Shown here piece by piece: positions 1-64,000 of a stretch of DNA of 64,000 nt (positions are counted from its first letter, which is position 1; each line of letters opens with the position of its first letter). The notes beneath the pieces were generated by a model. The model worked only from the letters and a program-made list of their open reading frames with translations. It was not told the origin of the DNA and ran no database searches. Origin of the DNA: Xanthobacteraceae bacterium (GTDB lineage Bacteria > Pseudomonadota > Alphaproteobacteria > Rhizobiales > Xanthobacteraceae); contig JAMLIK010000001.1 in the NCBI GenBank assembly GCA_023954195.1, forward strand, positions 434,001 to 498,000. The letters run 5' to 3'. A program made the position numbers and the translations under genes.

Positions 1-653
1 ATCGCGGTCCAGAAAATCGCCGGCCATGCCCATGGCGGCCGGTCCGGATCCTCGCCGCGCTGCCAGGAGAGATAGACCCGCGCCAGCGCGCCCATCGCCG
101 CGACCACGGTGAACAGCAGCATCGCGTCGGTCTTGGCCAGCCGCGCCTCGACGCCGAGCAGCACCGAACTGCATAACAGCAACGCCGCCAGCACCGCGCC
201 GCGCCGGCTGACGAAGGCGAGCGCGGTCCAATAGGTCAGCAGCACCGCGCCGACCGCGCCGAACAGCGACGGCACCCGGTAGAGCCAGATGCGGACCTCG
301 GCACGCGGCAGCCCGAGCGTGGACGCGGTCTTCACCGCGGCCGCCTGAAGCCAGTAGATGCCGACCGGCTTCTTGTAGCGGACCTCGTCCTGGAAGCGGA
401 TGTCGATGAAGTCGCCGGTCTCCACCATCTGCTTGGTGGCCTGCGCGAAGCGGGCCTCGTCGCGGTCGATCGGCGGGATGGTGAAAAATCCCGGCAAGAA
501 CATCGCCAGCGCGCACAGCGCCAGGAACGCCAGCGCGCGCAAATCGCTGACGGTGACGAAGTTGACCACGTTCGCAAGCGCCCGACCGGGGTCGACCCGG
601 TTGTTGGGTTCACGCGGCGCTCCGAACCTGGACTGGCGAAGGTTCTCGATCAT
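1..653 (-). CDS. ArnT/PMT-like membrane glycosyltransferase, N-terminal part (cut by window start)
   Basis: The reading frame opens at an ATG whose first base is 653 and runs off the left edge, giving about 217 residues. After a charged N-terminus there is a hydrophobic segment near residues 35-55. Next comes the family hallmark IDRDEARFAQ, followed by a stretch with YKKPVGIYWLQ and then further membrane segments. The early acidic DE motif and the YKKP...YW motif are typical of GT39/ArnT-family enzymes that move a sugar from a polyprenyl phosphate carrier to lipid A or other periplasmic acceptors. The acceptor cannot be told from this fragment. It lies 51 bp downstream of pbpC on the same strand, so it may be the third gene of an envelope transcription unit. 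Confidence 0.8.
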   Translation of the reverse strand, partial: MIENLRQSRFGAPREPNNRVDPGRALANVVNFVTVSDLRALAFLALCALAMFLPGFFTIPPIDRDEARFAQATKQMVETGDFIDIRFQDEVRYKKPVGIYWLQAAAVKTASTLGLPRAEVRIWLYRVPSLFGAVGAVLLTYWTALAFVSRRGAVLAALLLCSSVLLGVEARLAKTDAMLLFTVVAAMGALARVYLSWQRGEDPDRPPWAWPAIFWTA

Positions 654-704
654 CGGTTCCGCATACGATGAAACCGACGAAGCGACAACCGGTTAGCCGC
701 GCCG

Positions 705-2822
705 TTATTGAATTCTGACGACGACTGTGTCCGCCGCGCCCGTGGCGTCCATCACCGTGAGGCGGACGAACCCCGGTCCCGGCGGCGCGACGAGGCGTTG
801 CCGCCGGCCGTCGAGGGGGCCGACCGCGACGCCGTTCACCAGCATGGTCATCGGCGGCACGCCGCCCGCGACCTTGACCGGCAGCGCGCCGGCGTCGCCC
901 TGCCCGCCCGTCGTCGCATCGATCCGCGCGCCGTCCGGCGGAAACTGGATATGCAGCGCCCGCTGCGCGCCGGGATCGACCAGGTCGCCGGCCGGCCGAA
1001 ACCGGCGCAGCGGCAGCGGCAGCTTTGCGTTGCCGACAATCAGGGTGCCGTGCGGGGGCTTCGGCAACGGCGCGGGCAGCTTGCCGCTACGGGCGAAGGC
1101 GTCGAACAGGATCGGCGCGGCGGAGGCGCGGCCGACCATGCCCGGAACCGGCGCGCCGTCGGGGCGGCCGACCCAGACGCCCACCGTCATGCGGCCGTCG
1201 AAGCCGACCGACCAGGCGTCGCGATAGCCGTAGCTGGTGCCGGTCTTGAAGGCGATGCGGTTGCGCGCCGCGTTGTCCGGCGGCGGCGTTCCCATCAGCA
1301 CGTTGCCGACCTGCCATGCGGCGACGCGATCCATCAGCCGCAACGGTTCCGCCCGTCCGTCGCCGTTACCGCGGATTTCACGCAACGGCACGGTGCTGCC
1401 GAGGCGCGGAAACCCGCTGTAGAGCTGCACCAGGTCCTGCAAGGTGACGCCGACGCCGCCGAGTCCCATGGCGAGACCGGGGACCTCGCCCGGCGGCAGC
1501 ACCAGACGGCCGCCGGCCTGTTTGAGCCGCGAGGTCAGGCGGCTGGCGCCGACGCGGTCGAGCAGCGCCACCGCCGGCACGTTGAGCGACATTTGCAAGG
1601 CGTGGCGCACCGTCACCGTGCCCTGAAACGTCATGTCGAAATTTTCCGGCGCGTAAGCGCCATAGCGCACCGGCCGGTCGTCGATCAGGCTTTCGGGATG
1701 GACGACGCCGTCCTCGAACGCCAGACCGTAAATGAACGGCTTCAAGGTCGAGCCGGGCGAACGCACCGCGCGGGTCATGTCGACCTGCCCGGCGCGGCCT
1801 GCGTCGAAATAGTCCGACGAGCCGACGCGGGCCAGGATGTCGCCGCTCGAATTATCCACCGCGACGATGGCGACCGAGACGTCGGGGCCGAGCGCCGCGG
1901 CGCGGTCGCGCGCCAGCGCCTCCAGTGCGCGCTGGAGTCCGGCGTCGAGCGTCAGGCGGATGGTCGCCTTGTCCCTGACCACGGCCATGGCGCGCTCGGC
2001 CGAATGCGGCGCCAGCAGCGGCATCGGGCGGCGGACGCGCGGCACCGGCACCGCCTTGGCCTGCGCGGCGTCCTCGGCGGAGACCTTGCCCTCCGCCACC
2101 ATGCGGTCGAGCACCCGGTCGCGCGCCGCCCGCGCTGCTTGCGGATGGCGGTCGATCCGCCGCGTTTCCGGCGATTGCGGCAGCGCCACCAGCAGCGCCG
2201 CCTCCGCCAGCGACAGCCGTTTCGGCTCCTTGCCGAAGTAAGCGATCGCGGCGGCGCGCACGCCTTCGAGATTGCCGCCGAACGGCGCCAGCGCCAGATA
2301 CAGATTCAGGATCTGGTCCTTATCGAGCTGCCGCTCGATCTCGACGGCGCGCACGATCTGATGCAGCTTGGCATACAGCGAACGCCGCCGCCGCGGCTCC
2401 ATCAGCCGCGCCAGTTGCATGGTGATGGTGGAGCCGCCCGACACGATGTGGCCGCGCGTCACCCATTGAAACGCGGCGCGGCCCAGCGCCCACGGATCGA
2501 CGCCGCCGTGGTCGCGGAAACGCTGATCCTCATAGGCCAAGAGCAGCGCCACATAGCCCGGATCGACATCGGTTTTGGCATCGACCGGCAGCCGCCAGCG
2601 ACCATCCGCCATGGCGAAGGCGCGCAGCAGCTTGCCATGGCGATCGACCACCGTGGTCGAGACTTGCCGCGCCGCCTCGAACGGCAACGGCCCGAGCGAG
2701 CGAACCCACCACGCGAAACCGGCGGCCGCGACCAGCGCCACCACGGCGCTCGCCAGCGCCGCGCGCGTCCACCACCGCCAACGCCGCCGGGGTTTCGCGG
2801 GGATGGCCTCGGATACCGTCAT
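705..2822 (-). CDS. pbpC: Penicillin-binding protein 1C (bifunctional glycosyltransferase/transpeptidase)
   Basis: The product has 705 residues, slightly shorter than E. coli PBP1C. A single N-terminal membrane anchor (about residues 21-40) is followed by a GT51 glycosyltransferase domain with E98 in EDQRFRDHGG and the motif GGSTITMQLAR (129-139). The transpeptidase domain follows, with the nucleophile in S358-TLK and a KTGTS motif further on. The C-terminal region fits the PBP1C-specific domain. It should polymerise and cross-link peptidoglycan, although PBP1C enzymes are often weak transpeptidases. The ATG at 2822 is chosen because it overlaps the stop of the upstream alpha-2-macroglobulin gene as ATGA, which implies translational coupling. 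The A2M-PBP1C pairing is widely conserved. Confidence 0.95.
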   Translation of the reverse strand: MTVSEAIPAKPRRRWRWWTRAALASAVVALVAAAGFAWWVRSLGPLPFEAARQVSTTVVDRHGKLLRAFAMADGRWRLPVDAKTDVDPGYVALLLAYEDQRFRDHGGVDPWALGRAAFQWVTRGHIVSGGSTITMQLARLMEPRRRRSLYAKLHQIVRAVEIERQLDKDQILNLYLALAPFGGNLEGVRAAAIAYFGKEPKRLSLAEAALLVALPQSPETRRIDRHPQAARAARDRVLDRMVAEGKVSAEDAAQAKAVPVPRVRRPMPLLAPHSAERAMAVVRDKATIRLTLDAGLQRALEALARDRAAALGPDVSVAIVAVDNSSGDILARVGSSDYFDAGRAGQVDMTRAVRSPGSTLKPFIYGLAFEDGVVHPESLIDDRPVRYGAYAPENFDMTFQGTVTVRHALQMSLNVPAVALLDRVGASRLTSRLKQAGGRLVLPPGEVPGLAMGLGGVGVTLQDLVQLYSGFPRLGSTVPLREIRGNGDGRAEPLRLMDRVAAWQVGNVLMGTPPPDNAARNRIAFKTGTSYGYRDAWSVGFDGRMTVGVWVGRPDGAPVPGMVGRASAAPILFDAFARSGKLPAPLPKPPHGTLIVGNAKLPLPLRRFRPAGDLVDPGAQRALHIQFPPDGARIDATTGGQGDAGALPVKVAGGVPPMTMLVNGVAVGPLDGRRQRLVAPPGPGFVRLTVMDATGAADTVVVRIQ

Positions 2823-5800
2823 TTCGAAGCCTTGACCTCGACCGTCGCGGTCGCGGAGCGGCCGTAGCGCGCCGGGTTGTACATGTCCTCGACGTAAGCC
2901 TGCGGCAGCACGTATTTGCCCGGCGACACCGCGCGCACCACATAGGCGACGGTGAACACCGCCTGGTCGTTGGCGGCGCGGTCGATCGCGGCGCTGAAGC
3001 GGTCGTCGCGGAACTCGGTGTGCTCCGCCTCCGCGCCGTCCTCGATCCAGTCCAGCGTGCCGCTGTCGCCCGACGACACCAGATGCGGATTGTCGATCTC
3101 GAAGCCGGCCGGCAGATAATCCGCCACCATGATGTGACCGTATTCCGGCTTGGCCTCGGTGATCTTCAGCACCACCGCGAAACGCTGGTTCTGCTTCGCC
3201 TGCGCCGGATCCGCCGGGGTGCCGTCCAGCGCGAAGTAATTGCGCTCGATCTTGAAGCCGTTGGCCGCCGCCGGCTCCGGGGTGAGCGGCGCGCCGGTGA
3301 CCGAGACCACCGCCTGCATCGGCGCCTCGCCGAGGTTGGTGATCGTGATCGGCCTGCCGTCGAGATCGGCCGCCTTGTAGCTGCGATTGACCACGGTCCT
3401 CACGTTCGTCCCGTCGATATCGAGCGCGATGTTGCCGGCGTCTTTCGCCAGCGCCCGCGACGCCAGCACCAGCCAGGCATTTTCCTGCGTCGAGGTGAAC
3501 GGCGACAGCCCGCGCGCGGCCTCGACCCGCTGCACCGCTTGCGTCAGCGTCGCGCGCGGCGCGTTGCCCTCGCCCGCCAGCGACACCAGCGCGGCGGCGT
3601 CGCGCAACGCCGAGCCGTAGTCGGCGCGGCCGAATTGCAGCGCCGGCTTGGGATCGAGGCTCGCCAGCGCCGCGGCGTAGACCCGCTCGGCGCGGACGCG
3701 GTCGCCGACCAGCGCCAGCGCGGCGGCGAGTTGCGCCTTGGCGATCGGGGTGGCGAGGTTGTTCAGCTTGGCGTCGGCCAGATAACGCAGGTCGCCGACC
3801 GGGGCGTTGCCGTTCTTCGCCAGCACGTAGAGCCCGTAAGCGAGGTCGCGGCCGCCGTCCTTCTCCGGCTCGTCGGCGTTGACGACGAAGTTGCGGACGC
3901 GATCCAGCGCCGAGCGGAACGCGGTGTCCGGCACCGCGAAGCCTTTTTCGCGGGCGCGGCTGAGGAAATCGGTGACATAGGCGTCGAGCCAGGCGTCGTC
4001 GCCGCCCGACGACCACATCCCGAACGAACCGTTCGAGCCCTGCCGCGCCAGCAGCCGGTCGATCGCGTCCTTGATGCGCTGATCGACGGCGGTGTCCATC
4101 GCCAGATGCGCGCCGGCCGCCAGATCGTTGACGTAGAGCAGCGGCATGGCGCGGCTGGTGATCTGCTCGGAGCAGCCGAACGGATAACGGTCGAGCGCCT
4201 TGAGGACGGTGGCGGCGTCGAGCGCGGCGGAGGGGCCGATCGACAGCGAGACGCCGCCGGTGCCGGCCACCAGATCGGCGAACATATCCTTCGTCAGCGT
4301 CAGGCTTTCGCCCCTCGCCAGGGTCCGCACCGCGCGGCGCGCCAGAATTTGCGTCGGCGCCTTGACGTCGAGCGCGTAGCGCCGCGAAAGCGTCAAGCCG
4401 TCCGGCCCCTTGATGGCGACATCGATCTGCGCCGCCCCGGTGCCAGCGGCCGCGAGCGCCAGCGCCATCGACGCGCGCTGCCTGGCCTTGAGATTGACCG
4501 TGGCGGTGGCGTTGTCCGGCACCTTGACCGGCCCGGAGGCGCTGACGTTGACGCTGTAGTCGCCGGGCGCGCCTTCGACGTTGTCGAGCTCGAAGGTCAT
4601 GCTGCCGCGATCGCCGGAGAGCAGGAAGCGCGGCAGGGTCGCGGTCAGCACCACCGGATCGCGCACCGTGACGTCGGTCGAGGCGCGGCCGAGCTTGGTC
4701 GCGGTCCATGCCACCGCCATCACCCGCGCGGTGCCGGCGAAGTCGGGAATGTCGAAGGCGATGTTGGCGGTGCCGTCCGGGCCGACGGTGACGATGCCGG
4801 AATACAGCGCCAGCGGCTTCTGGCTCGGCGGCGAACCCTGCATCTCGGCGGCCGCGATATCGCCGCCGGAGCGAATCTGACCGCGCGCGCCCTGCATGCC
4901 GTCGATCAACTGGCCGTAAAGGTCGCGGATTTCAGCCGAGAGCCGGCGCTGGCCGAGATAGTAGTCGTCGGGCGCCGGCGGCTTGTAGTTGGTGAGGTTG
5001 AGAATGCCGACATCGACGGCGGCGACCACGATCTTGGCGTCCTCGCCGGGGTTGAGGCCGCCGATCTTCACCGGCAGCACCAACGCGGTGCCCGGCCGCA
5101 CCAAGGCGGGCGGCGACAGCTCGACCTTGAGCGTGCGGGCGTCCTTGTCGATGCCGAACCATTTCAGCCCGATGGCGCGGCCCGGCATTCTTTGCGCGGC
5201 GGCGTCGAGCGGGCGGCGCAGGGTCGTCACCACGTAAGCGCCCGTGCCCCAGTCCGCCCCGACCGGGATGCGGACCTGCGCGGTGCCTTCCCTGACGTCG
5301 ACGGTTTGCGTCGTCAACAGCCGGTCGCCGAGCACGTTGACGGTCAGCTTGCCGGCGGCGCGGGCGTTGACTGACACCGTCATGGTGTCGCCGGAGGCGT
5401 ATTGCGGCTTGTCGATGGAGGTTTCCAGCAGGTCCGGGGTGTCGGCGCCGCCGTCGGAATACCAACCGACGTCGAACGACACCGAGGTCAGCGGCCCGTC
5501 CCCCGCGCCCGCCTTGACGTCGAGCCGGTAGCGGCCGGGCGGCGGCGACAGTTTGAGCCGCGCCGGCTTGCCGGCGGCGACGCTGAGATCACCGTCGGCG
5601 ACCCGCTTGCTGGACTTGACCGGCTCGAACTCCCATGAGCCGCTCTGGCGATACCATTGATAGCGCGACTCGATCTTGAGCAACTCATAGCGCAGGCCAT
5701 CGCGCGACAGCGGCGCGCCGTCCGGCGCGACGAACACCACATCGAAACTGGCGTTGTCGCCCTCGGCGACACTGGTGCCGGAAAACAGCGGCTTGACGCC

Positions 5801-8038
5801 GATCATCGCCGCCGCAGGCGCCACCGGCAGCACCAGCTTGCGCTCCACGGCGCGGCCGCCGGCTTCCGCCATGCGGATGAAGATCCGGGCTTCCTGCGGC
5901 CGGGTCGAGGCCGGAGCCGTGGCGAGGCTGACCGGGAAGGTCGCGACGCCGCTTGCGTCGGATTCCGGCAGATCCTCGATCGCGGTGCGCTCGTTGCCGG
6001 CGGTCTCCTCGTCGGGCACGCCGAACTGATAGCCCTCATAGCCCGGCCGCGCCGCCGCCGGGGCCACCAGCATCTCGCCTTCGAGTTGCAGACCCGACGC
6101 CGGCGCGCCGTAAAGAAACCGTCCATCGACTTTAAGCGTGACCGGAGCATTTGCCGTGATCTGATTGGCATCGCTGGTCAAATCGAATTCGACGCGGTCC
6201 GGCACATAATCCTCGACCATGAACGTTGTCTCGCCGACCGACGCCGCCTTGGGATCGGTGAAGGCGCGGACCCGCCAGGTGCCGGTCGGCACCGCATTGT
6301 TCAGGGGCAGCGACAGGCTGCGGCCGCCCGCGCCCTGGTCGGGCAGCGTGGCGCGGCGATATTCGACGCCGTCCGGGCGCTCCACCACCAGCGTCAGCGG
6401 GGCGCCGGCCATCGCCTTGCCCTGCCCGTCGCGGAGCAGCGCGGTGAGATGGACGGTTTCGCCGGAGCGGTAGACGCCGCGCTCGGCATAGACGAAGGCG
6501 TCGGCCCCGGCGGGAACCGGACGGCCCGAGACGCCGCGATCGGACAGGTCGAAGGCGATGGTCTTGAGGCTGAGAAAGGCATAGTTCGCGCTCGCGCCGG
6601 TCACCGCCAGCAGCGCCGGCGACAGCCCGCCCTCGCCGCGCGCGAGCCCGGCCTCGAACAGCACGTGGCCGGCCGCGTCGGTCTTGCGGGTGGCGAGGAT
6701 TTCGTTGTTGCGCGCCACGAGCCGCACCTCGGCATCGGTCACCGGCTCGGTCGAGGCCAGCGAATGGGCGAACAGGTGGATGCCGTCATGGCCGGAAAAC
6801 GCCGTCAGCCCGAGATCGGAGACGATGAACCACTGCGTCGCCAGCGAGCCGGAATCGTTGTCGCTGTCGGCGCGCGGCCCCTTCGGCGCGGCGGTCATGA
6901 CGTAGACGCCGGGTTGTAGGCTGCCCAGCGCCTGATCGACCGGGAACGCGGTGGTGACCTCGGCGTTGAGCGGCGCGGCGGTCGCAAGGTCGCCGCTCCA
7001 CACCTTGACGCCGCGCTCCTCGCCGAGCGTGGTCAGCTCGTAACTGCTCAAGGCGCGCTGGAAGTCGCTGCCGATCACCGTGTTGATGAGGTTGCGGTCG
7101 CCGATCCGGAATACGTTGATCGCCACCTCGCGGGTGTTGACGCTGACCACCGGAATGCCGCGCTGGCCGGTGCGCGGCAGCACATAGGCGCGGCTGGTGA
7201 AACGGACGAACGGCTTCCGGTCGCGGACATAGACGTTGAAGTCGGCCGATTTCGGCAGCGTTTCCCGCACCTGGGACGGCAACCCGGCGCGCAGGCCGAT
7301 ATTGTAGCGCTCGCCATGCTTGAGACCGTCGACGCAGAGTTGCCGGTCCTCGGTCGAAAGCGCCGGCGCGTCGGTGCCGGCCATCGTCACGAACGGGGCG
7401 AAGTCGGCGCGCTTGGCGAGATCCTCGGAGAACTGGAAGCAGACACGCGGCGAGGCGGAATCCGAATCGACGCTGTAGTCGAGCAGCCGGAAGCCGTGAT
7501 CGTCGCGCAGTTTCTCGTATTCGCCGCGCACCGAGGCCACCTCGCGCAGGTCGAGCGACAATTGCATGGTGTCGAGCGCCGGCCGCCACAACTTGCGTTG
7601 CGCGAAAGTGTGGCCGAGCACCGCCAGCGCCTCGGCTTCCGCGCCGGCGCCGGCGGCGTGCTGATAGGCCAGATAGGCGGCGGTGGAGGCGCGCTCGCGC
7701 AGCACGGTCTGCTCGCTGCCGGTCGCCGGGCGGACCTGGAGGATGGTCTTCGCCAGCCGCAGCCAGTTGCCGCCGTCGTCGGGGGCCACCGCCGCGATCT
7801 GCCCGAGGATTTGCAGGCTTTCCCGGAGATTGCCCTTCCGGATCGCGGTCTCGGCGTCGCTGCGCAATTGCGACGCCGGCCGGGCGACCGCGCCCGCCTC
7901 GGTCCGGATCTGCTCTTGCAGCTTGATCGCGGCGTCCGCCAGATCGTCGCGCCGGTACGCCTTGTCGGCCGCCTGCGCCGCGAGCAGGCCGAACGCGAGC
8001 ACGCAGGCGACACTGATGAGGCGGGCCAGACCGGTCAT
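2819..8038 (-). CDS. Bacterial alpha-2-macroglobulin family protein (YfhM-like) with thioester motif
   Basis: This large protein has 1739 residues. It starts with a Sec-type signal peptide that ends around AQA-AD and continues through the MG and bait-like regions into the alpha-2-macroglobulin core. The thioester motif GCSEQ is intact near residue 1290, so the protein can probably trap proteases covalently. Bacterial A2Ms are thought to guard the periplasm against host or competitor proteases and work beside PBP1C, which repairs peptidoglycan; pbpC follows with an ATGA overlap. Unlike E. coli YfhM, I see no convincing lipobox: the only early Cys, residue 12, lies inside the hydrophobic segment without a Leu at -3. 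The protein may therefore be soluble in the periplasm. Confidence 0.93.
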   Translation of the reverse strand: MTGLARLISVACVLAFGLLAAQAADKAYRRDDLADAAIKLQEQIRTEAGAVARPASQLRSDAETAIRKGNLRESLQILGQIAAVAPDDGGNWLRLAKTILQVRPATGSEQTVLRERASTAAYLAYQHAAGAGAEAEALAVLGHTFAQRKLWRPALDTMQLSLDLREVASVRGEYEKLRDDHGFRLLDYSVDSDSASPRVCFQFSEDLAKRADFAPFVTMAGTDAPALSTEDRQLCVDGLKHGERYNIGLRAGLPSQVRETLPKSADFNVYVRDRKPFVRFTSRAYVLPRTGQRGIPVVSVNTREVAINVFRIGDRNLINTVIGSDFQRALSSYELTTLGEERGVKVWSGDLATAAPLNAEVTTAFPVDQALGSLQPGVYVMTAAPKGPRADSDNDSGSLATQWFIVSDLGLTAFSGHDGIHLFAHSLASTEPVTDAEVRLVARNNEILATRKTDAAGHVLFEAGLARGEGGLSPALLAVTGASANYAFLSLKTIAFDLSDRGVSGRPVPAGADAFVYAERGVYRSGETVHLTALLRDGQGKAMAGAPLTLVVERPDGVEYRRATLPDQGAGGRSLSLPLNNAVPTGTWRVRAFTDPKAASVGETTFMVEDYVPDRVEFDLTSDANQITANAPVTLKVDGRFLYGAPASGLQLEGEMLVAPAAARPGYEGYQFGVPDEETAGNERTAIEDLPESDASGVATFPVSLATAPASTRPQEARIFIRMAEAGGRAVERKLVLPVAPAAAMIGVKPLFSGTSVAEGDNASFDVVFVAPDGAPLSRDGLRYELLKIESRYQWYRQSGSWEFEPVKSSKRVADGDLSVAAGKPARLKLSPPPGRYRLDVKAGAGDGPLTSVSFDVGWYSDGGADTPDLLETSIDKPQYASGDTMTVSVNARAAGKLTVNVLGDRLLTTQTVDVREGTAQVRIPVGADWGTGAYVVTTLRRPLDAAAQRMPGRAIGLKWFGIDKDARTLKVELSPPALVRPGTALVLPVKIGGLNPGEDAKIVVAAVDVGILNLTNYKPPAPDDYYLGQRRLSAEIRDLYGQLIDGMQGARGQIRSGGDIAAAEMQGSPPSQKPLALYSGIVTVGPDGTANIAFDIPDFAGTARVMAVAWTATKLGRASTDVTVRDPVVLTATLPRFLLSGDRGSMTFELDNVEGAPGDYSVNVSASGPVKVPDNATATVNLKARQRASMALALAAAGTGAAQIDVAIKGPDGLTLSRRYALDVKAPTQILARRAVRTLARGESLTLTKDMFADLVAGTGGVSLSIGPSAALDAATVLKALDRYPFGCSEQITSRAMPLLYVNDLAAGAHLAMDTAVDQRIKDAIDRLLARQGSNGSFGMWSSGGDDAWLDAYVTDFLSRAREKGFAVPDTAFRSALDRVRNFVVNADEPEKDGGRDLAYGLYVLAKNGNAPVGDLRYLADAKLNNLATPIAKAQLAAALALVGDRVRAERVYAAALASLDPKPALQFGRADYGSALRDAAALVSLAGEGNAPRATLTQAVQRVEAARGLSPFTSTQENAWLVLASRALAKDAGNIALDIDGTNVRTVVNRSYKAADLDGRPITITNLGEAPMQAVVSVTGAPLTPEPAAANGFKIERNYFALDGTPADPAQAKQNQRFAVVLKITEAKPEYGHIMVADYLPAGFEIDNPHLVSSGDSGTLDWIEDGAEAEHTEFRDDRFSAAIDRAANDQAVFTVAYVVRAVSPGKYVLPQAYVEDMYNPARYGRSATATVEVKASK

Positions 8039-8329
8039 GGTGTTCTCCTTCAGGCGACGAACCCTGGTCGCAGCCCATCTTCGCGCAAAGGGTGACAGGC
8101 TGATGGCGCGACCGCGCCGCTTCCCGCCGCATGCGCGCCTGAGCATAGCGGAAACCGCCATGCCGAGGCACCCCGCTTTGTCGCGACCGCGCGCGATATG
8201 GTTCGGCGGCGCGGCGACCCCGGCGCGGCCATGCGCCGCGCGGGCCGGGTTGCAGTCGCCGCCTTTTCGGTTGCTCCCTCGCAGTCCCGACACTTTAATG
8301 GTTCCCGGCAAATGGCCGGGAGGAAATGA
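8039..8329. other. Divergent intergenic region between A2M and the collagen-like gene
   Basis: There are 291 bases without a supported gene. The region must hold promoters for both directions, but I see no confident -35/-10 pair. A short inverted repeat (CCCGGC at 8304-8309, GCCGGG at 8315-8320) sits just before the ribosome binding site GGGAGGAAATGA of the collagen-like gene and could modulate its translation. Confidence 0.5.
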
Positions 8330-8761
8330 ATGAGAAAAACAGTTGTGATGGCGACGTTGATGACGCTCGCCCTGACGCTCGCCGCCTGCGGCAGGGATCC
8401 GGGGCCGCCGGGTCCGCAAGGCGCGCAAGGCGCTCCGGGCGCGGCGGGGCCACAAGGCGCTCAGGGTCCCCAAGGCGCTCAAGGACCCCAGGGCACGCAA
8501 GGACCTCAAGGCACGCCGGGACCGCAGGGCGCCGCCGGCGTTCCAGGTCCGCAGGGGCCGAAGGGCGACAAGGGCGATAAAGGAGACAAGGGCGATAGAG
8601 GCGATCCGGGCGCACCGAATATTCGCGCGGTTCAGGCCGACGGCGCGGTGAGCTGCGAGGGCGGCGAAATGCTGGTCTCGGTGTTTTGTCCCGGCGGCGG
8701 CGCGGCGGACGGCGCGAAATGCGCCACCCCGCCCACCATCGGGCTGTGCCTGAAAAAGTAA
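8330..8761 (+). CDS. Collagen-like repeat lipoprotein
   Basis: The protein has 143 residues. The signal peptide ends in a good lipobox (LAAC, acylated Cys20). From residue 25 to 93 there are 23 uninterrupted Gly-X-Y triplets, first GPQ/GAQ-rich and then GDK-rich, as in bacterial collagen-like proteins that form triple helices. The C-terminal 50 residues contain four cysteines and end in LCLKK, and probably form a small disulphide-bonded trimerisation or cap domain. The start at 8330 follows a strong GGGAGGAAATGA site. An overlapping ATG four bases earlier is in another frame and gives no such protein. The role is unknown. Membrane anchoring suggests a stalk-like envelope or surface protein, and the neighbours are envelope genes. 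Confidence 0.85.
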
Positions 8762-8771
8762 ATCGGTAACG

Positions 8772-8799
8772 GCGGCCGCCGGGATTGACCGGCGGCCGC
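8772..8799 (+). terminator. Strong GC hairpin after the collagen-like gene
   Basis: A perfect 11-bp inverted repeat (GCGGCCGCCGG and its complement) with a 6-nt loop begins 10 bases after the stop codon at 8761. No T-run follows, so it may be an RNA-stabilising or weak terminator structure rather than a classical intrinsic terminator. Confidence 0.45.
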
Positions 8800-8858
8800 G
8801 AAGCCGGTCCGCGGCGATCGACGAACCGGCCGGCATCGTCGCGATCAGGCAACTGTTG

Positions 8859-8876
8859 GTGGCGATCCCGGCAGGA
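8859..8876. repeat. attL of the tRNA-Arg element
   Basis: The sequence GTGGCGATCCCGGCAGGA is identical to 11715-11732, which covers the CCA end, acceptor stem and start of the T-stem of tRNA-Arg read on the minus strand. The identity stops sharply on both sides, as expected for a recombination core left at the distal junction. Confidence 0.85.
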
Positions 8877-8990
8877 CTGGCCATCCAGCGCAAATCAATA
8901 GCTTGGACTGGCAACCCCGTAAAAGGGGCGATATTGGCGCAAAAGGGCTTTCTGCGCCGTTGGCAAACCGGGATAGACCGCCCGACAAGC

Positions 8991-9026
8991 CCAAAAGACG
9001 AAACCCCACCTTGGGCAAAGGCGGGG
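8991..9026 (-). terminator. Probable intrinsic terminator, leftward
   Basis: Read on the minus strand, CCCCGCCTT and AAGGTGGGG pair, with one G-U pair, around a 5-nt loop. The stem is followed by TTTCGTCTTTT. It would end leftward transcripts coming from the Arc-like/YodC-like genes; the IS remnant now lies between those genes and the terminator. Confidence 0.5.
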
Positions 9027-9136
9027 CTTCGGGAAGCAAATCGAAGGCTTGAGATAGCCGTAGGATTTCAAAGTACGCCGCCGATGATTCGGTTTCAAGA
9101 GTCTCGGTTTACATCGGGCGAATTTTTCTAGGCGAC

Positions 9137-9243
9137 GTGCTGGAGCCGAAGTCAGGCATCCACATTGCGCTCGCCGCAGACGGCACCGTTCTAGGCACCT
9201 ACGCGAAACGCGAGCAGGCAGCCCGCGCATTCACCGCAGCATA
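9137..9243 (+). CDS. Possible small protein or fragment inside the tRNA-Arg element
   Basis: A frame that can start at GTG 9137 ends at TAG 9243 and gives about 34 residues (VLEPKSGIHIALAADGTV, then a stretch ending REQAARAFTAA). The frame is open further upstream to about 9050 without an ATG. Its pattern of a beta-rich segment followed by a short amphipathic EQAARA helix resembles small hypothetical proteins of rhizobial prophages, but I cannot name a family. It may equally be the 3' remnant of a gene disrupted by the adjacent IS sequence. Confidence 0.25.
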
Positions 9244-9292
9244 GGAGCATCGCAACACCGGACACCGCGTTCGGACGGTTGCGCTCGCTCTG

Positions 9293-9739
9293 GTGAAGGT
9301 GCTCGAAGGTTCCGCCGTCATCATCGTTCGCAGCCGTCCGTCCAGCGCAATAGCGACTGGTCGAGATTCGGCCATGCCCCAGGGCCGACCGCTCGCCATC
9401 GAGATAACACCCGGACAACGCGGCGATCTTCGCGTCGTTCTGCCCCTTCTCTCCGGCTTGCCAGCGGCACGCTTATGCGCCGCCGATACCGCCTATGACA
9501 GCGACGGCTTTCGGCTCTTTCTGCTCGGCCGCGGGACAATCCCGGTCATCCCGAACAACCCCACGCGAAAGCGAACACATCCCTTCGACACCGAAGCCTA
9601 TAAGCTGCGCAACCGCATCGAGCGCATGTTTTGCAGGCTCAAGGATTGGCGCCGCATCGCAACCCGCTACGACAAGCTGGCGCGCAACTTCGAAGCGGCC
9701 ATCAATATCGCCGCCATCATAACTTGGTGGACCGATTGA
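9293..9739 (+). pseudogene. 5'-truncated IS5-family (IS427-like) transposase
   Basis: The frame ends in a clear IS5-family DDE transposase C-terminus: RPLAIEITPGQRGD, AADTAYDSDGF (second catalytic Asp region), VIPNNPTRKR, then IERMFCRLKDWRRIATRYDK (the DDE glutamate region) and a WW near the end. The N-terminal half, including the first catalytic Asp, is missing. The sequence before about 9370 does not read like the family's usual SRGGxTTKIH segment. I see no clear terminal inverted repeats. It is an inactive IS remnant lying opposite to the leftward genes of the element. Confidence 0.8.
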
Positions 9740-9748
9740 GTCTGGAGC

Positions 9749-9949
9749 CTAGACCACGACAGGTCCTCTTGATTGATACTTCTTGAGCAACACCAGCGGG
9801 AAAGACTCCTCCTGCAGGTTATTGTTGTCGTCAGTCCAAACGCAGATTCCATAGTCTGGATTCTCGTCATCAACGCGCATGAAAATCATCTTTTGTGTAC
9901 CGGTCTTGGATTGGACTTCTTCGCCCGGCTTAAACTGACATTCTGTCAT
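9749..9949 (-). CDS. YodC/DUF2158-like small protein
   Basis: The protein has 66 residues. The N-terminus FKPGEEVQSKTGTQKMIF matches the YodC-like pattern (FKxGDxVxLKSGGPxM). The middle VWTDDNNNLQEESFP matches the family's later segment, in which an aromatic strand is followed by LQEE-F. Members are short beta-barrel proteins of unknown function that are common on mobile elements. The ATG at 9949 is preceded by a good AGGAGG site. Directly upstream of that lies the 46-nt element shared with the other island. The gene is probably transcribed with the Arc-like gene 75 bp upstream, and the IS remnant lies just downstream. Confidence 0.75.
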   Translation of the reverse strand: MTECQFKPGEEVQSKTGTQKMIFMRVDDENPDYGICVWTDDNNNLQEESFPLVLLKKYQSRGPVVV

Positions 9950-9962
9950 TAGTTCCTCCTAA

Positions 9963-10031
9963 GGTTCCCGCAACCCTAAGTCACGGGAACCGGCCTAAGC
10001 AACCGGAATCGACCGAAGTGGGCTTCACTTC
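9963..10031 (-). promoter_or_regulatory. Shared leader element, copy 1, with upstream hairpin
   Basis: On the minus strand the order is as follows: a hairpin GAAGTG-aagcc-CACTTC (10031-10015), 6 nt, TTCCGGTTGC, 7 nt, GGTTCCCG, 5 nt, TAGGGTTG, CGGGAACC. It ends 13 nt before the ATG of the YodC-like gene and abuts its AGGAGG site. GGTTCCCG and CGGGAACC form an 8-bp stem. The 46-nt core (9963-10008) recurs at 25024-25069 with identical spacing. The hairpin overlaps the last codons of the Arc-like gene. Confidence 0.6.
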
Positions 10032-10357
10032 AACTCTCGCCGCATCCGCTGTCCGCCGAATACCTTTTCTTGCAATTCGATTACAGCGTCCTCTAACCGG
10101 ACTCCGGCATTGAAGAGGACGTCAACGATATCAAGTAGTTGTTTGTGTTTCTCTAGCTCTTCCTCGATGGCGTCCATTCGGCTGGGCTGTTCAAGGTGCT
10201 GCTCCAAAGCTGCAACAACTTCCGCTGTCATTGACCGCCCGTTGGACTCGGCAAGGGCGGATAGTCTGTCGCGCATCCCGTCTGGCAGGCGGACAATAAT
10301 TCGGTCTCTATCGTGGATACTATCTGATTGTTTTGCCACTACTGACCCCTCGGACAT
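10025..10357 (-). CDS. Arc-like ribbon-helix-helix regulator
   Basis: The protein has 110 residues. A segment around residues 20-50 (RIIVRLPDGMRDRLSALAES then NGRSMTAEVVAALE) is a textbook Arc/MetJ-type ribbon-helix-helix fold: a short beta strand with alternating residues, then helix A, the NGRSM turn and helix B. The C-terminal 50 residues form a charged helical region that may be coiled coil. It is likely a DNA-binding repressor of the element. A perfect 13-bp palindrome lies 20 bp upstream of its start and overlaps a probable -10 box, which suggests autoregulation. The ATG at 10357 has a good AAGGAAATT site. Confidence 0.85.
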   Translation of the reverse strand: MSEGSVVAKQSDSIHDRDRIIVRLPDGMRDRLSALAESNGRSMTAEVVAALEQHLEQPSRMDAIEEELEKHKQLLDIVDVLFNAGVRLEDAVIELQEKVFGGQRMRRELK

Positions 10358-10376
10358 AATTTCCTTGACCTTTCGG

Positions 10377-10413
10377 TGCCATTATGGCATATCGACACTT
10401 AAGGAACTGTCAA
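10377..10413 (-). promoter_or_regulatory. Promoter and palindromic operator of the Arc-like gene
   Basis: On the minus strand TTGACA (10413-10408) and TATGCC (10391-10386) are 16 bp apart and form a plausible sigma-70 promoter. The perfect palindrome TGCCATTATGGCA (10377-10389) covers the -10 box, a natural site for the ribbon-helix-helix repressor. The rightward gene starts at 10426, so the same dimer could also affect divergent transcription of the integrase operon. Confidence 0.6.
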
Positions 10414-10425
10414 GAGGTGTTGTGA

Positions 10426-10617
10426 ATGCCGCGTAGGAAGTCCAACGTAAATCAAGCCGATGTCCAGCGCATCATCCGCGCTTGTCAGCGTGAACAGGTT
10501 CCTTTCCAGATTACCTTGCAGCCCAACGGTGCCGCTGTCTTTGAGCCGTCAAACGCTCGTCAAGACATGGCGGATGACGCCGCGCCCGGTGCAGGATGGG
10601 AGACCGTTCACGGATGA
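10426..10617 (+). CDS. Small protein coupled to the integrase, possible recombination directionality factor
   Basis: The protein has 63 residues. The N-terminus (PRRKSNVNQADVQRIIRAC) looks like a basic patch followed by a helix, with QADVxRxIRA as in small proteins that often precede this integrase type in rhizobial islands. A short beta-like segment (FQITLQPNGAAVFEP) and an acidic tail follow. Its stop overlaps the integrase start as ATGA, so the two are co-translated. Position and size fit an excisionase-type accessory factor, but no helix-turn-helix is obvious, so that role is inferred from context only. The site AGAGGTG precedes the ATG. Confidence 0.6.
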   Translation: MPRRKSNVNQADVQRIIRACQREQVPFQITLQPNGAAVFEPSNARQDMADDAAPGAGWETVHG

Positions 10618-11714
10618 ATCGTAAAAACCCACGATACGTTCATGGGTTTGTAGATCGGCACGGAGGTCCGCGTTACTACCTCCGTAAGCCCGGTGCGAAG
10701 CGTGTTGCGCTTCCCGGCCTGCCATGGTCGCCAGAGTTTATGGCGGCCTATCAGGCGGCCTTAGATGCCGAATGGCAGGCACCGCAGATAGGTGCCAGCA
10801 GAACTAAGCCCGGCACAGTCAACGCGGCGCTCGTCAATTATTACAACTTCAACGCCGAGTTTAAGGCGTTCCAGCCCAGCACACAGAAGATGCGCCGCGC
10901 CATCCTTGAGCGGTTCCGCAATGAACACGGTGACCGTCCAATGGCCACAATGGACGAAAAGGCGGTTCGGGCGATACTGGCAAAGCGGTCACCGCTCGCG
11001 GCGCGAAACCTGCTCAAGACGCTGCGACACCTGATCCGCCACACCATCGAAATCGAGATGCGGAAGGATGACCCGACCGCCGCAATCAAAATCAAGGCAC
11101 CAAAGAGCGACGGCCACCACTCTTGGACGGATGCAGAAATCGCCAAGTATGAAGCGCGGCATCCGATAGGGACGCGGGCACGGCTGGCGCTGGCATTGCT
11201 GCTCTACACCGGCCAGCGTCGTGGCGATGTCGTCCGCATGGGGCGGCAACATGTCGTCAACAACATCCTGAGCCTGAAGCAGGAAAAGACAGGCAACCCA
11301 ATCGACATTCCAGTGAGACAGGAGATTTGGGAGGCGGCGAACGCGATGCCGAAATCCCATCAGCTTGCTTTTCTAGTCACCGATGCAGGCAACGCCTTCA
11401 CGGCGGCAGGCTTTGGAAACTGGTTTCGCGAATGCTGCAATGAAGCCGATCTTTCGCACTGTTCGGCTCACGGCCTACGGAAAGCCGCAGCAACACGGAT
11501 GGCTGAAAACGGTGCCACGACTGAGCAATTGAAAAGCTGGTTCGGATGGACTTCGGACAGTGAACCTAGCCGATACACAAAGGCTGCGAACCGCGCCCGC
11601 ATGGCGGCTGAGATAGCGGACAAGCTCAATCCAAGAACAGAAATTGGCAAACCGGCAATCCAGTTTGCCAAAACCAAAGCTAAGGCATTGAAATCAAAGC
11701 AGGTGAAATCATGA
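10614..11714 (+). CDS. Tyrosine site-specific integrase of the tRNA-Arg element
   Basis: The protein has 366 residues. The catalytic constellation is visible: Arg in TGQRRGDVVRMG, Lys in the beta-hairpin SLKQEKTGN, HGLRK as the H-x-x-R box, Trp replacing the usual third His in SWFGWTSDS, and the nucleophile Tyr in SRYTKA. The N-terminal half carries the arm- and core-binding domains. The ATG at 10614 overlaps the preceding stop (ATGA); an alternative start 18 bp upstream has no advantage. The stop codon lies one base from the tRNA-Arg gene, so the gene reads toward its own attachment site. It is apparently intact. Confidence 0.92.
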   Translation: MNRKNPRYVHGFVDRHGGPRYYLRKPGAKRVALPGLPWSPEFMAAYQAALDAEWQAPQIGASRTKPGTVNAALVNYYNFNAEFKAFQPSTQKMRRAILERFRNEHGDRPMATMDEKAVRAILAKRSPLAARNLLKTLRHLIRHTIEIEMRKDDPTAAIKIKAPKSDGHHSWTDAEIAKYEARHPIGTRARLALALLLYTGQRRGDVVRMGRQHVVNNILSLKQEKTGNPIDIPVRQEIWEAANAMPKSHQLAFLVTDAGNAFTAAGFGNWFRECCNEADLSHCSAHGLRKAAATRMAENGATTEQLKSWFGWTSDSEPSRYTKAANRARMAAEIADKLNPRTEIGKPAIQFAKTKAKALKSKQVKS

Positions 11715-11732
11715 GTGGCGATCCCGGCAGGA
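11715..11732. repeat. attR of the tRNA-Arg element (inside the tRNA 3' end)
   Basis: This is an exact copy of 8859-8876. It corresponds to the 3' end of tRNA-Arg, so integration leaves a complete tRNA gene. Confidence 0.85.
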
Positions 11733-11792
11733 TTCGAACCTGCAACCCGCGGAGTAGAAATCCGCTACTCTATCCAGTTGAGCTACGGGACC
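11716..11792 (-). tRNA. tRNA-Arg (anticodon TCT)
   Basis: This is a 77-nt cloverleaf including an encoded CCA. The acceptor stem GGTCCCG pairs with CGGGATC (one G-U), the anticodon stem GCGGA/TCCGC holds loop TTTCTAC, and the T-arm is GCAGG-TTCGAAT-CCTGC. The anticodon TCT reads AGA. Its 3' end is the attachment site of the adjacent integrative element. Confidence 0.95.
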
Positions 11793-11941
11793 GTGGCTTC
11801 GGTCTGTGTAGCATCGCCGTTAGCAAAAAGCCCGCGTCGGCGTCAAATATCGGCTGAAATGACGCTCGACAATTACGGCATTCCCTGTTGAATGGCGGCT
11901 CTCGCCTGCAACCATCAACAACCCTTTCGGAGAGCGACGCA

Positions 11942-12319
11942 ATGTTTTCCCACGTCATGATCGGCACCAACGACCTGGATCGGGCGAAGGCGTTTTACGA
12001 CAAGCTGCTCGGCACGCTCGGCATCCCGCCGGCCGTGGTCGACCGCCATCGGATTTTCTACCGCACCAAGACCGGCACCTTCGCGGTCTCCAAGCCGATC
12101 GACGGCAAGGCGGCGACGCACGCCAACGGCGGCACCATCGGCTTTCTGGCGAAATCCCCGGAAGAAGCCGACGCCTGGCATGCGACCGGCGTCGCCAATG
12201 GCGGCACCACCTGCGAGGACCCGCCGGGAGTACGCGACAACGGCACCGTCAAGTTCTACCTCGCCTATTTGCGCGATCCGGACGGCAACAAGCTGTGCGT
12301 CCTGCACCCGATGCGGTGA
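11942..12319 (+). CDS. VOC-superfamily (glyoxalase/bleomycin-resistance-like) protein
   Basis: The protein has 125 residues and is a single vicinal-oxygen-chelate domain. It opens with a beta strand carrying a His (FSHVMIGTNDLDRAKAFYD), the typical first metal-binding strand, and ends with YLRDPDGNKLCV, the strand that usually supplies the last ligand region. Glycine-rich loops and length fit small dioxygenase- or glyoxalase-like proteins. The substrate cannot be predicted. The ATG at 11942 has the site GGAGAGCGACGC. It stands alone between the tRNA and a terminator. Confidence 0.85.
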   Translation: MFSHVMIGTNDLDRAKAFYDKLLGTLGIPPAVVDRHRIFYRTKTGTFAVSKPIDGKAATHANGGTIGFLAKSPEEADAWHATGVANGGTTCEDPPGVRDNGTVKFYLAYLRDPDGNKLCVLHPMR

Positions 12320-12351
12320 CGCCCGGATTCCAGTTTATTCAAACGTCATTC

Positions 12352-12387
12352 GAGGGGATCCGGCGCACGGATCCCCTCTTTGCTTTT
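12352..12387 (+). terminator. Intrinsic terminator after the VOC gene
   Basis: A perfect 11-bp stem (GAGGGGATCCG and complement) with loop GCGCA is followed by TTTGCTTTT, starting 33 bp after the stop codon. Confidence 0.85.
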
Positions 12388-12485
12388 ACGCAACAAAATC
12401 GCGCTGACCAGTGGACCGGGATGCCGTCTGTCGCGTAGACAAGGGCAACTCAAATTCCCCGTTTCGGAGCAGGCCAAGGTTATCG

Positions 12486-12839
12486 ATGAGTGGATTCAAG
12501 GAGCCCGGCTTCGCCGATCGTCAAAAGGCGGCGCTGCAAGCCAGGAAGGACATTTTGAACAAGTTCCGCGCCCAGCCCGGCCCGGACGATCCCGCCGTCA
12601 AGCAGCGTCAGGCTGAACGCGCCGCGCAGGCCGCCGAGCGTGCCGAGGCCAGGCGGCTGCGCGAGGCCGTCAAGGCCGAAGCGGCCGCCCGCGAGGCCGA
12701 AGCTGCGCGCCTTGCCGCCGAGCAGATCGAACGCGAAAAGGCCGAGGCCGCCGCGCGCGAAGCCGCCCTCGAAGCGGAACGCAAGGCGGCGCGTGACGCG
12801 CGCTACGCCGCGCGCAAGGCGCGCGGCAAAAAGCGATAG
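12486..12839 (+). CDS. DUF6481-type Ala/Glu/Arg-rich small protein
   Basis: The protein has 117 residues. The N-terminus (FKEPGFADRQKAALQARK) is the recognisable conserved block of this alphaproteobacterial family. The rest is one long helix of A/E/R-rich heptad-like sequence, probably coiled coil, with a basic tail (ARKARGKKR). The function is unknown. The high charge and basic end suggest nucleic-acid or ribosome contact, but that is conjecture. The ATG at 12486 gives the conserved start; frames extending upstream lack the family sequence. Confidence 0.75.
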   Translation: MSGFKEPGFADRQKAALQARKDILNKFRAQPGPDDPAVKQRQAERAAQAAERAEARRLREAVKAEAAAREAEAARLAAEQIEREKAEAAAREAALEAERKAARDARYAARKARGKKR

Positions 12840-12862
12840 GTCGCGTCTCTCCCGCAGACAAA

Positions 12863-12888
12863 GTCGTCTCCGCCTGCGCGAGGACGAC
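12863..12888. repeat. Single REP unit, family A
   Basis: A short palindrome from GTCGTC to GACGAC with the CCGCCTGCGCG-type core seen in the paired elements at 17648, 39594 and 49340. It lies between the convergent DUF6481 and HMG-CoA lyase genes. Confidence 0.7.
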
Positions 12889-12932
12889 ACCGGGACGGCC
12901 CGATCCTGCGTGCGGCATTTCGAGGCAGACGC

Positions 12933-13850
12933 TCAGTCTTTTCCGGCTTTGGCCCGCTTGGCGTTCAGCGCCGACGCCACCCGGCTGACCGGCGGACGGC
13001 CGAGCAGCGCGCTCATGCGGTTGGTGGCGGCGAGCAGTTTCTCCATGTCCACCCCGGTCGAAATCCCCATGCCTTCCAGCATGTAGACCACGTCCTCGGT
13101 GGCGACGTTGCCGGTCGCGCCGGGCGCGTAAGGGCAGCCGCCGAGGCCGCCGGCGGCGGCGTCGATCACGAGGACACCCTCCTCCATCCCGGCATAGAGG
13201 TTGGCCAGCGCCTGCCCGTAGGTGTCGTGGAAGTGCATCGCCAGGTGTTCGGCCGGCACCTCGGCGGCGACCGCGCGCAACATCGCGCGGGCTTTCGCGG
13301 GGGTGCCGACGCCGATGGTGTCGCCGAGCGAAATCTCGTAGCAGCCGAGATCCCGCAGCGTCCTCGCGACGTCGGCCACCGCCGACGCCCTCACCTCGCC
13401 GTCGAACGGACAGCCGAGCACGCAGGAGACGTAGCCGCGCACCTTGACGCCATCGGCTTTGGCGCGAGCCAGCACCGGCTTGAAGCGCTCGATGGACTCC
13501 GCGATCGAACAGTTGATGTTGGCGCGGGAAAATCCTTCGGAAGCCGAGGCGAACACCGAGACCACCTTGGCGCCGGCGGCGACCGCGGCCTCATAGCCTT
13601 TCTCGTTCGGCACCAGAACGTGAAACTCGCCCCGCGGCAGCGCGGCCGAGACCGCGCGCAAGACCTGATCGGAGCCGACCATCTGCGGAATCGCCTTCGG
13701 CGACACGAACGCGCCGACCTCGCAGGTGGTGAGCCCCGCCTTAACCAGCGCCTCGACGAAGCCGATGCGCGCCTCGACGCTGACCGACACCTTTTCGTTT
13801 TGCAGGCCGTCGCGCGGCCCCATCTCGACGATCGCGACCCGCGCGCCCAT
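12933..13850 (-). CDS. mvaB: Hydroxymethylglutaryl-CoA lyase
   Basis: The protein has 305 residues with a DRE-TIM-type barrel. The start carries VEMGPRDGLQNE (metal and catalytic Arg/Asp region). HFHDTYGQAL supplies metal-binding His residues, and the catalytic-Cys signature is GGLGGCPYAPGATGN. It cleaves HMG-CoA to acetyl-CoA and acetoacetate, the last step of leucine degradation. It follows the methylcrotonyl-CoA carboxylase alpha gene by 5 bp on the same strand, so the three genes 17469 to 12933 form one catabolic operon. Isovaleryl-CoA dehydrogenase and the hydratase are not in this window. Confidence 0.95.
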   Translation of the reverse strand: MGARVAIVEMGPRDGLQNEKVSVSVEARIGFVEALVKAGLTTCEVGAFVSPKAIPQMVGSDQVLRAVSAALPRGEFHVLVPNEKGYEAAVAAGAKVVSVFASASEGFSRANINCSIAESIERFKPVLARAKADGVKVRGYVSCVLGCPFDGEVRASAVADVARTLRDLGCYEISLGDTIGVGTPAKARAMLRAVAAEVPAEHLAMHFHDTYGQALANLYAGMEEGVLVIDAAAGGLGGCPYAPGATGNVATEDVVYMLEGMGISTGVDMEKLLAATNRMSALLGRPPVSRVASALNAKRAKAGKD

Positions 13851-13855
13851 CCCGC

Positions 13856-15862
13856 TCAAGCCTCCGTTGGCTCGATCTCGGCGAGTTCGACGCCTTCCTG
13901 GACGATATCGCCGACGTTGCAGTTGATGCGCTTCACCCGGCCCGCGAACGGCGCGCGCAGGGTCTGCTCCATCTTCATCACTTCCAGCGTCAGGATCGGC
14001 GCGCCCTTCTCCAGCGTCTCGCCTTCCTTCGCCAGCAGCGCCACCACGGTGCCCGGCAACGGCGCGACGATGCGGTCCTCGCCGACGTGCTCGTCGTCGC
14101 CGCCGCTGAACGGATCGGCCCATGTGAACTCGAAGCGCCCGTTGCGGGTGCGGACATAGACGTCGCGGCCGTCGAGCACGGCGACGGCATGGCTGCGCGC
14201 GCCGTCGAGCGACACCGCGAAGGCACTGTCGCCCTCGGCGTTGAAAGCAAAATCGATCTGGCGGCCGTCGATCTCCAGCGCCGACGAGCCGCCGCCGTAG
14301 CGGCGGGCGATGGTCAGTTCGGTGCCGGGCCCTTGCCGGAAGGTAAACACGCGATGCCGCTGGCCGACCGGCATCCAGCCGTCGGTCTGCCACGGCGACT
14401 GCACGTCGGCGCGCATCTCTTGCCGCTCATGGGTGAGAATGGCGGCGACCGCGGCCGCCAGTTCCAGCGCGCCGGGCGCGGGCAGCTTCGGCGTGAGATC
14501 CTTCAGGTGCCGCTCGATGAAGCCGGTGTCGATCTTGTTCTTGCGGACATCGGGATGGGTGATGAGCGCCGACAGGAACGGGATGTTGGTGACGACGCCG
14601 CGCACGTCCATGTCTTCCAGCCCGCGATTGAGCCGGTCGATGGCGACGTCGCGGGTGGGCGCCCAGGCGATCACCTTGGCCAGCATGGCGTCGTAGTGCG
14701 GCGACACGTCGCTGCCCTGCCGGTAGCCGGCGTCGATGCGCAGGCCGCCGATCTCCTCCGGCGTCCGCCAGGTCTTGATGCGGCCGACCGAGGGCATGAA
14801 GTTCTTGTCGGGATTTTCCGCGTAGACCCGTGCCTCGATGGCGTGGCCGTTGAGTTTCAGTTGATCCTGCGTCATCGGCAGCTTTTCGCCGAAAGCCACG
14901 CGCAACTGCCACTCGACCAGATCGACGCCGCTAATCAGTTCGGTCACGGGATGCTCGACCTGCAAGCGCGTGTTCATCTCGATGAAAAACACTTCCTTGC
15001 CGTCGGAGACGAACTCGATGGTGCCCGCGCCGACGTAATTCACCGCGCCGGCCGCCTTGCGCGCCGCCTCGCAGACCTTTTCACGCTGCGCGCCGTTGAG
15101 GGTCGGCGATGGCGCTTCCTCGATCACTTTCTGATGACGACGCTGCAACGTGCATTCGCGCTCGAACAGCGACAGCAGATTGCCGTGGCTGTCGCCGATC
15201 ACCTGCACTTCAATGTGGCGCGGATTCTGGACGTATTTCTCGATCAGCATGCGGTCGTCGCCGAACGCCGCCTTGGCCTCGCGCCGCGCGCTCTCCAGCG
15301 CCGCCGTCAGTTCAGCCGCCGCGCGGACCACCCGCATGCCGCGTCCACCGCCGCCAGCCGACGCCTTGACCAGCACCGGGAAGCCCGCCTTCTCCGCCGC
15401 CGCCGCCAAGGTCGCGTCGTCCTGCGCCTCGCCGTGATAGCCCGGCACCAGCGGCACGCCGGCCTTTTCCATCAACAGTTTTGAGCCGGACTTCGAGCCC
15501 ATCGCGGTCATCATCTCGGCCGTCGGGCCGACGAACACCAGATTCGCGTCGGCGCAGGCTTGCGCGAATTCGGCGTTCTCGGACAAGAAGCCGTAGCCGG
15601 GATGGATCGCCTCCGCGCCGCTCTGTTTCGCCGCCGCCAGCACGCGCTCGATATTGAGGTAGCTGTCGCGCGCCCGCGCCGGACCCAGCAGCACGGCGTC
15701 GTCGGCCATGGCGACATGGACGGCGTCGGCGTCGGCCTCGGAATAGACCGCGACGCTGCGCAAGCCCATGGCGCGCGCGGTGCGGATGACGCGGCAGGCG
15801 ATCTCGCCGCGATTGGCGATCAGAAGCGTGCGGAAACGCCGGTAGTGCGCGGAAGCAGCCAT
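13856..15862 (-). CDS. mccA: Methylcrotonyl-CoA carboxylase, biotin-containing alpha subunit
   Basis: The protein has 668 residues. The biotin carboxylase domain begins LLIANRGEIACRVIRTA and contains the ATP-binding glycine loop KASAGGGGRGM and the FIEMNTRLQVEHPVTE active-site region. The C-terminal biotinyl domain has the biotinylated Lys in EVMKMEQ, near the end of the protein. It carboxylates 3-methylcrotonyl-CoA together with the beta subunit encoded just upstream (2-bp gap). Acyl-CoA carboxylases for propionyl- or geranyl-CoA look similar. The assignment rests on the HMG-CoA lyase neighbour. Confidence 0.92.
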   Translation of the reverse strand: MAASAHYRRFRTLLIANRGEIACRVIRTARAMGLRSVAVYSEADADAVHVAMADDAVLLGPARARDSYLNIERVLAAAKQSGAEAIHPGYGFLSENAEFAQACADANLVFVGPTAEMMTAMGSKSGSKLLMEKAGVPLVPGYHGEAQDDATLAAAAEKAGFPVLVKASAGGGGRGMRVVRAAAELTAALESARREAKAAFGDDRMLIEKYVQNPRHIEVQVIGDSHGNLLSLFERECTLQRRHQKVIEEAPSPTLNGAQREKVCEAARKAAGAVNYVGAGTIEFVSDGKEVFFIEMNTRLQVEHPVTELISGVDLVEWQLRVAFGEKLPMTQDQLKLNGHAIEARVYAENPDKNFMPSVGRIKTWRTPEEIGGLRIDAGYRQGSDVSPHYDAMLAKVIAWAPTRDVAIDRLNRGLEDMDVRGVVTNIPFLSALITHPDVRKNKIDTGFIERHLKDLTPKLPAPGALELAAAVAAILTHERQEMRADVQSPWQTDGWMPVGQRHRVFTFRQGPGTELTIARRYGGGSSALEIDGRQIDFAFNAEGDSAFAVSLDGARSHAVAVLDGRDVYVRTRNGRFEFTWADPFSGGDDEHVGEDRIVAPLPGTVVALLAKEGETLEKGAPILTLEVMKMEQTLRAPFAGRVKRINCNVGDIVQEGVELAEIEPTEA

Positions 15863-15864
15863 CG

Positions 15865-17469
15865 TTACATCCTGAAAATGCCGAAGCGGGTCGGCTCGAT
15901 CGGCGCGTTGGCCGCCGCCGACAGGCCCAGTCCCAGCACCAGCCTGGTATCGGCGGGGTCGATCACGCCGTCGTCCCACAGCCGCGCGGTGGCGTAATAG
16001 GGACTGCCCTGTTTTTCGTACTGCGCCCGGATCGGCGCCTGGAATTCGCGCTCCTCCTCGGCCGACCACGTACCGCCCTTGGCCTCGATGCCCTCGCGGC
16101 GCACCGTGCTCAGCACCATCGCCGCCTGCTCGCCGCCCATCACCGAGATGCGCGCGTTCGGCCACATCCACAGGAAGCGCGGCGAATAGGCGCGGCCGCA
16201 CATGCCGTAGTTGCCGGCGCCGTAGGAGCCGCCGATCACCACGGTAAATTTCGGCACCGAGGTGGTCGCCACCGCCGTCACCAGCTTGGCGCCGTCGCGG
16301 GCGATGCCGCCGGCCTCGTATTTCCTGCCGACCATGAAGCCGGTGATGTTCTGCAAGAACACCAGCGGGATGTTGCGCTGGCTGCACAATTCGATGAAAT
16401 GCGCGCCCTTCAGCGAGCTTTCGCTGAACAGGATGCCGTTGTTGGCGACGATGCCGACCGGATAGCCCCAGATATGGGCGAAGCCGCAGACCAGCGTCTG
16501 GCCGTAGAGCTTCTTGAACTCGTCGAACTCCGAGCCGTCGACGATCCGCGCGATGATGTCGCGGACGTCGAACGGCTTGCGGTTGTCGGCCGGCACCACG
16601 CCGTAGATGTCCCGCGGCGGGTAAAGCGGCTCGCGCGGCGATTGCCAGCCCGAGACGTGACGCGGCGACTGCTTCAGCGTCCCGACGATGCGCCGGGCGA
16701 TGCCGATGGCGTGGCGGTCGTTCTGCGCGTAGTGGTCGGTGACGCCGGACTGGCGCGAGTGCACGTCGGCGCCGCCCAGTTCCTCCGCCGTCACCACCTC
16801 GCCGGTGGCGGCCTTGACCAAGGGCGGCCCGCCGAGGAAGATGGTGCCCTGGTTGCGGACGATGATGCTCTCGTCCGACATCGCCGGCACGTAGGCGCCG
16901 CCGGCGGTGCAGGAGCCCATCACGATGGCGATCTGGGCGATGCCCTGCGCCGACAGGTTGGCCTGATTGTAGAAGATGCGGCCGAAGTGGCGCTCGTCAG
17001 GAAAAATCTCGTCCTGCTGCGGCAGGAACGCGCCGCCGGAATCCACCAGATAGATGCACGGCAGGTTGTTCTGCCGCGCCACGTCCTGCGCGCGCAGATG
17101 CTTCTTCACCGTCATCGGGTAGTAAGTGCCGCCCTTGATGGTGGCGTCGTTGGCGACGATGACGCATTCGCGCCCCGCGACGCGGCCGACGCCGGTGACG
17201 ACGCTGGCCGCATGCACGTCGCCGCCGTAGAGCCCGTTGGCGGCGAGCGGCGACAATTCGAGGAACGCGGTGCCGGGATCGATCAACAGATCGACGCGGT
17301 CGCGGACGAACATCTTGCCGCGCGAGGTGTGGCGCTGACGCGACGCCTTGCCGCCGCCGCCGGCGACTTCGTTCAGCTTATCCTTCAGCTCCGCCACCAG
17401 CGCGCGCATCGCCTCGGCGTTGCGGGTGAAATCCGGCGAATTCGTTGCAATATTTGAATGAAGCGGCAT
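15865..17469 (-). CDS. mccB: Methylcrotonyl-CoA carboxylase, carboxyltransferase beta subunit
   Basis: The protein has 534 residues, typical for MCC beta. Crotonase-fold carboxyltransferase motifs are visible: the oxyanion-hole region in [17 protein letters not shown] and the second half with [11 protein letters not shown] and [16 protein letters not shown]. It transfers carboxyl from biotin to 3-methylcrotonyl-CoA in leucine breakdown. It is the first gene of the mccB-mccA-mvaB operon, and the ATG at 17469 is followed at once by the conserved N-terminus. Confidence 0.94.
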
Positions 17470-17800
17470 GACTTCCAGGCGGGTGGGTGTGAACGGCCTT
17501 CAGGCGGGACGGCGACCGGCCCATGTTGTCACTGCGACGCCCCCTCGCGCAACCATGACTTTAAGGTCGCCGGGCGGCGCGCCACGACGCGGGCCACCAC
17601 AGGCCGAGCCTGACCGGGTTTGTGTGTGAATCCTCGACACGAAAATCGTCGTCCCCGCGCAGGCGGGGACCCGTACCCCGCAGCGGCTCGGCTCAATCGA
17701 TCCGGGTAAGTTCGCCCAAAATGGCAATGCCAGGGGTTATGGGTCCCCGCCTGCGCGGGGACGACGCCGGGGTTGCGGAGCCTGCGCGCGACATTTCCGG
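17470..17800. other. Intergenic region holding a paired REP element
   Basis: There are 331 bases without a gene. The inner 118 bases are a family A repeat (17648-17765). The remainder presumably contains the promoter of the leucine operon, but no confident box is seen. Confidence 0.6.
17648..17765. repeat. Paired REP (REPIN-like) element, family A, copy 1
   Basis: Two palindromic units in opposite orientation, GTCGTCCCCGCGCAGGCGGG at the left and its complement at the right, flank a spacer containing CGCAGCGGCTCGGCTCAATC. The spacer is similar to that at 49340-49456, so the copies share more than the palindromes. Confidence 0.85.
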
Positions 17801-18106
17801 TCAGTGGGTCCATGGATCGCTGCGGCGGAAGGCGAAATTGTCGGCGTAAGCGGCATGCCGCTCCGCCCGCTCCTTCGGCTCGATCACCTGATAGGCGATG
17901 CCCATGCGCTCGCAATAGGCGATGGCCTCGTCCTTGGTGGCGAAGCGCAAGGTCAGTTGCTGCTTCATGTCGCCGGAACTGGTCCACCCCATCAGCGGCT
18001 CGACCGTGCGCGGCTGCTCGGGCTCGTAGCTGAGCTGCCACTCCTTGCTCGCGGCGAAGCCGGATTGCATCACGCTCTTGGCGGGCTTGAAAATGCGTGC
18101 GGTCAT
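17801..18106 (-). CDS. NADH dehydrogenase accessory subunit (NDUFS4-like, ETC complex I conserved region)
   Basis: The protein has 101 residues and matches the bacterial homologue of mitochondrial NDUFS4. It begins MTARIFKPAKSVMQSG and carries WQLSYEPEQPRTVEPLMGWT, then RFATKDEAIAYCERMGI and a C-terminal YADNFAFRRSDPWTH. It should sit at the matrix-like arm of complex I and stabilise the NADH module. In alphaproteobacteria it is usually encoded away from the nuo operon, as here. Length and all conserved blocks are complete. Confidence 0.93.
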   Translation of the reverse strand: MTARIFKPAKSVMQSGFAASKEWQLSYEPEQPRTVEPLMGWTSSGDMKQQLTLRFATKDEAIAYCERMGIAYQVIEPKERAERHAAYADNFAFRRSDPWTH

Positions 18107-18323
18107 GGTGTGGCGTGGCCTGCTGACTTGCGTTTCGAAGACAACCGGATCGAGACGGACACGGACTCGCATCCCCTCGAGCGCGCCGGATCGCAGGCCG
18201 AATACCGGCGATCCGCGCATGGCAGATGCTATAATCCGTTCGCGGCCTTGTGACAATCATGGCAACATGCCGCCTATCCGCGACCTTGCATTCGGCCCGA
18301 TTCAGGATTACCCGACGGCCCCC

Positions 18324-19490
18324 ATGGACATCCATGCAACCTTGCCCCCGAAAGGGCGTGACCTGCGGCTCGACCTGTTTCGCGGAATCGCCAACTGGGC
18401 CATTTTCCTCGACCACATCCCCAACAACGCGGTGAACTGGATCACCACGCGGAATTACGGCTTCAGCGACGCCGCCGACCTGTTCGTGTTCATCTCGGGC
18501 TACACCGCCTCGTTCGTCTACGCCAAGATGATGCTGGATCGCGGCTTCGTGGTCGGCGCCACCCGCCTGTTCAAGCGGGTGTGGCAGCTCTACGTCGCCC
18601 ATATCGTGCTGTTCGTGATTTATATCGCCGCGATCGGCTACGTCGCGCTGCGCTATAACGACGGCGATATCATCAGCGAGTTCAACGTCGCGGGCCTGGT
18701 CGCGGACCCGATCCAGACGCTGGTTCACGGCCTGTTGCTGTCGTTCAAGCCGCTCAACCTCGACGTGCTGCCGCTCTACATCGTGCTGATGGCGTTCTTT
18801 CCGCCGGTCTTGTGGATGATGCTGCGCAAGCCCGACCTCACCATGCTGGCCTCGCTGGCCCTGTATTTCGCGGCGCGGCACTACGGCTGGAACCTGCGCG
18901 GCTACCCGGCGGGCGAATGGTACTTCAATCCATTCACCTGGCAGTTGCTGTTCATGTTCGGAGCGTGGTTCGCGCTCGGCGGCGCCACCGCCTCGCGCGC
19001 GGTGATCTGGTCGCGCGGCCTGCTCTATCTCGGCGGGGCCTATCTGGTGTTTGCGCTGGTGATGACCATGGCCGGGCGCTTTCCCGAATTCGGCGCGCTG
19101 TTTCCGGCGTGGCTGTACGACGCCTTCAACCCCAACGACAAGACCTATCTCGCGCCCTACCGGGTGCTGCATTTCGTCATCATCGCGTTCTTCGTCACCC
19201 GCTTCCTGCCGAAGGACTGGCCGGGACTCGAATGGCGGGCGTTCAAGCCGGTGATCAAATGCGGCCAGCAGTCGCTGGCGGTGTTCTGCGTCGGCGTGTT
19301 CCTGTCGTTCGTGGCGCATTTCCTGCTCACCATGAGTTCGGGTTCGTTGCTCGTGCAGATCGCCGTCAGCATCGCCGGCATCTTCGCGATGACGGTGGTG
19401 GCCTATTACACCTCGTGGTCGAAGCAGCAGGACAAGCCGCGGCCGAAACCGGCCGCGCAGGCTCCGGTGAAACAGGCCGACGCGGCATAG
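18324..19490 (+). CDS. opgC: OpgC-family membrane acyltransferase
   Basis: The protein has 388 residues with about ten hydrophobic segments. The N-terminal motif KGRDLRLDLFRGIANWAIFL with the following DHIPN is the hallmark of OpgC proteins, which attach succinyl groups to osmoregulated periplasmic glucans. The C-terminus is Lys/Pro/Ala-rich and cytoplasmic. I prefer the ATG at 18324, close to the conserved block; an in-frame ATG at 18267 would add 19 residues. The substrate in this organism may be another glycan. It is a single-gene unit, convergent with the ABC-F gene across a REP element. Confidence 0.88.
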   Translation: MDIHATLPPKGRDLRLDLFRGIANWAIFLDHIPNNAVNWITTRNYGFSDAADLFVFISGYTASFVYAKMMLDRGFVVGATRLFKRVWQLYVAHIVLFVIYIAAIGYVALRYNDGDIISEFNVAGLVADPIQTLVHGLLLSFKPLNLDVLPLYIVLMAFFPPVLWMMLRKPDLTMLASLALYFAARHYGWNLRGYPAGEWYFNPFTWQLLFMFGAWFALGGATASRAVIWSRGLLYLGGAYLVFALVMTMAGRFPEFGALFPAWLYDAFNPNDKTYLAPYRVLHFVIIAFFVTRFLPKDWPGLEWRAFKPVIKCGQQSLAVFCVGVFLSFVAHFLLTMSSGSLLVQIAVSIAGIFAMTVVAYYTSWSKQQDKPRPKPAAQAPVKQADAA

Positions 19491-19503
19491 TCGTAAACTT
19501 GCC

Positions 19504-19623
19504 CGTCATTGCGAGCACTGGGATCAACGCTTCGCGTTGTCCGAGCACAGCCTCCGCGAAGCAATCCAGAGGCTGCAAAGCAAGGACTGGATGGCTTCGT
19601 CGCAAGGGCTCCTCGCAATGACG
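19504..19623. repeat. Dispersed repeat, family B, copy 1
   Basis: An imperfect long inverted repeat with termini CGTCATTGCGAG and CTCGCAATGACG; the inner part contains GAAGCAATCCAGA-type sequence. The same termini occur at 30455, 38255 and 42421. Confidence 0.8.
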
Positions 19624-19638
19624 AACGGGATTTGACCC

Positions 19639-21261
<1,623 letters not shown>

Positions 21262-21326
21262 ATTCCCACACCGCTCCCGCGGAAGCGCGGGCTTCCGGGA
21301 CCATATCTTTGATGCTGTTGTGATTC

Positions 21327-21375
21327 TGGTCGGGGCAGCTGGATTCGAACCAACGACCTGCAGTACCCAAAACTG
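21327..21375. repeat. attL of the tRNA-Pro element
   Basis: 49 bp identical to 27124-27172, starting TGGTCGGGGCAGCTGGATTC and ending CCAAAACTG. It represents the 3' half of tRNA-Pro up to the anticodon stem. Identity breaks at once to the right (AAAAAA against CCGCGC). Confidence 0.92.
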
Positions 21376-21490
21376 AAAAAAGTCACTTTCGCATGATTTC
21401 AAGATATTGCAGAAATCGCAGATACCCCTTGTTTTTAAGGTCGAAATGCCTTCTTTTGATTTCACTCGATTTCCGACCGTTGCGGCATTG

Positions 21491-21510
21491 TTGGACCCAA
21501 TTTGGACCCA
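21491..21510 (+). repeat. TTGGACCCA tandem pair, left end of island 2
   Basis: TTGGACCCA occurs at 21491-21499 and again at 21502-21510, 19 bp before the integrase start codon. A similar direct pair lies near the other end (27038-27057). These may be arm-type binding sites for the integrase or a directionality factor. Confidence 0.5.
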
Positions 21511-21528
21511 CGAATTCCGGGAGAAGCC

Positions 21529-22797
21529 ATGGCAACCGAGAAGCTATCTGCTGGACGGGTACAGAACATCAAGCCGCCTGCCAAGGGCTTTATTGAGCTT
21601 TGGGACACGGTTCGCGCCGGTCTTTGTCTCAGGGTCTTTTCTAGCGGAAAGAAGACGTGGAGCTTCCGCTATCGCCCTCAGGACGGTGGAGCGCGACGGC
21701 GGATCAATCTGGGTGAATATCCCGCCATTGGCCTTTCTGAGGCTCGCAAAAGCGCCATAGAGAAAGCGGGAGAGGTCGTCAAAGGCGCGGACCCACAAGG
21801 CGAGAAAAACGCCAAGCGGAAGGCCCCTACCCTTGGCGAAGTTATTGAACGCTACATCGCCGAATATGCCGAACCGTATAAGAAACCAAGGACGGTGGTG
21901 CTCTACAAGAATTACCTCCGCAACCTCCTAAGCGACGATATCAAGCGCAAGAAGGTCGCGGCCGTCACCCGTGCCGACGTGGCTGCGGTGCACAGGCAAA
22001 TTGGAGTCCATGCTAAAGTCGCCGCCAATCGCGCCATAGCAACGCTATCCAACGTCTACACTTTCGCCAGCAACGAAAAACTCGCTCCGGAGGGATTCAA
22101 TCCAACGCGGGGCCTCACAAAATTTCCTGAGTCGCCAAAGGAACGCTATCTGACAACCGACGAACTGACGCGGCTAGGCCACGTCATGCGCACCGCCGTA
22201 ACGGACGGACTGCCATGGCCTGAGAAAGAGGTCGCCAATCCGTCGAAGCATCGCCGCAAACAGGAGAACCAAAAGACGGTTCTGGACGTCTACGTCGCCG
22301 CTGCCGTCTACCTGCTGATTTTTACGGGCTGTCGGCTTGGTGAGATTCTGGAACTGGAATGGTCGATGGTGGATACGGAACGCGGGATGCTGTTTCTGCC
22401 CGACTCCAAGACCGGCAAGAAGACCGTAGTCCTGAATACGCCGGCGCTGGCGATTCTTCAGCGCCTTGAGCCTATCGGCAAATACGTTATTCCCGGCGAT
22501 CCGGGGCCGAATGGCGAGGATAGGCCGCGCGCCGACCTGAAGCGCCCTTGGGAGCTAATCAAGCATCATGCAGGCTTAGAAGGCGTCAGAATCCACGATC
22601 TGCGACATACCCATGCTAGCATCGGAGCCGGTGACGGACTCGGACTACCTATCATCGGAAAATTGCTGGGGCATAAGAACGTCACGACAACGGCGCGCTA
22701 TGCTCATCTAGACGTTGATCCGGTACGGCGGGCATCCAACCATATCGGCGAGCGGCTATCGACTGCGATGCAAATAGAAAAAGCCGCCCCCGATTAA
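21529..22797 (+). CDS. Tyrosine site-specific integrase of the tRNA-Pro element
   Basis: The protein has 422 residues, a P4/phage-type integrase with an N-terminal DUF4102-like arm-binding domain (SAGRVQNIKPPAKGF, LRVFSSGKKTWSFRYR, LGEYPAIGLSEAR). The catalytic residues are all present: Arg in GCRLGEILELEW, Lys in DSKTGKK, HDLRHTHAS, HKN in LLGHKN, and the nucleophile in TARYAHL. The ATG at 21529 has a GGGAGAAGCC site. An upstream in-frame ATG at 21502 would overlap the TTGGACCCA repeats and is less likely. The gene reads away from its attachment site, opposite to the arrangement in the tRNA-Arg element. Confidence 0.94.
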   Translation: MATEKLSAGRVQNIKPPAKGFIELWDTVRAGLCLRVFSSGKKTWSFRYRPQDGGARRRINLGEYPAIGLSEARKSAIEKAGEVVKGADPQGEKNAKRKAPTLGEVIERYIAEYAEPYKKPRTVVLYKNYLRNLLSDDIKRKKVAAVTRADVAAVHRQIGVHAKVAANRAIATLSNVYTFASNEKLAPEGFNPTRGLTKFPESPKERYLTTDELTRLGHVMRTAVTDGLPWPEKEVANPSKHRRKQENQKTVLDVYVAAAVYLLIFTGCRLGEILELEWSMVDTERGMLFLPDSKTGKKTVVLNTPALAILQRLEPIGKYVIPGDPGPNGEDRPRADLKRPWELIKHHAGLEGVRIHDLRHTHASIGAGDGLGLPIIGKLLGHKNVTTTARYAHLDVDPVRRASNHIGERLSTAMQIEKAAPD

Positions 22798-22808
22798 GGG
22801 AGCGGCTT
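22776..22808 (-). terminator. Intrinsic terminator for the leftward pair, overlapping the integrase 3' end
   Basis: AAGCCGC (22781-22787) pairs with GCGGCTT (22802-22808), with additional C/G pairs inside. On the minus strand the stem is followed by TTTTTC. It would stop transcripts of the two leftward genes (stop at 22833). The integrase stop codon lies in its loop. Confidence 0.75.
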
Positions 22809-22832
22809 GTCGGTGGTGGTGGTGCGGAAGGG

Positions 22833-23162
22833 TTAGGCTATCGGGAACGGAATAATCTCCGCCGAAGGAATGCCTGCGCGCTTTCGACCGTTAGTCCTAA
22901 TCAGGCGAATGGCGGCGTCTACAGCATCGTCGAGGGTTGGGCGCGGATCAGCGCGCTTGTTACTGCACCCTTTCTTCGCGGGTTCGACTTGCTCGCGTTG
23001 CGCCCGTAGTTCGGCCTTTCTGGCGCGGATGGCCTGAATCATGGAATTTATAAGTTCTACCGAGGACTGAGGTGGAGTCGCGCCGGACTCGACGTCCTTT
23101 CTCATGTCGTCAATTAAATCGATCAGCGGATTGGACGATGTGGCTTTGAGTGGTCTGCTCAT
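22833..23162 (-). CDS. Hypothetical island protein, coupled to the acidic protein upstream
   Basis: The protein has 109 residues and no family is recognised. The N-terminus SRPLKATSSNPLIDLIDDM is followed by a helical, basic centre (SMIQAIRARKAELRAQREQ) and a C-terminal helix with DDAVDAAIRLIRTNGRK. The ATG at 23162 is chosen because it overlaps the stop of the upstream gene as ATGA; a longer frame lacks that logic. It is the second gene of a two-gene leftward unit that ends at an intrinsic terminator. The partner is strongly acidic, so the two products could bind each other. Confidence 0.65.
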   Translation of the reverse strand: MSRPLKATSSNPLIDLIDDMRKDVESGATPPQSSVELINSMIQAIRARKAELRAQREQVEPAKKGCSNKRADPRPTLDDAVDAAIRLIRTNGRKRAGIPSAEIIPFPIA

Positions 23163-23677
23163 TGCGCCGACTCCCCCTCCAGATCGAAGCATCGCCCCAT
23201 GGCACCGCTATATGTTCGACCCCGCGCGGCTTCCTCTGCGGTCCAACCCAGGCTCGGCTCATCATCTTGATTGTCGTCGCCGTCCTCGTCGACTCCCTCG
23301 CCGCGAGGATCGTCGGTTTCGTCCAGTTCTCGCTCGCAGAAACCGACGCTGGGCTCGTCGTCGCAGTAGTCAGCCTCAGCATCGTCCGCGCAAGTCAAAC
23401 AATGCTCGTAGCCGGCGAGATTGGGTTTGTCGTCGTTGCCGTCTTCCAGATCTGGATCCCCGGCTTCGGCGTCCAGCGACTCAATCAGAACCTCAATCAG
23501 CGCCGCCCGGTCCTTCCGGCTCCAAGCCTTAAAGAATTCCTCGGCGGTAACGCCTATCGTCTTGTATGCCCTCCCAACGGCCTTGGGCGGCCCGCTGGTT
23601 CGTTTTATGTTCTTCCGCTGTCTGGTGGCGGATTTAGCCTTGGACGCATCACGCGCCCGCTGTGGGGATTTGGTCAT
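23159..23677 (-). CDS. Hypothetical acidic island protein with cysteine cluster
   Basis: The protein has 172 residues. The first 35 are very basic (KSPQRARDASKAKSATRQRK). A predicted helical region (TAEEFFKAWSRKDRAALIEVL) follows, and then a highly acidic half with many Asp/Glu and cysteines (HCLTCADDAEADYC, then GFCERE). The CxxC plus later cysteines could bind a metal. No family is recognised. It is coupled by ATGA to the next gene. The strongly split charge, basic head and acidic tail, is unusual and may mimic or bind nucleic-acid-binding partners. Confidence 0.6.
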   Translation of the reverse strand: MTKSPQRARDASKAKSATRQRKNIKRTSGPPKAVGRAYKTIGVTAEEFFKAWSRKDRAALIEVLIESLDAEAGDPDLEDGNDDKPNLAGYEHCLTCADDAEADYCDDEPSVGFCERELDETDDPRGEGVDEDGDDNQDDEPSLGWTAEEAARGRTYSGAMGRCFDLEGESAQ

Positions 23678-24020
23678 GGGGTAGTCTTTCGGTTTGGCTT
23701 CCTACAGCCGTCACCGGCAACAGGCCGGCAGCCGGGGGGTAGGAACCTGCCGAAAGACAGGTCGCAGCGCTTTTAAGCCTTTCGGCTCTGGACATGGCAC
23801 AGCGCCCCCGGCATAAAGCCAGAACGGCGCGCCCGCCAAGGCGCTCCAATAGCGCCTAGCGAACCCGCCAAGGCTCGCTGCGCTTTCGGCAGCAATCGAC
23901 GCCAATCGACTGCCAGCCTATTTCGGTCCGGGTTCCTACACCCACGGACACCTTACCCTGATTTGCTAAGGAAATCACCCCCTCCGGGGCGCGAAAGCGC
24001 GGCCTTGTGTCGACTATTGA
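23678..24020. other. Intergenic region of island 2, no gene supported
   Basis: There are 343 bases between the leftward pair and the HigBA promoter. Short frames exist on both strands but none has a start with a ribosome site plus a recognisable protein. It presumably contains the promoter of the leftward pair. I see no repeats of note. Confidence 0.4.
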
Positions 24021-24059
24021 TTGACACTCGGGCATGTGTCGCCTATAACACGACACATG
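24021..24059 (+). promoter_or_regulatory. HigBA promoter with palindromic operator
   Basis: TTGACA (24021-24026), a 17-bp spacer and TATAAC (24044-24049) form a near-ideal sigma-70 promoter. CATGTGTCG (24033-24041) and CGACACATG (24051-24059) are perfect inverted arms 9 bp apart. The palindrome covers the -10 box and its last three bases are the higB start codon. The predicted transcription start falls at about 24056-24057, so the mRNA would be leaderless or nearly so. Binding of HigA here would block the promoter. Confidence 0.8.
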
Positions 24060-24344
24060 GAAATCGAGAGCATCAGGCACAAGGCGCTGCGCCGGTTCGT
24101 CGAAACCGGAAAAGCAAAGGGGCTGCCGGGCGATCTGGTCCCGCGGCTGCTCAAGATGGTCAGTTTCATCATCGACGCCGGAAGCCTGGATGAACTGGCG
24201 ACGCCGCCAAATTATGGCCTTCACTCCATGACGGGGGATCGGCTTGGAACGTGGTCGATGACCGTGACGAAGAATTGGCGGATGACATTCACCCTTACCG
24301 AAACCGGCGCGGTGGCCGATCTCGATCTGGAGGATTATCACTGA
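24057..24344 (+). CDS. higB: HigB-type toxin (RelE/ParE superfamily, plasmid maintenance killer)
   Basis: The protein has 95 residues. The sequence begins MEIESIRHKALRRFVETGK and continues with a helical LPGDLVPRLLKMVSFI, then YGLHSMTGDRLGTWSMTVT-KNWRMTF and a C-terminal LDLEDYH. This is the pattern of HigB ribosome-dependent mRNA interferases: RHKALRRF, the L-G-WS-V-N-R strand and the D-LEDYH end. It overlaps higA by one base (TGATG), and the toxin gene comes first, as usual for hig modules. It stabilises the island by killing or arresting cells that lose it. Confidence 0.92.
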   Translation: MEIESIRHKALRRFVETGKAKGLPGDLVPRLLKMVSFIIDAGSLDELATPPNYGLHSMTGDRLGTWSMTVTKNWRMTFTLTETGAVADLDLEDYH

Positions 24345-24646
24345 TGGCTATCAAGGTTCACCCGACTTTCGCCGTTCACGCCGGGGAATGGCTCAAGACC
24401 GAGATCGTGGAGCCGCACGGCGTCAATGTGAAGGCGCTGGCCGAGCATCTCGGCGTCTCCCGCCAGAACCTGAGCAATGTCCTGCACGGTCACACCGCCC
24501 TGTCGGCCGACATGGCGATCCGCTTCGAGAAGGCTTTTGGCCTCAAGGCTGAAACCCTTCTGCGGATGCAGGCCCGATACGATCTCGCCCAAGCGCGGAC
24601 CCATGAACGCGACATCAAGGTCAAACCGCTGACGGCAGCGGCTTGA
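24344..24646 (+). CDS. higA: HigA-type antitoxin (helix-turn-helix)
   Basis: The protein has 100 residues, an XRE-type helix-turn-helix in which NVKALAEHLGVSRQNLSNVLHG spans the two DNA-reading helices. It is followed by the antitoxin-typical ALSADMAIRFEKAFGLKAETLLRMQ. It should neutralise HigB and repress the promoter through the palindrome at 24033-24059. The start ATG shares its A with the higB stop (TGATG), so translation is coupled. Confidence 0.93.
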   Translation: MAIKVHPTFAVHAGEWLKTEIVEPHGVNVKALAEHLGVSRQNLSNVLHGHTALSADMAIRFEKAFGLKAETLLRMQARYDLAQARTHERDIKVKPLTAAA

Positions 24647-25023
24647 ACATCGGTCATAAGCACCACCATCGTGCGGAATGACCGGTCCAAATACGGGATT
24701 TTCCCGTATTTCGGCACCGCCTGAAAAGCCCGTCGTTGTTGGGTTTCTTGGTGATTTTCTCGGGTTTCGGCACCACATCTCGAATTGCTCAAGCGGGACG
24801 GCGGCTATCTTTTCGCAGCGATTGGCTACTGATGTGGAAATGCCAGCCGTCGCGAGCGCTTCTCTTTTTGACTTCCTCCCACCACTGGGAAGAAGTTTAT
24901 CAGTGCGCTCTCCCTGGCCTGTTTCAAGTAGTGCGCTCAACTCCCCGATGCGAACCGCAGCTCGCAGGCGGATTTCGGCTATCCAGATAGGACGGCTCAA
25001 TTTTGCGCCGTCCTAGCGAACGT
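24647..25023. other. Region between HigBA and the small rightward genes
   Basis: It carries the leftward phage-gene remnant described separately, and a perfect 8-bp inverted repeat with a 10-nt loop (24989-25014) just before the shared leader element. A sequence TTTCCCGTATTTCGGCACC near 24705 is loosely repeated near 24755. Confidence 0.4.
24779..25000 (-). pseudogene. Remnant of a phage protein of the ERRAGELL/GISxxQSSR type
   Basis: On the minus strand from TTG 25000 the sequence reads IAEIRLRAAVRIGELSALLE, then GERTDKLLPSGGRK and AGISTSVANRCEKIAAVP-LEQFE. This is the recognisable middle of a common prophage protein family (AEIRLRAERRAGELL...GISKxQSSRWQKLAxxPxxxFE). A stop codon precedes the conserved part, and the normal C-terminal part is absent. 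The frame continues only as sequence antisense to higA. It is therefore probably a truncated gene, perhaps cut when the HigBA module was acquired. Confidence 0.5.
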
Positions 25024-25069
25024 TTCCGGTTGCCATCCCTGGTTCCCGCGCCGTAGGGTTGTGGGAACA
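24989..25069 (+). promoter_or_regulatory. Shared leader element, copy 2, with upstream hairpin
   Basis: The order is: hairpin AGGACGGC-(10 nt)-GCCGTCCT (24989-25014), 9 nt, TTCCGGTTGC (25024-25033), 7 nt, GGTTCCCG, 5 nt, TAGGGTTG, TGGGAACA (end 25069). AGGAGCGGAGC and then the ATG of the 69-residue protein at 25081 follow. The core is 46 nt long, as in copy 1 (9963-10008, minus strand). The closing C-G pair of the stem there becomes a U-G pair here, which keeps the stem. Confidence 0.6.
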
Positions 25070-25080
25070 AGGAGCGGAGC

Positions 25081-25290
25081 ATGGCGGACTTCACTATCAA
25101 CATTGAATACAATGTGGACGGACAGACAAAATATCTACGCGAGAGTTTTGGCCTTGCAGAGTTCGGGGGCGCCGTTCCGGTTGCGGGTGACATCTTCGCC
25201 CACGGCAGCGACCTATTTCGGGTCATTCACCGCAGATTCAACCCGGCGCAGCACTCTTGCATTCTCGCCTGCGAGCCACTCACTGACTAG
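25081..25290 (+). CDS. Hypothetical 69-residue island protein under the shared leader
   Basis: The protein has 69 residues with no recognised family. It is beta-rich: DFTINIEYNVDG, then VPVAGDIFAHGSDLFRVIHR and ACEPLTD. The GDIF...GSDLFRV pattern recalls small SH3-like barrels, loosely as in the YodC-like protein that follows copy 1 of the leader, but I would not claim homology. AAGGAGCGGAGC gives a strong ribosome site. Confidence 0.65.
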   Translation: MADFTINIEYNVDGQTKYLRESFGLAEFGGAVPVAGDIFAHGSDLFRVIHRRFNPAQHSCILACEPLTD

Positions 25291-25313
25291 GCGAGTCGAG
25301 GGCGTGTAGAAAG

Positions 25314-25613
25314 ATGACGGCTCCAAACATACCAACAGCGCGTGAACGTCGCGCATTGGAGAATGCCGAAGGCGGTGGGGCGGGCGGCGAAAGCGAAGCG
25401 AAACTCTATGTCGGTCAAAAGACAATTGAACAATGTATCGCGAAGGGTTGGCTGGAACGTCTGCCGGACAGCCTTATCGGGTTAAAAATGCACCGAGTCA
25501 CTGACAAAGGGCGGGCGGCCTTGGCTCGAAAATTGCCACCCAAAAAGAAGCGACCAACTATTTCCATGCTCGGACCGCGAGTAACGCCACTCGAAAAACT
25601 TAAACGGCGCTGA
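25314..25613 (+). CDS. Hypothetical island protein with winged-helix-like C-terminal half
   Basis: The protein has 99 residues. The segment TIEQCIAKGWLERLPD and then HRVTDKGRAALARKLPP resembles the recognition helix plus wing of small winged-helix proteins (xxLxxKGLIER...YxLTxKGRAAL). The N-terminus (ARERRALENAEGGGAGGESE) is flexible and the tail basic. It is probably DNA-binding, by pattern only. It lies 23 bp after the 69-residue gene, with which it is likely co-transcribed. Confidence 0.6.
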   Translation: MTAPNIPTARERRALENAEGGGAGGESEAKLYVGQKTIEQCIAKGWLERLPDSLIGLKMHRVTDKGRAALARKLPPKKKRPTISMLGPRVTPLEKLKRR

Positions 25614-25633
25614 GTTCACTGTCCCAGCGCCGT
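25604..25633 (+). terminator. Inverted repeat at the end of the small rightward genes
   Basis: ACGGCGCTG (25604-25612) and CAGCGCCGT (25625-25633) with a 12-nt loop overlap the stop codon of the preceding gene. There is no T-run. It separates the convergent units. Confidence 0.45.
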
Positions 25634-25675
25634 AATGTCCAAACACCCCTGATATCGCGGGATGCTGCTGCCGGC

Positions 25676-26092
25676 TCAGGCACTGACCGGGTCCGGGACA
25701 ACGCTCAGAATCGGCCGATTCTCATAGATTGACGCCTTCGGCTTTTCGGGGGCCGATGCTGCTTCCGATGCAATACGGCTGGCGCGAGCCTTTTCAAGCG
25801 TAGCGCGGATTTCATCGGCATCTGCATCCAGCGTACCGGATGCGATATCTTCCAGCGCGATTTCCAAAAGCGTTTCGTTGGCTTTCATGAGAAGTCTGGC
25901 ACCGACGCGGCCGGCGGTTAAAATATCAATCTTGTGCAGATCACAAACCGGACGCGCCATCATGGCGACGGCGATTGAGATTTCATCGCCCCCATCGGCA
26001 AGGTGCTGGTGCCAGCATTTCTTTGCCGTCTGCATGGCGAGACGCTGCTCGCCGCTGAGGAAACTCTCGGGATCAATCATGGTATCGGTCAT
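25676..26092 (-). CDS. Hypothetical island protein, last gene of the AlpA operon
   Basis: The protein has 138 residues with no recognised family. It is mostly helical: LSGEQRLAMQTAKKCWHQHL, then MARPVCDLHKIDILTAGRVG and an acidic DADADEIRATLEKARA, with a Pro-rich end. The ATG at 26092 overlaps the preceding stop (ATGA), so it is coupled to the 64-residue gene. It is convergent with the small rightward genes. Confidence 0.6.
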   Translation of the reverse strand: MTDTMIDPESFLSGEQRLAMQTAKKCWHQHLADGGDEISIAVAMMARPVCDLHKIDILTAGRVGARLLMKANETLLEIALEDIASGTLDADADEIRATLEKARASRIASEAASAPEKPKASIYENRPILSVVPDPVSA

Positions 26093-26283
26093 CGGGTTGC
26101 CTTTCTGGCCTTACGTTCCGCTATCTCGCGCTTGAGACGGGACATATTGCTAAAATCGACGGTGTTGGCGGTGCGGGCAGCGCGCCATGCTTGCCAGTCA
26201 ATCGGTTGGGGCGTCACGAGTTCGCCGACTTTATCCTCGCCCCAACGATGCAGCACCTTTTGGGTGATGCCGTCTCTCGTCAC
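26089..26283 (-). CDS. Hypothetical 64-residue island protein
   Basis: The frame starts at GTG 26283 and ends with an ATGA overlap into the next gene. The sequence (TRDGITQKVLHRWGEDKVGEL, IDWQAWRAARTANTVDF, a basic end) is not recognised. The GTG has no strong ribosome site, so the true start is uncertain. A strong terminator lies about 50 bp upstream of it, between this gene and the 37-residue gene, so these two downstream genes may need their own promoter or read-through. Confidence 0.45.
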   Translation of the reverse strand: MTRDGITQKVLHRWGEDKVGELVTPQPIDWQAWRAARTANTVDFSNMSRLKREIAERKARKATR

Positions 26284-26330
26284 CGATGTAAGAAGCGCGA
26301 ACCCCAGAAAAACGTGGGCGCGGGAATAAG

Positions 26331-26360
26331 AGCGAAAAAGATTTCGCCGCGAAATCTTTT
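26331..26360 (-). terminator. Strong bidirectional terminator-like hairpin
   Basis: AAAAGATTTCGC (26336-26347) and GCGAAATCTTTT (26349-26360) form a perfect 12-bp stem around one base. On the minus strand it is followed by T and CGC after five T in a row. It overlaps the stop codon of the 37-residue gene. Confidence 0.75.
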
Positions 26361-26472
26361 AGTGCTTCGATGCTATCGCGAGCGCGAACTGTTCTTGGGC
26401 ATCATCGGGAATCCGCGCGACCTTAGAGGCCCCGCCGACAACGCCGGCGGGCGATTTGATTTTGTGCTGCAT
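26359..26472 (-). CDS. Overlooked 37-residue gene of the AlpA operon
   Basis: The ATG at 26472 is preceded by GAGGTGACACC, a good ribosome site. The frame encodes MQHKIKSPAGVVGGASKVAR followed by IPDDAQEQFALAIASKH and ends at TAA 26359, inside the arm of a strong terminator. It begins 9 bp after the AlpA-type gene. Start signal, spacing and terminator together argue for a real small protein. No family is recognised. Confidence 0.55.
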   Translation of the reverse strand: MQHKIKSPAGVVGGASKVARIPDDAQEQFALAIASKH

Positions 26473-26481
26473 GGTGTCACC

Positions 26482-26712
26482 TCAGGCGTGATTCTGAGGT
26501 GCGGACTTCGCTTGATGGCGCTTGATCCAGCCCTGTGGATCAGCGCGCCACTCCTCCAACTCGTCACGTCGCCATGCGACGCGGCGCGGCGATAGTTTGA
26601 CGCGGCGAGGAAACAAGCCGTCACGCTCGTGCCGCCACAAGGTAACTTTTTTCACTTCAGGATTGTATGATGCCGCGAGTTCGCGGAAGGTCACGAGAGG
26701 GGATTCAGACAT
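26482..26712 (-). CDS. AlpA-type phage transcriptional regulator
   Basis: The protein has 76 residues. The motif VTFRELAASYNPEVKKVTLW followed by RHERDGLFPRRVKLSPRRVAW and RRDELEEW is the classical AlpA/excisionase-type winged helix-turn-helix (VSxxTLWRxxxxGxFPxxxxLxxRxxxWxxxEVxxW). I choose the ATG at 26712; a longer frame adds eight residues that lack similarity. AlpA proteins activate integrase or excision functions on cryptic prophages. Upstream lies a palindrome overlapping a likely promoter. Confidence 0.85.
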   Translation of the reverse strand: MSESPLVTFRELAASYNPEVKKVTLWRHERDGLFPRRVKLSPRRVAWRRDELEEWRADPQGWIKRHQAKSAPQNHA

Positions 26713-26911
26713 GTATTCTCCATGGCGCGCAGCCACGAAGGGCCGCCGCCTAAACGGTGGTCGTCCTCATTGATGGTTCTCCGTTGGCTCCCGCTACGGA
26801 CTGGCGTCCGCCCGTTCCCCGAGCCGTAGGCCCCACTGAAGGGGCAGCTTGCATCGGCATCCGTCGTTAAACATCTGCCGTTAGCGCCGAAGCGCTCGCG
26901 CTGCACGAGCG
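26713..26911. other. Leader region of the AlpA operon
   Basis: About 200 bases lie between the probable promoter and the AlpA start. On the minus strand a six-codon frame (MRTTTV) has a GGAGAACCATCA site, and CCCC-TTCAGT-GGGG forms a small hairpin. These could be a leader peptide and structure, but the support is weak. Confidence 0.3.
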
Positions 26912-26947
26912 ATGCTTAACGTAAGCATAAGATGTTCCAAATGTCAA
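26912..26947 (-). promoter_or_regulatory. Probable AlpA-operon promoter with palindrome
   Basis: On the minus strand TTGACA (26947-26942) is followed after 18 bp by TACGTT. The palindrome ATGCTTA-ACG-TAAGCAT (26912-26928) overlaps this -10 region and is a likely operator. The stretch is AT-rich compared with its surroundings. Confidence 0.5.
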
Positions 26948-27037
26948 TATGTAGCAAGCGAATCGGTTACCGAGCTAGATCTAGTGCAGCGGAACAGAAC
27001 TCTACAGGTGGACCGGCCTGACCCACCAAACCGGGTT

Positions 27038-27057
27038 TTGGACCCATAGTGGACCCA
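27038..27057 (+). repeat. TTGGACCCA-type pair, right end of island 2
   Basis: TTGGACCCA at 27038-27046 and TGGACCCA at 27050-27057 in the same orientation, 67 bp inside attR. They match the pair near the integrase at 21491-21510. Confidence 0.5.
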
Positions 27058-27123
27058 ACGCACAAACGAGAACCACCCACCGATTTGGCAGGCTGTTCAA
27101 TCTATTGATTTTTATGGTGATTT

Positions 27124-27172
27124 TGGTCGGGGCAGCTGGATTCGAACCAACGACCTGCAGTACCCAAAACTG
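27124..27172. repeat. attR of the tRNA-Pro element (inside the tRNA)
   Basis: 49 bp identical to 21327-21375, covering the tRNA from the CCA end through the T-arm, variable region and anticodon loop. The intact tRNA continues to the right. Confidence 0.92.
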
Positions 27173-27200
27173 CCGCGCTACCAGGCTGCGCTATACCCCG
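27124..27200 (-). tRNA. tRNA-Pro (anticodon TGG)
   Basis: This is a 77-nt cloverleaf with encoded CCA. The acceptor CGGGGTA pairs with TGCCCCG (one wobble), the D-arm contains GCGCAGCCTGGTAGCGC, the anticodon stem GCAGT/ACTGC holds loop TTTGGGT, and the T-arm carries GGTTCGAATCC. It is the attachment site of island 2. Confidence 0.96.
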
Positions 27201-27284
27201 ATCAGGGCTTCCCGATACACGCTCCCGGCGTTCCCAGCAAGCCGCGCGGCGATGTCAGCGGAAGGGTTTCGTGCCCCCGGCGCG

Positions 27285-27392
27285 CTGCGGCACGAAGTGG
27301 CGCTGCGCAGAACCGGGCCGTTTCAAACGCGGTATTCGAGACGGTCCCGGCTCTGCGACGCAGCGCTACGCGTTGCATCGCGTCCGGGACAT
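27285..27392. repeat. Possible dispersed palindromic repeat, family D
   Basis: CGCTGCGCAGAACCGGG near 27301 is inverted as CCCGGCTCTGCGACGCAGCG near 27346. A second inversion, GTCCCGG (27344-27350) with CCGGGAC (27384-27390), is nested. The composition resembles the non-coding palindromic repeats of this bacterial group, but no second copy occurs in the window. Confidence 0.45.
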
Positions 27393-27407
27393 GGCATCGA
27401 CAGCTCG

Positions 27408-27887
27408 TCAGCGGCCGTTGAACAGCGGATGCGCGACGCGGTCGCCCGGCGCGATGCCGTATTTTTTGGCTGTCCCCGCGATCACTTCGAGAACGCCCCT
27501 GGCCGGCCCGCGCGAGGCGATGATTTTGGTCGATTGCGGCACGGTGTTCTCGGCGATGCGTAGGATGCGGCCGTCGGCGCCGATGAAGATCATGTCGAGC
27601 GGAATGAAGGTGTTTTTCATCCACATCGAGACTTCCTGCGCCGGCGAGAAATCGAACAGCATGCCGCGGCCGTCGGCCAGTTCCTTGCGGAACATCAGCC
27701 CGGTGCGCTTTTCCTCCTCGGTGGTGGCGACCTCGACGGAGAAAGTCTGGACGCCCGCCTTGGTGACGATTTCGAGGGTTTGCAGATCGGCCGCGCCGGC
27801 ATGATCGGTCGCTATGGCCGCGGCGAGCAACATCAGCACCGCCAGCCATCGTCCAAACCTTGGTCCAAGCCGTCGTATCGCGATCAT
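27408..27887 (-). CDS. DUF192 secreted protein
   Basis: The protein has 159 residues. A signal peptide (IRRLGPRFGRWLAVLMLLAA, cleavage near AGA-AD) is followed by one DUF192 domain: FSVEVATTEEEKRTGLMFRK, RGMLFDF, VSMWMKNTFIPLDMIF and the end VLEVIAGTAKKYGIAPGDRV. All family blocks are present. The function is unknown; DUF192 proteins are small beta-barrel periplasmic proteins. The ATG at 27887 is just before the signal peptide. It is downstream of the double cold-shock gene on the same strand. Confidence 0.9.
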   Translation of the reverse strand: MIAIRRLGPRFGRWLAVLMLLAAAIATDHAGAADLQTLEIVTKAGVQTFSVEVATTEEEKRTGLMFRKELADGRGMLFDFSPAQEVSMWMKNTFIPLDMIFIGADGRILRIAENTVPQSTKIIASRGPARGVLEVIAGTAKKYGIAPGDRVAHPLFNGR

Positions 27888-28032
27888 CGCCGCCAATCCT
27901 GCCCGTGAAGCGTGGGTATCCAACGGCGACGATAGGTAGCCGCTTTCGCGCCAAGCGCAACCGCGCGGCGGCGCTGACCGGACCATCTGACAAGGTTGTG
28001 AAGAACCGTCGCGAAGGCGGAAGGCTCGCCGC

Positions 28033-28725
28033 TCAGTGCGAGGCCAGTCCGGCGGGGCCATGCTCGGGATGGATTTCCGCCGCCATCATGCCCTTGGAGC
28101 CCGGCCCGAATCGCACCAGCACGTATTGGCCGGGGCGCAACTCGGTCATGCCGTAGCGCCGCAGCGTCTCCATGTGGACGAAAATATCCGGCGTGCCCTC
28201 GCCGCAGGTGACGAAGCCGAACCCGCGCAGGCGGTTGAACCACTTCACCTGCGCGCGTTCGAGCCCGCTGGTCGGGGTGACGCTGACATGGGTGCGCGCT
28301 GGCAGCATCTGCGCCGGGTGCACGGCGGTCGACTCGTCCATCAGGATGACGCGGAACGCCTGATAGCCCTTTTGCCGCTGCACGCATTCGCAAACGATGC
28401 GGGCGCCCTCATAGGCGGTCTGATAGCCGTCGCGGCGCAACACCGTAACGTGCAACAGCACGTCCGTCGAGCCGTCGTCCGGCACGATGAAGCCGTAGCC
28501 CTTGGAGGCATCGAACCATTTAACGACGCCCCGGATCTCGACCAGCTTGTTGGCCTCGCCGAGGCCGTTGAACGGATCGAGCGCGGCGCCGCGGCCATCC
28601 CTTGCGTAGCCGTCCTTGGCGTAACCGTCCTTGGCGTAAGTGCCGGACGACGTCTTGTCCGCGCCGGCCTGCGTTCCGAACGGCTTGGCTCCGAACTGCT
28701 TGGATTCAAATCCGTCCGACCCCAT
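28033..28725 (-). CDS. Two-domain cold-shock protein
   Basis: The protein has 230 residues. After a Gly/Lys/Asp-rich disordered N-terminus with two copies of YAKDG and one YARDG, there are two cold-shock OB folds. The first has RGVVKWFDASKGYGFIVPDD and later VLLHV; the second has AQVKWFNRLRGFGFVTCGEG and DIFVHME. The RNP1 (KGYGFI, RGFGFV) and RNP2 (VLLHV, IFVHM) motifs are intact, so single-stranded nucleic-acid binding is expected. Double CSD proteins are typical of Rhizobiales. I use the ATG at 28725; an in-frame start at 28779 adds 18 residues of doubtful character. Confidence 0.9.
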   Translation of the reverse strand: MGSDGFESKQFGAKPFGTQAGADKTSSGTYAKDGYAKDGYARDGRGAALDPFNGLGEANKLVEIRGVVKWFDASKGYGFIVPDDGSTDVLLHVTVLRRDGYQTAYEGARIVCECVQRQKGYQAFRVILMDESTAVHPAQMLPARTHVSVTPTSGLERAQVKWFNRLRGFGFVTCGEGTPDIFVHMETLRRYGMTELRPGQYVLVRFGPGSKGMMAAEIHPEHGPAGLASH

Positions 28726-28974
28726 GACCCCGGACCTCACACGTTCAATAAACTCTGGCCACGCCGCCGCTCGCGACACTGCGCTTCAGCGACAACACGC
28801 AATAATTTTCGCGCCCGCGAATCTCTGGCGTCAACGATAGCATTCCCGCTCCACGCGCAAACACAAAAAACAGCTCGTCAACGATCTATAAACAATCTTG
28901 AGTCGCGTGAATCGATTCGGTGCAACTCGCTGCGCCTCGATGCGGGACTCCATTCATGGCGAATGCGGCGCGGA

Positions 28975-29736
28975 TCAGTTGCCGACAAACGGTCCGAGCG
29001 TTTCGCCGATGTCGTGGCGGATCACCAGGTCGGCGTCGTCGTCCTGCTCGGTCGGCTCACGGTTGACGATGACGAGACGCGCGCCGGCGCGCTTCGCCAG
29101 CAGCGGCATCCCCGCCGCCGGCCACACCACCAGCGATGAACCGATCACCAGGAACAGGTCGCACGCCTGCGCCAGTTCGGTGGCGCGACGCATCGCCTCC
29201 GTCGGCATCGGCTGACCGAACGAGATGGTGGCGGTCTTGACCGGCCGCGCGCACAGATCGCATGCCGGCGCATGGCCGCTCGTTTCGAATCGGGTCCGTG
29301 CCCACAACAGATCGTACCGCGTGTCGCAGCCGAGACAGCGGGCATAGGTGGTGTTGCCGTGCAGTTCGACGACATCGTCCGCCGGAATGCCCGACGCCTG
29401 ATGCAGGTTGTCGATGTTCTGGGTGACGACGCCGGGAACCTTGCCCGCGCGATGCAGCGCCGCGAGCGCCCGGTGCCCGCGCCCCGGCCGCGCGGCCGCG
29501 AAGGTCGCCTCCATCTCGAACCGCCGCCGCCACGATTCGTCGCGCGCCGCAGGGCTCGCGACGAACTCGTCATAGGGGATCGGCCGGTTGCGGGTCCACA
29601 GCCCGCCGGGAGAACGGAAATCCGGAATCCCGCACTCGGTCGAAATCCCCGCCCCGGTGAAAGGAACGATCGCGGATGCCGACGCGATCATCTCGCCAAG
29701 CCGCTCCACGCCATTCTCAAGGTCTTTTGCAATCAT
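28975..29736 (-). CDS. cobB: Sirtuin, NAD-dependent protein deacylase
   Basis: The protein has 253 residues. The NAD-binding motif is GAGISTECGIPDFRSPGGLW, followed by TQNIDNLHQASG, the catalytic His in ELHGN, and a zinc site formed by CLGC and CDLC. GSSLVVWPAA is the conserved second Rossmann part. It should remove acyl groups from lysines, for example on acyl-CoA synthetases. It is a single gene divergent from the glyoxalase gene. Confidence 0.94.
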   Translation of the reverse strand: MIAKDLENGVERLGEMIASASAIVPFTGAGISTECGIPDFRSPGGLWTRNRPIPYDEFVASPAARDESWRRRFEMEATFAAARPGRGHRALAALHRAGKVPGVVTQNIDNLHQASGIPADDVVELHGNTTYARCLGCDTRYDLLWARTRFETSGHAPACDLCARPVKTATISFGQPMPTEAMRRATELAQACDLFLVIGSSLVVWPAAGMPLLAKRAGARLVIVNREPTEQDDDADLVIRHDIGETLGPFVGN

Positions 29737-29849
29737 CCACGCCTCCGCTGCGGGAGAGATTATCGCAAAACCGCGCCCGCATGATAGAACCGCGCATCAT
29801 CCGGATCGCGGCCCCGCCCCTCACCCACCGATGCCGCTGGAGAACCATC

Positions 29850-30299
29850 ATGCGCTATCTGCACACCATGCTTCGCGTCCGCAATCTCGACGTCGCCCTG
29901 AAATTCTACCGCGACGCGCTCGGTCTTGAGGAAGTCCGCCGCATCGACAACGACAAAGGCCGCTTCACGCTGGTGTTCCTCGGCGCCGCCGGCGACGAGC
30001 AACAGATCCGGAACAGCAAAGGCCGCGGCGCGCCGCTGGTCGAACTCACCTACAACTGGGACGAGGAAGCCTATGGCGAGGATCGCTTCTTCGGTCATCT
30101 CGCCTACGAGGTTGACGATATTTACGCGACCTGCGAGCGCCTGATGAAGCTCGGCGTCACCATCAACCGTCCGCCGCGCGACGGTCAGATGGCTTTCGTC
30201 CGCTCGCCGGATCTGCATTCGATCGAACTTTTGCAGGCCGGCGATGCCAAGCCTCCGCAAGAGCCGTGGGCCTCGATGCCGAACACCGGACATTGGTAA
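29850..30299 (+). CDS. gloA: Lactoylglutathione lyase (glyoxalase I)
   Basis: The protein has 149 residues. HTMLRVRNLDVALKFYRDAL is the N-terminal metal-binding strand (His5), ELTYNWDEEAY carries the Glu ligand, GHLAYEVDDIY the second His, and SIELLQ the final Glu. All four metal ligands of GloA are in place. It converts the methylglyoxal-glutathione hemithioacetal to lactoylglutathione. The ATG at 29850 has GGAGAACCATC. Confidence 0.93.
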   Translation: MRYLHTMLRVRNLDVALKFYRDALGLEEVRRIDNDKGRFTLVFLGAAGDEQQIRNSKGRGAPLVELTYNWDEEAYGEDRFFGHLAYEVDDIYATCERLMKLGVTINRPPRDGQMAFVRSPDLHSIELLQAGDAKPPQEPWASMPNTGHW

Positions 30300-30365
30300 C
30301 AACGGCGCCGGAACCCCCATCGCCCCACCGCGTTGCCTCGATGATTGGAAATTGAGGAGATATTC

Positions 30366-30443
30366 ATGGGACGCGGTATTTTGCTGTGGCTGCTGGGTGT
30401 GCCGATACCGATCATCATTCTGTTGTGGCTGTTCTTCCGCTGA
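30366..30443 (+). CDS. 25-residue single-span membrane microprotein
   Basis: ATG 30366 with the site TTGAGGAGATATTC encodes MGRGILLWLLGVPIPIIILL followed by WLFFR and a stop. It is one hydrophobic span with a PIP kink, and I recall very similar tiny proteins in related genomes. It lies 66 bp after gloA and may be co-transcribed. The ribosome site and compact composition make it likely to be real. Its function is unknown. Confidence 0.7.
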   Translation: MGRGILLWLLGVPIPIIILLWLFFR

Positions 30444-30454
30444 GCCGCCAGATC

Positions 30455-30532
30455 CGTCATTGCGAGCGCAGCGAAGCAATCCATAAGCCGTCAATAAAAG
30501 AACTGGATTGCTTCGCTGCGCTCGCGATGACG
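30455..30532. repeat. Dispersed repeat, family B, copy 2
   Basis: Termini CGTCATTGCGAG and CTCGCGATGACG enclose inverted GAAGCAATCCA/TGGATTGCTTC arms and a short AT-rich centre. It forms a long hairpin between convergent small genes. Confidence 0.85.
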
Positions 30533-30549
30533 ATCAGTTGTGGGGACGG

Positions 30550-30702
30550 CTAATTGAAGCCGCGTTCGAACCACAGCACCACGACGATCACCGCCAGCGT
30601 CACGGCGGTCACCGCCGCGAGCCGGGTCCAGCTCATGCTCCGACCGAACCACCACAGCAGCGCGCAGCACATGATGACCGGCACGATGATGTCGAGACGC
30701 AC
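30550..30702 (-). CDS. Small two-span membrane protein
   Basis: The protein has 50 residues. GTG at 30702 with a GGGAGAGCGTC site gives RLDIIVPVIMCCALLWWFG, then RSMSWTRLAAVTAVTLAVIVVVLWFERGFN. Two hydrophobic spans are joined by a short basic loop. No family is recognised. A longer upstream frame runs antisense to nothing useful and lacks a start signal. Its spacing of 17 bp from the next leftward gene upstream suggests co-transcription. Confidence 0.55.
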   Translation of the reverse strand: MRLDIIVPVIMCCALLWWFGRSMSWTRLAAVTAVTLAVIVVVLWFERGFN

Positions 30703-30719
30703 GACGCTCTCCCGTGATA

Positions 30720-30983
30720 TCAGCGCGGCGCGCCGCGCACACCCGATCCGCCGCCGACGCCGACGCTGATCGAGCCGCCGATGCGGACGCAGGTGTCGGA
30801 GCCCTCCAGCTTGACGAAGCCGGGACCGAACGCCGCGCATGAATTCATTGCGCGCGCCGGCGGCTTGGCCGGCATGTTGCGCGAGGTGCTGGATGACGTG
30901 CCGGACGAACGGGCATGCGATTGCGCCACCGCCGGCGCGGTCGCGGCCAGTCCGAACATGACGATTAACGCAGCCTTGAGCAT
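30720..30983 (-). CDS. Small secreted protein with a porin-like N-terminal motif
   Basis: The protein has 87 residues: a signal peptide ending near AVA-QS, a Ser/Ala/Pro-rich linker, then CAAFGPGFVKLEGSDTCVRI followed by GGSISVGVGGGSG. The Cys-x(2)-FG-x-GF-x(4)-G-(S/T)-DTC-x-(R)-IGG pattern is the first-strand signature of rhizobial Porin_2 proteins (CxxYGxGFxxIPGTDTCxxIGG). Here it stands alone without the barrel. It may be a degenerate porin fragment or a genuine mini-protein that uses this disulphide motif. The ATG at 30983 is placed at the signal peptide. Confidence 0.6.
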   Translation of the reverse strand: MLKAALIVMFGLAATAPAVAQSHARSSGTSSSTSRNMPAKPPARAMNSCAAFGPGFVKLEGSDTCVRIGGSISVGVGGGSGVRGAPR

Positions 30984-31077
30984 GATGCAGATTGCTCTCG
31001 ATGGATCCTGACAATGGCGACGCGGAACGATCCGCACGACAAGCCCTAACTCACTCCGGCACGACCGAGGATGACCA

Positions 31078-31506
31078 TTATCCTTTCGGCCACAGGATCA
31101 TTTGAGTATTCCGAAAATAAGCAATCACCGAATTGTCATTGTCGCGACGAACTTCGGCGTCCCAAACCTGAGTGGTTCGCCCCTTATGGATCGGGCGCGC
31201 CGAACAAATGACGTGACCGTCGCGAGCCGTGCCGATCATATTGCTCTTGAGCTCCACGGTGGTGAATCCGCTGGCTCCCGCCGGCAGATTGCGAACCGTA
31301 CCATAGCCGCAACAGGTATCGGCAAGCGAGGTCACGGTTCCTGCGTGGAGATAGCCATTCCAGGCACCCAGCGCGCGGCGGACTTCAAGCGTGGCGACCA
31401 CTTCATCGGGCTCGACCTTGGTGAAACGCATTCCAAGCAGGCCGGGCAGAAAATCAGCGCCGGCCGCGTTCCATTCGTCCAGGGTGGCGGGAGTCTTGAT
31501 GCTCAT
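31078..31506 (-). CDS. PaaI-type hotdog thioesterase
   Basis: The protein has 142 residues, a single hotdog fold. LPGLLGMRFTKVEPDEVVAT, then WNGYLHAGTVTSLADTCCGYG (the active-site H-G...D region) and FTTVELKSNMIGTARDG match PaaI/YdiI-type acyl-CoA thioesterases. The substrate is unknown. It lies alone between tRNA-Glu and the small secreted protein. Confidence 0.88.
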   Translation of the reverse strand: MSIKTPATLDEWNAAGADFLPGLLGMRFTKVEPDEVVATLEVRRALGAWNGYLHAGTVTSLADTCCGYGTVRNLPAGASGFTTVELKSNMIGTARDGHVICSARPIHKGRTTQVWDAEVRRDNDNSVIAYFRNTQMILWPKG

Positions 31507-31583
31507 GGACGGATCGCCTCAATTCGACGGGATTTGATCTTTCGCCCGCAATCGCGCCGAGACCGGTCAAATTCTTGAAGTCG

Positions 31584-31658
31584 TGGCGCTCCCTAGCGGA
31601 ATCGAACCGCTCTCTCCACCGTGAAAGGGTGGCGTCCTGACCGATAGACGAAGGGAGC
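31584..31658 (-). tRNA. tRNA-Glu (anticodon TTC)
   Basis: 75 nt with encoded CCA. Acceptor GCTCCCT/AGGGAGC, anticodon stem CCACC/GGTGG with loop CTTTCAC, T-arm AGCGG-TTCGATT-CCGCT. No att-like duplication of its 3' end is visible in the window. Confidence 0.96.
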
Positions 31659-31828
31659 GAAACACCAAGCCGGCGAACCTATAGTGGCGTTTGCCGGCGC
31701 GGGCAAGCCCGGTCCGCGCCTCGCACAGGGTTGGACGATTTGTTGGACATTTTCCCAGCCATATTTTTCCAATGCGCTACTGTCGCGCCGGATGCCGGGC
31801 GCATCCCACGGCCACACCAGGAGCGACC

Positions 31829-32605
31829 ATGGTCCGCAAGCTGATCGACATTTCCGTACCCTTGCAAAACGACGTTCCGGCCGACCCGCCGGGCAACCAT
31901 CCGACCATCCAGTACATCGATCACCAGCAGGGTCTGCCGCGAATGCTGCAATTCTTCGACGGCCTCAAGGCCGAGGAACTGCCGGACGGCCAGGGCTGGG
32001 CGGTCGAGGCGGTCAGCCTCTCGACCCACAACGGCACCCATCTCGACGCGCCCTATCACTTCCACCCGACGATGAATCGCGGCGAGCGCGCCTGGACCAT
32101 CGACGAGGTGCCGCTGGAGTGGTGCTTGCAGAGCGGCGTCAAGCTCGACTTCCGCCACCTGCCGGACGGTTACGTGGCGAGCGCGGCGGACGTCGCCGCC
32201 GAACTCGAACGTATCGGACACACGCTCCAGCCGCTCGACATCGTCCTCGTCAACACCGCCGCCGGCGCCAAATACGGCCGGCCCGACTATGTCGCCTCCG
32301 GCTGCGGCATGGGTTACGAGGCCACCATGTATCTGCTGGAGCGCGGCGTGCGCCTGACCGGCACCGACGCCTGGAGCTGGGACGCCCCGTTCGTCCACAC
32401 CGCGCGGAAATACGCCGAGACCCACGACGCCAGCTTGATCTGGGAGGGTCACAAGGCCGGCCGCCACATCGGCTATTGCCACCTCGAAAAGCTGCACAAC
32501 CTGGAACAGTTGCCGCCCAGCGGCTTCACCGTCTCATGCTTCCCGGTCAAGATCGAGCGGGCGTCGGCCGGCTGGACCCGCGCGGTCGCCATTCTCGACG
32601 CATAA
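31829..32605 (+). CDS. Cyclase-family metal hydrolase (kynurenine formamidase-like)
   Basis: The protein has 258 residues. The signature STHNGTHLDAPYHFH is the HxGTHxDxPxH metal-binding motif of this family. DISVPL at the N-terminus and the later TGTDAWSWD and GHKAGRHIGYCHLEKL are also conserved. Members hydrolyse cyclic or formamide bonds, including N-formylkynurenine. No other tryptophan-catabolic genes are nearby, so the substrate is open. The ATG at 31829 has an AGGAGCGACC site. Confidence 0.88.
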   Translation: MVRKLIDISVPLQNDVPADPPGNHPTIQYIDHQQGLPRMLQFFDGLKAEELPDGQGWAVEAVSLSTHNGTHLDAPYHFHPTMNRGERAWTIDEVPLEWCLQSGVKLDFRHLPDGYVASAADVAAELERIGHTLQPLDIVLVNTAAGAKYGRPDYVASGCGMGYEATMYLLERGVRLTGTDAWSWDAPFVHTARKYAETHDASLIWEGHKAGRHIGYCHLEKLHNLEQLPPSGFTVSCFPVKIERASAGWTRAVAILDA

Positions 32606-32699
32606 AGGTTTCTAGACGGGAACCGGACCTCCCGCAACCCGTTGAGACGACGCCGGTTCCCGTTGCCGCCGCCTCGATCGCCGATCGCAGGAGAATTCC

Positions 32700-33272
32700 A
32701 TGCCGCTGCCCGATGACCCCGACGATTTTCCCTTGCGAATGCGCGCGGCGGTGCGCGCCCACTGGAAGGTATTCCTGATCGAGGGCATCCTGCTCGCGAT
32801 CCTCGGGCTGGCGGCGATGGTGGTGCCGCCGCTGGCGAGCCTCGCGGTCACCGTGTTTCTCGGTTGGATGTTTCTGGTCAGCGGCGTCATGGGACTGGCG
32901 CTGACGTTCTGGGCCCGCGAAATGCCGGGCTTCTGGTGGTCGCTGATCTCGGCGCTGCTGGCGCTCGCCGTCGGCGTCATCCTGCTGGCGCGGCCGGTGC
33001 AGGCCACCCTGACGCTGACCATCGTGGTCGGGGCCTATTTTCTCGCGGAGGGCGCCACCACCATCATGTACGCGCTGGAGCATCGCCGCGATCTGTCGCG
33101 GAGATGGGGCTGGATGCTGACCGCCGGCCTCATGGACATCGTTATCGCCGCGCTCATCCTCGCCGGCCTGCCGGGCTCGGCGGCGTGGGCGATCGGTGTT
33201 CTGGTCGGCATCAACCTGTTGTTCGGCGGCGCCACCCTGATCGGCCTGGCGCTCGCCGCGCGCAACGCCTGA
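32700..33272 (+). CDS. HdeD-family (DUF308) membrane protein
   Basis: The protein has 190 residues with about six membrane spans. HWKVFLIEGILLAILGLAAM and GWMFLVSGVMGLALTFWA are the family's repeated two-helix units, repeated again in GAYFLAEGATTIMYALEH. HdeD is linked to acid resistance in enterobacteria, but for distant members the role is unproven. GGAGAATTCC precedes the ATG. Confidence 0.88.
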   Translation: MPLPDDPDDFPLRMRAAVRAHWKVFLIEGILLAILGLAAMVVPPLASLAVTVFLGWMFLVSGVMGLALTFWAREMPGFWWSLISALLALAVGVILLARPVQATLTLTIVVGAYFLAEGATTIMYALEHRRDLSRRWGWMLTAGLMDIVIAALILAGLPGSAAWAIGVLVGINLLFGGATLIGLALAARNA

Positions 33273-33281
33273 TCGACCCCG

Positions 33282-33563
33282 TCAGCAACCGCGGCAGATG
33301 CTTTTCAGCTTGCGGTCGAGTTCGGCGTCCTCGCGCGCTATCGGATCGTTGGGATTCGGCTTCAGCGATTCGCTGGGCACATCGCCCCGGCGCGGCTGGC
33401 GATGCCCGACCGGCGCGTTGAGAGCTGGGGTATTGGTATTGATGCCCGGCGCGGCCGGGTTCTGATTCTGGCCGCTCCGTCCGGTCTGCGCGATCGCGCC
33501 CGGCGTGGTCGCCATCAATCCCACGGCCAGCAGCACGGCCATCGCGGCGATCCATCTGTTCAT
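33282..33563 (-). CDS. Small secreted hypothetical protein
   Basis: The protein has 93 residues: a signal peptide (MNRWIAAMAVLLAVGLMATT, cleavage near AIA-QT), then a Gln/Asn/Pro-rich low-complexity stretch, and a C-terminal block DPIAREDAELDRKLKSICRGC. The final C-x-x-C is notable for a periplasmic protein. The family is not recognised. The ATG at 33563 starts the signal peptide; a longer frame does not. Confidence 0.65.
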   Translation of the reverse strand: MNRWIAAMAVLLAVGLMATTPGAIAQTGRSGQNQNPAAPGINTNTPALNAPVGHRQPRRGDVPSESLKPNPNDPIAREDAELDRKLKSICRGC

Positions 33564-33683
33564 GTCGGCCTCCATCGGTTCGGCATCGGTTCCATTGAAG
33601 CGGATTCGGAGCCGTTCCGCCACCTCCGGCGTGATGGTCGGGAGAAAACACCTGGCGATCGCGGTCGTTCCGCGGCCGCGTCG

Positions 33684-34742
33684 TCATGGCCGCGGCGGAT
33701 AGGCATGGACGCCGCCGCAGAAGTCGGTAACTCGATACCCCGCCTCGGAATCGGGCGCAAGATAGTCCGGCCCGACCGGGGCCTTGCCGAAACCGCCGGG
33801 AATATCCAGTACGAATGCCGGCTGGCACAGCCCCGACACCCGGCCGCGCAATTCCCGCATCAGTTGCCGGCCCTCGTCCAGCGTGGCGCGCAGATGCGCG
33901 GTGCCCGGCGCGAGGTCGCCGTGATGCAGGTAATACGGCTTGATCCGGCATTCGACGAAGGCGCGCATCAAGGCTTCCAGCGCCGGCGCGGTGTCGTTGA
34001 CGCCGGCGAGCAGCACCGACTGGCTGACCATCGGAATCCCAGCGTCGACGATCCGCGCACAGGCCGCGCGCGCCGCTTCTGAAAACTCCCGCGCGTGATT
34101 GGCGTGGACCGCGACCCAGGTGGACGCCCCTGGCACCCGCAGCGCCGCCACCATCTCGGGGGTGACGCGCGCGGGATCGGCCATCGGCACGCGGCTATGG
34201 ACGCGGATGATCTTGACGTGATCGATGGCGGCGAGGTCGGCCATCACCTCCTTGAGGCGGCGCGGCGACAGCATCAGGGGATCGCCGCCGGTCAGGATCA
34301 CCTCCCAGATCTCCGGGTGCAACCGGATATAGCCGAGCGCCGCGGCATAAACCTCCGGCGTCAAGGCGCTGTCCCCGTTCGGCCCCACCATCTCGCGGCG
34401 GAAGCAGAAACGGCAATAGACCGCGCAGACATGCACCGGCTTGAACAGCACCCGGTCGGGATAGCGATGGACGATGCCTTCCACCGGCGAGCGCGCATGG
34501 TCGCCGATCGGATCGGCGTTCTCGACCGGCAGGCTGTCCAACTCCCGCGCGTCCGGCAGGTATTGCCGTGCGATCGGATCCGCCGGATCGGCGGGATCGA
34601 TCAGCGCCGCCACCTCCGGCGTCAGCGCCACCGCGTAGCGCGCCGCGACCTTTTCCAGATCGGGCAGCGTCGCGGCGGGCGCGAGGCCGTTCGACACGAG
34701 TTGCCGCGGCGTGCGCAGCGTGGTGGAGACGGCCTTGTTCAT
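33684..34742 (-). CDS. epmB: EF-P (R)-beta-lysine 2,3-aminomutase
   Basis: The protein has 352 residues, a KamA-family radical SAM enzyme. The iron-sulphur motif is C106-AVY-C110-RF-C113, with the following GGDPLMLS and SQSVLLAGVND. The PLP Lys is expected in DIPGGFGKAPV. It isomerises (S)-alpha-lysine to (R)-beta-lysine for attachment to elongation factor P. Assignment to EpmB rather than catabolic lysine aminomutase rests on the ATGA-coupled epmA and the adjacent efp gene. Confidence 0.93.
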   Translation of the reverse strand: MNKAVSTTLRTPRQLVSNGLAPAATLPDLEKVAARYAVALTPEVAALIDPADPADPIARQYLPDARELDSLPVENADPIGDHARSPVEGIVHRYPDRVLFKPVHVCAVYCRFCFRREMVGPNGDSALTPEVYAAALGYIRLHPEIWEVILTGGDPLMLSPRRLKEVMADLAAIDHVKIIRVHSRVPMADPARVTPEMVAALRVPGASTWVAVHANHAREFSEAARAACARIVDAGIPMVSQSVLLAGVNDTAPALEALMRAFVECRIKPYYLHHGDLAPGTAHLRATLDEGRQLMRELRGRVSGLCQPAFVLDIPGGFGKAPVGPDYLAPDSEAGYRVTDFCGGVHAYPPRP

Positions 34743-35794
34743 GGCTCACCCGCCGGCGGCGTCCACACCACCTGGTCGATCCGCCGCGCGCCCGACGCCA
34801 GCATCACCAGCCGGTCGAAGCCGAGCGCCACGCCGCTGGCTTGCGGCATCACGGCCAGCGCGGCGAGGAAATCCTCGTCGAGCGGATAGCGTTCGCCGTA
34901 GAGGCGCGCCTTGTCGTCCATCGCCTGTTCGAACCGCCGCCGCTGTTCGAGCGCATCGGTCAGTTCGCCAAAGCCGTTGGCGAGTTCGACGCCGCAGGCA
35001 TAGACCTCGAAGCGCTCGCAGACGCGCGGATCCGTGGGTTTGGCTCGCGCCAGCGCCGATTCCGGCGCGGGGTATTCATACAGCACGGTCGGCCGGCCTT
35101 CGCCGAGGCGCGGCTCGACATGCGCGACCAGGATTTTACTGAAAATGTCCGACCAGGTGTCGTCGCCGGCGACCCGCGCCTTGTCGCGCGCGGCGCGGGC
35201 CAGCGCGTCGCGGTCGCCCGCGCCGCCGTCGATGGTCGCCAGCAGATCGATGCCGGCAAAGCGCTGAAAGGCATCAGCCACGGTCAGCCGTTCGGCGGCC
35301 GCGAACGGATCGGCGGCGCGGCCCCGGAAAGCGAAGGCGCGGGTGCCCACGGTCTCCGCCGCCAGCGCGATCAAGGCCAGACAATCGGCGATCACCGTCT
35401 CATACGGCTCCTCGGCGCGGTACCATTCCAGCATGGTGAACTCCGGCAGGTGCAGGTCGCCGCGCTCACGGTCGCGGAACACGCGGGCGAACTCGACGAT
35501 CCTGCGCTCGCCCGCCGCCAAGAGTTTCTTGCAGGCGAACTCCGGCGAGGTGCGCAGGTAGCGCGGCACACCTTCGCCCTCCGCGTTGAACAGCGCGGTG
35601 CGCGGGGCATGCAGATGAGTCTCGTTGCCGGGTGAGATTTGCAACACAGCGGTTTCGACCTCGGTAAAGCCGGCGTCCGAAAACCAGCGCCGGCACGCCG
35701 TCGTGACGGCGCCGCGCGCCGCGAGGTACGGCCGGCGATCATCACGACGCCCGCGCGCCCACCATGGCGAGGGCAATGGCGCGGGTCCGGTCAC
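34739..35794 (-). CDS. epmA: EF-P lysyl-transferase (GenX/PoxA)
   Basis: The protein has 351 residues, a class II lysyl-tRNA synthetase-like catalytic core without the anticodon-binding domain. Conserved blocks are ETAVLQISPGNETHL, YLRTSPEFACKKLL, the motif 2 FARVFRDRERGDLHLPEFTM-LEWY, and the motif 3 region GVALGFDRLVM. It attaches beta-lysine to the conserved Lys of EF-P. The start is GTG 35794. The stop overlaps epmB as ATGA. It is transcribed divergently from efp across 132 bp. Confidence 0.94.
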   Translation of the reverse strand: MTGPAPLPSPWWARGRRDDRRPYLAARGAVTTACRRWFSDAGFTEVETAVLQISPGNETHLHAPRTALFNAEGEGVPRYLRTSPEFACKKLLAAGERRIVEFARVFRDRERGDLHLPEFTMLEWYRAEEPYETVIADCLALIALAAETVGTRAFAFRGRAADPFAAAERLTVADAFQRFAGIDLLATIDGGAGDRDALARAARDKARVAGDDTWSDIFSKILVAHVEPRLGEGRPTVLYEYPAPESALARAKPTDPRVCERFEVYACGVELANGFGELTDALEQRRRFEQAMDDKARLYGERYPLDEDFLAALAVMPQASGVALGFDRLVMLASGARRIDQVVWTPPAGEP

Positions 35795-35926
35795 CGAACC
35801 GTCCTAATCGCACGCAAGGCACTAGCGCCAGCGGCCCAAATCAGTATGTTGCAGCCCGAAACGGCCTGAGTGCCGGAACCGCCACGGCTTGAGCGGCCCC
35901 GAACCCGAACGCTAGGAATATTTTCT

Positions 35927-36493
35927 GTGAGAGTCATCGCCAGTTCCATCCGCAAGGGCAATGTGATCGAGCAAAACGGCCAGCTTTATGTGGTCCTGTC
36001 GGCTGAAAACATCCATCCCGGCAAGGGTACGCCGGTCAGCCAGATCGAGATGCGCCGAATCAGCGACGGCGTAAAGATCTCCGAGCGCTACAAGACCACC
36101 GATCAGGTCGAGCGCGCCACCATCGAGGACCGCAACTTCAACTTCCTCTACGAGGACGGCGACGGCTTCCACTTCATGAACGCCGAGACCTACGACCAGG
36201 TGCAGGTGCCAAAGGACGTGGTCGGCAGCTCCGCGCCCTATCTTCAGGAAAACATGACGGTGAAACTGTCGATGCACGACGTGGTGCCGGTCGCCATCAC
36301 CCTGCCGCAGCGCGTCACCCTCGAAGTGGTCGAGACCGAGCCGGTGACCAAGGGCCAGACCGCGTCGTCGTCCTACAAGCCCGCGATGCTGTCGAACGGC
36401 GTCCGCTCGGCGGTGCCGCCGCATGTCGGCGTCGGCACCCGGATCGTGGTCCTGACCGAGGACGGCTCCTACGTTGAACGCGCCAAGGACTGA
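35927..36493 (+). CDS. efp: Elongation factor P
   Basis: The protein has 188 residues, full length with all three beta-barrel domains. The tip of domain I reads HPGKGTP, with Lys33 as the beta-lysylation site (K34 of E. coli). The partners epmA and epmB lie next door. It rescues ribosomes stalled at polyproline. Start is GTG 35927 with an AGGAATATTTTCT site. The C-terminal signature [19 protein letters not shown], followed by GTRIVV, is intact. Confidence 0.96.
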
Positions 36494-36531
36494 TCGAGGA
36501 CTGATTCCCACGGCCCGCGGGAGCCGAACGA

Positions 36532-38214
36532 TTGCAAAACCCCCTCTCACGTCGCGCCGACAGGCTTTCCGCCAGGCAATGCCTCTTGGCGCTCGTGGGT
36601 CTGTTCCTGCTCTCCGCCGCCCCCGCGTCGGCGGCAGAGGACTTCAAGACCCCCGCGATCTCGGCGGTGCACGTCGAGTGGCGCGCGGCGCTCGATCAGT
36701 TCAAGTCCGAAATCGCAACGCGCCCGGAACTGACCGGCCGCTTCACCTTCACCAGCCGCCGCCGGCTGTCGCCGTCCGACCCGCGCCTGATGCCGGCGTT
36801 CGAGCAACTGAACGCCATCACCTCGCCGCTGTTTTCAGGCATCAGCCGCAGCCCGATCCCGGTGCTGCTGCCGTTCGATGTCGCCACCTATGTCAGGGAT
36901 CAAGACAGCGGCGCGCCCGGCGCCACGATCGCGGATTATCAGTCCGGGTTCGGCGCGGCCGAGATGTTCGCCGCCGGCGAATCCGGTTACGACGCGCTGT
37001 TCGCCTTGTCGCGCACCGTCGAGAACGGCGCGGCGGAGCGGGTGTACGCCAAGCCGGTCGAGGTACAGATCACCGGCTCGCTGCTGGTTTATGACATCAC
37101 CGATCCGGTCGCCGGCCGCGGCGAGGCGGTGCGCGCGCTGCAAGGCCAGTTTCCGGATATCAGGCGGGTGATCCGCGAGGGATTCGTGCGCTATTACTTC
37201 ACCGCGTTCGGCGTGCCCTACGTGGTGTCGATCCATTGCCTCGACAGCGTGCCGCGCGCCGACCGCCTCGCCTGCCGCGAAGCCTCAAGCGTGGCCGAGC
37301 GGTTCATCAAGGGCTTGCGCATCGCCGGCGGCCGGCCGCAGCGCCCGCGCGCCAGCCGGGCGGCGGATCTCGCGCCACGCCTCGCGAACTTTTCACCCGA
37401 CTTCACTTATCGGCCATCGGGCGAGATCATTCCCAATAGCGGCTATCGCGAACAAAGCGGCCATCCCGACTGGACGGTCTATTCGCAGTTCCGCTTCCCG
37501 TTGCAAGACGCCCCCGCCTTCGCCAACTCGCAGTCGTTCCTGAACTGGGGCGACTGCTTCCATCGCGGGCGCGTGCCGCCGCCGACCCGCAAGGGCGCGC
37601 GCTATCACTGCAAGTCGAACGACAAGCCGCTGATCTTCGATGAGTCCGCGGCCGAGAACTATTCCTATCCGTGGCAGGACAATTTCTGCGAGGCGCGGGA
37701 TTTCGAGGTCGGGCAGTGCGCCAGCGGCTTCGGCCATCAAGGCCAGGACATCCGGCCCGGATCGTGCCGGCTGCGCAACGAGGGCGCCGACCGCTGCGAG
37801 CCGGGCGACTTCCCGGTGGTGGCGGTGCGCGACGGCGTGGTGCTGCGCTCGCCCAAACACGCGGCGGTGACCTTGCTGGTCAACACCCGCGCCGAGCACA
37901 TCCGTTTTCGCTACATGCATATGGATCCGGCGCAGCTCGACGCCGACGGCGTGCTGAACGACCGGCGGGTCGCCGAGGGCGAGCAGATCGGGGTGGTGGG
38001 GAACTATCAGGACCATCCGGGCGGCACCACGGTTCACCTGCATTTCGACGTGCAGGTGTTCACGCGCGAGGGCTGGCTGTGGGTCAACCCCTACGTCACC
38101 CTGATCTCCGCCTATGAGCGGCTGATCGGCGGCCGGGGCCGCGAGGTCCCGGCGGAGGGCGATGCGGCCAAGGAAGCTGGAACGGCGACCGATCCGGCGA
38201 TGAAGGCCGAGTAG
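36532..38214 (+). CDS. M23-family peptidase, periplasmic
   Basis: The protein has 560 residues, starting at TTG 36532 after a GGGAG site. It has a signal peptide (LLALVGLFLLSAAPASAAED) and a long N-terminal region of unknown fold (about 1-350). The LytM/M23 domain has GHQGQD near residue 402, YMHMD, and VHLHFDVQ near 501, giving the H-x-x-x-D and H-x-H zinc ligands. It should cleave peptide bridges in peptidoglycan or act as a LytM factor. It lies 38 bp after efp and may be co-transcribed, although the functions differ. Confidence 0.85.
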   Translation: MQNPLSRRADRLSARQCLLALVGLFLLSAAPASAAEDFKTPAISAVHVEWRAALDQFKSEIATRPELTGRFTFTSRRRLSPSDPRLMPAFEQLNAITSPLFSGISRSPIPVLLPFDVATYVRDQDSGAPGATIADYQSGFGAAEMFAAGESGYDALFALSRTVENGAAERVYAKPVEVQITGSLLVYDITDPVAGRGEAVRALQGQFPDIRRVIREGFVRYYFTAFGVPYVVSIHCLDSVPRADRLACREASSVAERFIKGLRIAGGRPQRPRASRAADLAPRLANFSPDFTYRPSGEIIPNSGYREQSGHPDWTVYSQFRFPLQDAPAFANSQSFLNWGDCFHRGRVPPPTRKGARYHCKSNDKPLIFDESAAENYSYPWQDNFCEARDFEVGQCASGFGHQGQDIRPGSCRLRNEGADRCEPGDFPVVAVRDGVVLRSPKHAAVTLLVNTRAEHIRFRYMHMDPAQLDADGVLNDRRVAEGEQIGVVGNYQDHPGGTTVHLHFDVQVFTREGWLWVNPYVTLISAYERLIGGRGREVPAEGDAAKEAGTATDPAMKAE

Positions 38215-38254
38215 CCTGTTCGAGGCCCGCGATCCCGTAATGGCCTCATTTGCC

Positions 38255-38339
38255 CGTCATTGCGAGGAGCGAAGCAATCCAGTCCCAGCTTTGCCGCTGC
38301 TGGATTGCTTCGCTTCGCTCGCAATGACGATTGATTTAC
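38255..38339. repeat. Dispersed repeat, family B, copy 3
   Basis: Termini CGTCATTGCGAG and CTCGCAATGACG with inner arms GAAGCAATCCAG and CTGGATTGCTTC. It forms a long hairpin between two rightward genes and could end transcription or stabilise mRNA. Confidence 0.85.
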
Positions 38340-38369
38340 ACTTCGCCCATGGACCGCAGTGATTCCCAC

Positions 38370-39578
38370 ATGAAAACGACGCGCCGTGGCCTGTTGCAGG
38401 CAGCGGCCGGCGCGGGCGCCCTGCTCGCGATGCCCGGCGCGACATTCGCCGCCCCCGCCGGTTTCGACGCCTGGCGCGACGGTTTCGAGGCCAAGGCGCG
38501 GGCGCGCGGCATTTCCGACCAGACCTATCGCGCCGTGATGGGCCGGATCGAGCCGGACATGAGCGTGTTCGAGAAGATGCGCAAGCAGCCGGAATTTCAC
38601 GAACAGGTCTGGCAATACATCAATCGCCGGGTGTCGGACTGGCGGCTGATCGCGGGCAAGGAGGCGCTGCGCAAGAACGAGGCGCTGTTCGCGCGCATCG
38701 AGCGGGATTTCGGCGTCGAGCGCGGCACGCTGCTGGCGCTGTGGGGCGTCGAATCCGCCTATGGCGATCCGCTGGTGCAGAAGAACCACATGCGCCCGGT
38801 GTTCCCCTCGCTCGCCGCGCTGGCCTGGCGCGAGCCGCGCCGCCGCCTTTATTGGGAAACCGAACTCATCAACGCGTTGAAGATCGTGCAACGCGGCTGG
38901 AGCACACCGGCCGAGATGCGCGGCTCATGGGCCGGCGCGATGGGGCACACCCAATGGATGCCGGAGGTCTGGCTCAATGTCGGCTTCGACTATGACGGCG
39001 ACGGCCGCGTCTCGCCGTTCGGCCGGCCCGACGACGCGCTCGGATCGACCGCGCGCTATCTGGTGAAGCGCGGCCGCTATCACCACGGCGAGCACTGGGG
39101 ATATGAAGTCCGCACGGGCGGCGGCGCGCCGGAAGCCAGCCGCAGCTACGCGGCATGGGCCGCCGCCGGCGTCACCCGCGCCGACGGAAAACCGTTCCCG
39201 CGGCCGAACGCCACCGCGAAATTATGGACCCCTGTGCCAGGCGGCCCGTCGTTCCTGCTCGGCCCGAATTTCTATTCGGTGCGCAGCTACAACCCGTCGA
39301 TGAATTACGCGCTGGCGATCTGCCATCTCGGCGACCGCATCCTCGGCGCGGGACCGTTCATCCAGCCGTTCCCCGGCTCCGAGCGCATCCTGACGCTGGC
39401 CGAGGTGCAGGAGGTGCAAACCCGCCTCACCCGCGCGGGCTTCGACACCGGCGGCACCGACGGCCGCGTCGGCAACGACACCATGAAGGCGGTGCGCGAT
39501 TTCCAGCGCAAGGCCGGCCTGCCCGCCGACGGCTACGCCGGCCTCAAGGTGCTGGCGCGGCTGCGGCAGGGCGGGTAG
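38370..39578 (+). CDS. Lytic murein transglycosylase (MltB-like) with Tat-type signal and peptidoglycan-binding domain
   Basis: The protein has 402 residues. The N-terminus MKTTRRGLLQAAAGAG has the twin-arginine pattern TRRGLL and a cleavage site near FAA-PA. The catalytic domain holds GVESAYGDPLVQ, with the catalytic Glu near residue 127, and GSWAGAMGHTQWMPEVW. The C-terminal PG_binding_1 domain carries DGRVGNDTMKAVRDFQRKAG. It cuts glycan strands non-hydrolytically in the periplasm. In-frame ATGs at 38349 and 38331 would extend it by 7 or 13 residues; I prefer 38370 for the compact Tat signal. Confidence 0.9.
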   Translation: MKTTRRGLLQAAAGAGALLAMPGATFAAPAGFDAWRDGFEAKARARGISDQTYRAVMGRIEPDMSVFEKMRKQPEFHEQVWQYINRRVSDWRLIAGKEALRKNEALFARIERDFGVERGTLLALWGVESAYGDPLVQKNHMRPVFPSLAALAWREPRRRLYWETELINALKIVQRGWSTPAEMRGSWAGAMGHTQWMPEVWLNVGFDYDGDGRVSPFGRPDDALGSTARYLVKRGRYHHGEHWGYEVRTGGGAPEASRSYAAWAAAGVTRADGKPFPRPNATAKLWTPVPGGPSFLLGPNFYSVRSYNPSMNYALAICHLGDRILGAGPFIQPFPGSERILTLAEVQEVQTRLTRAGFDTGGTDGRVGNDTMKAVRDFQRKAGLPADGYAGLKVLARLRQGG

Positions 39579-39593
39579 CGATCAACTTCCGGC

Positions 39594-39718
39594 GTCGTCC
39601 CTGCGCAGGCAGGGACCCACACGCCGCAGCGGAAGTGATACAAAAAAGCGCCTGTTGCCAGCACCTGCCATCCCAATCAAGGCCAGGGGGTTTGGGTCCT
39701 CGCCTGCGCGAGGACGAC
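39594..39718. repeat. Paired REP (REPIN-like) element, family A, copy 2
   Basis: GTCGTCCCTGCGCAGGCAGG at the left and CCTCGCCTGCGCGAGGACGAC-type sequence at the right point toward each other. The spacer differs partly from copies 1 and 3 but keeps CGCCGCAGCGG. Confidence 0.8.
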
Positions 39719-39766
39719 AATCTTTGTGCGGCAAATCATGCACGCAACGAACGCCCGCTCACACCC

Positions 39767-41608
39767 TCACCGGATCACCGCCGGCCCCGCGTCCGGCGCG
39801 GCGACGTCGATCACCCGCAGTTGCACCCGTTCCGCGCCCTGCCAGCGGTCGACCGCGAGCGAGCCGGCGACGTGCAACGCCTGCCCACGGTTGTCCTTCA
39901 GCGCGTTGCCGAGCGGCTGCCCGACTGAACGAAACGCAATGCCGTTGACGATGGCGCCGTCGCCCGCCTTGAAGCGCAGCCGCAGATGCGCCTGGCCGAC
40001 CTCGTCGGCGTAAACCAGTTGATGCGCCGGCAGCGCAATCACCGGTTCCGGATTGCCGGCGCCGAACGGCCCGGCGCGATTGAGCGTCGCCACCAGCTCG
40101 GGCGTCACCGCCCGCGCGCTGACCGCGCCGTCGATCAGCAATTCGCGGACGTTGCGCGCGCGCGCGACATCGTCGGCCAGCGCCGCCTCGATATAGGCGC
40201 GAAACGCCGCCAGTTGCTCCTTGCGCAGCGTGACGCCGGCGGCCATGGCGTGGCCGCCGCCCTTCCTCAGCAGGCCGTCGGTCACCGCCCGCCGCACCGC
40301 GCGGCCGAGATCGACGCCGGCGATCGAGCGGCCCGAGCCGGTGCCGATGCCGCCGGGCTCCAGCGCGATGGCGAAGGCGGGCCGTCCGAACTTCTCCTTG
40401 AGCCGCGCCGCCACCAGCCCGACCACGCCGGGATGCCAGCCCTCGGCGGCGGTGACGATCACCGCGCCCTTGTCCTCAAGGCCGAGCGCGGCCAGCGCTT
40501 CGGCCTCGGCCTGCGCCTCGGCGGTCTGCTCGATGACGCGGCGCTCGGCGTTGAGGCGGTCGAGCTCAGCGGCGATCCGCGCCGCCTCCGAGACGTCGCC
40601 TTCCAGCAGCAGCCGCACGCCGAGATCGGCGCGGCCGATGCGGCCGCCGGCATTGATGCGCGGCCCCAGCGTGAAGCCGAGGTGCCAGGCCTCCGGCGGC
40701 CCGTTCAGCCGCGCCACGTCCATCAGGGCGGTATGGCCGACATGATCGCGGCGGCGCAGCGCCAACAGCCCCTTGGCGACGAAGGCGCGGTTGAGGCCGG
40801 TCAGCGAGGCGACATCGGCGACGGTGCCGAGCGCCACATGATGCAGCATGCCCAGCAGATCGGGCTCCGGGCGCTCGGCGTTCCAGAAGCCGCGATTGCG
40901 CAATTCGCGGTTGACCGCGACCAGCGTCACGAACACCAGCCCGACGGCGGCGAGATGGCCGAGGCCGGAGAGATCGTCCGGCCGGTTCGGGTTGACCAGC
41001 GCGTCAACCGCCGGCAGTTCGTCGCCGCACTGGTGATGGTCGATCACCACCACCGACATCCCGAGCCGCTTCGCCTCGGCCAGCGCCTCCAGGCCGGTGG
41101 TGCCGCAATCGACGGTAATCAGCAGCGTCGCGCCCTTGGCCTTGAGCGCCCGCACCGCCTCGACGTTCGGCCCGTAGCCCTCGAAAATCCGGTCGGGGAT
41201 GTGGATCAGCGGATCGAGCCCGCAATGCCGCAAATGCCAGGCCAGAAGCGCCGACGAGGTCGCGCCGTCGACGTCGTAATCGCCGAAGATCGCGACGCTT
41301 TCGCCGCGCGTCACCGCGTCGGCGATGCGCGCCGTCGCCGCTTCCATCTGCGTCACGGTGAACGGATCCGGCATCAGCCTGCGGATGGTGGGATCGAGGA
41401 AATCGGAAACCGCGTCGGGATCGACGCCGCGTCCCGCCAGCACCCGCGCCAGCATCTCCGGCAGTTGATGACGCTGCGCGATCGCCAGCGCCAGCGCCGC
41501 GCCGCGCGCATCCAGCCGGTCGCGCCACCGCCGCCCGGTGGCCGAGCGCGCCACGCCGAGAAAGGCGGGCGGCGTTTCTTGCGGGAGGAGGATGGGCGGC
41601 GGGGTCAT
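39767..41608 (-). CDS. recJ: Single-stranded-DNA exonuclease RecJ
   Basis: The protein has 613 residues. DHH-family motifs: D110-YDVDG, ITVDCGTTG, VVIDHHQ with NPNR, GPRINAGGRIG, and the DHHA1 block LLRKGGGHAMAAG. The C-terminal OB domain is present. It degrades 5' single strands in recombination, mismatch and excision repair. The ATG at 41608 is preferred over an upstream frame. Confidence 0.95.
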   Translation of the reverse strand: MTPPPILLPQETPPAFLGVARSATGRRWRDRLDARGAALALAIAQRHQLPEMLARVLAGRGVDPDAVSDFLDPTIRRLMPDPFTVTQMEAATARIADAVTRGESVAIFGDYDVDGATSSALLAWHLRHCGLDPLIHIPDRIFEGYGPNVEAVRALKAKGATLLITVDCGTTGLEALAEAKRLGMSVVVIDHHQCGDELPAVDALVNPNRPDDLSGLGHLAAVGLVFVTLVAVNRELRNRGFWNAERPEPDLLGMLHHVALGTVADVASLTGLNRAFVAKGLLALRRRDHVGHTALMDVARLNGPPEAWHLGFTLGPRINAGGRIGRADLGVRLLLEGDVSEAARIAAELDRLNAERRVIEQTAEAQAEAEALAALGLEDKGAVIVTAAEGWHPGVVGLVAARLKEKFGRPAFAIALEPGGIGTGSGRSIAGVDLGRAVRRAVTDGLLRKGGGHAMAAGVTLRKEQLAAFRAYIEAALADDVARARNVRELLIDGAVSARAVTPELVATLNRAGPFGAGNPEPVIALPAHQLVYADEVGQAHLRLRFKAGDGAIVNGIAFRSVGQPLGNALKDNRGQALHVAGSLAVDRWQGAERVQLRVIDVAAPDAGPAVIR

Positions 41609-41672
41609 CTCGTATCCCACCCACGGCGTCGTCCCCGCGCGCAAAATGACAGTTTGCGCGGCCGCGGCACCG

Positions 41673-42398
41673 TCAGCAGCCCATCTTGGCCGCGAGATCG
41701 TCGAAGTCGGCGGCGACCACGTCCCAGTCGCCGTCGGGCGCGAAGTCCTTGTTCTGCAACGGGCCGTATTCGGTGACTCGCGGCACGAAGGCGGTTTTCA
41801 GCCCGAGGTCCTGCGCCGCATGCAAATCGTTGTTGTGGGCGGCCACCATCATCACCTGCCCCGGTGGCAGGCCGAGTAGCCGCGCCGCGCCGAGATAGGT
41901 TTCCGGATCCGGCTTGTAGTGCTCGAACAGTTCGGCCGACAGGATCAGGTCCCACGGCAGGCCGGCGTGCTTCGCCATGTTGTTGAGCAGCGCGACGTTG
42001 CCGTTCGACAGCGTGGCGATGGTGTATTTGCGCTTCAATCGGGTCAGGCCGCCAATGCTGTCGGGCCATGGGCGCAGCCGGTGCCAGCCCAGCGTCATGT
42101 AAGCCAGATCGTCCTCGCTCAACCCGCTGACGCCGAATCGCCCGATCAGCGTTTCCAGCGATTGCCGGTGCAGATGGTCGAGCGCCAGATAGCCGCCCTC
42201 CGGATGCCTGCGCACCTCATCCATCGACGGCACGTAGGCGCCGCGCCACGCATCGACCAGCCCGGTCCAGTCGCCCGAAAGGCCGCGCCTCGCCGCCCAT
42301 TGCGTCAGGTCGGCGATCAGGCTGCCGCGCCAATCGACCACGGTGCCGAACACGTCGAACGCCATGGCTTTGACGGATGACAGGTCGGTAGCGGTCAT
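41673..42398 (-). CDS. Haloacid dehalogenase, type II (HAD superfamily)
   Basis: The protein has 241 residues. The nucleophile Asp is in MAFDVFGTVVDWR, motif II is TLSNGN, and the Lys and acidic motifs are in HYKPDPETY and VAAHNNDLHAA. These match L-2-haloacid dehalogenases (VFDVYGTL, SNG, KPxxxxY, N-D). Natural substrates of chromosomal copies are usually unknown. It is encoded between recJ and a GNAT gene. Confidence 0.9.
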   Translation of the reverse strand: MTATDLSSVKAMAFDVFGTVVDWRGSLIADLTQWAARRGLSGDWTGLVDAWRGAYVPSMDEVRRHPEGGYLALDHLHRQSLETLIGRFGVSGLSEDDLAYMTLGWHRLRPWPDSIGGLTRLKRKYTIATLSNGNVALLNNMAKHAGLPWDLILSAELFEHYKPDPETYLGAARLLGLPPGQVMMVAAHNNDLHAAQDLGLKTAFVPRVTEYGPLQNKDFAPDGDWDVVAADFDDLAAKMGC

Positions 42399-42420
42399 GG
42401 CAGCCTCATTCGCATCCTGG

Positions 42421-42542
42421 CGTCGTTGCGAGGAGGCGAAGCCGACCAAGCAATCCAGAGCCGCGAAAGAAAGACTGGATTGCTTCGCTTCGCTCGCAAT
42501 GACGATTCACATGCTTCGTCGCTGACGCTCCTCGCGATGACG
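42421..42542. repeat. Dispersed repeat, family B, copy 4 (compound)
   Basis: A complete element (CGTCGTTGCGAG to CTCGCAATGACG, 42421-42504) is followed by an extra right terminus CTCGCGATGACG ending at 42542. This suggests two overlapping insertions or a partial duplication. Confidence 0.8.
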
Positions 42543-42549
42543 GTCATCG

Positions 42550-42999
42550 TCACAGGATCTTGCGGTACTGGATGAAGCCCGGCCGGTCGGCGACCTGATC
42601 GTAGAGGATGCGCGCCTGCGCGTTGGTGTCGTGGGTCAGCCAGTGGACGCGGCTCGCGCCCGCCGCCCGCGCCTTGTCGTAAACCGCCTCGATCAGGGCG
42701 CGGCCGAGGCCGAGCCCGCGCGCGCCGTCATCGACGAACAGGTCCTGCAAGTAGCAGTAATTGCCCGGCGTCCAGGTCGAGCGATGGAAGATGTAGTGGA
42801 CGATGCCGGTCAGCTTGCCGTCGACATAGGCGCCGAGCAGATGCATCGGCTCCGCCGGGTCGTGCAGGCGGCGCCACGTCACGTCGCTGGTCGCCGCCGG
42901 CACGCTGGTCTTGTAAAAGGTCAGGTAGCCCGACCACAGCGGCTGCCACGCCGCGCGCTCGCCCTCGCCGACCGGCCTGACGACGACATCCCTGCTCAT
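42550..42999 (-). CDS. GNAT-family N-acetyltransferase
   Basis: The protein has 149 residues. YCYLQDLFVDDGARGLGLGR is the beta4-alpha3 acetyl-CoA loop (R-x-x-G-x-G/A variant), followed by ALIEAVYDKARAAG and VHWLTHDTNAQARILYDQV. The substrate is unknown. It starts 7 bp after the glpX stop on the same strand, so it is probably in that operon. Confidence 0.88.
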   Translation of the reverse strand: MSRDVVVRPVGEGERAAWQPLWSGYLTFYKTSVPAATSDVTWRRLHDPAEPMHLLGAYVDGKLTGIVHYIFHRSTWTPGNYCYLQDLFVDDGARGLGLGRALIEAVYDKARAAGASRVHWLTHDTNAQARILYDQVADRPGFIQYRKIL

Positions 43000-43006
43000 C
43001 GCACCC

Positions 43007-44008
43007 TCAATCGAGGTGGAATTTTTCCAGTTGCCGGTGCTCGGACTTGATGATGCGCACCGTGCCGGTGACCGAACGCATCACCACGGTCTCGGTCTCG
43101 ATCAGCCCGTCCTTGCGGAACTTGACGCCGGACAGCAGCGAGCCGTCGGTGACGCCGGTGGCGGCGAACAGGCAGTCGCCCTTCACCATGTCCTCGATGC
43201 CGTAGATCATCTTCGGGTCGTTGACGCCCATCTTGCGGGCGCGCTCGCGCTTCTCCTCGGTGTCGAGGATCAGGCGGCACTGCATCTGGCCGCCGATGCA
43301 GCGCAACGCCGCCGCCGCCAGCACGCCTTCCGGCGCGCCGCCGGTGCCCATGTAGATATCGACGCCGGTGTTCTCGGTGTCGGCGGTATGGATCACGCCG
43401 GCGACGTCGCCGTCGGTAATCAGGCGCACCGCCGCGCCGGTGGAGCGGATCGCGGCGATGATGTCGGCGTGGCGCGGGCGCTCCAGCACCAGCGCGGTGA
43501 TCGCCGAGGCCGGCACGCCCTTGGCCTTGGCGAGCCGGCGGATGTTCTCGTCGGGCGAGGCGTCGAGATCGATCACGTTCTTGTCGTAGCCGGGACCGAT
43601 GGCGATCTTCTCCATGTAGACGTCGGGAGCGTGCAGCAGCGTGCCGCCGTCGGCCATCGCCATGGTGGCGATCGCGCCCGGCATGTTCTTGGCGCACAGC
43701 GTGGTGCCCTCCAGCGGATCGACCGCGATATCGACCTCGGGCCCGGCGTTGATGCCGACCTTCTCGCCGATGTAGAGCATCGGGGCCTCGTCGCGCTCGC
43801 CCTCGCCGATGACGATGGTGCCGGTGATCGGCATCTTGTTGAGTTCGCGGCGCATCGCGTCCACCGCCGCCTGGTCGGCCTGCTTTTCGTTGCCGCGGCC
43901 GCGCAGCCGCGCCGCCGACACCGCCGCCCGCTCCGTCACGCGCACGATCTCCAGCGTCAGGATGCGCTCCAGCAATTGCTGCGGCGGAACGGAAATATGT
44001 GTCGACAT
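43007..44008 (-). CDS. glpX: Fructose-1,6-bisphosphatase, class II
   Basis: The protein has 333 residues. The metal and substrate motifs are VIGEGERDEAPMLYIGE, DIAVDPLEGTTLCA and the later GTGGAPEGVLAAAALR. Length and blocks are full for GlpX. It dephosphorylates fructose-1,6-bisphosphate in gluconeogenesis or the Calvin cycle. It follows hom across a dispersed repeat. Confidence 0.96.
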   Translation of the reverse strand: MSTHISVPPQQLLERILTLEIVRVTERAAVSAARLRGRGNEKQADQAAVDAMRRELNKMPITGTIVIGEGERDEAPMLYIGEKVGINAGPEVDIAVDPLEGTTLCAKNMPGAIATMAMADGGTLLHAPDVYMEKIAIGPGYDKNVIDLDASPDENIRRLAKAKGVPASAITALVLERPRHADIIAAIRSTGAAVRLITDGDVAGVIHTADTENTGVDIYMGTGGAPEGVLAAAALRCIGGQMQCRLILDTEEKRERARKMGVNDPKMIYGIEDMVKGDCLFAATGVTDGSLLSGVKFRKDGLIETETVVMRSVTGTVRIIKSEHRQLEKFHLD

Positions 44009-44110
44009 CGATCGTACTCCCTGACGGTCACGGCGAGCGCATCGGCTCGCACCAAAGTGTGGCGGACAATCCGGACCCGGAACCCGCGGCGGGGCGCCGG
44101 ACCCGGCACT

Positions 44111-44212
44111 AGAGCCCGATTCAACTGCGTTGGATCAGGCTCGTCGTTTATCATCGTGTTTGAGCATGATCTTTTCCGAAAACCGGTTTCCACTTTTCGG
44201 GATCATGCTCTA
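44111..44212. repeat. Dispersed palindromic repeat, family C
   Basis: GAGCATGATC (44162-44171) and GATCATGCTC (44201-44210) flank CTTTTCCGAAAACCGG and CCACTTTTCGG. A related arm (AGAGCCCGATTCAACTGCGT) precedes them. The type is very common in Bradyrhizobium-group genomes, from memory. Its right end supplies the stop codon of hom (CTA at 44210-44212 on the plus strand). Confidence 0.75.
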
Positions 44213-45532
44213 GTTTTTCTCGATCCTGATCACCTGCGGCCGGCCGCTGATGACCTTGTCGCGCTGCACGGCCTGCAAGGCCCCGCGCATGGCGTCTTCG
44301 CTGGTGGCGTATGTAATCAGAATGACCGGAACCGGTGAAGACGGCCGGGTCGATATCCCATGGTCACTGGCACGGTCCGGGTGGCGCTGCACGATGGATT
44401 CGAGGGAAATCCCGCGCTCCGCCAGCCTGGTGGCGATGGTCGCCGCCGTGCCGGCGAGGTCGCGCGCCATCAGGCGGATGTAATAGCCGCCTTCATGTCG
44501 CTCCATCGGCGCCTTTTTGGTCGGCTTCAGCCGGTCGGCCGGCCGCCCGAACGGCAGGGCGCGAAGGCCGCGCGCGACGTCGGCGATGTCGGCCACCACC
44601 GCCGAGGCGGTCGCTGCCCCGCCGGCGCCGGGACCGACCAGGGTGATCGGCGCGATGCCGGCGCCGTCGATGGTCACCGCGTTGGTGACGCCCATCACCT
44701 GCGCCACCGACGAGGCGCGCGGCACCATGGTCGGATGGACGCGCTGTTCGATGCCGGTCTTGGTCCGCACCGCGACTCCCAGCAGCTTGATGCGATAGCC
44801 GAGTTCCTCGGCGGCGCGCAGGTCCTGCGGCGTGATCGAGGAAATGCCCTCGACATAGACCGCGCGCTGCGCCACTTCCGTTCCGAATGCGAGCGAGGCG
44901 AGGATCGACAGCTTCTGCGCTGTGTCGTGGCCGTCGACGTCGAACGACGGGTTGGCCTCGGCATAGCCGAGACGCTGGGCGTCCTTGAGGCATTCGGCGA
45001 ACGACAGCCCCTCCTGCTCCATCCGGGTCAGGATATAATTGCAAGTGCCGTTGAGGATGCCGTAGACGCGATCGACCGCGGTGCCGGCCAGTCCCTCGCG
45101 CAAGGTCTTGACGATGGGAATGGCGGCGCCGACCGCCGCCTCGAAATTCAGCGCGCCGCCGTGCCGCTCGGCGAGCTTCGCCAGCCGCAGCCCGTGTTTG
45201 GCGATCAGCGCCTTGTTGGCGGTGACCACCGACTTGCCGGCGCCGAGCGCGGCTTCGATGGCGGCGCGCGCCGGTTCGCCGTCGCCGCCCATCAACTCGA
45301 CGAAGCATTCGATCTCGGGATCGGTGGCGAGCGCCAGCGGGTCCTTGGCCCAGCGCACGCCGCGCAAATCCAGTCCGCGCTTTTTAGCCTTGGAGCGCGC
45401 GGTGACCGCGACCACGCGGACGCCGCGGCCGCAGCGCACTGCCAGCTGCGACGCGTTGGCCTCGATCAGGCGCACGGTCTCGGCGCCCACAGTGCCGAGA
45501 CCCGCAATTCCCACCGTGAGTGGCGCGACCAT
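44210..45532 (-). CDS. hom: Homoserine dehydrogenase with ACT domain
   Basis: The protein has 440 residues. The NAD(P)-binding motif is GIAGLGTVGAE, and the catalytic region contains VTANKALIAKHG, GILNGTCNYILT and DVDGHDTAQKL. The C-terminal ACT domain (YYIRLMARDLAGTAATIATR) mediates threonine feedback. It reduces aspartate semialdehyde to homoserine for threonine and methionine synthesis. The aminotransferase gene upstream ends 22 bp before its ATG. Confidence 0.96.
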   Translation of the reverse strand: MVAPLTVGIAGLGTVGAETVRLIEANASQLAVRCGRGVRVVAVTARSKAKKRGLDLRGVRWAKDPLALATDPEIECFVELMGGDGEPARAAIEAALGAGKSVVTANKALIAKHGLRLAKLAERHGGALNFEAAVGAAIPIVKTLREGLAGTAVDRVYGILNGTCNYILTRMEQEGLSFAECLKDAQRLGYAEANPSFDVDGHDTAQKLSILASLAFGTEVAQRAVYVEGISSITPQDLRAAEELGYRIKLLGVAVRTKTGIEQRVHPTMVPRASSVAQVMGVTNAVTIDGAGIAPITLVGPGAGGAATASAVVADIADVARGLRALPFGRPADRLKPTKKAPMERHEGGYYIRLMARDLAGTAATIATRLAERGISLESIVQRHPDRASDHGISTRPSSPVPVILITYATSEDAMRGALQAVQRDKVISGRPQVIRIEKN

Positions 45533-45554
45533 GGACAACAACCTGTCGGAAAAA

Positions 45555-46772
45555 CTATCGCCGGTTGGCGAGGGGGACCACGTTGTGCAACGTTTCGACG
45601 CCGCTTTCAAGGAAGCGGCGGACATTGCGGGCGGCTTGGCGGATGCGCTGCTCGTTCTCCACCATGGCGATGCGGACGAACCCCTCGCCGTGCTCGCCGA
45701 AACCGACGCCCGGCGACACCACGACGCCCGATTTCTCGACCATCAGGGTGGCGAACTGCATGCTGCCGATCTCGCGGAACGCCTCCGGCAGCGGCGCCCA
45801 GGCGAACATCGAGGCGCTCGGCGGCGGGATGTCCCAGCCGGCGCGGCCGAACGACTCGACCAGGATGTCGCGCCGCTTACGGTAGATCTCGCGCATCTCG
45901 CGGATGCAGTCGTCGGGGCCGTTCAGCGCGGCGGTCGCCGCCACCTGGATCGGCGTGAACGCGCCGTAATCGAGATACGACTTCACCCGCGCCAGGGCCG
46001 CGATGATGCGCTCGTTGCCGACCGCGAAGCCCATGCGCCAGCCGGCCATCGAGAAGGTTTTCGACATCGAGGTGAACTCGACGGTGACGTCGATGGCGCC
46101 CGGCACCTGAAGCACCGACGGCGGCGGCTCGCCGTCGAAATAGACCTCCGAATAGGCCAGATCCGACAGGATGAAGATCTCGTGCTTCTTGGCGAAGGCC
46201 ACGAGGTCCTTGTAGAAATCGAGGCTGGCGACGCAGGCGGTCGGGTTCGACGGATAGCACACCACCAGCGCGATCGGCTTCGGAATCGAATGGATGATGG
46301 CGCGCTCGCAGGCCGCGAAAAATTCCGGCGTCGGCGCCGACGGCACCGAGCGGATCACGCCGCCGGCCATCAGGAAGCCGAAAGCGTGGATCGGGTAGCT
46401 TGGGTTCGGGCAGATGATGACATCGCCCGGCGCGGTGATGGCCTGGGCGACATTGGCGAAGCCTTCCTTCGAGCCCAGCGTGGCGACGATCTGGGTTTCC
46501 GGGTTGAGCTTGACGCCGAAGCGGCGCTGGTAATAGCCGGCCTGGGCGCGGCGCAGCCCGGTGATGCCGCGCGACGCCGAGTAACGGTCGGTGCGCGGCT
46601 TGCCCAGCGTTTCCTTCAGCTTCTCGATGACGTGCGGCGGGGTGGCGAGATCCGGATTGCCCATGCCCAAGTCAATGATGTCGGCCCCGGCATTGCGCGC
46701 GGCGGCCTTGGCTCGATTGATTTGCTCGAACACATAGGGCGGCAGGCGGCGAATGCGATAAAATTCTTCCAT
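45555..46772 (-). CDS. Class I/II aminotransferase (AlaC / LL-DAP aminotransferase-like)
   Basis: The protein has 405 residues, a fold-type I PLP enzyme. MEEFYRIRRLPPYVFEQINR and DIIDLGMGNPD are typical of the group that precedes hom in many alphaproteobacteria. The PLP Lys is in TSMSKTFSMAGWRMGF, the phosphate and ring contacts in CYPSNPTA and SDLAYSEVYFDG. It could make alanine from pyruvate or act on other alpha-keto acids. I do not assign a specific substrate. Confidence 0.88.
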   Translation of the reverse strand: MEEFYRIRRLPPYVFEQINRAKAAARNAGADIIDLGMGNPDLATPPHVIEKLKETLGKPRTDRYSASRGITGLRRAQAGYYQRRFGVKLNPETQIVATLGSKEGFANVAQAITAPGDVIICPNPSYPIHAFGFLMAGGVIRSVPSAPTPEFFAACERAIIHSIPKPIALVVCYPSNPTACVASLDFYKDLVAFAKKHEIFILSDLAYSEVYFDGEPPPSVLQVPGAIDVTVEFTSMSKTFSMAGWRMGFAVGNERIIAALARVKSYLDYGAFTPIQVAATAALNGPDDCIREMREIYRKRRDILVESFGRAGWDIPPPSASMFAWAPLPEAFREIGSMQFATLMVEKSGVVVSPGVGFGEHGEGFVRIAMVENEQRIRQAARNVRRFLESGVETLHNVVPLANRR

Positions 46773-46939
46773 GGGTCGGTCTCCGGGATCGGAAGCTCGC
46801 AACCGGCTTTATCCGCGTCCGATCTCCGGCGCGGATAAGCTCGATTCGGGTCGTCACGTCATAAGGCTTGAATCGTGTTCTTTTTAACACGGACGCCCCG
46901 AAGCGCCAGCGAAACGGCCGGATTTTTCGGGTTTCCCGC

Positions 46940-47245
46940 TTATTTGTTACGGGCCGCGGCGGCGGCCTGACGGTCCCGCGCGGCGGCCAGTTCGCTTTCG
47001 AGCCTGGCCTGCTCGGCGCGGTCCAGCGCGGGGTCGGCGCGCGCCGCCGGCATGTCGTGGACCGCCGGGAAGGTGCCGGGGTCCTTGGGCCGCTCGGGCG
47101 CGCCTTCCGGGGCCCCGAGCATGGGAAGATCGGCGACCGAAATCGAACAGCCCGCCAGCGGCAGGGCCGCGGCGATCAGGCCGGCGACAAGCCAGCCCCT
47201 GCCGGGGCGGGACCACCCGGCGAACCGACGCGCGAATTTTGCCAT
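46940..47245 (-). CDS. Small lipoprotein
   Basis: The protein has 101 residues. The signal sequence ends in the lipobox LAGC (acylated Cys at about residue 33). The mature part is Pro/Asp-rich with a C-terminal Ala/Glu/Arg helix (EQARLESELAAARDRQAAAA) that may form a coiled coil. The function is unknown. Another ATG at 47260 adds five residues. It lies upstream of the aminotransferase and divergent from phaC. Confidence 0.75.
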   Translation of the reverse strand: MAKFARRFAGWSRPGRGWLVAGLIAAALPLAGCSISVADLPMLGAPEGAPERPKDPGTFPAVHDMPAARADPALDRAEQARLESELAAARDRQAAAAARNK

Positions 47246-47511
47246 CCGAGACCCTGCCATGGTTGACCCGAATTCACCGCCCGATCCGGGCCGGTGATTT
47301 TGTCATCGATATCTCACTCAACACTTAAAGCCGCGCGGAGGTGAAACCTACGGCGGCAATATGACCTAACCAAGATGTCGCCTTGCATTGCACCATATTG
47401 AAATCACCCAAACGAAATGAACTGTGCCATCATCGCGGCGAACCGGATCCCCAACGCCGGACCCGGGCAGGAAACGAAGTGCAAGCGAGCGCAAGAAGTG
47501 AAGTGCAAGCC

Positions 47512-49317
47512 ATGAGCGATCTCCCCGTCGAAACCAAAGCCGCCAACACCTTCGATCCGGAGGCATTCTCCCTCAATATGGCGCGCGCCATGGAAAATGG
47601 CGGCCGCGCGCTGACCGCCTATCTCGGGCCCCGGCAGGCGCTCGATCCGAAAGACCGGCCGCCGAGCGAGGTCGCGGAGGTCATCAAGACCTTTGGCATG
47701 GTGGCGCAATACTGGATGTCGGACCAGACCCGCGCCGCTGACATCCAGATGAAGCTCGGCAAGGCCTATCTCGACCTCTGGGGTTCGGCGATGCGCCGCA
47801 TGGCGGGCGAGGACTCGCCGCGCGCCATCGAGCCCGCGCCGCGCGACAAGCGCTTCACCGACCCGGATTGGAAAAGCAACCAGTTCTTCGAATTCGTCAT
47901 GCAGGCCTATCTGCTGACGACCAAATGGGCGTTCGATCTGGTCCGCGAGGCCGGCGACCTCGACCCCCACACCCGCAAGAAGGCGGAATTCTACGTCCAG
48001 CAGCTCACCAACGCCCTGGCGCCGTCGAATTTCGTGCTGACCAACCCGGAAGTGCTGCGCCAGACCCTGAGCAGCAACGCCGACAATCTCGCCCGCGGCA
48101 TGAAGATGCTGGCCGAGGACATCGAGGCCGGGCGCGGCCATCTGCGCATTCGCCAGTCCGATTCGACCGACCTCGCGGTCGGCGTCAACATGGCGGTGAC
48201 GCCCGGCAAGGTGATCTTCCAGAACGAGGTGATGCAACTGATCCAGTACGCGCCTTCCACCGAGAAGGTGCTGCGCACGCCGCTGTTGATCGTGCCGCCG
48301 TGGATCAACAAGTTCTACATCCTCGACCTGCGGCCGGAGAAATCCTTCGTCAAGTGGTGCGTCGATCAGGGCGTCACCGTGTTCGTCATCTCGTGGGTCA
48401 ACCCCGACAGGAAACTCGGGCAAAAGAGCTTCGAGGACTACATGAAGGAAGGCCCGCTGACGGCGATGGACGTCATCGCGCAGATCACCGGCGAAACCAA
48501 GGTCCACACCATCGGTTACTGCGTCGGCGGCACCCTGCTCGCCACCACCCTGGCTTGGCTCGCCGAGAAGCGCCGCGACCGGATCGCCTCCGCCACCTTC
48601 CTCGCAGCGCAGGTCGACTTCACCCACGCCGGCGACCTCATGGTGTTCGTCGACGAGGAGCAGATCTCCGCGCTCGAACAGCAGATGCAGAGCGACGGCG
48701 TGCTGGAGGGCAGCAAGATGGCGATGGCCTTCAACATGCTGCGCTCGAACGACCTGATCTGGTCCTATGTCGTCAACAATTACCTGAAGGGACAGACGCC
48801 GCCGGCATTCGACCTGCTGCACTGGAATTCGGACGCGACGCGGATGCCGGCCGTCAATCATTCCTATTACCTGCGCAACTGCTACCTTGAGAACAAGCTG
48901 TCGACCGGCGGCATGGTGATCGACAACACTCGGCTCGACCTGTCGAAGGTCACCGTGCCGGTCTACAATCTCGCCACCCGCGAGGATCACATCGCCCCGG
49001 CCGAGTCCGTGCTGTATGGGTCGCGGTTCTTCGGCGGTCCGGTGAAATACGTGCTGTCGGGCTCCGGCCACATCGCGGGCGTGGTCAATCCGCCGTCCGG
49101 CAACAAATACCAGTACTGGACCAACGACAACATCAAGGCCGGCTCGGTCGCCAAATGGCTCAAGGGCGCCACCGAGCACAAGGGCTCGTGGTGGCCGGAC
49201 TGGCGGGCATGGCTCGGCGGTCACGATCCCGAGGAGGTGGCGGCGCGGCCGGTCGGCGACGACGCCCATCCGCCGATCGAGGACGCCCCCGGCAGCTACG
49301 TCCGGGTCAAGGCGTAG
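47512..49317 (+). CDS. phaC: Class I poly(3-hydroxyalkanoate) synthase
   Basis: The protein has 601 residues. The lipase-like box is GYC337VGG, with the catalytic Asp in ATREDHIAP and the His in SGSGHIAGV. The N-terminal domain has the class I pattern, including PDWKSNQFFEFVMQAYLL. It polymerises 3-hydroxyacyl-CoA into storage granules. No phaA, phaB, phaZ or phasin gene is adjacent. The ATG at 47512 starts MSDLPVETKAANTF; upstream in-frame starts are poorer. Confidence 0.96.
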   Translation: MSDLPVETKAANTFDPEAFSLNMARAMENGGRALTAYLGPRQALDPKDRPPSEVAEVIKTFGMVAQYWMSDQTRAADIQMKLGKAYLDLWGSAMRRMAGEDSPRAIEPAPRDKRFTDPDWKSNQFFEFVMQAYLLTTKWAFDLVREAGDLDPHTRKKAEFYVQQLTNALAPSNFVLTNPEVLRQTLSSNADNLARGMKMLAEDIEAGRGHLRIRQSDSTDLAVGVNMAVTPGKVIFQNEVMQLIQYAPSTEKVLRTPLLIVPPWINKFYILDLRPEKSFVKWCVDQGVTVFVISWVNPDRKLGQKSFEDYMKEGPLTAMDVIAQITGETKVHTIGYCVGGTLLATTLAWLAEKRRDRIASATFLAAQVDFTHAGDLMVFVDEEQISALEQQMQSDGVLEGSKMAMAFNMLRSNDLIWSYVVNNYLKGQTPPAFDLLHWNSDATRMPAVNHSYYLRNCYLENKLSTGGMVIDNTRLDLSKVTVPVYNLATREDHIAPAESVLYGSRFFGGPVKYVLSGSGHIAGVVNPPSGNKYQYWTNDNIKAGSVAKWLKGATEHKGSWWPDWRAWLGGHDPEEVAARPVGDDAHPPIEDAPGSYVRVKA

Positions 49318-49339
49318 GGGCGATCGCAACACCAAAGGC

Positions 49340-49456
49340 GTCGTCTCCGCGCAGGCGGAGACCCATACGCCGCAGCGGTTCGGCTCAATCGATCGGGGCG
49401 AGTTCGTTCAAATAGCAAACGCCAGGGTTATGGGTCCCCGCCTGCGCGGGGACGAC
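49340..49456. repeat. Paired REP (REPIN-like) element, family A, copy 3
   Basis: GTCGTCTCCGCGCAGGCGGA at the left and the inverted GGGTCCCCGCCTGCGCGGGG end at the right. The spacer contains CGCAGCGGTTCGGCTCAATC and GCCAGGGTTATGG, nearly as in copy 1 at 17648. It lies between convergent phaC and the quinone oxidoreductase gene. Confidence 0.88.
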
Positions 49457-49477
49457 CCTGATATTTCGAGCGAGACT

Positions 49478-50452
49478 CTATGGCTTCAAAATCGACGCGC
49501 CGGTGGTCTTGCGGCTTTCGAGGTCGATGTGGGCCTGCGCCGCGTCCTTGAGCGCATAGGCGTGATTGATCGGCAAATGCAGCTTGCCGCTGATGACGGC
49601 GGCGAACAGCGTGTCGGCCCCCTCGATCAGGTCGGCGCGGGTGGCGATGTGGTCGTTCAGCTTCGGCCGCGTCGCGAACAGCGAGCCGTGGGTGTTGAGT
49701 TCGGCCAGCGAGAACGGCGGCACGGGCCCCGAGGCGTTGCCGAACGACACGAACAGGCCGCGCGGCCGCAGGCAGGAGAGCGAGCCGGGAAACGTGGTCT
49801 TGCCGACGCCGTCATAGACCACGTCGCAGAGTTCGTTGCGGCTGATCTGCCTGACGCGCTCGACGAAATTCTCCTCGTTGTAGAGGATGACGTGGTCGCA
49901 GCCGTTGGCGAGCGCCAGTTCCGCCTTGGCCTTTGAGCCGACCGTGCCGATGACGTTGGCGCCCAGCGCCTTGGCCCACTGGCAGGCGATCAGGCCGATG
50001 CCGCCGGCGGCGGCGTGGATCAACACCCGATGGCCGGGCTCGACCTTGAAGGTCTTGTGCAGCAGATACCACACCGTCAGCCCCTTGAGCATCAGCACCG
50101 CGCCCTGCTCGTAGGTGATGTGGTCCGGCAGCCTCACCAGCCGCTCGGCGGCGATATTGCGCTCGCTGGCATAGCCGCCGAGGTTGGAATAATAGGCGAC
50201 GCGGTCGCCGGGATGGAAATCCGTCACCCCCGGCCCGACCGCGACCACCTCGCCCGCCGCCTCGTTGCCGACGATGAAGGGCAGCGACGGCGCCTTATAG
50301 AGCCCGGTGCGGTAGTAGACGTCGATGAAATTCAGCCCGACCGCGTGCTGGCGGACATGCACCTCGCCGGTGCCGGGCGCCGGCAGGTCGATGCCTTCGT
50401 AGATCAGGGCCTCGGGGCCCCCCACCTGATGAACACGAACGGCCTTGACCAT
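49478..50452 (-). CDS. NADPH:quinone oxidoreductase (zeta-crystallin type MDR)
   Basis: The protein has 324 residues, an MDR-superfamily enzyme without zinc ligands. VRVHQVGGPEALIYEGIDLP starts it, NFIDVYYRTGLY follows, and the nucleotide loop is HAAAGGIGLIACQWAKALGA. NNAxG/AAGGxG patterns indicate NADPH use. It reduces quinones one electron at a time or detoxifies aldehydes. Confidence 0.92.
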   Translation of the reverse strand: MVKAVRVHQVGGPEALIYEGIDLPAPGTGEVHVRQHAVGLNFIDVYYRTGLYKAPSLPFIVGNEAAGEVVAVGPGVTDFHPGDRVAYYSNLGGYASERNIAAERLVRLPDHITYEQGAVLMLKGLTVWYLLHKTFKVEPGHRVLIHAAAGGIGLIACQWAKALGANVIGTVGSKAKAELALANGCDHVILYNEENFVERVRQISRNELCDVVYDGVGKTTFPGSLSCLRPRGLFVSFGNASGPVPPFSLAELNTHGSLFATRPKLNDHIATRADLIEGADTLFAAVISGKLHLPINHAYALKDAAQAHIDLESRKTTGASILKP

Positions 50453-50530
50453 GCTGCGTCTCCCCTTGCGCGCGACGTCACCATCGATAGCCAGGGGGCC
50501 CGCGTTGTCAACTCGGGGCCCGCATGTCCC

Positions 50531-51256
50531 CTACCCGCGCGCCCGGTTCTTCCGCGCCATGATGTTGAACGCCTCCACCGCCAGCGAGAAGGTGATGGCG
50601 AAGTAGATGTAGCCGCGCGGGATGTGAAACTCGAAGCCGTCGGCGACCAGCGCCACGCCGATCAGCACCAGGAACGCCAGCGCCAGCATCTTGGTGGTCG
50701 GGTGCTCGGCGACGAAACGCGCCACCGGCCCGGACGATACGTACATGATGATGCAGGCGATGACGACGGCCGCGATCATGATTTCCAGATCCTTGGCCAT
50801 GCCGATCGCGGTGATGATGGAGTCCAGCGAGAACACCAGATCGACGATGATGATCTGCACGATGACCCAGAAGAACGCCGTCCCCGGCCCCCGCGGCGCG
50901 CCGGTCTCCGCCGCCTCCCGCGCCTCGACCTCGCCGTGGATCTCGTGGGTCGCCTTGGCGATCAGGAACAGGCCGCCGCCGATCAGGATCAGGTCGCGCC
51001 AGGAGAAGCCGTTGCCGAGAATCGTGAACACCGGCTGGGTGAGGCCGATCAGCCACACCAGCACGCTGAGCAGCGCAATGCGGAACACCAGCGCCAGCGT
51101 CAGGCCGATCCGGCGCGCACGGGTCGCCCGCGGCTCCGGGATGCGCGACACCAGCACCGAGAGGAAAATGACGTTGTCGATGCCGAGGACGATTTCAAGC
51201 GCGGTCAGCGTCAACAGCGCGGCCCAGGCTTCCGGGCTGCTCAACAGCTCAATCAT
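50531..51256 (-). CDS. TerC-family integral membrane protein
   Basis: The protein has 241 residues with about seven membrane spans. The acidic membrane motif ALEIVLGIDNVIFLSVL and its second copy IVDLVFSLDSIITAIGM are the TerC hallmarks, thought to bind metal ions such as manganese. The start overlaps the upstream pcs stop by 8 bp (ATGATTGA), so the two genes are coupled. Members are implicated in metal export or tellurite resistance. Confidence 0.92.
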   Translation of the reverse strand: MIELLSSPEAWAALLTLTALEIVLGIDNVIFLSVLVSRIPEPRATRARRIGLTLALVFRIALLSVLVWLIGLTQPVFTILGNGFSWRDLILIGGGLFLIAKATHEIHGEVEAREAAETGAPRGPGTAFFWVIVQIIIVDLVFSLDSIITAIGMAKDLEIMIAAVVIACIIMYVSSGPVARFVAEHPTTKMLALAFLVLIGVALVADGFEFHIPRGYIYFAITFSLAVEAFNIMARKNRARG

Positions 51257-51983
51257 GTTTGGCGGCCCCGAACAGGCGGATGAGGAAATCGGCGAGGACG
51301 ACATAGAGGCCGATCGCGCAAAGCGCGGCGGTAACCGGTGGCGGGACGTTGAAATCCGCCATCAGCGCGACCACCCCCAGCACCGCCCATATCGCCATCA
51401 ACGCCAGATTGAATTTACGGAAACGCACGACACGCACCGGATGCAGCACATGGATCGGCGCGAAGGTCAGCACGATCAGGACGGCCATCGCCAGGGTCGA
51501 AAGCCATGGCGATGGCCGTAACAGAAACAGATAAAACGCGGCCGCGTTCCACAACGCCGGAAATCCGCGAAAATAATTATCGGCGGTCTTCATCCGCCGG
51601 TCGGCGAAATACAACGCGCTGGTGACGACGATGCCCACCCCGATCAGGGCTGCCGCGACCGGCGGCAGCAGGCGGCTGGCGGCGATGGCGTAGGCCGGGA
51701 CGAAGACATAGGTGAGAAAGTCGACCACCAGATCGAGCGTCTCGCCGGACCACCGCGGCTGCGCGGCGGCGACGTCGAGGCGGCGCGCCAACGGCCCGTC
51801 CACGGCGTCGACGACCAGCGCCACGCCGAGCCACCCGAACATCGCCGCCCAGTGCTCGCGCACCGCCTCCATCAGCGCGATCAGGGCGATGCCGGCTCCC
51901 AGCGCCGTGAGCACATGAACGCCGAACGCCGCCCGACGGCGGGCCGGGGTCGATATCGAAGGTGGGGTGTCCGCGGAGGGCAT
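51249..51983 (-). CDS. pcs: Phosphatidylcholine synthase
   Basis: The protein has 244 residues, an integral membrane CDP-alcohol phosphotransferase. The motif DAVDGPLARRLDVAAA followed by G-x-x-x-D-x-x-x-D in SGETLDLVVDFLTYVFVPAY has the Pcs-specific context. It condenses CDP-diacylglycerol and choline to phosphatidylcholine, a lipid pathway typical of plant- or host-associated alphaproteobacteria. It overlaps terC at its 3' end. Confidence 0.9.
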   Translation of the reverse strand: MPSADTPPSISTPARRRAAFGVHVLTALGAGIALIALMEAVREHWAAMFGWLGVALVVDAVDGPLARRLDVAAAQPRWSGETLDLVVDFLTYVFVPAYAIAASRLLPPVAAALIGVGIVVTSALYFADRRMKTADNYFRGFPALWNAAAFYLFLLRPSPWLSTLAMAVLIVLTFAPIHVLHPVRVVRFRKFNLALMAIWAVLGVVALMADFNVPPPVTAALCAIGLYVVLADFLIRLFGAAKHD

Positions 51984-52115
51984 TTGCGGGGCCACGTTTA
52001 ACAGGATTTTCGCGCCGTTGCATCCCCGGCCTTGCGGCGATCCGCCGCGCACGGTTGCGCGAGCCGCCTTGCATTTCGGCCGCCGAATACCGATTGTCCC
52101 GTCGAGGACAGCACC

Positions 52116-53363
52116 ATGACCAACCCGACCATAGACCAGACCTTCCACGACGCCATCGTGATCGGCGGCGGGCCGGTCGGCCTCGCCACGGCCATCGCGC
52201 TGGCGGAGGCCGGCGTCGGCGTGGCGCTGGTCGCCGCCCAAAAGCCCTATCCGGACAACCGGACCACGGCGCTGCTCGGCCCCACCATCGATTTCCTCGA
52301 ACGGCTCGACGTCTGGCGGCGGTGCGCCGACAACGCCACGCCGCTGCGCGCGATGCGGCTGGTGGACGCGACCGAGCGCCTGATCCGCGCGCCGGAGGTG
52401 CGCTTTGACGCCGACGAGATCGGCCTGGAGGCGTTTGGCTACAATATCGAGAACCGGCGGCTGGTGGCGGCGCTGGAAGCACGCGCCGGCGAGATCGCGA
52501 ATATCGCGCGCCATGACGACGAAGCCGCCGGCGTCGAGATCGATGCCGATGGCGTCATGGTGCGGACCCGCGACGGCGCGACGCTGCGGGGCCGGCTCAT
52601 TGCCGGCGCCGACGGCCGCCAGTCGATCTGCCGCGCCACCGCCGGCATCGATGTCGATCGCCGGCCGTTGCGGCAGACCGCGCTGACCTTCAACATCGCC
52701 CATGCCCGGCCGCATCGTGACACCTCGACCGAGTTTCACACCGCCGGCGGTCCGTGCGTGTTCGTGCCGCTGCAAGGCGACCGCTCCAGCGTGGTGTGGG
52801 TGACGACGCCGAATGACGCCGCGCGGCTGACGGCGCTGTCCGACGACGCGCTGGCGATGGAAGCCGAGCGGACGATGCAGTCCATCCTCGGCCGCGTCAC
52901 CGTCGAACCCGGCCGGCACTCGTTTCCGCTGGCGATCGAGCAGCCGCGCCGCTTCGCCCGCAACCGCGTCGTGCTGGTCGGCGAGGCCGCGCATGTGCTG
53001 CCGCCGATCGGCGCGCAGGGACTCAACCTCGGCCTGCGCGACGCCGACGACATCGCGCGCATCGTCGCGGATGCGGCCGCGCGGGGCGAGGACATCGGCG
53101 GCGACGCCGCCCTCGCCCGCTTCGACCGCGAGCGGCGCGGCGACATCGCCAGCCGCACGCTGGCGATCGATCTCGCCAACCGCTCGCTGCTCAGCGATTT
53201 CCTGCCGATCCAGATCGCCCGCGCGGCCGGGCTGCATCTGCTGAGCGGCGTCGGCCCGCTGCGCCGCCTCGCCATGCGCGAGGGATTGTCGCCGTCATGG
53301 CGGCGGCCGCATGCGTCCCACGCGGATCAAAATGCGCCTCACGCGGATCAAAACGCCAGATAG
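52116..53363 (+). CDS. UbiH/Coq6-family FAD monooxygenase
   Basis: The protein has 415 residues. FAD motifs: DAIVIGGGPVGLATAIALAE at the N-terminus, AGADGRQS in the middle, and RVVLVGEAAHVLPPIGAQGL followed by NLGLRDADD near residue 300. The GEAAHxxPPIGAQGLNLG block is specific for ubiquinone-ring hydroxylases. The last 20 residues contain a short duplicated stretch (HADQNA twice) and probably lie outside the fold. The 3' end overlaps the convergent AEC transporter gene by 16 bp. Confidence 0.93.
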   Translation: MTNPTIDQTFHDAIVIGGGPVGLATAIALAEAGVGVALVAAQKPYPDNRTTALLGPTIDFLERLDVWRRCADNATPLRAMRLVDATERLIRAPEVRFDADEIGLEAFGYNIENRRLVAALEARAGEIANIARHDDEAAGVEIDADGVMVRTRDGATLRGRLIAGADGRQSICRATAGIDVDRRPLRQTALTFNIAHARPHRDTSTEFHTAGGPCVFVPLQGDRSSVVWVTTPNDAARLTALSDDALAMEAERTMQSILGRVTVEPGRHSFPLAIEQPRRFARNRVVLVGEAAHVLPPIGAQGLNLGLRDADDIARIVADAAARGEDIGGDAALARFDRERRGDIASRTLAIDLANRSLLSDFLPIQIARAAGLHLLSGVGPLRRLAMREGLSPSWRRPHASHADQNAPHADQNAR

Positions 53364-54298
53364 CCGCTCTTGAGCAGCCACATCGCGGTGGTCAGCGTCA
53401 CCACCGAGGCCAGCGTCCCCAGCATCACCGCCGCCGACGCGGCCTCCGTCCAGGTGTCGTATTGCCGGGCGATTACGAAGACGTTGAGCGCCGGCGGCAG
53501 CGAGGCCATCAGCACGGCGGTCGCCGCCCATTCCGGCGTGAACGGGCCGAGCCACCAGATCAGGCCGAACGCCAGCACCGGGTGAACCACCAGCTTGATC
53601 GCGACCAGGCCCCGCAACTCCCACGGCACCCGGCCGAACGGGCGCAGCGCCACCGTCACGCCGAGCACGAACAGCGCCACCGGCGCGGCCGAATTTTGCA
53701 GGAACTGCAACACCCCGTCGACAGCCACCGGCATCTGGATCCGCAGCGCCGCCGCCGCCACTCCGCAATAGACCGCGACGATCAGGGGGTGGAGCGCGAT
53801 TTCCTTGGCCACGAACCACAGCGTCGGCAGCAGCGGCCGCCGCGCGCCGTCGGTCAGCGCCATCAGCACCGGGACCACCGTGAACAGGAAAATGCTGTCG
53901 AAGCAGAAGATCAGCGCGGTCGGCACCGCCGATTTCAGCCCGAACACCGCCAGCGCCAGTCCCGGCCCCATATAGCCGATATTGCCGTAGCCGCCGGCGA
54001 GCCCGGCCATCGCCGCCTGCCGCAGCGGCAGCCGCCCGACCAGCCGCGCCACCACGACCGACAGCGTGAACGCGCCGGCGGTCGCGAGCGTCGTCGCCAC
54101 CACGAACGGCAGGTTGTTGAGTTCCTCGAACGGGGTCTTCGAGACGATGCGGAAGAACAACGCCGGCAGCGACACGTACAGCACGTAGAAATTCATCCAG
54201 GCGAGGCCGCTTTCCGGCAGGCCGCGATACTTGCCGCAGGCGAAGCCGATGAAAATCAATCCAAAGTAGGGCAGCGCCAGGTTGAGAATGTCGATCAT
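53348..54298 (-). CDS. AEC-family (auxin-efflux-carrier-like) transporter
   Basis: The protein has 316 residues with about ten hydrophobic segments. LNLALPYFGLIFIGFACGKY at the start, GGYGNIGYMGPGLALAVFG in the centre (the crossed, glycine/asparagine-rich helix) and VALFVLGVTVALRPFGRVP are typical of AEC/MdcF proteins. Substrates are small organic acids or similar and are not predictable here. Confidence 0.92.
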   Translation of the reverse strand: MIDILNLALPYFGLIFIGFACGKYRGLPESGLAWMNFYVLYVSLPALFFRIVSKTPFEELNNLPFVVATTLATAGAFTLSVVVARLVGRLPLRQAAMAGLAGGYGNIGYMGPGLALAVFGLKSAVPTALIFCFDSIFLFTVVPVLMALTDGARRPLLPTLWFVAKEIALHPLIVAVYCGVAAAALRIQMPVAVDGVLQFLQNSAAPVALFVLGVTVALRPFGRVPWELRGLVAIKLVVHPVLAFGLIWWLGPFTPEWAATAVLMASLPPALNVFVIARQYDTWTEAASAAVMLGTLASVVTLTTAMWLLKSGYLAF

Positions 54299-54415
54299 GA
54301 AGCGGTGTTTCCGCGCAATTCGGGGCTGAAATGGTGATGTGGCGCTTTCCCGCGCCGGTCAGGCCGGAGCTTTTGGCTCTAGCATCGGCCACAATCCTGG
54401 TCTATTCGACAGGAC

Positions 54416-54748
54416 ATGACAAAGATGCGGATCGCCAAATTTCAGATCGGTCAGATCGTCAAGCACCGGATTTTCTCGTTCCGGGGGGTGATTTTCGACA
54501 TCGATCCGGAATTCGCCAACACCGAGGAATGGTGGCTGGCGATTCCCGAACAGGTTCGCCCGCGCAAGGACCAGCCGTTCTATCACCTGCTGGCCGAGAA
54601 CGCCGAGTCGGAATACATCGCCTACGTCTCCGAGCAGAACCTGTTGCCCGACGAGTCCGGCGAGCCGGTGCGTCACTCCCAGGTCGCCGAGATTTTCATC
54701 AAGGACAAGACCGGCGGCTACCGCCCGCGCAACACCTCGCTGAACTGA
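54416..54748 (+). CDS. hspQ: HspQ (hemimethylated-DNA-binding YccV-like) protein
   Basis: The protein has 110 residues. FQIGQIVKHRIFSFRGVIFD and DPEFANTEEWWLAIP, followed by RPRKDQPFYHLLAEN and AYVSEQNLLPDE, match HspQ throughout. In enterobacteria it is a heat-induced specificity factor for Lon. AGGAC lies just before the ATG at 54416. It is convergent with the IalB gene, with which it shares a bidirectional terminator. Confidence 0.94.
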   Translation: MTKMRIAKFQIGQIVKHRIFSFRGVIFDIDPEFANTEEWWLAIPEQVRPRKDQPFYHLLAENAESEYIAYVSEQNLLPDESGEPVRHSQVAEIFIKDKTGGYRPRNTSLN

Positions 54749-54796
54749 CACGGGCCGCGCCCGGCTCAACCAATGCGCGGCGCATCGATCCTCATG

Positions 54797-54827
54797 AAAA
54801 AAGGCGCTCCTCGCGGAGCGCCTTTTT
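54797..54827. terminator. Bidirectional intrinsic terminator between hspQ and ialB
   Basis: GGCGCTCC-TCGC-GGAGCGCC is flanked by six A on the left and five T on the right, so it works for both convergent genes. Confidence 0.93.
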
Positions 54828-54850
54828 CGTCGCGGTCGCGGGGACCGGGT

Positions 54851-55651
54851 TTACTGCTTGGCGGCCGGCGGTGTCGCGGCGGCTCCCGCTCCGGCGGCCG
54901 GCTGTTGCGCTTCCAGCTTGGCGCGCGCCTCGGCGGCCCGCTTCTGCAATTCCTCTTGCAGCTTCTTCTGGGTTTCCTCGAACACCTTCGGATCGGTCGG
55001 CGGCCCGTCGTAAGCCTTGGCGAACTCCGCCAGCGGCAGCGGCAGCGTCAGCGGCGCGCCGTTGGAATTGATTGCCTGAACAATGAGATTCTGGCCCTTC
55101 CTCAAGTGATTAATCATGTCCGGCGTGACTTCGTAATCGGACATGCAGCCGTTGGCGAAGCAGATCACGTAGGGGCTCTGCATCGGCGGGTTGTTATCGA
55201 TGATGATGCGGGTGCCGTGAACCAGCTGCATGCCGAGCGGCAGCGTGACCCGGAGAATCTTCTTGGGCTCGCCTTCCGGCTCGATAATCACCGCGGCGAT
55301 CACCGGCTGGCCCGACTCGATGCGGCCGTCCTTGCCGGTGAAGCAAACCTGCTTGGCGTTGGCTTCCTGCCCCTTGAGGCAGAACTTGGTCCACGGCGCG
55401 TAGATCAACTGCACCTGCTGTTGCTGCTCCTGCGCGGCCGGCGCGGGCGCCGCGGCCGGCTGCTCGGCGGCCTTGGGAGCCGCCTTCGGCGCCGCCTTGC
55501 CGCTGGACTTGGCCTTCGGCTGGTGCTGGGCCGGCGCCGCCGGCTGCTGGGCATGGGCAGCGGGAACGAACGCCATCGCGGCCAGTGCCGCCGCCGCCGT
55601 CGCGCCTCGCCCGCCCCGCCAGGCCCGGACGGCCATATCGGTGAAATTCAT
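54851..55651 (-). CDS. Invasion-associated locus B (IalB) family protein
   Basis: The protein has 266 residues. A signal peptide (cleavage near AHA-QQ) is followed by a Pro/Ala/Lys-rich linker of about 45 residues. The IalB domain has WTKFCLKGQEANAKQVCFTG, RVTLPLGMQLVHGTRI and YVICFANGCMSDYEVTPDMI; its four cysteines probably form two disulphides. The C-terminus is a charged helix. IalB of Bartonella helps red-cell entry, but in environmental relatives it is a general periplasmic protein. Confidence 0.93.
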   Translation of the reverse strand: MNFTDMAVRAWRGGRGATAAAALAAMAFVPAAHAQQPAAPAQHQPKAKSSGKAAPKAAPKAAEQPAAAPAPAAQEQQQQVQLIYAPWTKFCLKGQEANAKQVCFTGKDGRIESGQPVIAAVIIEPEGEPKKILRVTLPLGMQLVHGTRIIIDNNPPMQSPYVICFANGCMSDYEVTPDMINHLRKGQNLIVQAINSNGAPLTLPLPLAEFAKAYDGPPTDPKVFEETQKKLQEELQKRAAEARAKLEAQQPAAGAGAAATPPAAKQ

Positions 55652-55879
55652 CGCGGAAAACCCTTTCTCGAATGGCGGCGTCCGAACCCGCGCCAGAACG
55701 CCCGCCTCAACTCTTGCGCTGCCGTTTCCCGGTCAAATGCGGCCGTTGAGTGACCGACGATGGCCCTACGGATCAAAAGTACGCCTTCAATACAGCGGCG
55801 AACAAAAAGATCAATGCCGGGACCTGGTGTTTGGCACCCGGCCGGGGCCGAAGCATGGCGGCTGTGTTAAATTTAATCC

Positions 55880-57748
55880 GTGACGGGACTCGAATCATCA
55901 CGGCAGGCGCGGCTTCCCGCGCTGCGGCGGCTTGCGGGCGGCCTGCGGCGCACGGGCCTCGCGGTTCTCGCGGCCGCCCTGGTGGCGGGGAGCGGCGGCG
56001 CGGCGGCCGAGGCAAGCCACGGCATCGCCATGCACGGGGCGCCGGCGCTGGCCTTAGGCTTCACCCACATGCCCTATGCCAATCCCGACGCCCCCAAGGG
56101 CGGACGGCTGGTTCAGGGTGTCAGCGGCACCTTCGACAGCCTCAATCCGTTCATCGTGCGCGGGCTGGCGGTGCAGCAGATTCGCGGCTTCGTGATCGAG
56201 AGCCTGATGGCGCGCGGCCAGGACGAGCCCTTCACGCTTTACGGCCTGCTGGCGGAGCGGATCGAGACCGACGACGCGCGCACCTTCGTCACCTTCCACC
56301 TCAACCCCCGCGCGCGCTTTTCCGATGGCCGGCCGGTCCGCGCCGCCGACGTGCTGTTTTCCTGGCGATTGCTGCGCGACAAGGGCCGTCCCAACCATCG
56401 CCTCTACTACGCCAAGGTGACCCGCGCCGACGCGATCGACGATCTCACCGTACGGTTTGAGTTCGGCGGCGCGGCCGATCGCGAACTGCCGCTGATCCTC
56501 GGCCTGATGCCGGTGCTGCCGCGACACGCCGTCGATGTCGCGACCTTCGAAAACACCTCGATGGCCCCGCCGCTCGGCTCCGGCCCCTATCGCGTCACGG
56601 CGGTCGCCCCCGGCAGCAGCGTGACGCTGACCCGCGACCCGAACTATTGGGGGCGCGACCTGCCGGTCAACCGGGGCTTTTGGAACTTCGACACGATCCG
56701 GCTCGATTTCTACCGCGACGCCAACAGCCAGTTCGAAGCTTTTACACGGGGTCTCTATGATTTCCGTGTCGAGACCGAGCCGCTGCGCTGGCACAGCGGC
56801 TACGACCTGCCGGCGGTGAAATCCGGCAAGATCGTCCGCGACGTCATCAGGCCAGGCGTGCCGAATCCGACGGAATTTCTGGTCTTCAACACAAGGCGGC
56901 CGATGTTCGCCGACATTCGCATCCGCGAGGCGCTGTCGCTGTTGTACGACTTCGAATGGATCAACCGGAATTATTTCTTTGGCCTCTACGCGCGATCCGC
57001 CGGATTTTTCGCCGGCTCCGAACTTTCCGCCTATGGCCGCCCGGCCGACGCCACCGAGCGCAAACTGCTGGCGCCGTTCGCTGGCAGCGTGCGTCCGGAT
57101 ATCCTCGACGGCAGCTATCGACTGGCTGTTAGCGACGGCTCCGGCCGCGACCGCGCCACGCTGCGCCGCGCATTGGCGCTGCTGGCGCAGGCCGGCTATG
57201 TGCTGAAGAATACGGTGCTGCGCCGTCAGGACGACGGCGCGGCGCTCACCTTTGAAATCCTGGTGACGACGCGCGATCAGGAACGGATCGCGCTGGCCTA
57301 TGCGGCGAGCCTCAGGCGCGCCGGGATCCAGGCCGTCGTGCGCGCCGTCGACGCCGTGCAGTTCGACCAGCGCCGCATCGGCTACGACTTCGACATGATC
57401 CCGAACCGCTGGGACCAGTCGCTGTCGCCCGGCAACGAACAGGCGTTCTATTGGGGCAGCGAGGCCGCCGACCATCCGGGGACGCGCAACTACATGGGCG
57501 CGCGGAATCCGGCGATCGACGCCATGATCGCGGCGATGCTGCAAGCGAGCGCCCGGCCCGCCTTCGTCTCGGCGGTGCGCGCGCTCGACCGCGCCCTGAT
57601 TTCAGGCTTCTACGCGATTCCGCTGTACAACATCCGCGAGCAATGGATCGCCCGCTGGAATCGGATACAACGGCCCGCGGCCACGGCGTTGACCGGCTAC
57701 CTGCCGGAAACCTGGTGGTCCGCGCCCCCATCTCCTCCGCGCAGGTAG
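55880..57748 (+). CDS. Family 5 extracellular solute-binding protein (YejA-like), orphan
   Basis: The protein has 622 residues. The signal region (RRTGLAVLAAALVAGSGG, cleavage near AAA-EA) is followed by the YejA-type start HGIAMHGAPAL, then MPYANPDAPKGGRLVQGVSG and FDSLNPF. MAPPLGSGPYRVTAV and YDFEWINRNYFFGLYAR are conserved peptide-binding-protein blocks. It probably binds peptides or similar solutes. The start is GTG 55880 without a good ribosome site. No permease or ATPase genes are adjacent. Only three bases separate it from the next gene. Confidence 0.88.
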   Translation: MTGLESSRQARLPALRRLAGGLRRTGLAVLAAALVAGSGGAAAEASHGIAMHGAPALALGFTHMPYANPDAPKGGRLVQGVSGTFDSLNPFIVRGLAVQQIRGFVIESLMARGQDEPFTLYGLLAERIETDDARTFVTFHLNPRARFSDGRPVRAADVLFSWRLLRDKGRPNHRLYYAKVTRADAIDDLTVRFEFGGAADRELPLILGLMPVLPRHAVDVATFENTSMAPPLGSGPYRVTAVAPGSSVTLTRDPNYWGRDLPVNRGFWNFDTIRLDFYRDANSQFEAFTRGLYDFRVETEPLRWHSGYDLPAVKSGKIVRDVIRPGVPNPTEFLVFNTRRPMFADIRIREALSLLYDFEWINRNYFFGLYARSAGFFAGSELSAYGRPADATERKLLAPFAGSVRPDILDGSYRLAVSDGSGRDRATLRRALALLAQAGYVLKNTVLRRQDDGAALTFEILVTTRDQERIALAYAASLRRAGIQAVVRAVDAVQFDQRRIGYDFDMIPNRWDQSLSPGNEQAFYWGSEAADHPGTRNYMGARNPAIDAMIAAMLQASARPAFVSAVRALDRALISGFYAIPLYNIREQWIARWNRIQRPAATALTGYLPETWWSAPPSPPRR

Positions 57749-57751
57749 ACC

Positions 57752-59221
57752 GTGGTTCAAAACACCGCCTCGCCGACCCTCGATGGCTTGTTCCGCCGCA
57801 TCCTGGCGCGGCAGCCGGAGGCGCTGGCGCTGATCGATCCGCCCGACAAGACGCGGGTCACCGGCGAACCGCCGCTGCGCCTGACCTTCGCGCAGGCCGA
57901 CCGGGCGATTGCCGCGCTCGCGGCCCATTTCATCGCCGCCGGCCTGCCGCCGCATGCGATCATCGCGGTGCAACTCCCCAACACCGTCGAGCACGCGCTG
58001 ACCATCCTCGCCGCGCATCGCGCCGGATTGGTGGTGGCGCTGATGCCGCAGCTGTGGCGGCACGCCGATCTCGCCGTCGCGCTGAACCGCATCGGCGCGC
58101 GCGCCGTGGTCGGCTGTGCCCGGATCGACGGCGTCAGCCATGGCGACCTCATCATGAACGCGGCCGCGGAGGCGTTCTCCGTCCGCCACGTCTTCGGCTT
58201 TGGATCCGATCTGCCCGCGGGCATGATGCCGCTCGACGATCTGGTCACGGGTGACGGCGCGGCCGCCGCGCCGCCGCCGCTCGATGCCCGCGCGGCGGCG
58301 CTTGTCAGCTTCGATGTCGCCGGCGACGGATTGATCGCGGTGCCGCGAACCCACCTCAACCTGATTTCGGGCGGGCTCGCGATTTTCCTCGAAAGCGGCA
58401 TGGCGCCGGGCGGCACGCTTCTCACCGCGCAATGCATGGGATCGTTCGCTGGCCTCGCCGCGACGCTGGCCTGCTGGCTGTTGAGCGGCGGCACGCTGGC
58501 GCTGCATCACCCGTTCGACGGCGAGGTGCTGGAGCAGCAACTCGTCGAGTTGAAGTGCGACACGCTGGTCTGTCCCGCCGCGCTGGCGATGCGGCTCGGC
58601 GGGAACGAGGGCACGCCGCGCAACGTGATCGCGCTGTGGCGCACGCCGGAACAGGTCGCTTCCAGTCCGGTCTGGCCGCACGGACAGACCCGGCTGACCG
58701 ATGTCTACGTATTCGGCGAGGCCGGCCTGTTCAGCGCGCGCCGGGCTGCCGACGGCGCGCCCGCCGCGATCATGCCGGGCCCCTTCGGGGCGCCGCGCGA
58801 CGACGCGCAATCGCCGGTCGCCGGCGAGGCGCTTTTGACCGAAGCCGGGACGCTGGCCTTGCGCGGCTCGATGGTGCCGCTCGCGGCCTACGCGCCGCCC
58901 GGCCGTTCCGCGCCGCCGGCTGACCATGTCGATACCGGCTACGCCGCCCGGCTCGATCGCGCCACCGGCGCTGTCTGCATCACCGCGCCGCCGCCCGGCA
59001 TCATGGCGGTCGGCGGCTACCGGTTCCGGGCCGACGACCTGCTCGCCTGGGCCCGGCGGCTCGGCGACGGCGCGATGCTGACGGCGCTGCCGGACCGCCT
59101 CAGCGGCCACCGCCTCGCCGGCCGCGCCGACGACAACGCCGGCGCGCGCGCGGCCCTCGCCGGACTTGGCCTCAATCCGCTGATGGTCGAAGCGTTTCGC
59201 GACCGCGACGGCCCGGACTGA
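57752..59221 (+). CDS. Acyl-CoA-synthetase-like protein lacking catalytic motifs
   Basis: The protein has 489 residues with the overall layout of an AMP-forming ligase (LTFAQADRAIAALAAHFIAA, VQLPNTVEHALTILAAHRAG, then DTGYAARLD). At the site of the phosphate loop (normally TSGTTGxPKG) it has SFDVAGDGLIAVPRTHLN, without the Thr/Ser run or the Lys. The C-terminal hinge and catalytic Lys region (DRxKD, PRTxSGK) is also not found. It is therefore unlikely to adenylate acids in the usual way, and may be a pseudoenzyme or bind a ligand. Start GTG 57752, three bases after the solute-binding gene. Confidence 0.75.
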   Translation: MVQNTASPTLDGLFRRILARQPEALALIDPPDKTRVTGEPPLRLTFAQADRAIAALAAHFIAAGLPPHAIIAVQLPNTVEHALTILAAHRAGLVVALMPQLWRHADLAVALNRIGARAVVGCARIDGVSHGDLIMNAAAEAFSVRHVFGFGSDLPAGMMPLDDLVTGDGAAAAPPPLDARAAALVSFDVAGDGLIAVPRTHLNLISGGLAIFLESGMAPGGTLLTAQCMGSFAGLAATLACWLLSGGTLALHHPFDGEVLEQQLVELKCDTLVCPAALAMRLGGNEGTPRNVIALWRTPEQVASSPVWPHGQTRLTDVYVFGEAGLFSARRAADGAPAAIMPGPFGAPRDDAQSPVAGEALLTEAGTLALRGSMVPLAAYAPPGRSAPPADHVDTGYAARLDRATGAVCITAPPPGIMAVGGYRFRADDLLAWARRLGDGAMLTALPDRLSGHRLAGRADDNAGARAALAGLGLNPLMVEAFRDRDGPD

Positions 59222-59233
59222 TCGCGCGACCGT

Positions 59234-62200
59234 TCACGCAGCCTTGCGCCCCTCGGCGAGGTTCGCCAGTTGCCGCACCACTTCGGTGGCGCCGGCGAGG
59301 CGCTCGTCCGGGGTTTCCCAGGTCTGGAGAAACACTACTTTCATGTCCGGACGCACCTTGGCCGCCTGCCCGTGCTGGCGGATGAACGCCACCAGCCGCT
59401 CCGGATGCGCGAAACTATTGTCGCGGAAGGTGATGACCGCGCCCTTCGGCCCGGCGTCGAGCTTGCCGATATTGGCGCGCAGGCAAAACGCCTTGATCGC
59501 CGCGACCTTGAACAAATAGCGCACCTCGTCCGGCAGCGGCCCGAAGCGATCGCGCAGCTCCGCGCCAAAATTCTCGATCTCCTCCTCGGTGTCGAGATCG
59601 GCCAGCCGGCGGTACAGCGACAGCCGCACCGCAAGGTCGGACACGTAGTCCTCCGGGATCAGCACCGGCATGCCGACCGTGATCTGCGGCGACCAGCGAT
59701 CCGCCACCGGCTCGGCGATGCCGGCCTTGAGGTTGAGGATCGCCTCCTCCAGCATCGACTGATAAAGCTCGAAGCCGACTTCCTTGATGTGCCCCGATTG
59801 CTCCTCGCCGAGCAGATTGCCCGCGCCGCGAATATCGAGATCGTGCGACGCCAGTTGGAAGCCCGCGCCCAGCGTCTCCAGCGATTGCAGCACCTTGAGG
59901 CGGCGCTCCGCCTGCGCGGTGATCTTGTGCTGCGACGGCAGCGTGAACAGCGCATAGGCGCGCAGCTTGGAGCGCCCGACGCGGCCGCGCAACTGATAGA
60001 GTTGCGCCAGGCCGAACATATCGGCGCGATGCACGATCAGCGTGTTGGCGGTCGGGATGTCGAGCCCGGATTCGACGATGGTGGTGGAGAGCAGCACGTC
60101 GTACTTGCCGTCGTAGAACGCCGACATGATGTCCTCGATGGTGGCAGGCGGCATCTGGCCGTGGGCGACGGCCACCTTCATTTCCGGCACATGCTTGTCG
60201 AGGAAATCCTTGACCTCGGCGAGATCGTCGATGCGGGGGCAGACATAGAACGCCTGACCGCCGCGATAGCGCTCGCGCAGCAATGCCTCGCGGATCATCA
60301 GGGGATCGTGCGGCGCGACGAAGGTGCGCACCGCGAGGCGGTCCACCGGGGGCGACGCGATGATCGACAGGTCGCGCACCCCGGTCAGCGCCAGTTGCAA
60401 CGTGCGCGGGATCGGCGTGGCGCTCAAGGTCAGCACATGGATCTCGGCGCGGAGTTGCTTCAGCCGCTCCTTGTGCGAGACGCCGAAATGCTGCTCCTCG
60501 TCCACCACCAAGAGGCCGAGATCCTTGAACTTGATCGCCTTGCCGAGCAGCGCGTGGGTGCCGACCACGATATCGACCGAGCCGTCGGCGATGCCCTTCT
60601 TGGTCTGACTCAATTCCTTCGGCGACACCAGCCGCGAGGCTTGCGCGACGTTCACCGGAAAGCCGCGAAACCGCTCGGTGAAGTTCTTCGCGTGCTGGCG
60701 CGCCAACAGCGTGGTCGGCACCACCACGGCGACCTGCCTGCCCTGCATGGCGACGGCGAACGTGGCTCGCAATGCCACCTCGGTTTTGCCGAAACCGACG
60801 TCGCCGCACACCAGCCGGTCCATCGGCTTGCCGCTTTCGAGATCGTGCAGCGTGGCGTTGATGGCGGTGAGTTGGTCCTCGGTTTCCTCGTAGGGAAACC
60901 GGGCGCAGAATTCATCGTAGGGGCCCGGCTCCACCGCCAGCTTCGGCGCCTCGTGCAGATGCCGCTCGGCCGCGATCTTGATGAGTTCGCCGGCGATCTC
61001 GCGGATGCGGTTCTTCAGCTTGGCCTTGCGCGCCTGCCAGCCGGAGCCGCCGAGCTTGTCGAGTTCGACGTTGGTCTGGTCGGAGCCGTAGCGCGACAGC
61101 AGGTCGATGTTCTCGACCGGCAGGAACAGCTTGGTGTCGTTGGCGTAGCGCAGTTCGACGCAATCGTGTGGCGCGCCGGCGACATCGAGCGTCTGCAAGC
61201 CGATGAAGCGGCCGATGCCGTGCTCGACATGGACGACAATGTCGCCGGTCGAAAGGCTCGTGACCTCGGAGATGAAGTTGTCGAGCTTGCGGCTGGCCTT
61301 GCGCGGCCGCACCAGGCGGTCGCCGAGGATATCCTGCTCAGTGATGACGGCAACCGCGTCGGTCTCGAAGCCGGACTCCATGCCGACCACCGCCAGCATG
61401 GTCTCGTTGCGCGGCGTCGCCTGCACCGTGCGCCAGGCGTTGACGCTGGTGAGGTTGAGGAGCTTGTGGTCCTTGAGCATGCTGGCCATGCGCTCGCGCG
61501 AGCCTTCGCTCCACAGCGCCACCACCACCTTCTTGCGCGCCGCCTGCAACGCCTGCACATGGGCGACGACGCTGGCGAACACGTTGACCGAACCGTCGGC
61601 ACGCTCGGGGGCGAAGTTGCGCCCCTGTCGCGCGCCCGCGTCAATCACGTCGCCGTCGCCTTCGGGCATGGCGAACGGCGTCAGCCGCGCCAGCGCTAGA
61701 GCCTCAAGCCGCCCCCGCCATTCGCTCTCGGTGAGGTAGAGCCGGTCCGGCGGCAGCGGCTGATAGATCGCGCCGCCGCCGTCGTGGCCCAGCGCCTCGC
61801 GCCGCGCCTCGTAGTAATCGTTGATCTGGGCGAAGCGCTCGCGCGCGGCGTCCTCGCCCTGCGGCTCGACCGCGACCGGAGCGCCACCCAGATAATCGAA
61901 CAGCGTCTCCATCCGCTCCTGGGACAACGGCAGCCAGTGCTCCATGCCGGGGTGGCGGCGACCCTCGCTCACCGCCTCGTAGAGCAGGTCGTCGCGGCGC
62001 GGCGCGCCGAACTGCGCGACATAGCCCATGCGGAACCGCTTGATGGTCTCGGTGACCAGTTGGAACTCCGACACCGGCACCAGATCGAGCCCGCGCATCG
62101 TCAGCAATGTGCGTTGGGTTTCGGCGTCGAAGGAGCGGATCGATTCCAGTGCGTCGCCGAAGAAATCGAGCCGCACCGGCTGGTCGAGCCCGGCCGGATA

Positions 62201-62752
62201 GAGGTCGAGGATGCCGCCGCGGACGGCGTATTCGCCGGGTTCGCGCACCGTCGAGGCGCGATTGTAGCCGTTGTGCTCCAGCCAGGCGACGATGGAGTCC
62301 ATCGGCACCACGTTGCCCGGCGCCACCGACAGCGCCTGCGCCGCGATCTGCGCCAGCGCCGGCAGGCGCTGCACGATGGCGTTGACCGTGGTCAGCACGA
62401 TCAGCGGCTTGTCGCTGCCCTTGAGCCGCGACAGCCGCGCCAGCGTGGTGACGCGCTGCGCCACGATGCCGTTGTGCGGCGACACCCGGTCGTAGGGCTG
62501 GCAGTCCCAGGCCGGGAACTGCATCACGTCGATGTCGGGGGCGAAGAAGGCCAGCGCCCGCGCCAGTTGCGCCATCCGCGGCCCGTCGCGGCAGATCACC
62601 GCGAGGCTGACCGCGGGTGGCTTCGGCCTTGCCGCCACGGCGCGCGCCAGATCGGAAACGATCAGGCCTTCCGCGCCGTCGGCGACATTGGCCAGCGTGA
62701 TCGCGCGACCGGGGACCAGCCGCTCGGCGGGCGATCGGAGGGCGGTTTTCAT
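59234..62752 (-). CDS. mfd: Transcription-repair coupling factor
   Basis: The protein has 1172 residues, full length. N-terminal UvrB-like domains (DVMQFPAWDCQPYDRVSPHN) are followed by the RNA-polymerase-interacting CarD-like domain (STGDIVVHVEHGIGRFIGLQ). The helicase motor has Walker A GDVGFGKTEVALRA, DEEQHFG and SATPIPRTL, and then the TRCF domain. It removes stalled RNA polymerase at lesions and recruits UvrA. The ATG overlaps the sdhE stop (ATGA). Confidence 0.97.
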   Translation of the reverse strand: MKTALRSPAERLVPGRAITLANVADGAEGLIVSDLARAVAARPKPPAVSLAVICRDGPRMAQLARALAFFAPDIDVMQFPAWDCQPYDRVSPHNGIVAQRVTTLARLSRLKGSDKPLIVLTTVNAIVQRLPALAQIAAQALSVAPGNVVPMDSIVAWLEHNGYNRASTVREPGEYAVRGGILDLYPAGLDQPVRLDFFGDALESIRSFDAETQRTLLTMRGLDLVPVSEFQLVTETIKRFRMGYVAQFGAPRRDDLLYEAVSEGRRHPGMEHWLPLSQERMETLFDYLGGAPVAVEPQGEDAARERFAQINDYYEARREALGHDGGGAIYQPLPPDRLYLTESEWRGRLEALALARLTPFAMPEGDGDVIDAGARQGRNFAPERADGSVNVFASVVAHVQALQAARKKVVVALWSEGSRERMASMLKDHKLLNLTSVNAWRTVQATPRNETMLAVVGMESGFETDAVAVITEQDILGDRLVRPRKASRKLDNFISEVTSLSTGDIVVHVEHGIGRFIGLQTLDVAGAPHDCVELRYANDTKLFLPVENIDLLSRYGSDQTNVELDKLGGSGWQARKAKLKNRIREIAGELIKIAAERHLHEAPKLAVEPGPYDEFCARFPYEETEDQLTAINATLHDLESGKPMDRLVCGDVGFGKTEVALRATFAVAMQGRQVAVVVPTTLLARQHAKNFTERFRGFPVNVAQASRLVSPKELSQTKKGIADGSVDIVVGTHALLGKAIKFKDLGLLVVDEEQHFGVSHKERLKQLRAEIHVLTLSATPIPRTLQLALTGVRDLSIIASPPVDRLAVRTFVAPHDPLMIREALLRERYRGGQAFYVCPRIDDLAEVKDFLDKHVPEMKVAVAHGQMPPATIEDIMSAFYDGKYDVLLSTTIVESGLDIPTANTLIVHRADMFGLAQLYQLRGRVGRSKLRAYALFTLPSQHKITAQAERRLKVLQSLETLGAGFQLASHDLDIRGAGNLLGEEQSGHIKEVGFELYQSMLEEAILNLKAGIAEPVADRWSPQITVGMPVLIPEDYVSDLAVRLSLYRRLADLDTEEEIENFGAELRDRFGPLPDEVRYLFKVAAIKAFCLRANIGKLDAGPKGAVITFRDNSFAHPERLVAFIRQHGQAAKVRPDMKVVFLQTWETPDERLAGATEVVRQLANLAEGRKAA

Positions 62753-63039
62753 AGGTTCGGATCCGAAACGCGAAACGCCTTGATGCGCTCGAACATCGCG
62801 CCGGCGAATTCCGGCGACGGCGCCGCGCCGCCGGCGAAGGCGGGGTAAAGATCATGGTCGTGGGCCGCGATGACCCGTTCGAGTTCCTGAAGATCAGGCT
62901 CGGAGAGATGCGCGACATGGGCGTCGGCGAAGCGGCCGAGAATGAGGTCCATCTCGCGGATGCCACGATGCCAGCAGCGATAAAGCAGCCGCTTGCGGCG
63001 GTCGTCGAGCCCGTGGCTCGAACGTGTCGTCCCAGTCAT
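62749..63039 (-). CDS. sdhE: Succinate dehydrogenase flavinylation factor SdhE
   Basis: The protein has 96 residues. RRKRLLYRCWHRGIREMDLI carries the RGxxE motif (RGIRE) that contacts the SDH flavoprotein and is required for FAD attachment, followed by LGRFADAH and a helical end. It is coupled by ATGA to mfd; the pair and the divergent recG are a conserved alphaproteobacterial arrangement. Confidence 0.94.
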   Translation of the reverse strand: MTGTTRSSHGLDDRRKRLLYRCWHRGIREMDLILGRFADAHVAHLSEPDLQELERVIAAHDHDLYPAFAGGAAPSPEFAGAMFERIKAFRVSDPNL

Positions 63040-63197
63040 GCGCCAACCTTCGGGTAACGGCAAAAGCCCGGACGTGCCGGGCGCCGATGGTATAGTCCTC
63101 GCGGGGCGCGATGTCAGCCCTTGTCGTGGCCGTAAAAAAACGTGGACGCCCGGCACAAAGCCGGCATTCCAGTCCGAAAAATCTTTAGATTCATCCC

Positions 63198-64000
63198 ATG
63201 CGCCCGGCCATTCTCAACCCGCTGTTCACGCCCGTCACCAGCCTGTCCGGCGTCGGCCCGCGCCAGGACAAGCTGTTGCGCTACCTGCTCGACCGCGTTG
63301 AGACGCCGCGCCTTGTCGATCTGCTGCTGCACATGCCGACCGGTGCGATCGACCGCCGGGCGCGGCCGAAAATCCGCGACGCGGTGCCGGGAACCGTGGC
63401 GACGCTGGAGGTCGTGATCGACCGGCATCGCCCGCCGCCGCCGGGCCGCTCGCGCGCGCCGTATCTGGTTTACGCCAGCGACGACACCGGCGGCGTGCTG
63501 CTGACCTATTTTCGCGGCAAGCGCGACTACCTGGAGAAGCTGCTGCCGGTCGGCGAGAAGCGTTATGTCTCCGGCACGGTGCAGCTATTCGACGGCACCT
63601 TGCAGATGGTGCATCCCGACCGCGTGGTGGATGAGGAAGGGCTGGCGAAGCTCGCCGGGATCGAGCCGGTCTATCCGCTCACCGAGGGGCTGGCGCTGGG
63701 ATCGATGCGCCGGGCGGTCGCGCTGGCGCTGCAAAAGCTCCCGACGCTGCCGGAATGGATCAGCCCCGAGGTGCTGCGCCGCTGCGGTTTTCCGCCGCTC
63801 GCGGAGGCGCTGCAACGCATCCATGTCCCGGCCGATCCGACCGATATCCTCCCCGAAAACCGGTTCTGGTCGCGGCTCGCCTTCGATGAACTGCTGGCGG
63901 GTCAACTGGCGCTGGCCTTGGTGCGCGCGCGGTTGCGACGGCCCGCGGGCGCGCGCCATGCGGGCGACGGCCATCTGCGCGACAAGGTGATCGACGCCCT
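63198..64000 (+). CDS. recG: ATP-dependent DNA helicase RecG, N-terminal part (cut by window end)
   Basis: About 267 residues are visible. The wedge domain starts LNPLFTPVTSLSGVGPRQDK, followed by RLVDLLLHMPTGAIDRR, the OB fold with LLTYFRGKRDYLEKLLPVGE, and GIEPVYPLTEGL. The frame ends at AFDELLAGQLAL just before the helicase motor. The ATG at 63198 is the natural start. RecG reverses stalled replication forks. It is divergent from sdhE-mfd. Confidence 0.95.
   Translation, partial: MRPAILNPLFTPVTSLSGVGPRQDKLLRYLLDRVETPRLVDLLLHMPTGAIDRRARPKIRDAVPGTVATLEVVIDRHRPPPPGRSRAPYLVYASDDTGGVLLTYFRGKRDYLEKLLPVGEKRYVSGTVQLFDGTLQMVHPDRVVDEEGLAKLAGIEPVYPLTEGLALGSMRRAVALALQKLPTLPEWISPEVLRRCGFPPLAEALQRIHVPADPTDILPENRFWSRLAFDELLAGQLALALVRARLRRPAGARHAGDGHLRDKVIDA

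Follow-up and report, generated by a model that had tools for sequence, protein, structure and literature searches.

Why should two unrelated tRNA-associated islands of one bacterium carry the same short string next to small genes? The first-pass annotation of the 64,000-nt stretch of Xanthobacteraceae DNA analysed here (the window) had marked such a string, 46 nt long, on the minus strand of a tRNA-Arg island and again in a tRNA-Pro island. It was read as an undescribed cis-regulatory RNA or, less likely, as a DNA operator or promoter. Our analysis shows a real, start-linked 49-bp element, apparently under selection, in four phage-satellite-like islands of one genome. The unusual aspect is that the element is common to otherwise different islands in one cell; satellites are usually described singly, each with its own helper.

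Four copies of a 49-bp element in tRNA-bounded islands

The string was found at 10008-9963 of the minus strand, followed by AGGAGG and by an ATG at 9949-9947. The second copy announced for the tRNA-Pro island is present as well (25024-25069, plus strand), and the lengths 10-7-8-5-8-8 hold in both, but its last block differs, reading TGGGAACA instead of CGGGAACC. Conservation starts three bases earlier (CGW) than had been marked, which extends the tRNA-Arg copy to 10011-9963. A window search with the pattern TTCCGGTTGC-N7-GGTTCCCG, allowing up to three mismatches, gave two matches, both exact (9984-10008 minus, 25024-25048 plus); shuffled controls gave a mean of 0.12 matches, and two matches in 2 of 100 shuffles. 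The repeat is thus real, but two copies were too few. Across the 4.18 Mb of the genome (7 contigs), the first two blocks with the spacer between them have exactly four occurrences, each of them on contig C1, at 341817 (+), 444008 (−, window 10008), 459024 (+, window 25024) and 512741 (+). Seven more genome matches, with two or three mismatches, appeared unrelated by eye.

All four copies are inside islands whose ends are marked by a repeated tRNA gene 3' end, one copy per island. The islands are called A (tRNA-Ser; att repeat 17 bp, island 15.9 kb), B (tRNA-Arg; 18 bp, 2.9 kb), C (tRNA-Pro; 49 bp, 5.8 kb) and D (tRNA-Lys; 45 bp, 10.6 kb); A and D are outside the window. Window positions are:

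8859..11732: tRNA-Arg island (B), with an 18-bp att repeat at 8859-8876 and an integrase at 10596-11714
21327..27172: tRNA-Pro island (C), with a 49-bp att repeat at 21327-21375, an integrase at 21502-22797, AlpA at 26482-26736, and a HigB-like gene with an HTH gene at 24021-24646
9963..10011, minus strand: shared 49-nt element, tRNA-Arg copy, CGATTCCGGTTGC-N7-GGTTCCCG-N5-TAGGGTTG-CGGGAACC; 84.3 bits
25021..25069, plus strand: shared 49-nt element, tRNA-Pro copy; 75.2 bits
9984..9991, minus strand: left arm GGTTCCCG, invariant in all four copies
9963..9970, minus strand: right arm CGGGAACC, differing among copies, 21 bp from the left arm, centre to centre
10015..10031, minus strand: upstream hairpin GAAGTGAAGCCCACTTC, including the stop codon of an Arc-like gene; otherwise only in the tRNA-Lys copy

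A gapless alignment of the four copies has 31 invariant columns out of 49, and pairwise identity ranges from 34/49 (A-B) to 46/49 (B-D). The conserved positions form the blocks CGWTTCCGGTTGC, C[CT]GGTTCCCG, TARGGTTG and YGGG, and the remaining N7 and N5 positions vary at constant length. Across copies the left arm is invariant, whereas the right arm drifts. The small hairpin that had been noted upstream does exist (10031-10015), but the Arc-like gene's stop codon falls within it, and of the other copies only the tRNA-Lys one has it.

Could these copies be leftovers of common ancestry, or of recombination between mosaic islands, preserved by chance and functionless now? The islands do share other short blocks, namely 68 bp at 79% between A and C and, with a further island E, 35 bp at 97% (D-E) and 295 bp at 98% (A-E). 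However, invariant blocks alternate with spacers that have changed in sequence but not in length, and all four copies are linked to a start codon; both are signs of selection. Here A and C align over the element alone (45 nt). We regard a leftover as improbable.

Island E lies in C1:388001-408000, is bounded by a 45-bp tRNA-Asn repeat and has a portal match and an integrase; the element is absent from it. Its block shared with A is 97.6% identical over 295 bp, and the 35-bp block (97%) common to E and D lies just downstream of D's element. The 68-bp block of A and C is non-coding (window 24709-24776 and C1:340176-340243) and contains two TTTCGGCACC repeats, spaced 56 bp in both islands; a GACGG/CCGTC hairpin is found near it, possibly an origin or another control region.

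Island anatomy and the genes beside the element

Island A encodes an integrase, portal, capsid, TerS, TerL, head protease, HNH endonuclease, head-tail adaptor and head closure protein. Island D has portal, S78 protease, capsid and TerL genes together with a terminase-small-subunit-like gene; its match to the integrase family PF00589 is weak, 17.2 bits where 27.1 is the cut-off. The terminase-small-subunit-like protein (377-384 aa) is common to A (C1:349918-351072) and D (C1:519336-520469), with 77% identity, and gave no match at E≤1e-20 in 390 other genomes of the family. The TerL proteins of A and D, compared directly, are distant homologues (23% identity, E 9e-19). No tail genes were recognised in A or D among the scanned proteins, which represent part of the ORFs. 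By anatomy A and D resemble capsid-forming, PICI-like satellites, satellite behaviour being a prediction, and C, with its integrase, AlpA and HigB-like toxin with an HTH partner (window 24021-24646), resembles a small AlpA-bearing satellite. Island B has 587 bp at 86% and 391 bp at 78% in common with D, carries a transposase fragment as well, and looks like a remnant of a D-like island.

The distance from the element's 3' end to an ATG is 13 bases in A and B, 11 in C and 12 in D, with a Shine-Dalgarno-like stretch matching at least five of the six bases of AGGAGG before the ATG in all four copies. When the same kind of test was applied to every position of the four islands, on both strands, 385 of 70,688 points passed (0.54%). 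The proposed location before start codons of small mobile-element genes is therefore borne out by four copies out of four, none being unlinked to a start. The neighbouring features in the window are:

9955..9960, minus strand: Shine-Dalgarno AGGAGG of the YodC-like gene
9749..9949, minus strand: gene downstream of the tRNA-Arg copy, 66 aa, DUF2158/YodC-like below threshold (13 against 22.3 bits), matching phrog_3261
25081..25290, plus strand: gene downstream of the tRNA-Pro copy, 69 aa, no recognised family, the best Pfam and PHROGs matches being weak
10025..10357, minus strand: Arc-family ribbon-helix-helix gene, ending 13 nt before the element; its paralogue in the tRNA-Lys island is 88% identical

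The downstream genes differ, encoding 137 aa in A, 66 aa in B and 69 aa in C. In D, the ORF behind the ATG is antisense to a ParB_N-domain gene whose stop codon lies within the element, and phage relatives of the ParB protein align at most to residue 143 of 175; this ORF may not be a real gene, or may be a relic. A second exact TTCCGGTTGC, followed by GGG, occurs at window 25175-25184 inside the gene downstream of the tRNA-Pro copy, possibly by chance. On the other side of the element, a same-strand ORF stops 13 nt upstream in B and D (the Arc-like gene) and 3 nt upstream in A. The B/D homology (86% over 587 bp) ends at the element's last GGGAAC, beyond which the two islands are unlike. Because it stops at the 3' end of the element, different genes were joined to one upstream piece, and in B and D the element marks the joint between this shared piece and exchangeable genes.

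A homology break at the element, and one full copy in each of four islands, could also be expected of a cos-like packaging site, or of some other signal by which a common helper phage replicates or packages DNA, present once in each satellite. Passages of PMC6092414 describe satellites that carry their helper's cos (SaPIs, and EcCICFT073, where cosN is identical to that of the helper and present in two copies), and such a cos is likewise a short DNA block common to otherwise different mobile elements. A start-codon link is not expected for cos, which needs no place 11-13 nt before an ATG, yet all four copies are found there, adjoining a Shine-Dalgarno stretch and an ATG. Moreover, the tRNA-Asn island E, which is related and has a portal gene, lacks the element, and the TerL proteins of A and D, at only 23% identity, give no ground for expecting a common recognition site. 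Cos sites as a rule adjoin the terminase small-subunit gene, whereas the element is kilobases away, about 3 kb from the TerS gene in A and about 6.6 kb from the terminase-small-subunit-like gene in D. A packaging signal is in our judgement a poor prospect.

Proposed promoter with operator, or structured RNA

The reading that we prefer, and to which we give even credence, is that of a compact DNA promoter with an overlapping operator, driving a small accessory gene, a different one from island to island, in several phage-satellite-like islands that share the cell. Two hexamers would belong to it:

9997..10002, minus strand: −35-like hexamer TTGCTT, TTG invariant in all four copies; no call in the consensus scan
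9973..9978, minus strand: −10-like hexamer TAGGGT, 18 nt from the −35-like hexamer, TA...T invariant in all four copies; no call in the consensus scan

The invariant TTG (columns 7-9) and TA...T (columns 31, 32 and 36) are 18 bases apart. Read by eye, they would belong to a −35 hexamer TTGCNN, an 18-nt spacer and a −10 hexamer TARGGT, with CGWTTCCGG directly upstream of the −35-like site. Transcription would start near the conserved GGGAAC, giving a short leader with the Shine-Dalgarno. One arm, GGTTCCCG, falls in the spacer and the other, CGGGAAC, at the expected start site; they are separated by 21 bp, two helical turns, and could be recognised by a dimeric repressor or activator. N7 and N5 vary in sequence and never in length, which fits promoter geometry, and the fixed spacers together with the drifting right arm fit an operator. 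None of the four copies was called as a promoter in a scan with the standard sigma-70 consensus; as the hexamers are weak, an activator may be needed. All four genes would respond jointly to a common trans factor, whether the host's own or that of a shared helper phage. We infer promoter activity, start site, bound protein and common control from this layout.

No candidate for a binding protein common to all four islands was identified. The Arc-like protein was set aside as binder, since a genome search found two copies, in B and D, and none in A or C; in A, another small ORF matches the phage repressor family phrog_4738. Alphaproteobacterial LexA boxes, EcfG and sigma-54 promoters, MerR-type operators and integron attC sites were set aside on comparison by eye with their known motifs. 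So was a conserved leader peptide: fourfold-degenerate positions are invariant, so that the constraint is not on a protein.

The element might instead act as a structured RNA, placed in an mRNA leader or between cistrons and made of two hairpins ending just before the Shine-Dalgarno. The first would be CCGG/CYGG with a 9-nt loop, followed by one unpaired U, and the second UCCCG(Y)/(G)YGGGR with the conserved loop UARGGUU. Its role could be protein-bound control of translation, a processing site, or an action on RNA polymerase like that of HK022 put. Such a role is possible because the upstream ORFs (two Arc-like, one other), which stop 3-13 nt before the element on the same strand in A, B and D, could give a read-through mRNA over it. 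The RNAalifold consensus has −13.2 kcal/mol, with z of −2.2 to −3.0 relative to column shuffles, and its energy is better than that of 996 full column shuffles and 973 class-preserving ones, out of 1000 each. The two hairpins fit the four copies save for one cell, so that 10 of 11 pairs are kept in all four; the four variable pairs among these change only in G-U-compatible ways, which argues against the promoter, as RNA explains this and a DNA palindrome does not. The predicted anatomy also recalls the put antiterminator RNA of HK022, a phage transcript that likewise has two adjacent stem-loops in the passages of PMC9378689 on it; put is about 70 nt, with longer stems than those of the element, and the comparison is of anatomy, not of sequence.

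Against the RNA, all changes are one-sided: no pair is changed on both sides, in an alignment of only four sequences, and this lack of covariation had been named beforehand as a sign against a structured leader. A kept 8-bp stem had been described along with conserved blocks and variable spacers, but only the tRNA-Arg copy has all of its pairs. Each of the other three copies lacks one or two outer pairs; 28 of 32 cells pair, and the failures fall on the outer three pairs, in A or in C and D. Stem arms are at most 8 nt, and five contiguous pairs are common to all four copies. Folded singly, only the tRNA-Arg copy stands out, with z for 63-65 nt of −2.8 in B, −0.6 in D, +0.8 in A and −1.6 in C; for the 46-nt core the values are −3.4, −2.1, −0.2 and −1.1, respectively. 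Folding energy is, furthermore, lowered by any DNA inverted repeat, and the two-hairpin structure was selected from the same four sequences that were used to score it. An RNA therefore seems to us rather unlikely. Both options of the earlier annotation are retained, but their order is reversed: the DNA reading fits better, by its fixed spacings, its invariant left arm and its published analogue, the ESAS of mycobacteriophages.

Published analogues and range of the element

The ESAS of cluster K mycobacteriophages appear to be the closest published thing. According to passages of PMC11373665, they are 46-47-bp intergenic sequences that contain an imperfect inverted repeat and, 17-18 bp apart, putative SigA-like hexamers, and repression by a bound regulator is proposed there as plausible; a passage of PMC3203893 has the left repeats nearer to the consensus than the right ones, and PMC12699233, in the part concerned, calls the promoters putative and the function a matter awaiting experiment. 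The likeness to these descriptions lies in a conserved block of about 46 bp just upstream of gene starts (here 49 columns, 31 of them invariant, before a Shine-Dalgarno and ATG in four copies of four) and in an imperfect inverted repeat with the left arm better kept. The differences, measured against the same passages, are several. The ESAS inverted repeat is 15-17 bp, whereas the arms here are at most 8 nt; ESAS usually come with a 13-bp SAS, GGGATAGGAGCCC, whereas here, by eye, no start resembles the SAS beyond the Shine-Dalgarno and the Shine-Dalgarno regions are unlike each other. ESAS occur in several copies per phage, and the present element once per island, in four different islands, with a different sequence and in an alphaproteobacterial host. 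For the putative SigA-like hexamers of ESAS, the candidate counterpart is TTGCNN-N18-TARGGT, read by eye, which the consensus scan called in none of the four copies. In our reading the element would work like an ESAS, yet it is not a member of that family.

Late promoters of P2 and P4 are activated by Ogr/delta, so that helper and satellite share a short, activator-dependent promoter site. The promoter proposed here may be a site of a similar kind; the P2/P4 site sequence is not known to be related to it.

The element was not found beyond its source genome in the collections searched. The 26-base pattern, allowing up to three mismatches, matched none of 390 other genomes of the family (1 of 391, the source genome) and none of 346 others in an order-level draw (1 of 347, again the source genome); the two draws overlap. 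Exact patterns gave no copy in viral contigs, and no plasmid or phage matched a 541-bp query taken around the tRNA-Arg copy. An exact 18-base scan of genome contigs returned 20 stretches, about 7 being expected by chance according to our own estimate. All 20 have at least four of eight mismatches to the next block, TARGGTTG, and several come from Lentzea/Amycolatopsis, in one coding-like context; they were rejected as chance-like. With covariance model R1, run under stricter filters with at most 86 candidates scored per genome, the four copies scored 75-84 bits and the best of 60 other genomes 24.8 bits. Some match at E≤0.5 was obtained in 23 of 61 genomes, source genome included, and six inspected alignments from outside it (20.1-24.8 bits) match mainly the 5' block. 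The concern that only two copies might exist is thus answered in part, with four copies, yet all in one genome.

Within the source genome, with 15 integrase and 8 portal matches, some such islands lack the element, and 11 other integrase or portal regions (220 kb), a part of these matches and among them the region of island E, contained no copy. For the genes downstream of the element in A, B and C, viral contigs yielded no relatives, and at 25 viral loci with relatives of the Arc-like gene the element is absent. It was not found in open-licence literature, which was searched by topic and not by sequence. As had been supposed, it lies outside the Rfam families: at gathering score the window gives only three tRNAs, and the loose matches (one in 751 bases around the tRNA-Arg copy, five in three 3-kb loci) are below gathering score, none on the element. 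The true range may be wider, near relatives of the strain possibly being missing from the collections.

Restricted to four islands of one genome in these collections, the element offers a short DNA handle on satellite co-regulation. A broader proposal, which we advance tentatively and judge more doubtful than the promoter itself, is that one trans factor, from the host or a helper phage, switches cargo genes of several satellites, a cross-satellite regulon built on a module that the islands converged on or exchanged. In a stronger variant the module would act as RNA on the transcription or translation machinery, as a put-like element of satellites. The element could also help to ask which of the small cargo genes are expressed and what signal they respond to; a single 49-bp fragment is enough for a test.

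Two minor observations concern the window. A weak match to the Rfam family sRNA-Xcc1 was found at 23722-23813 of the minus strand (27.8 bits against a gathering score of 53). The divergent promoter region of the Arc-like gene (10358-10425) contains by eye the palindrome TGCCATAATGGCA, a possible autoregulatory operator.
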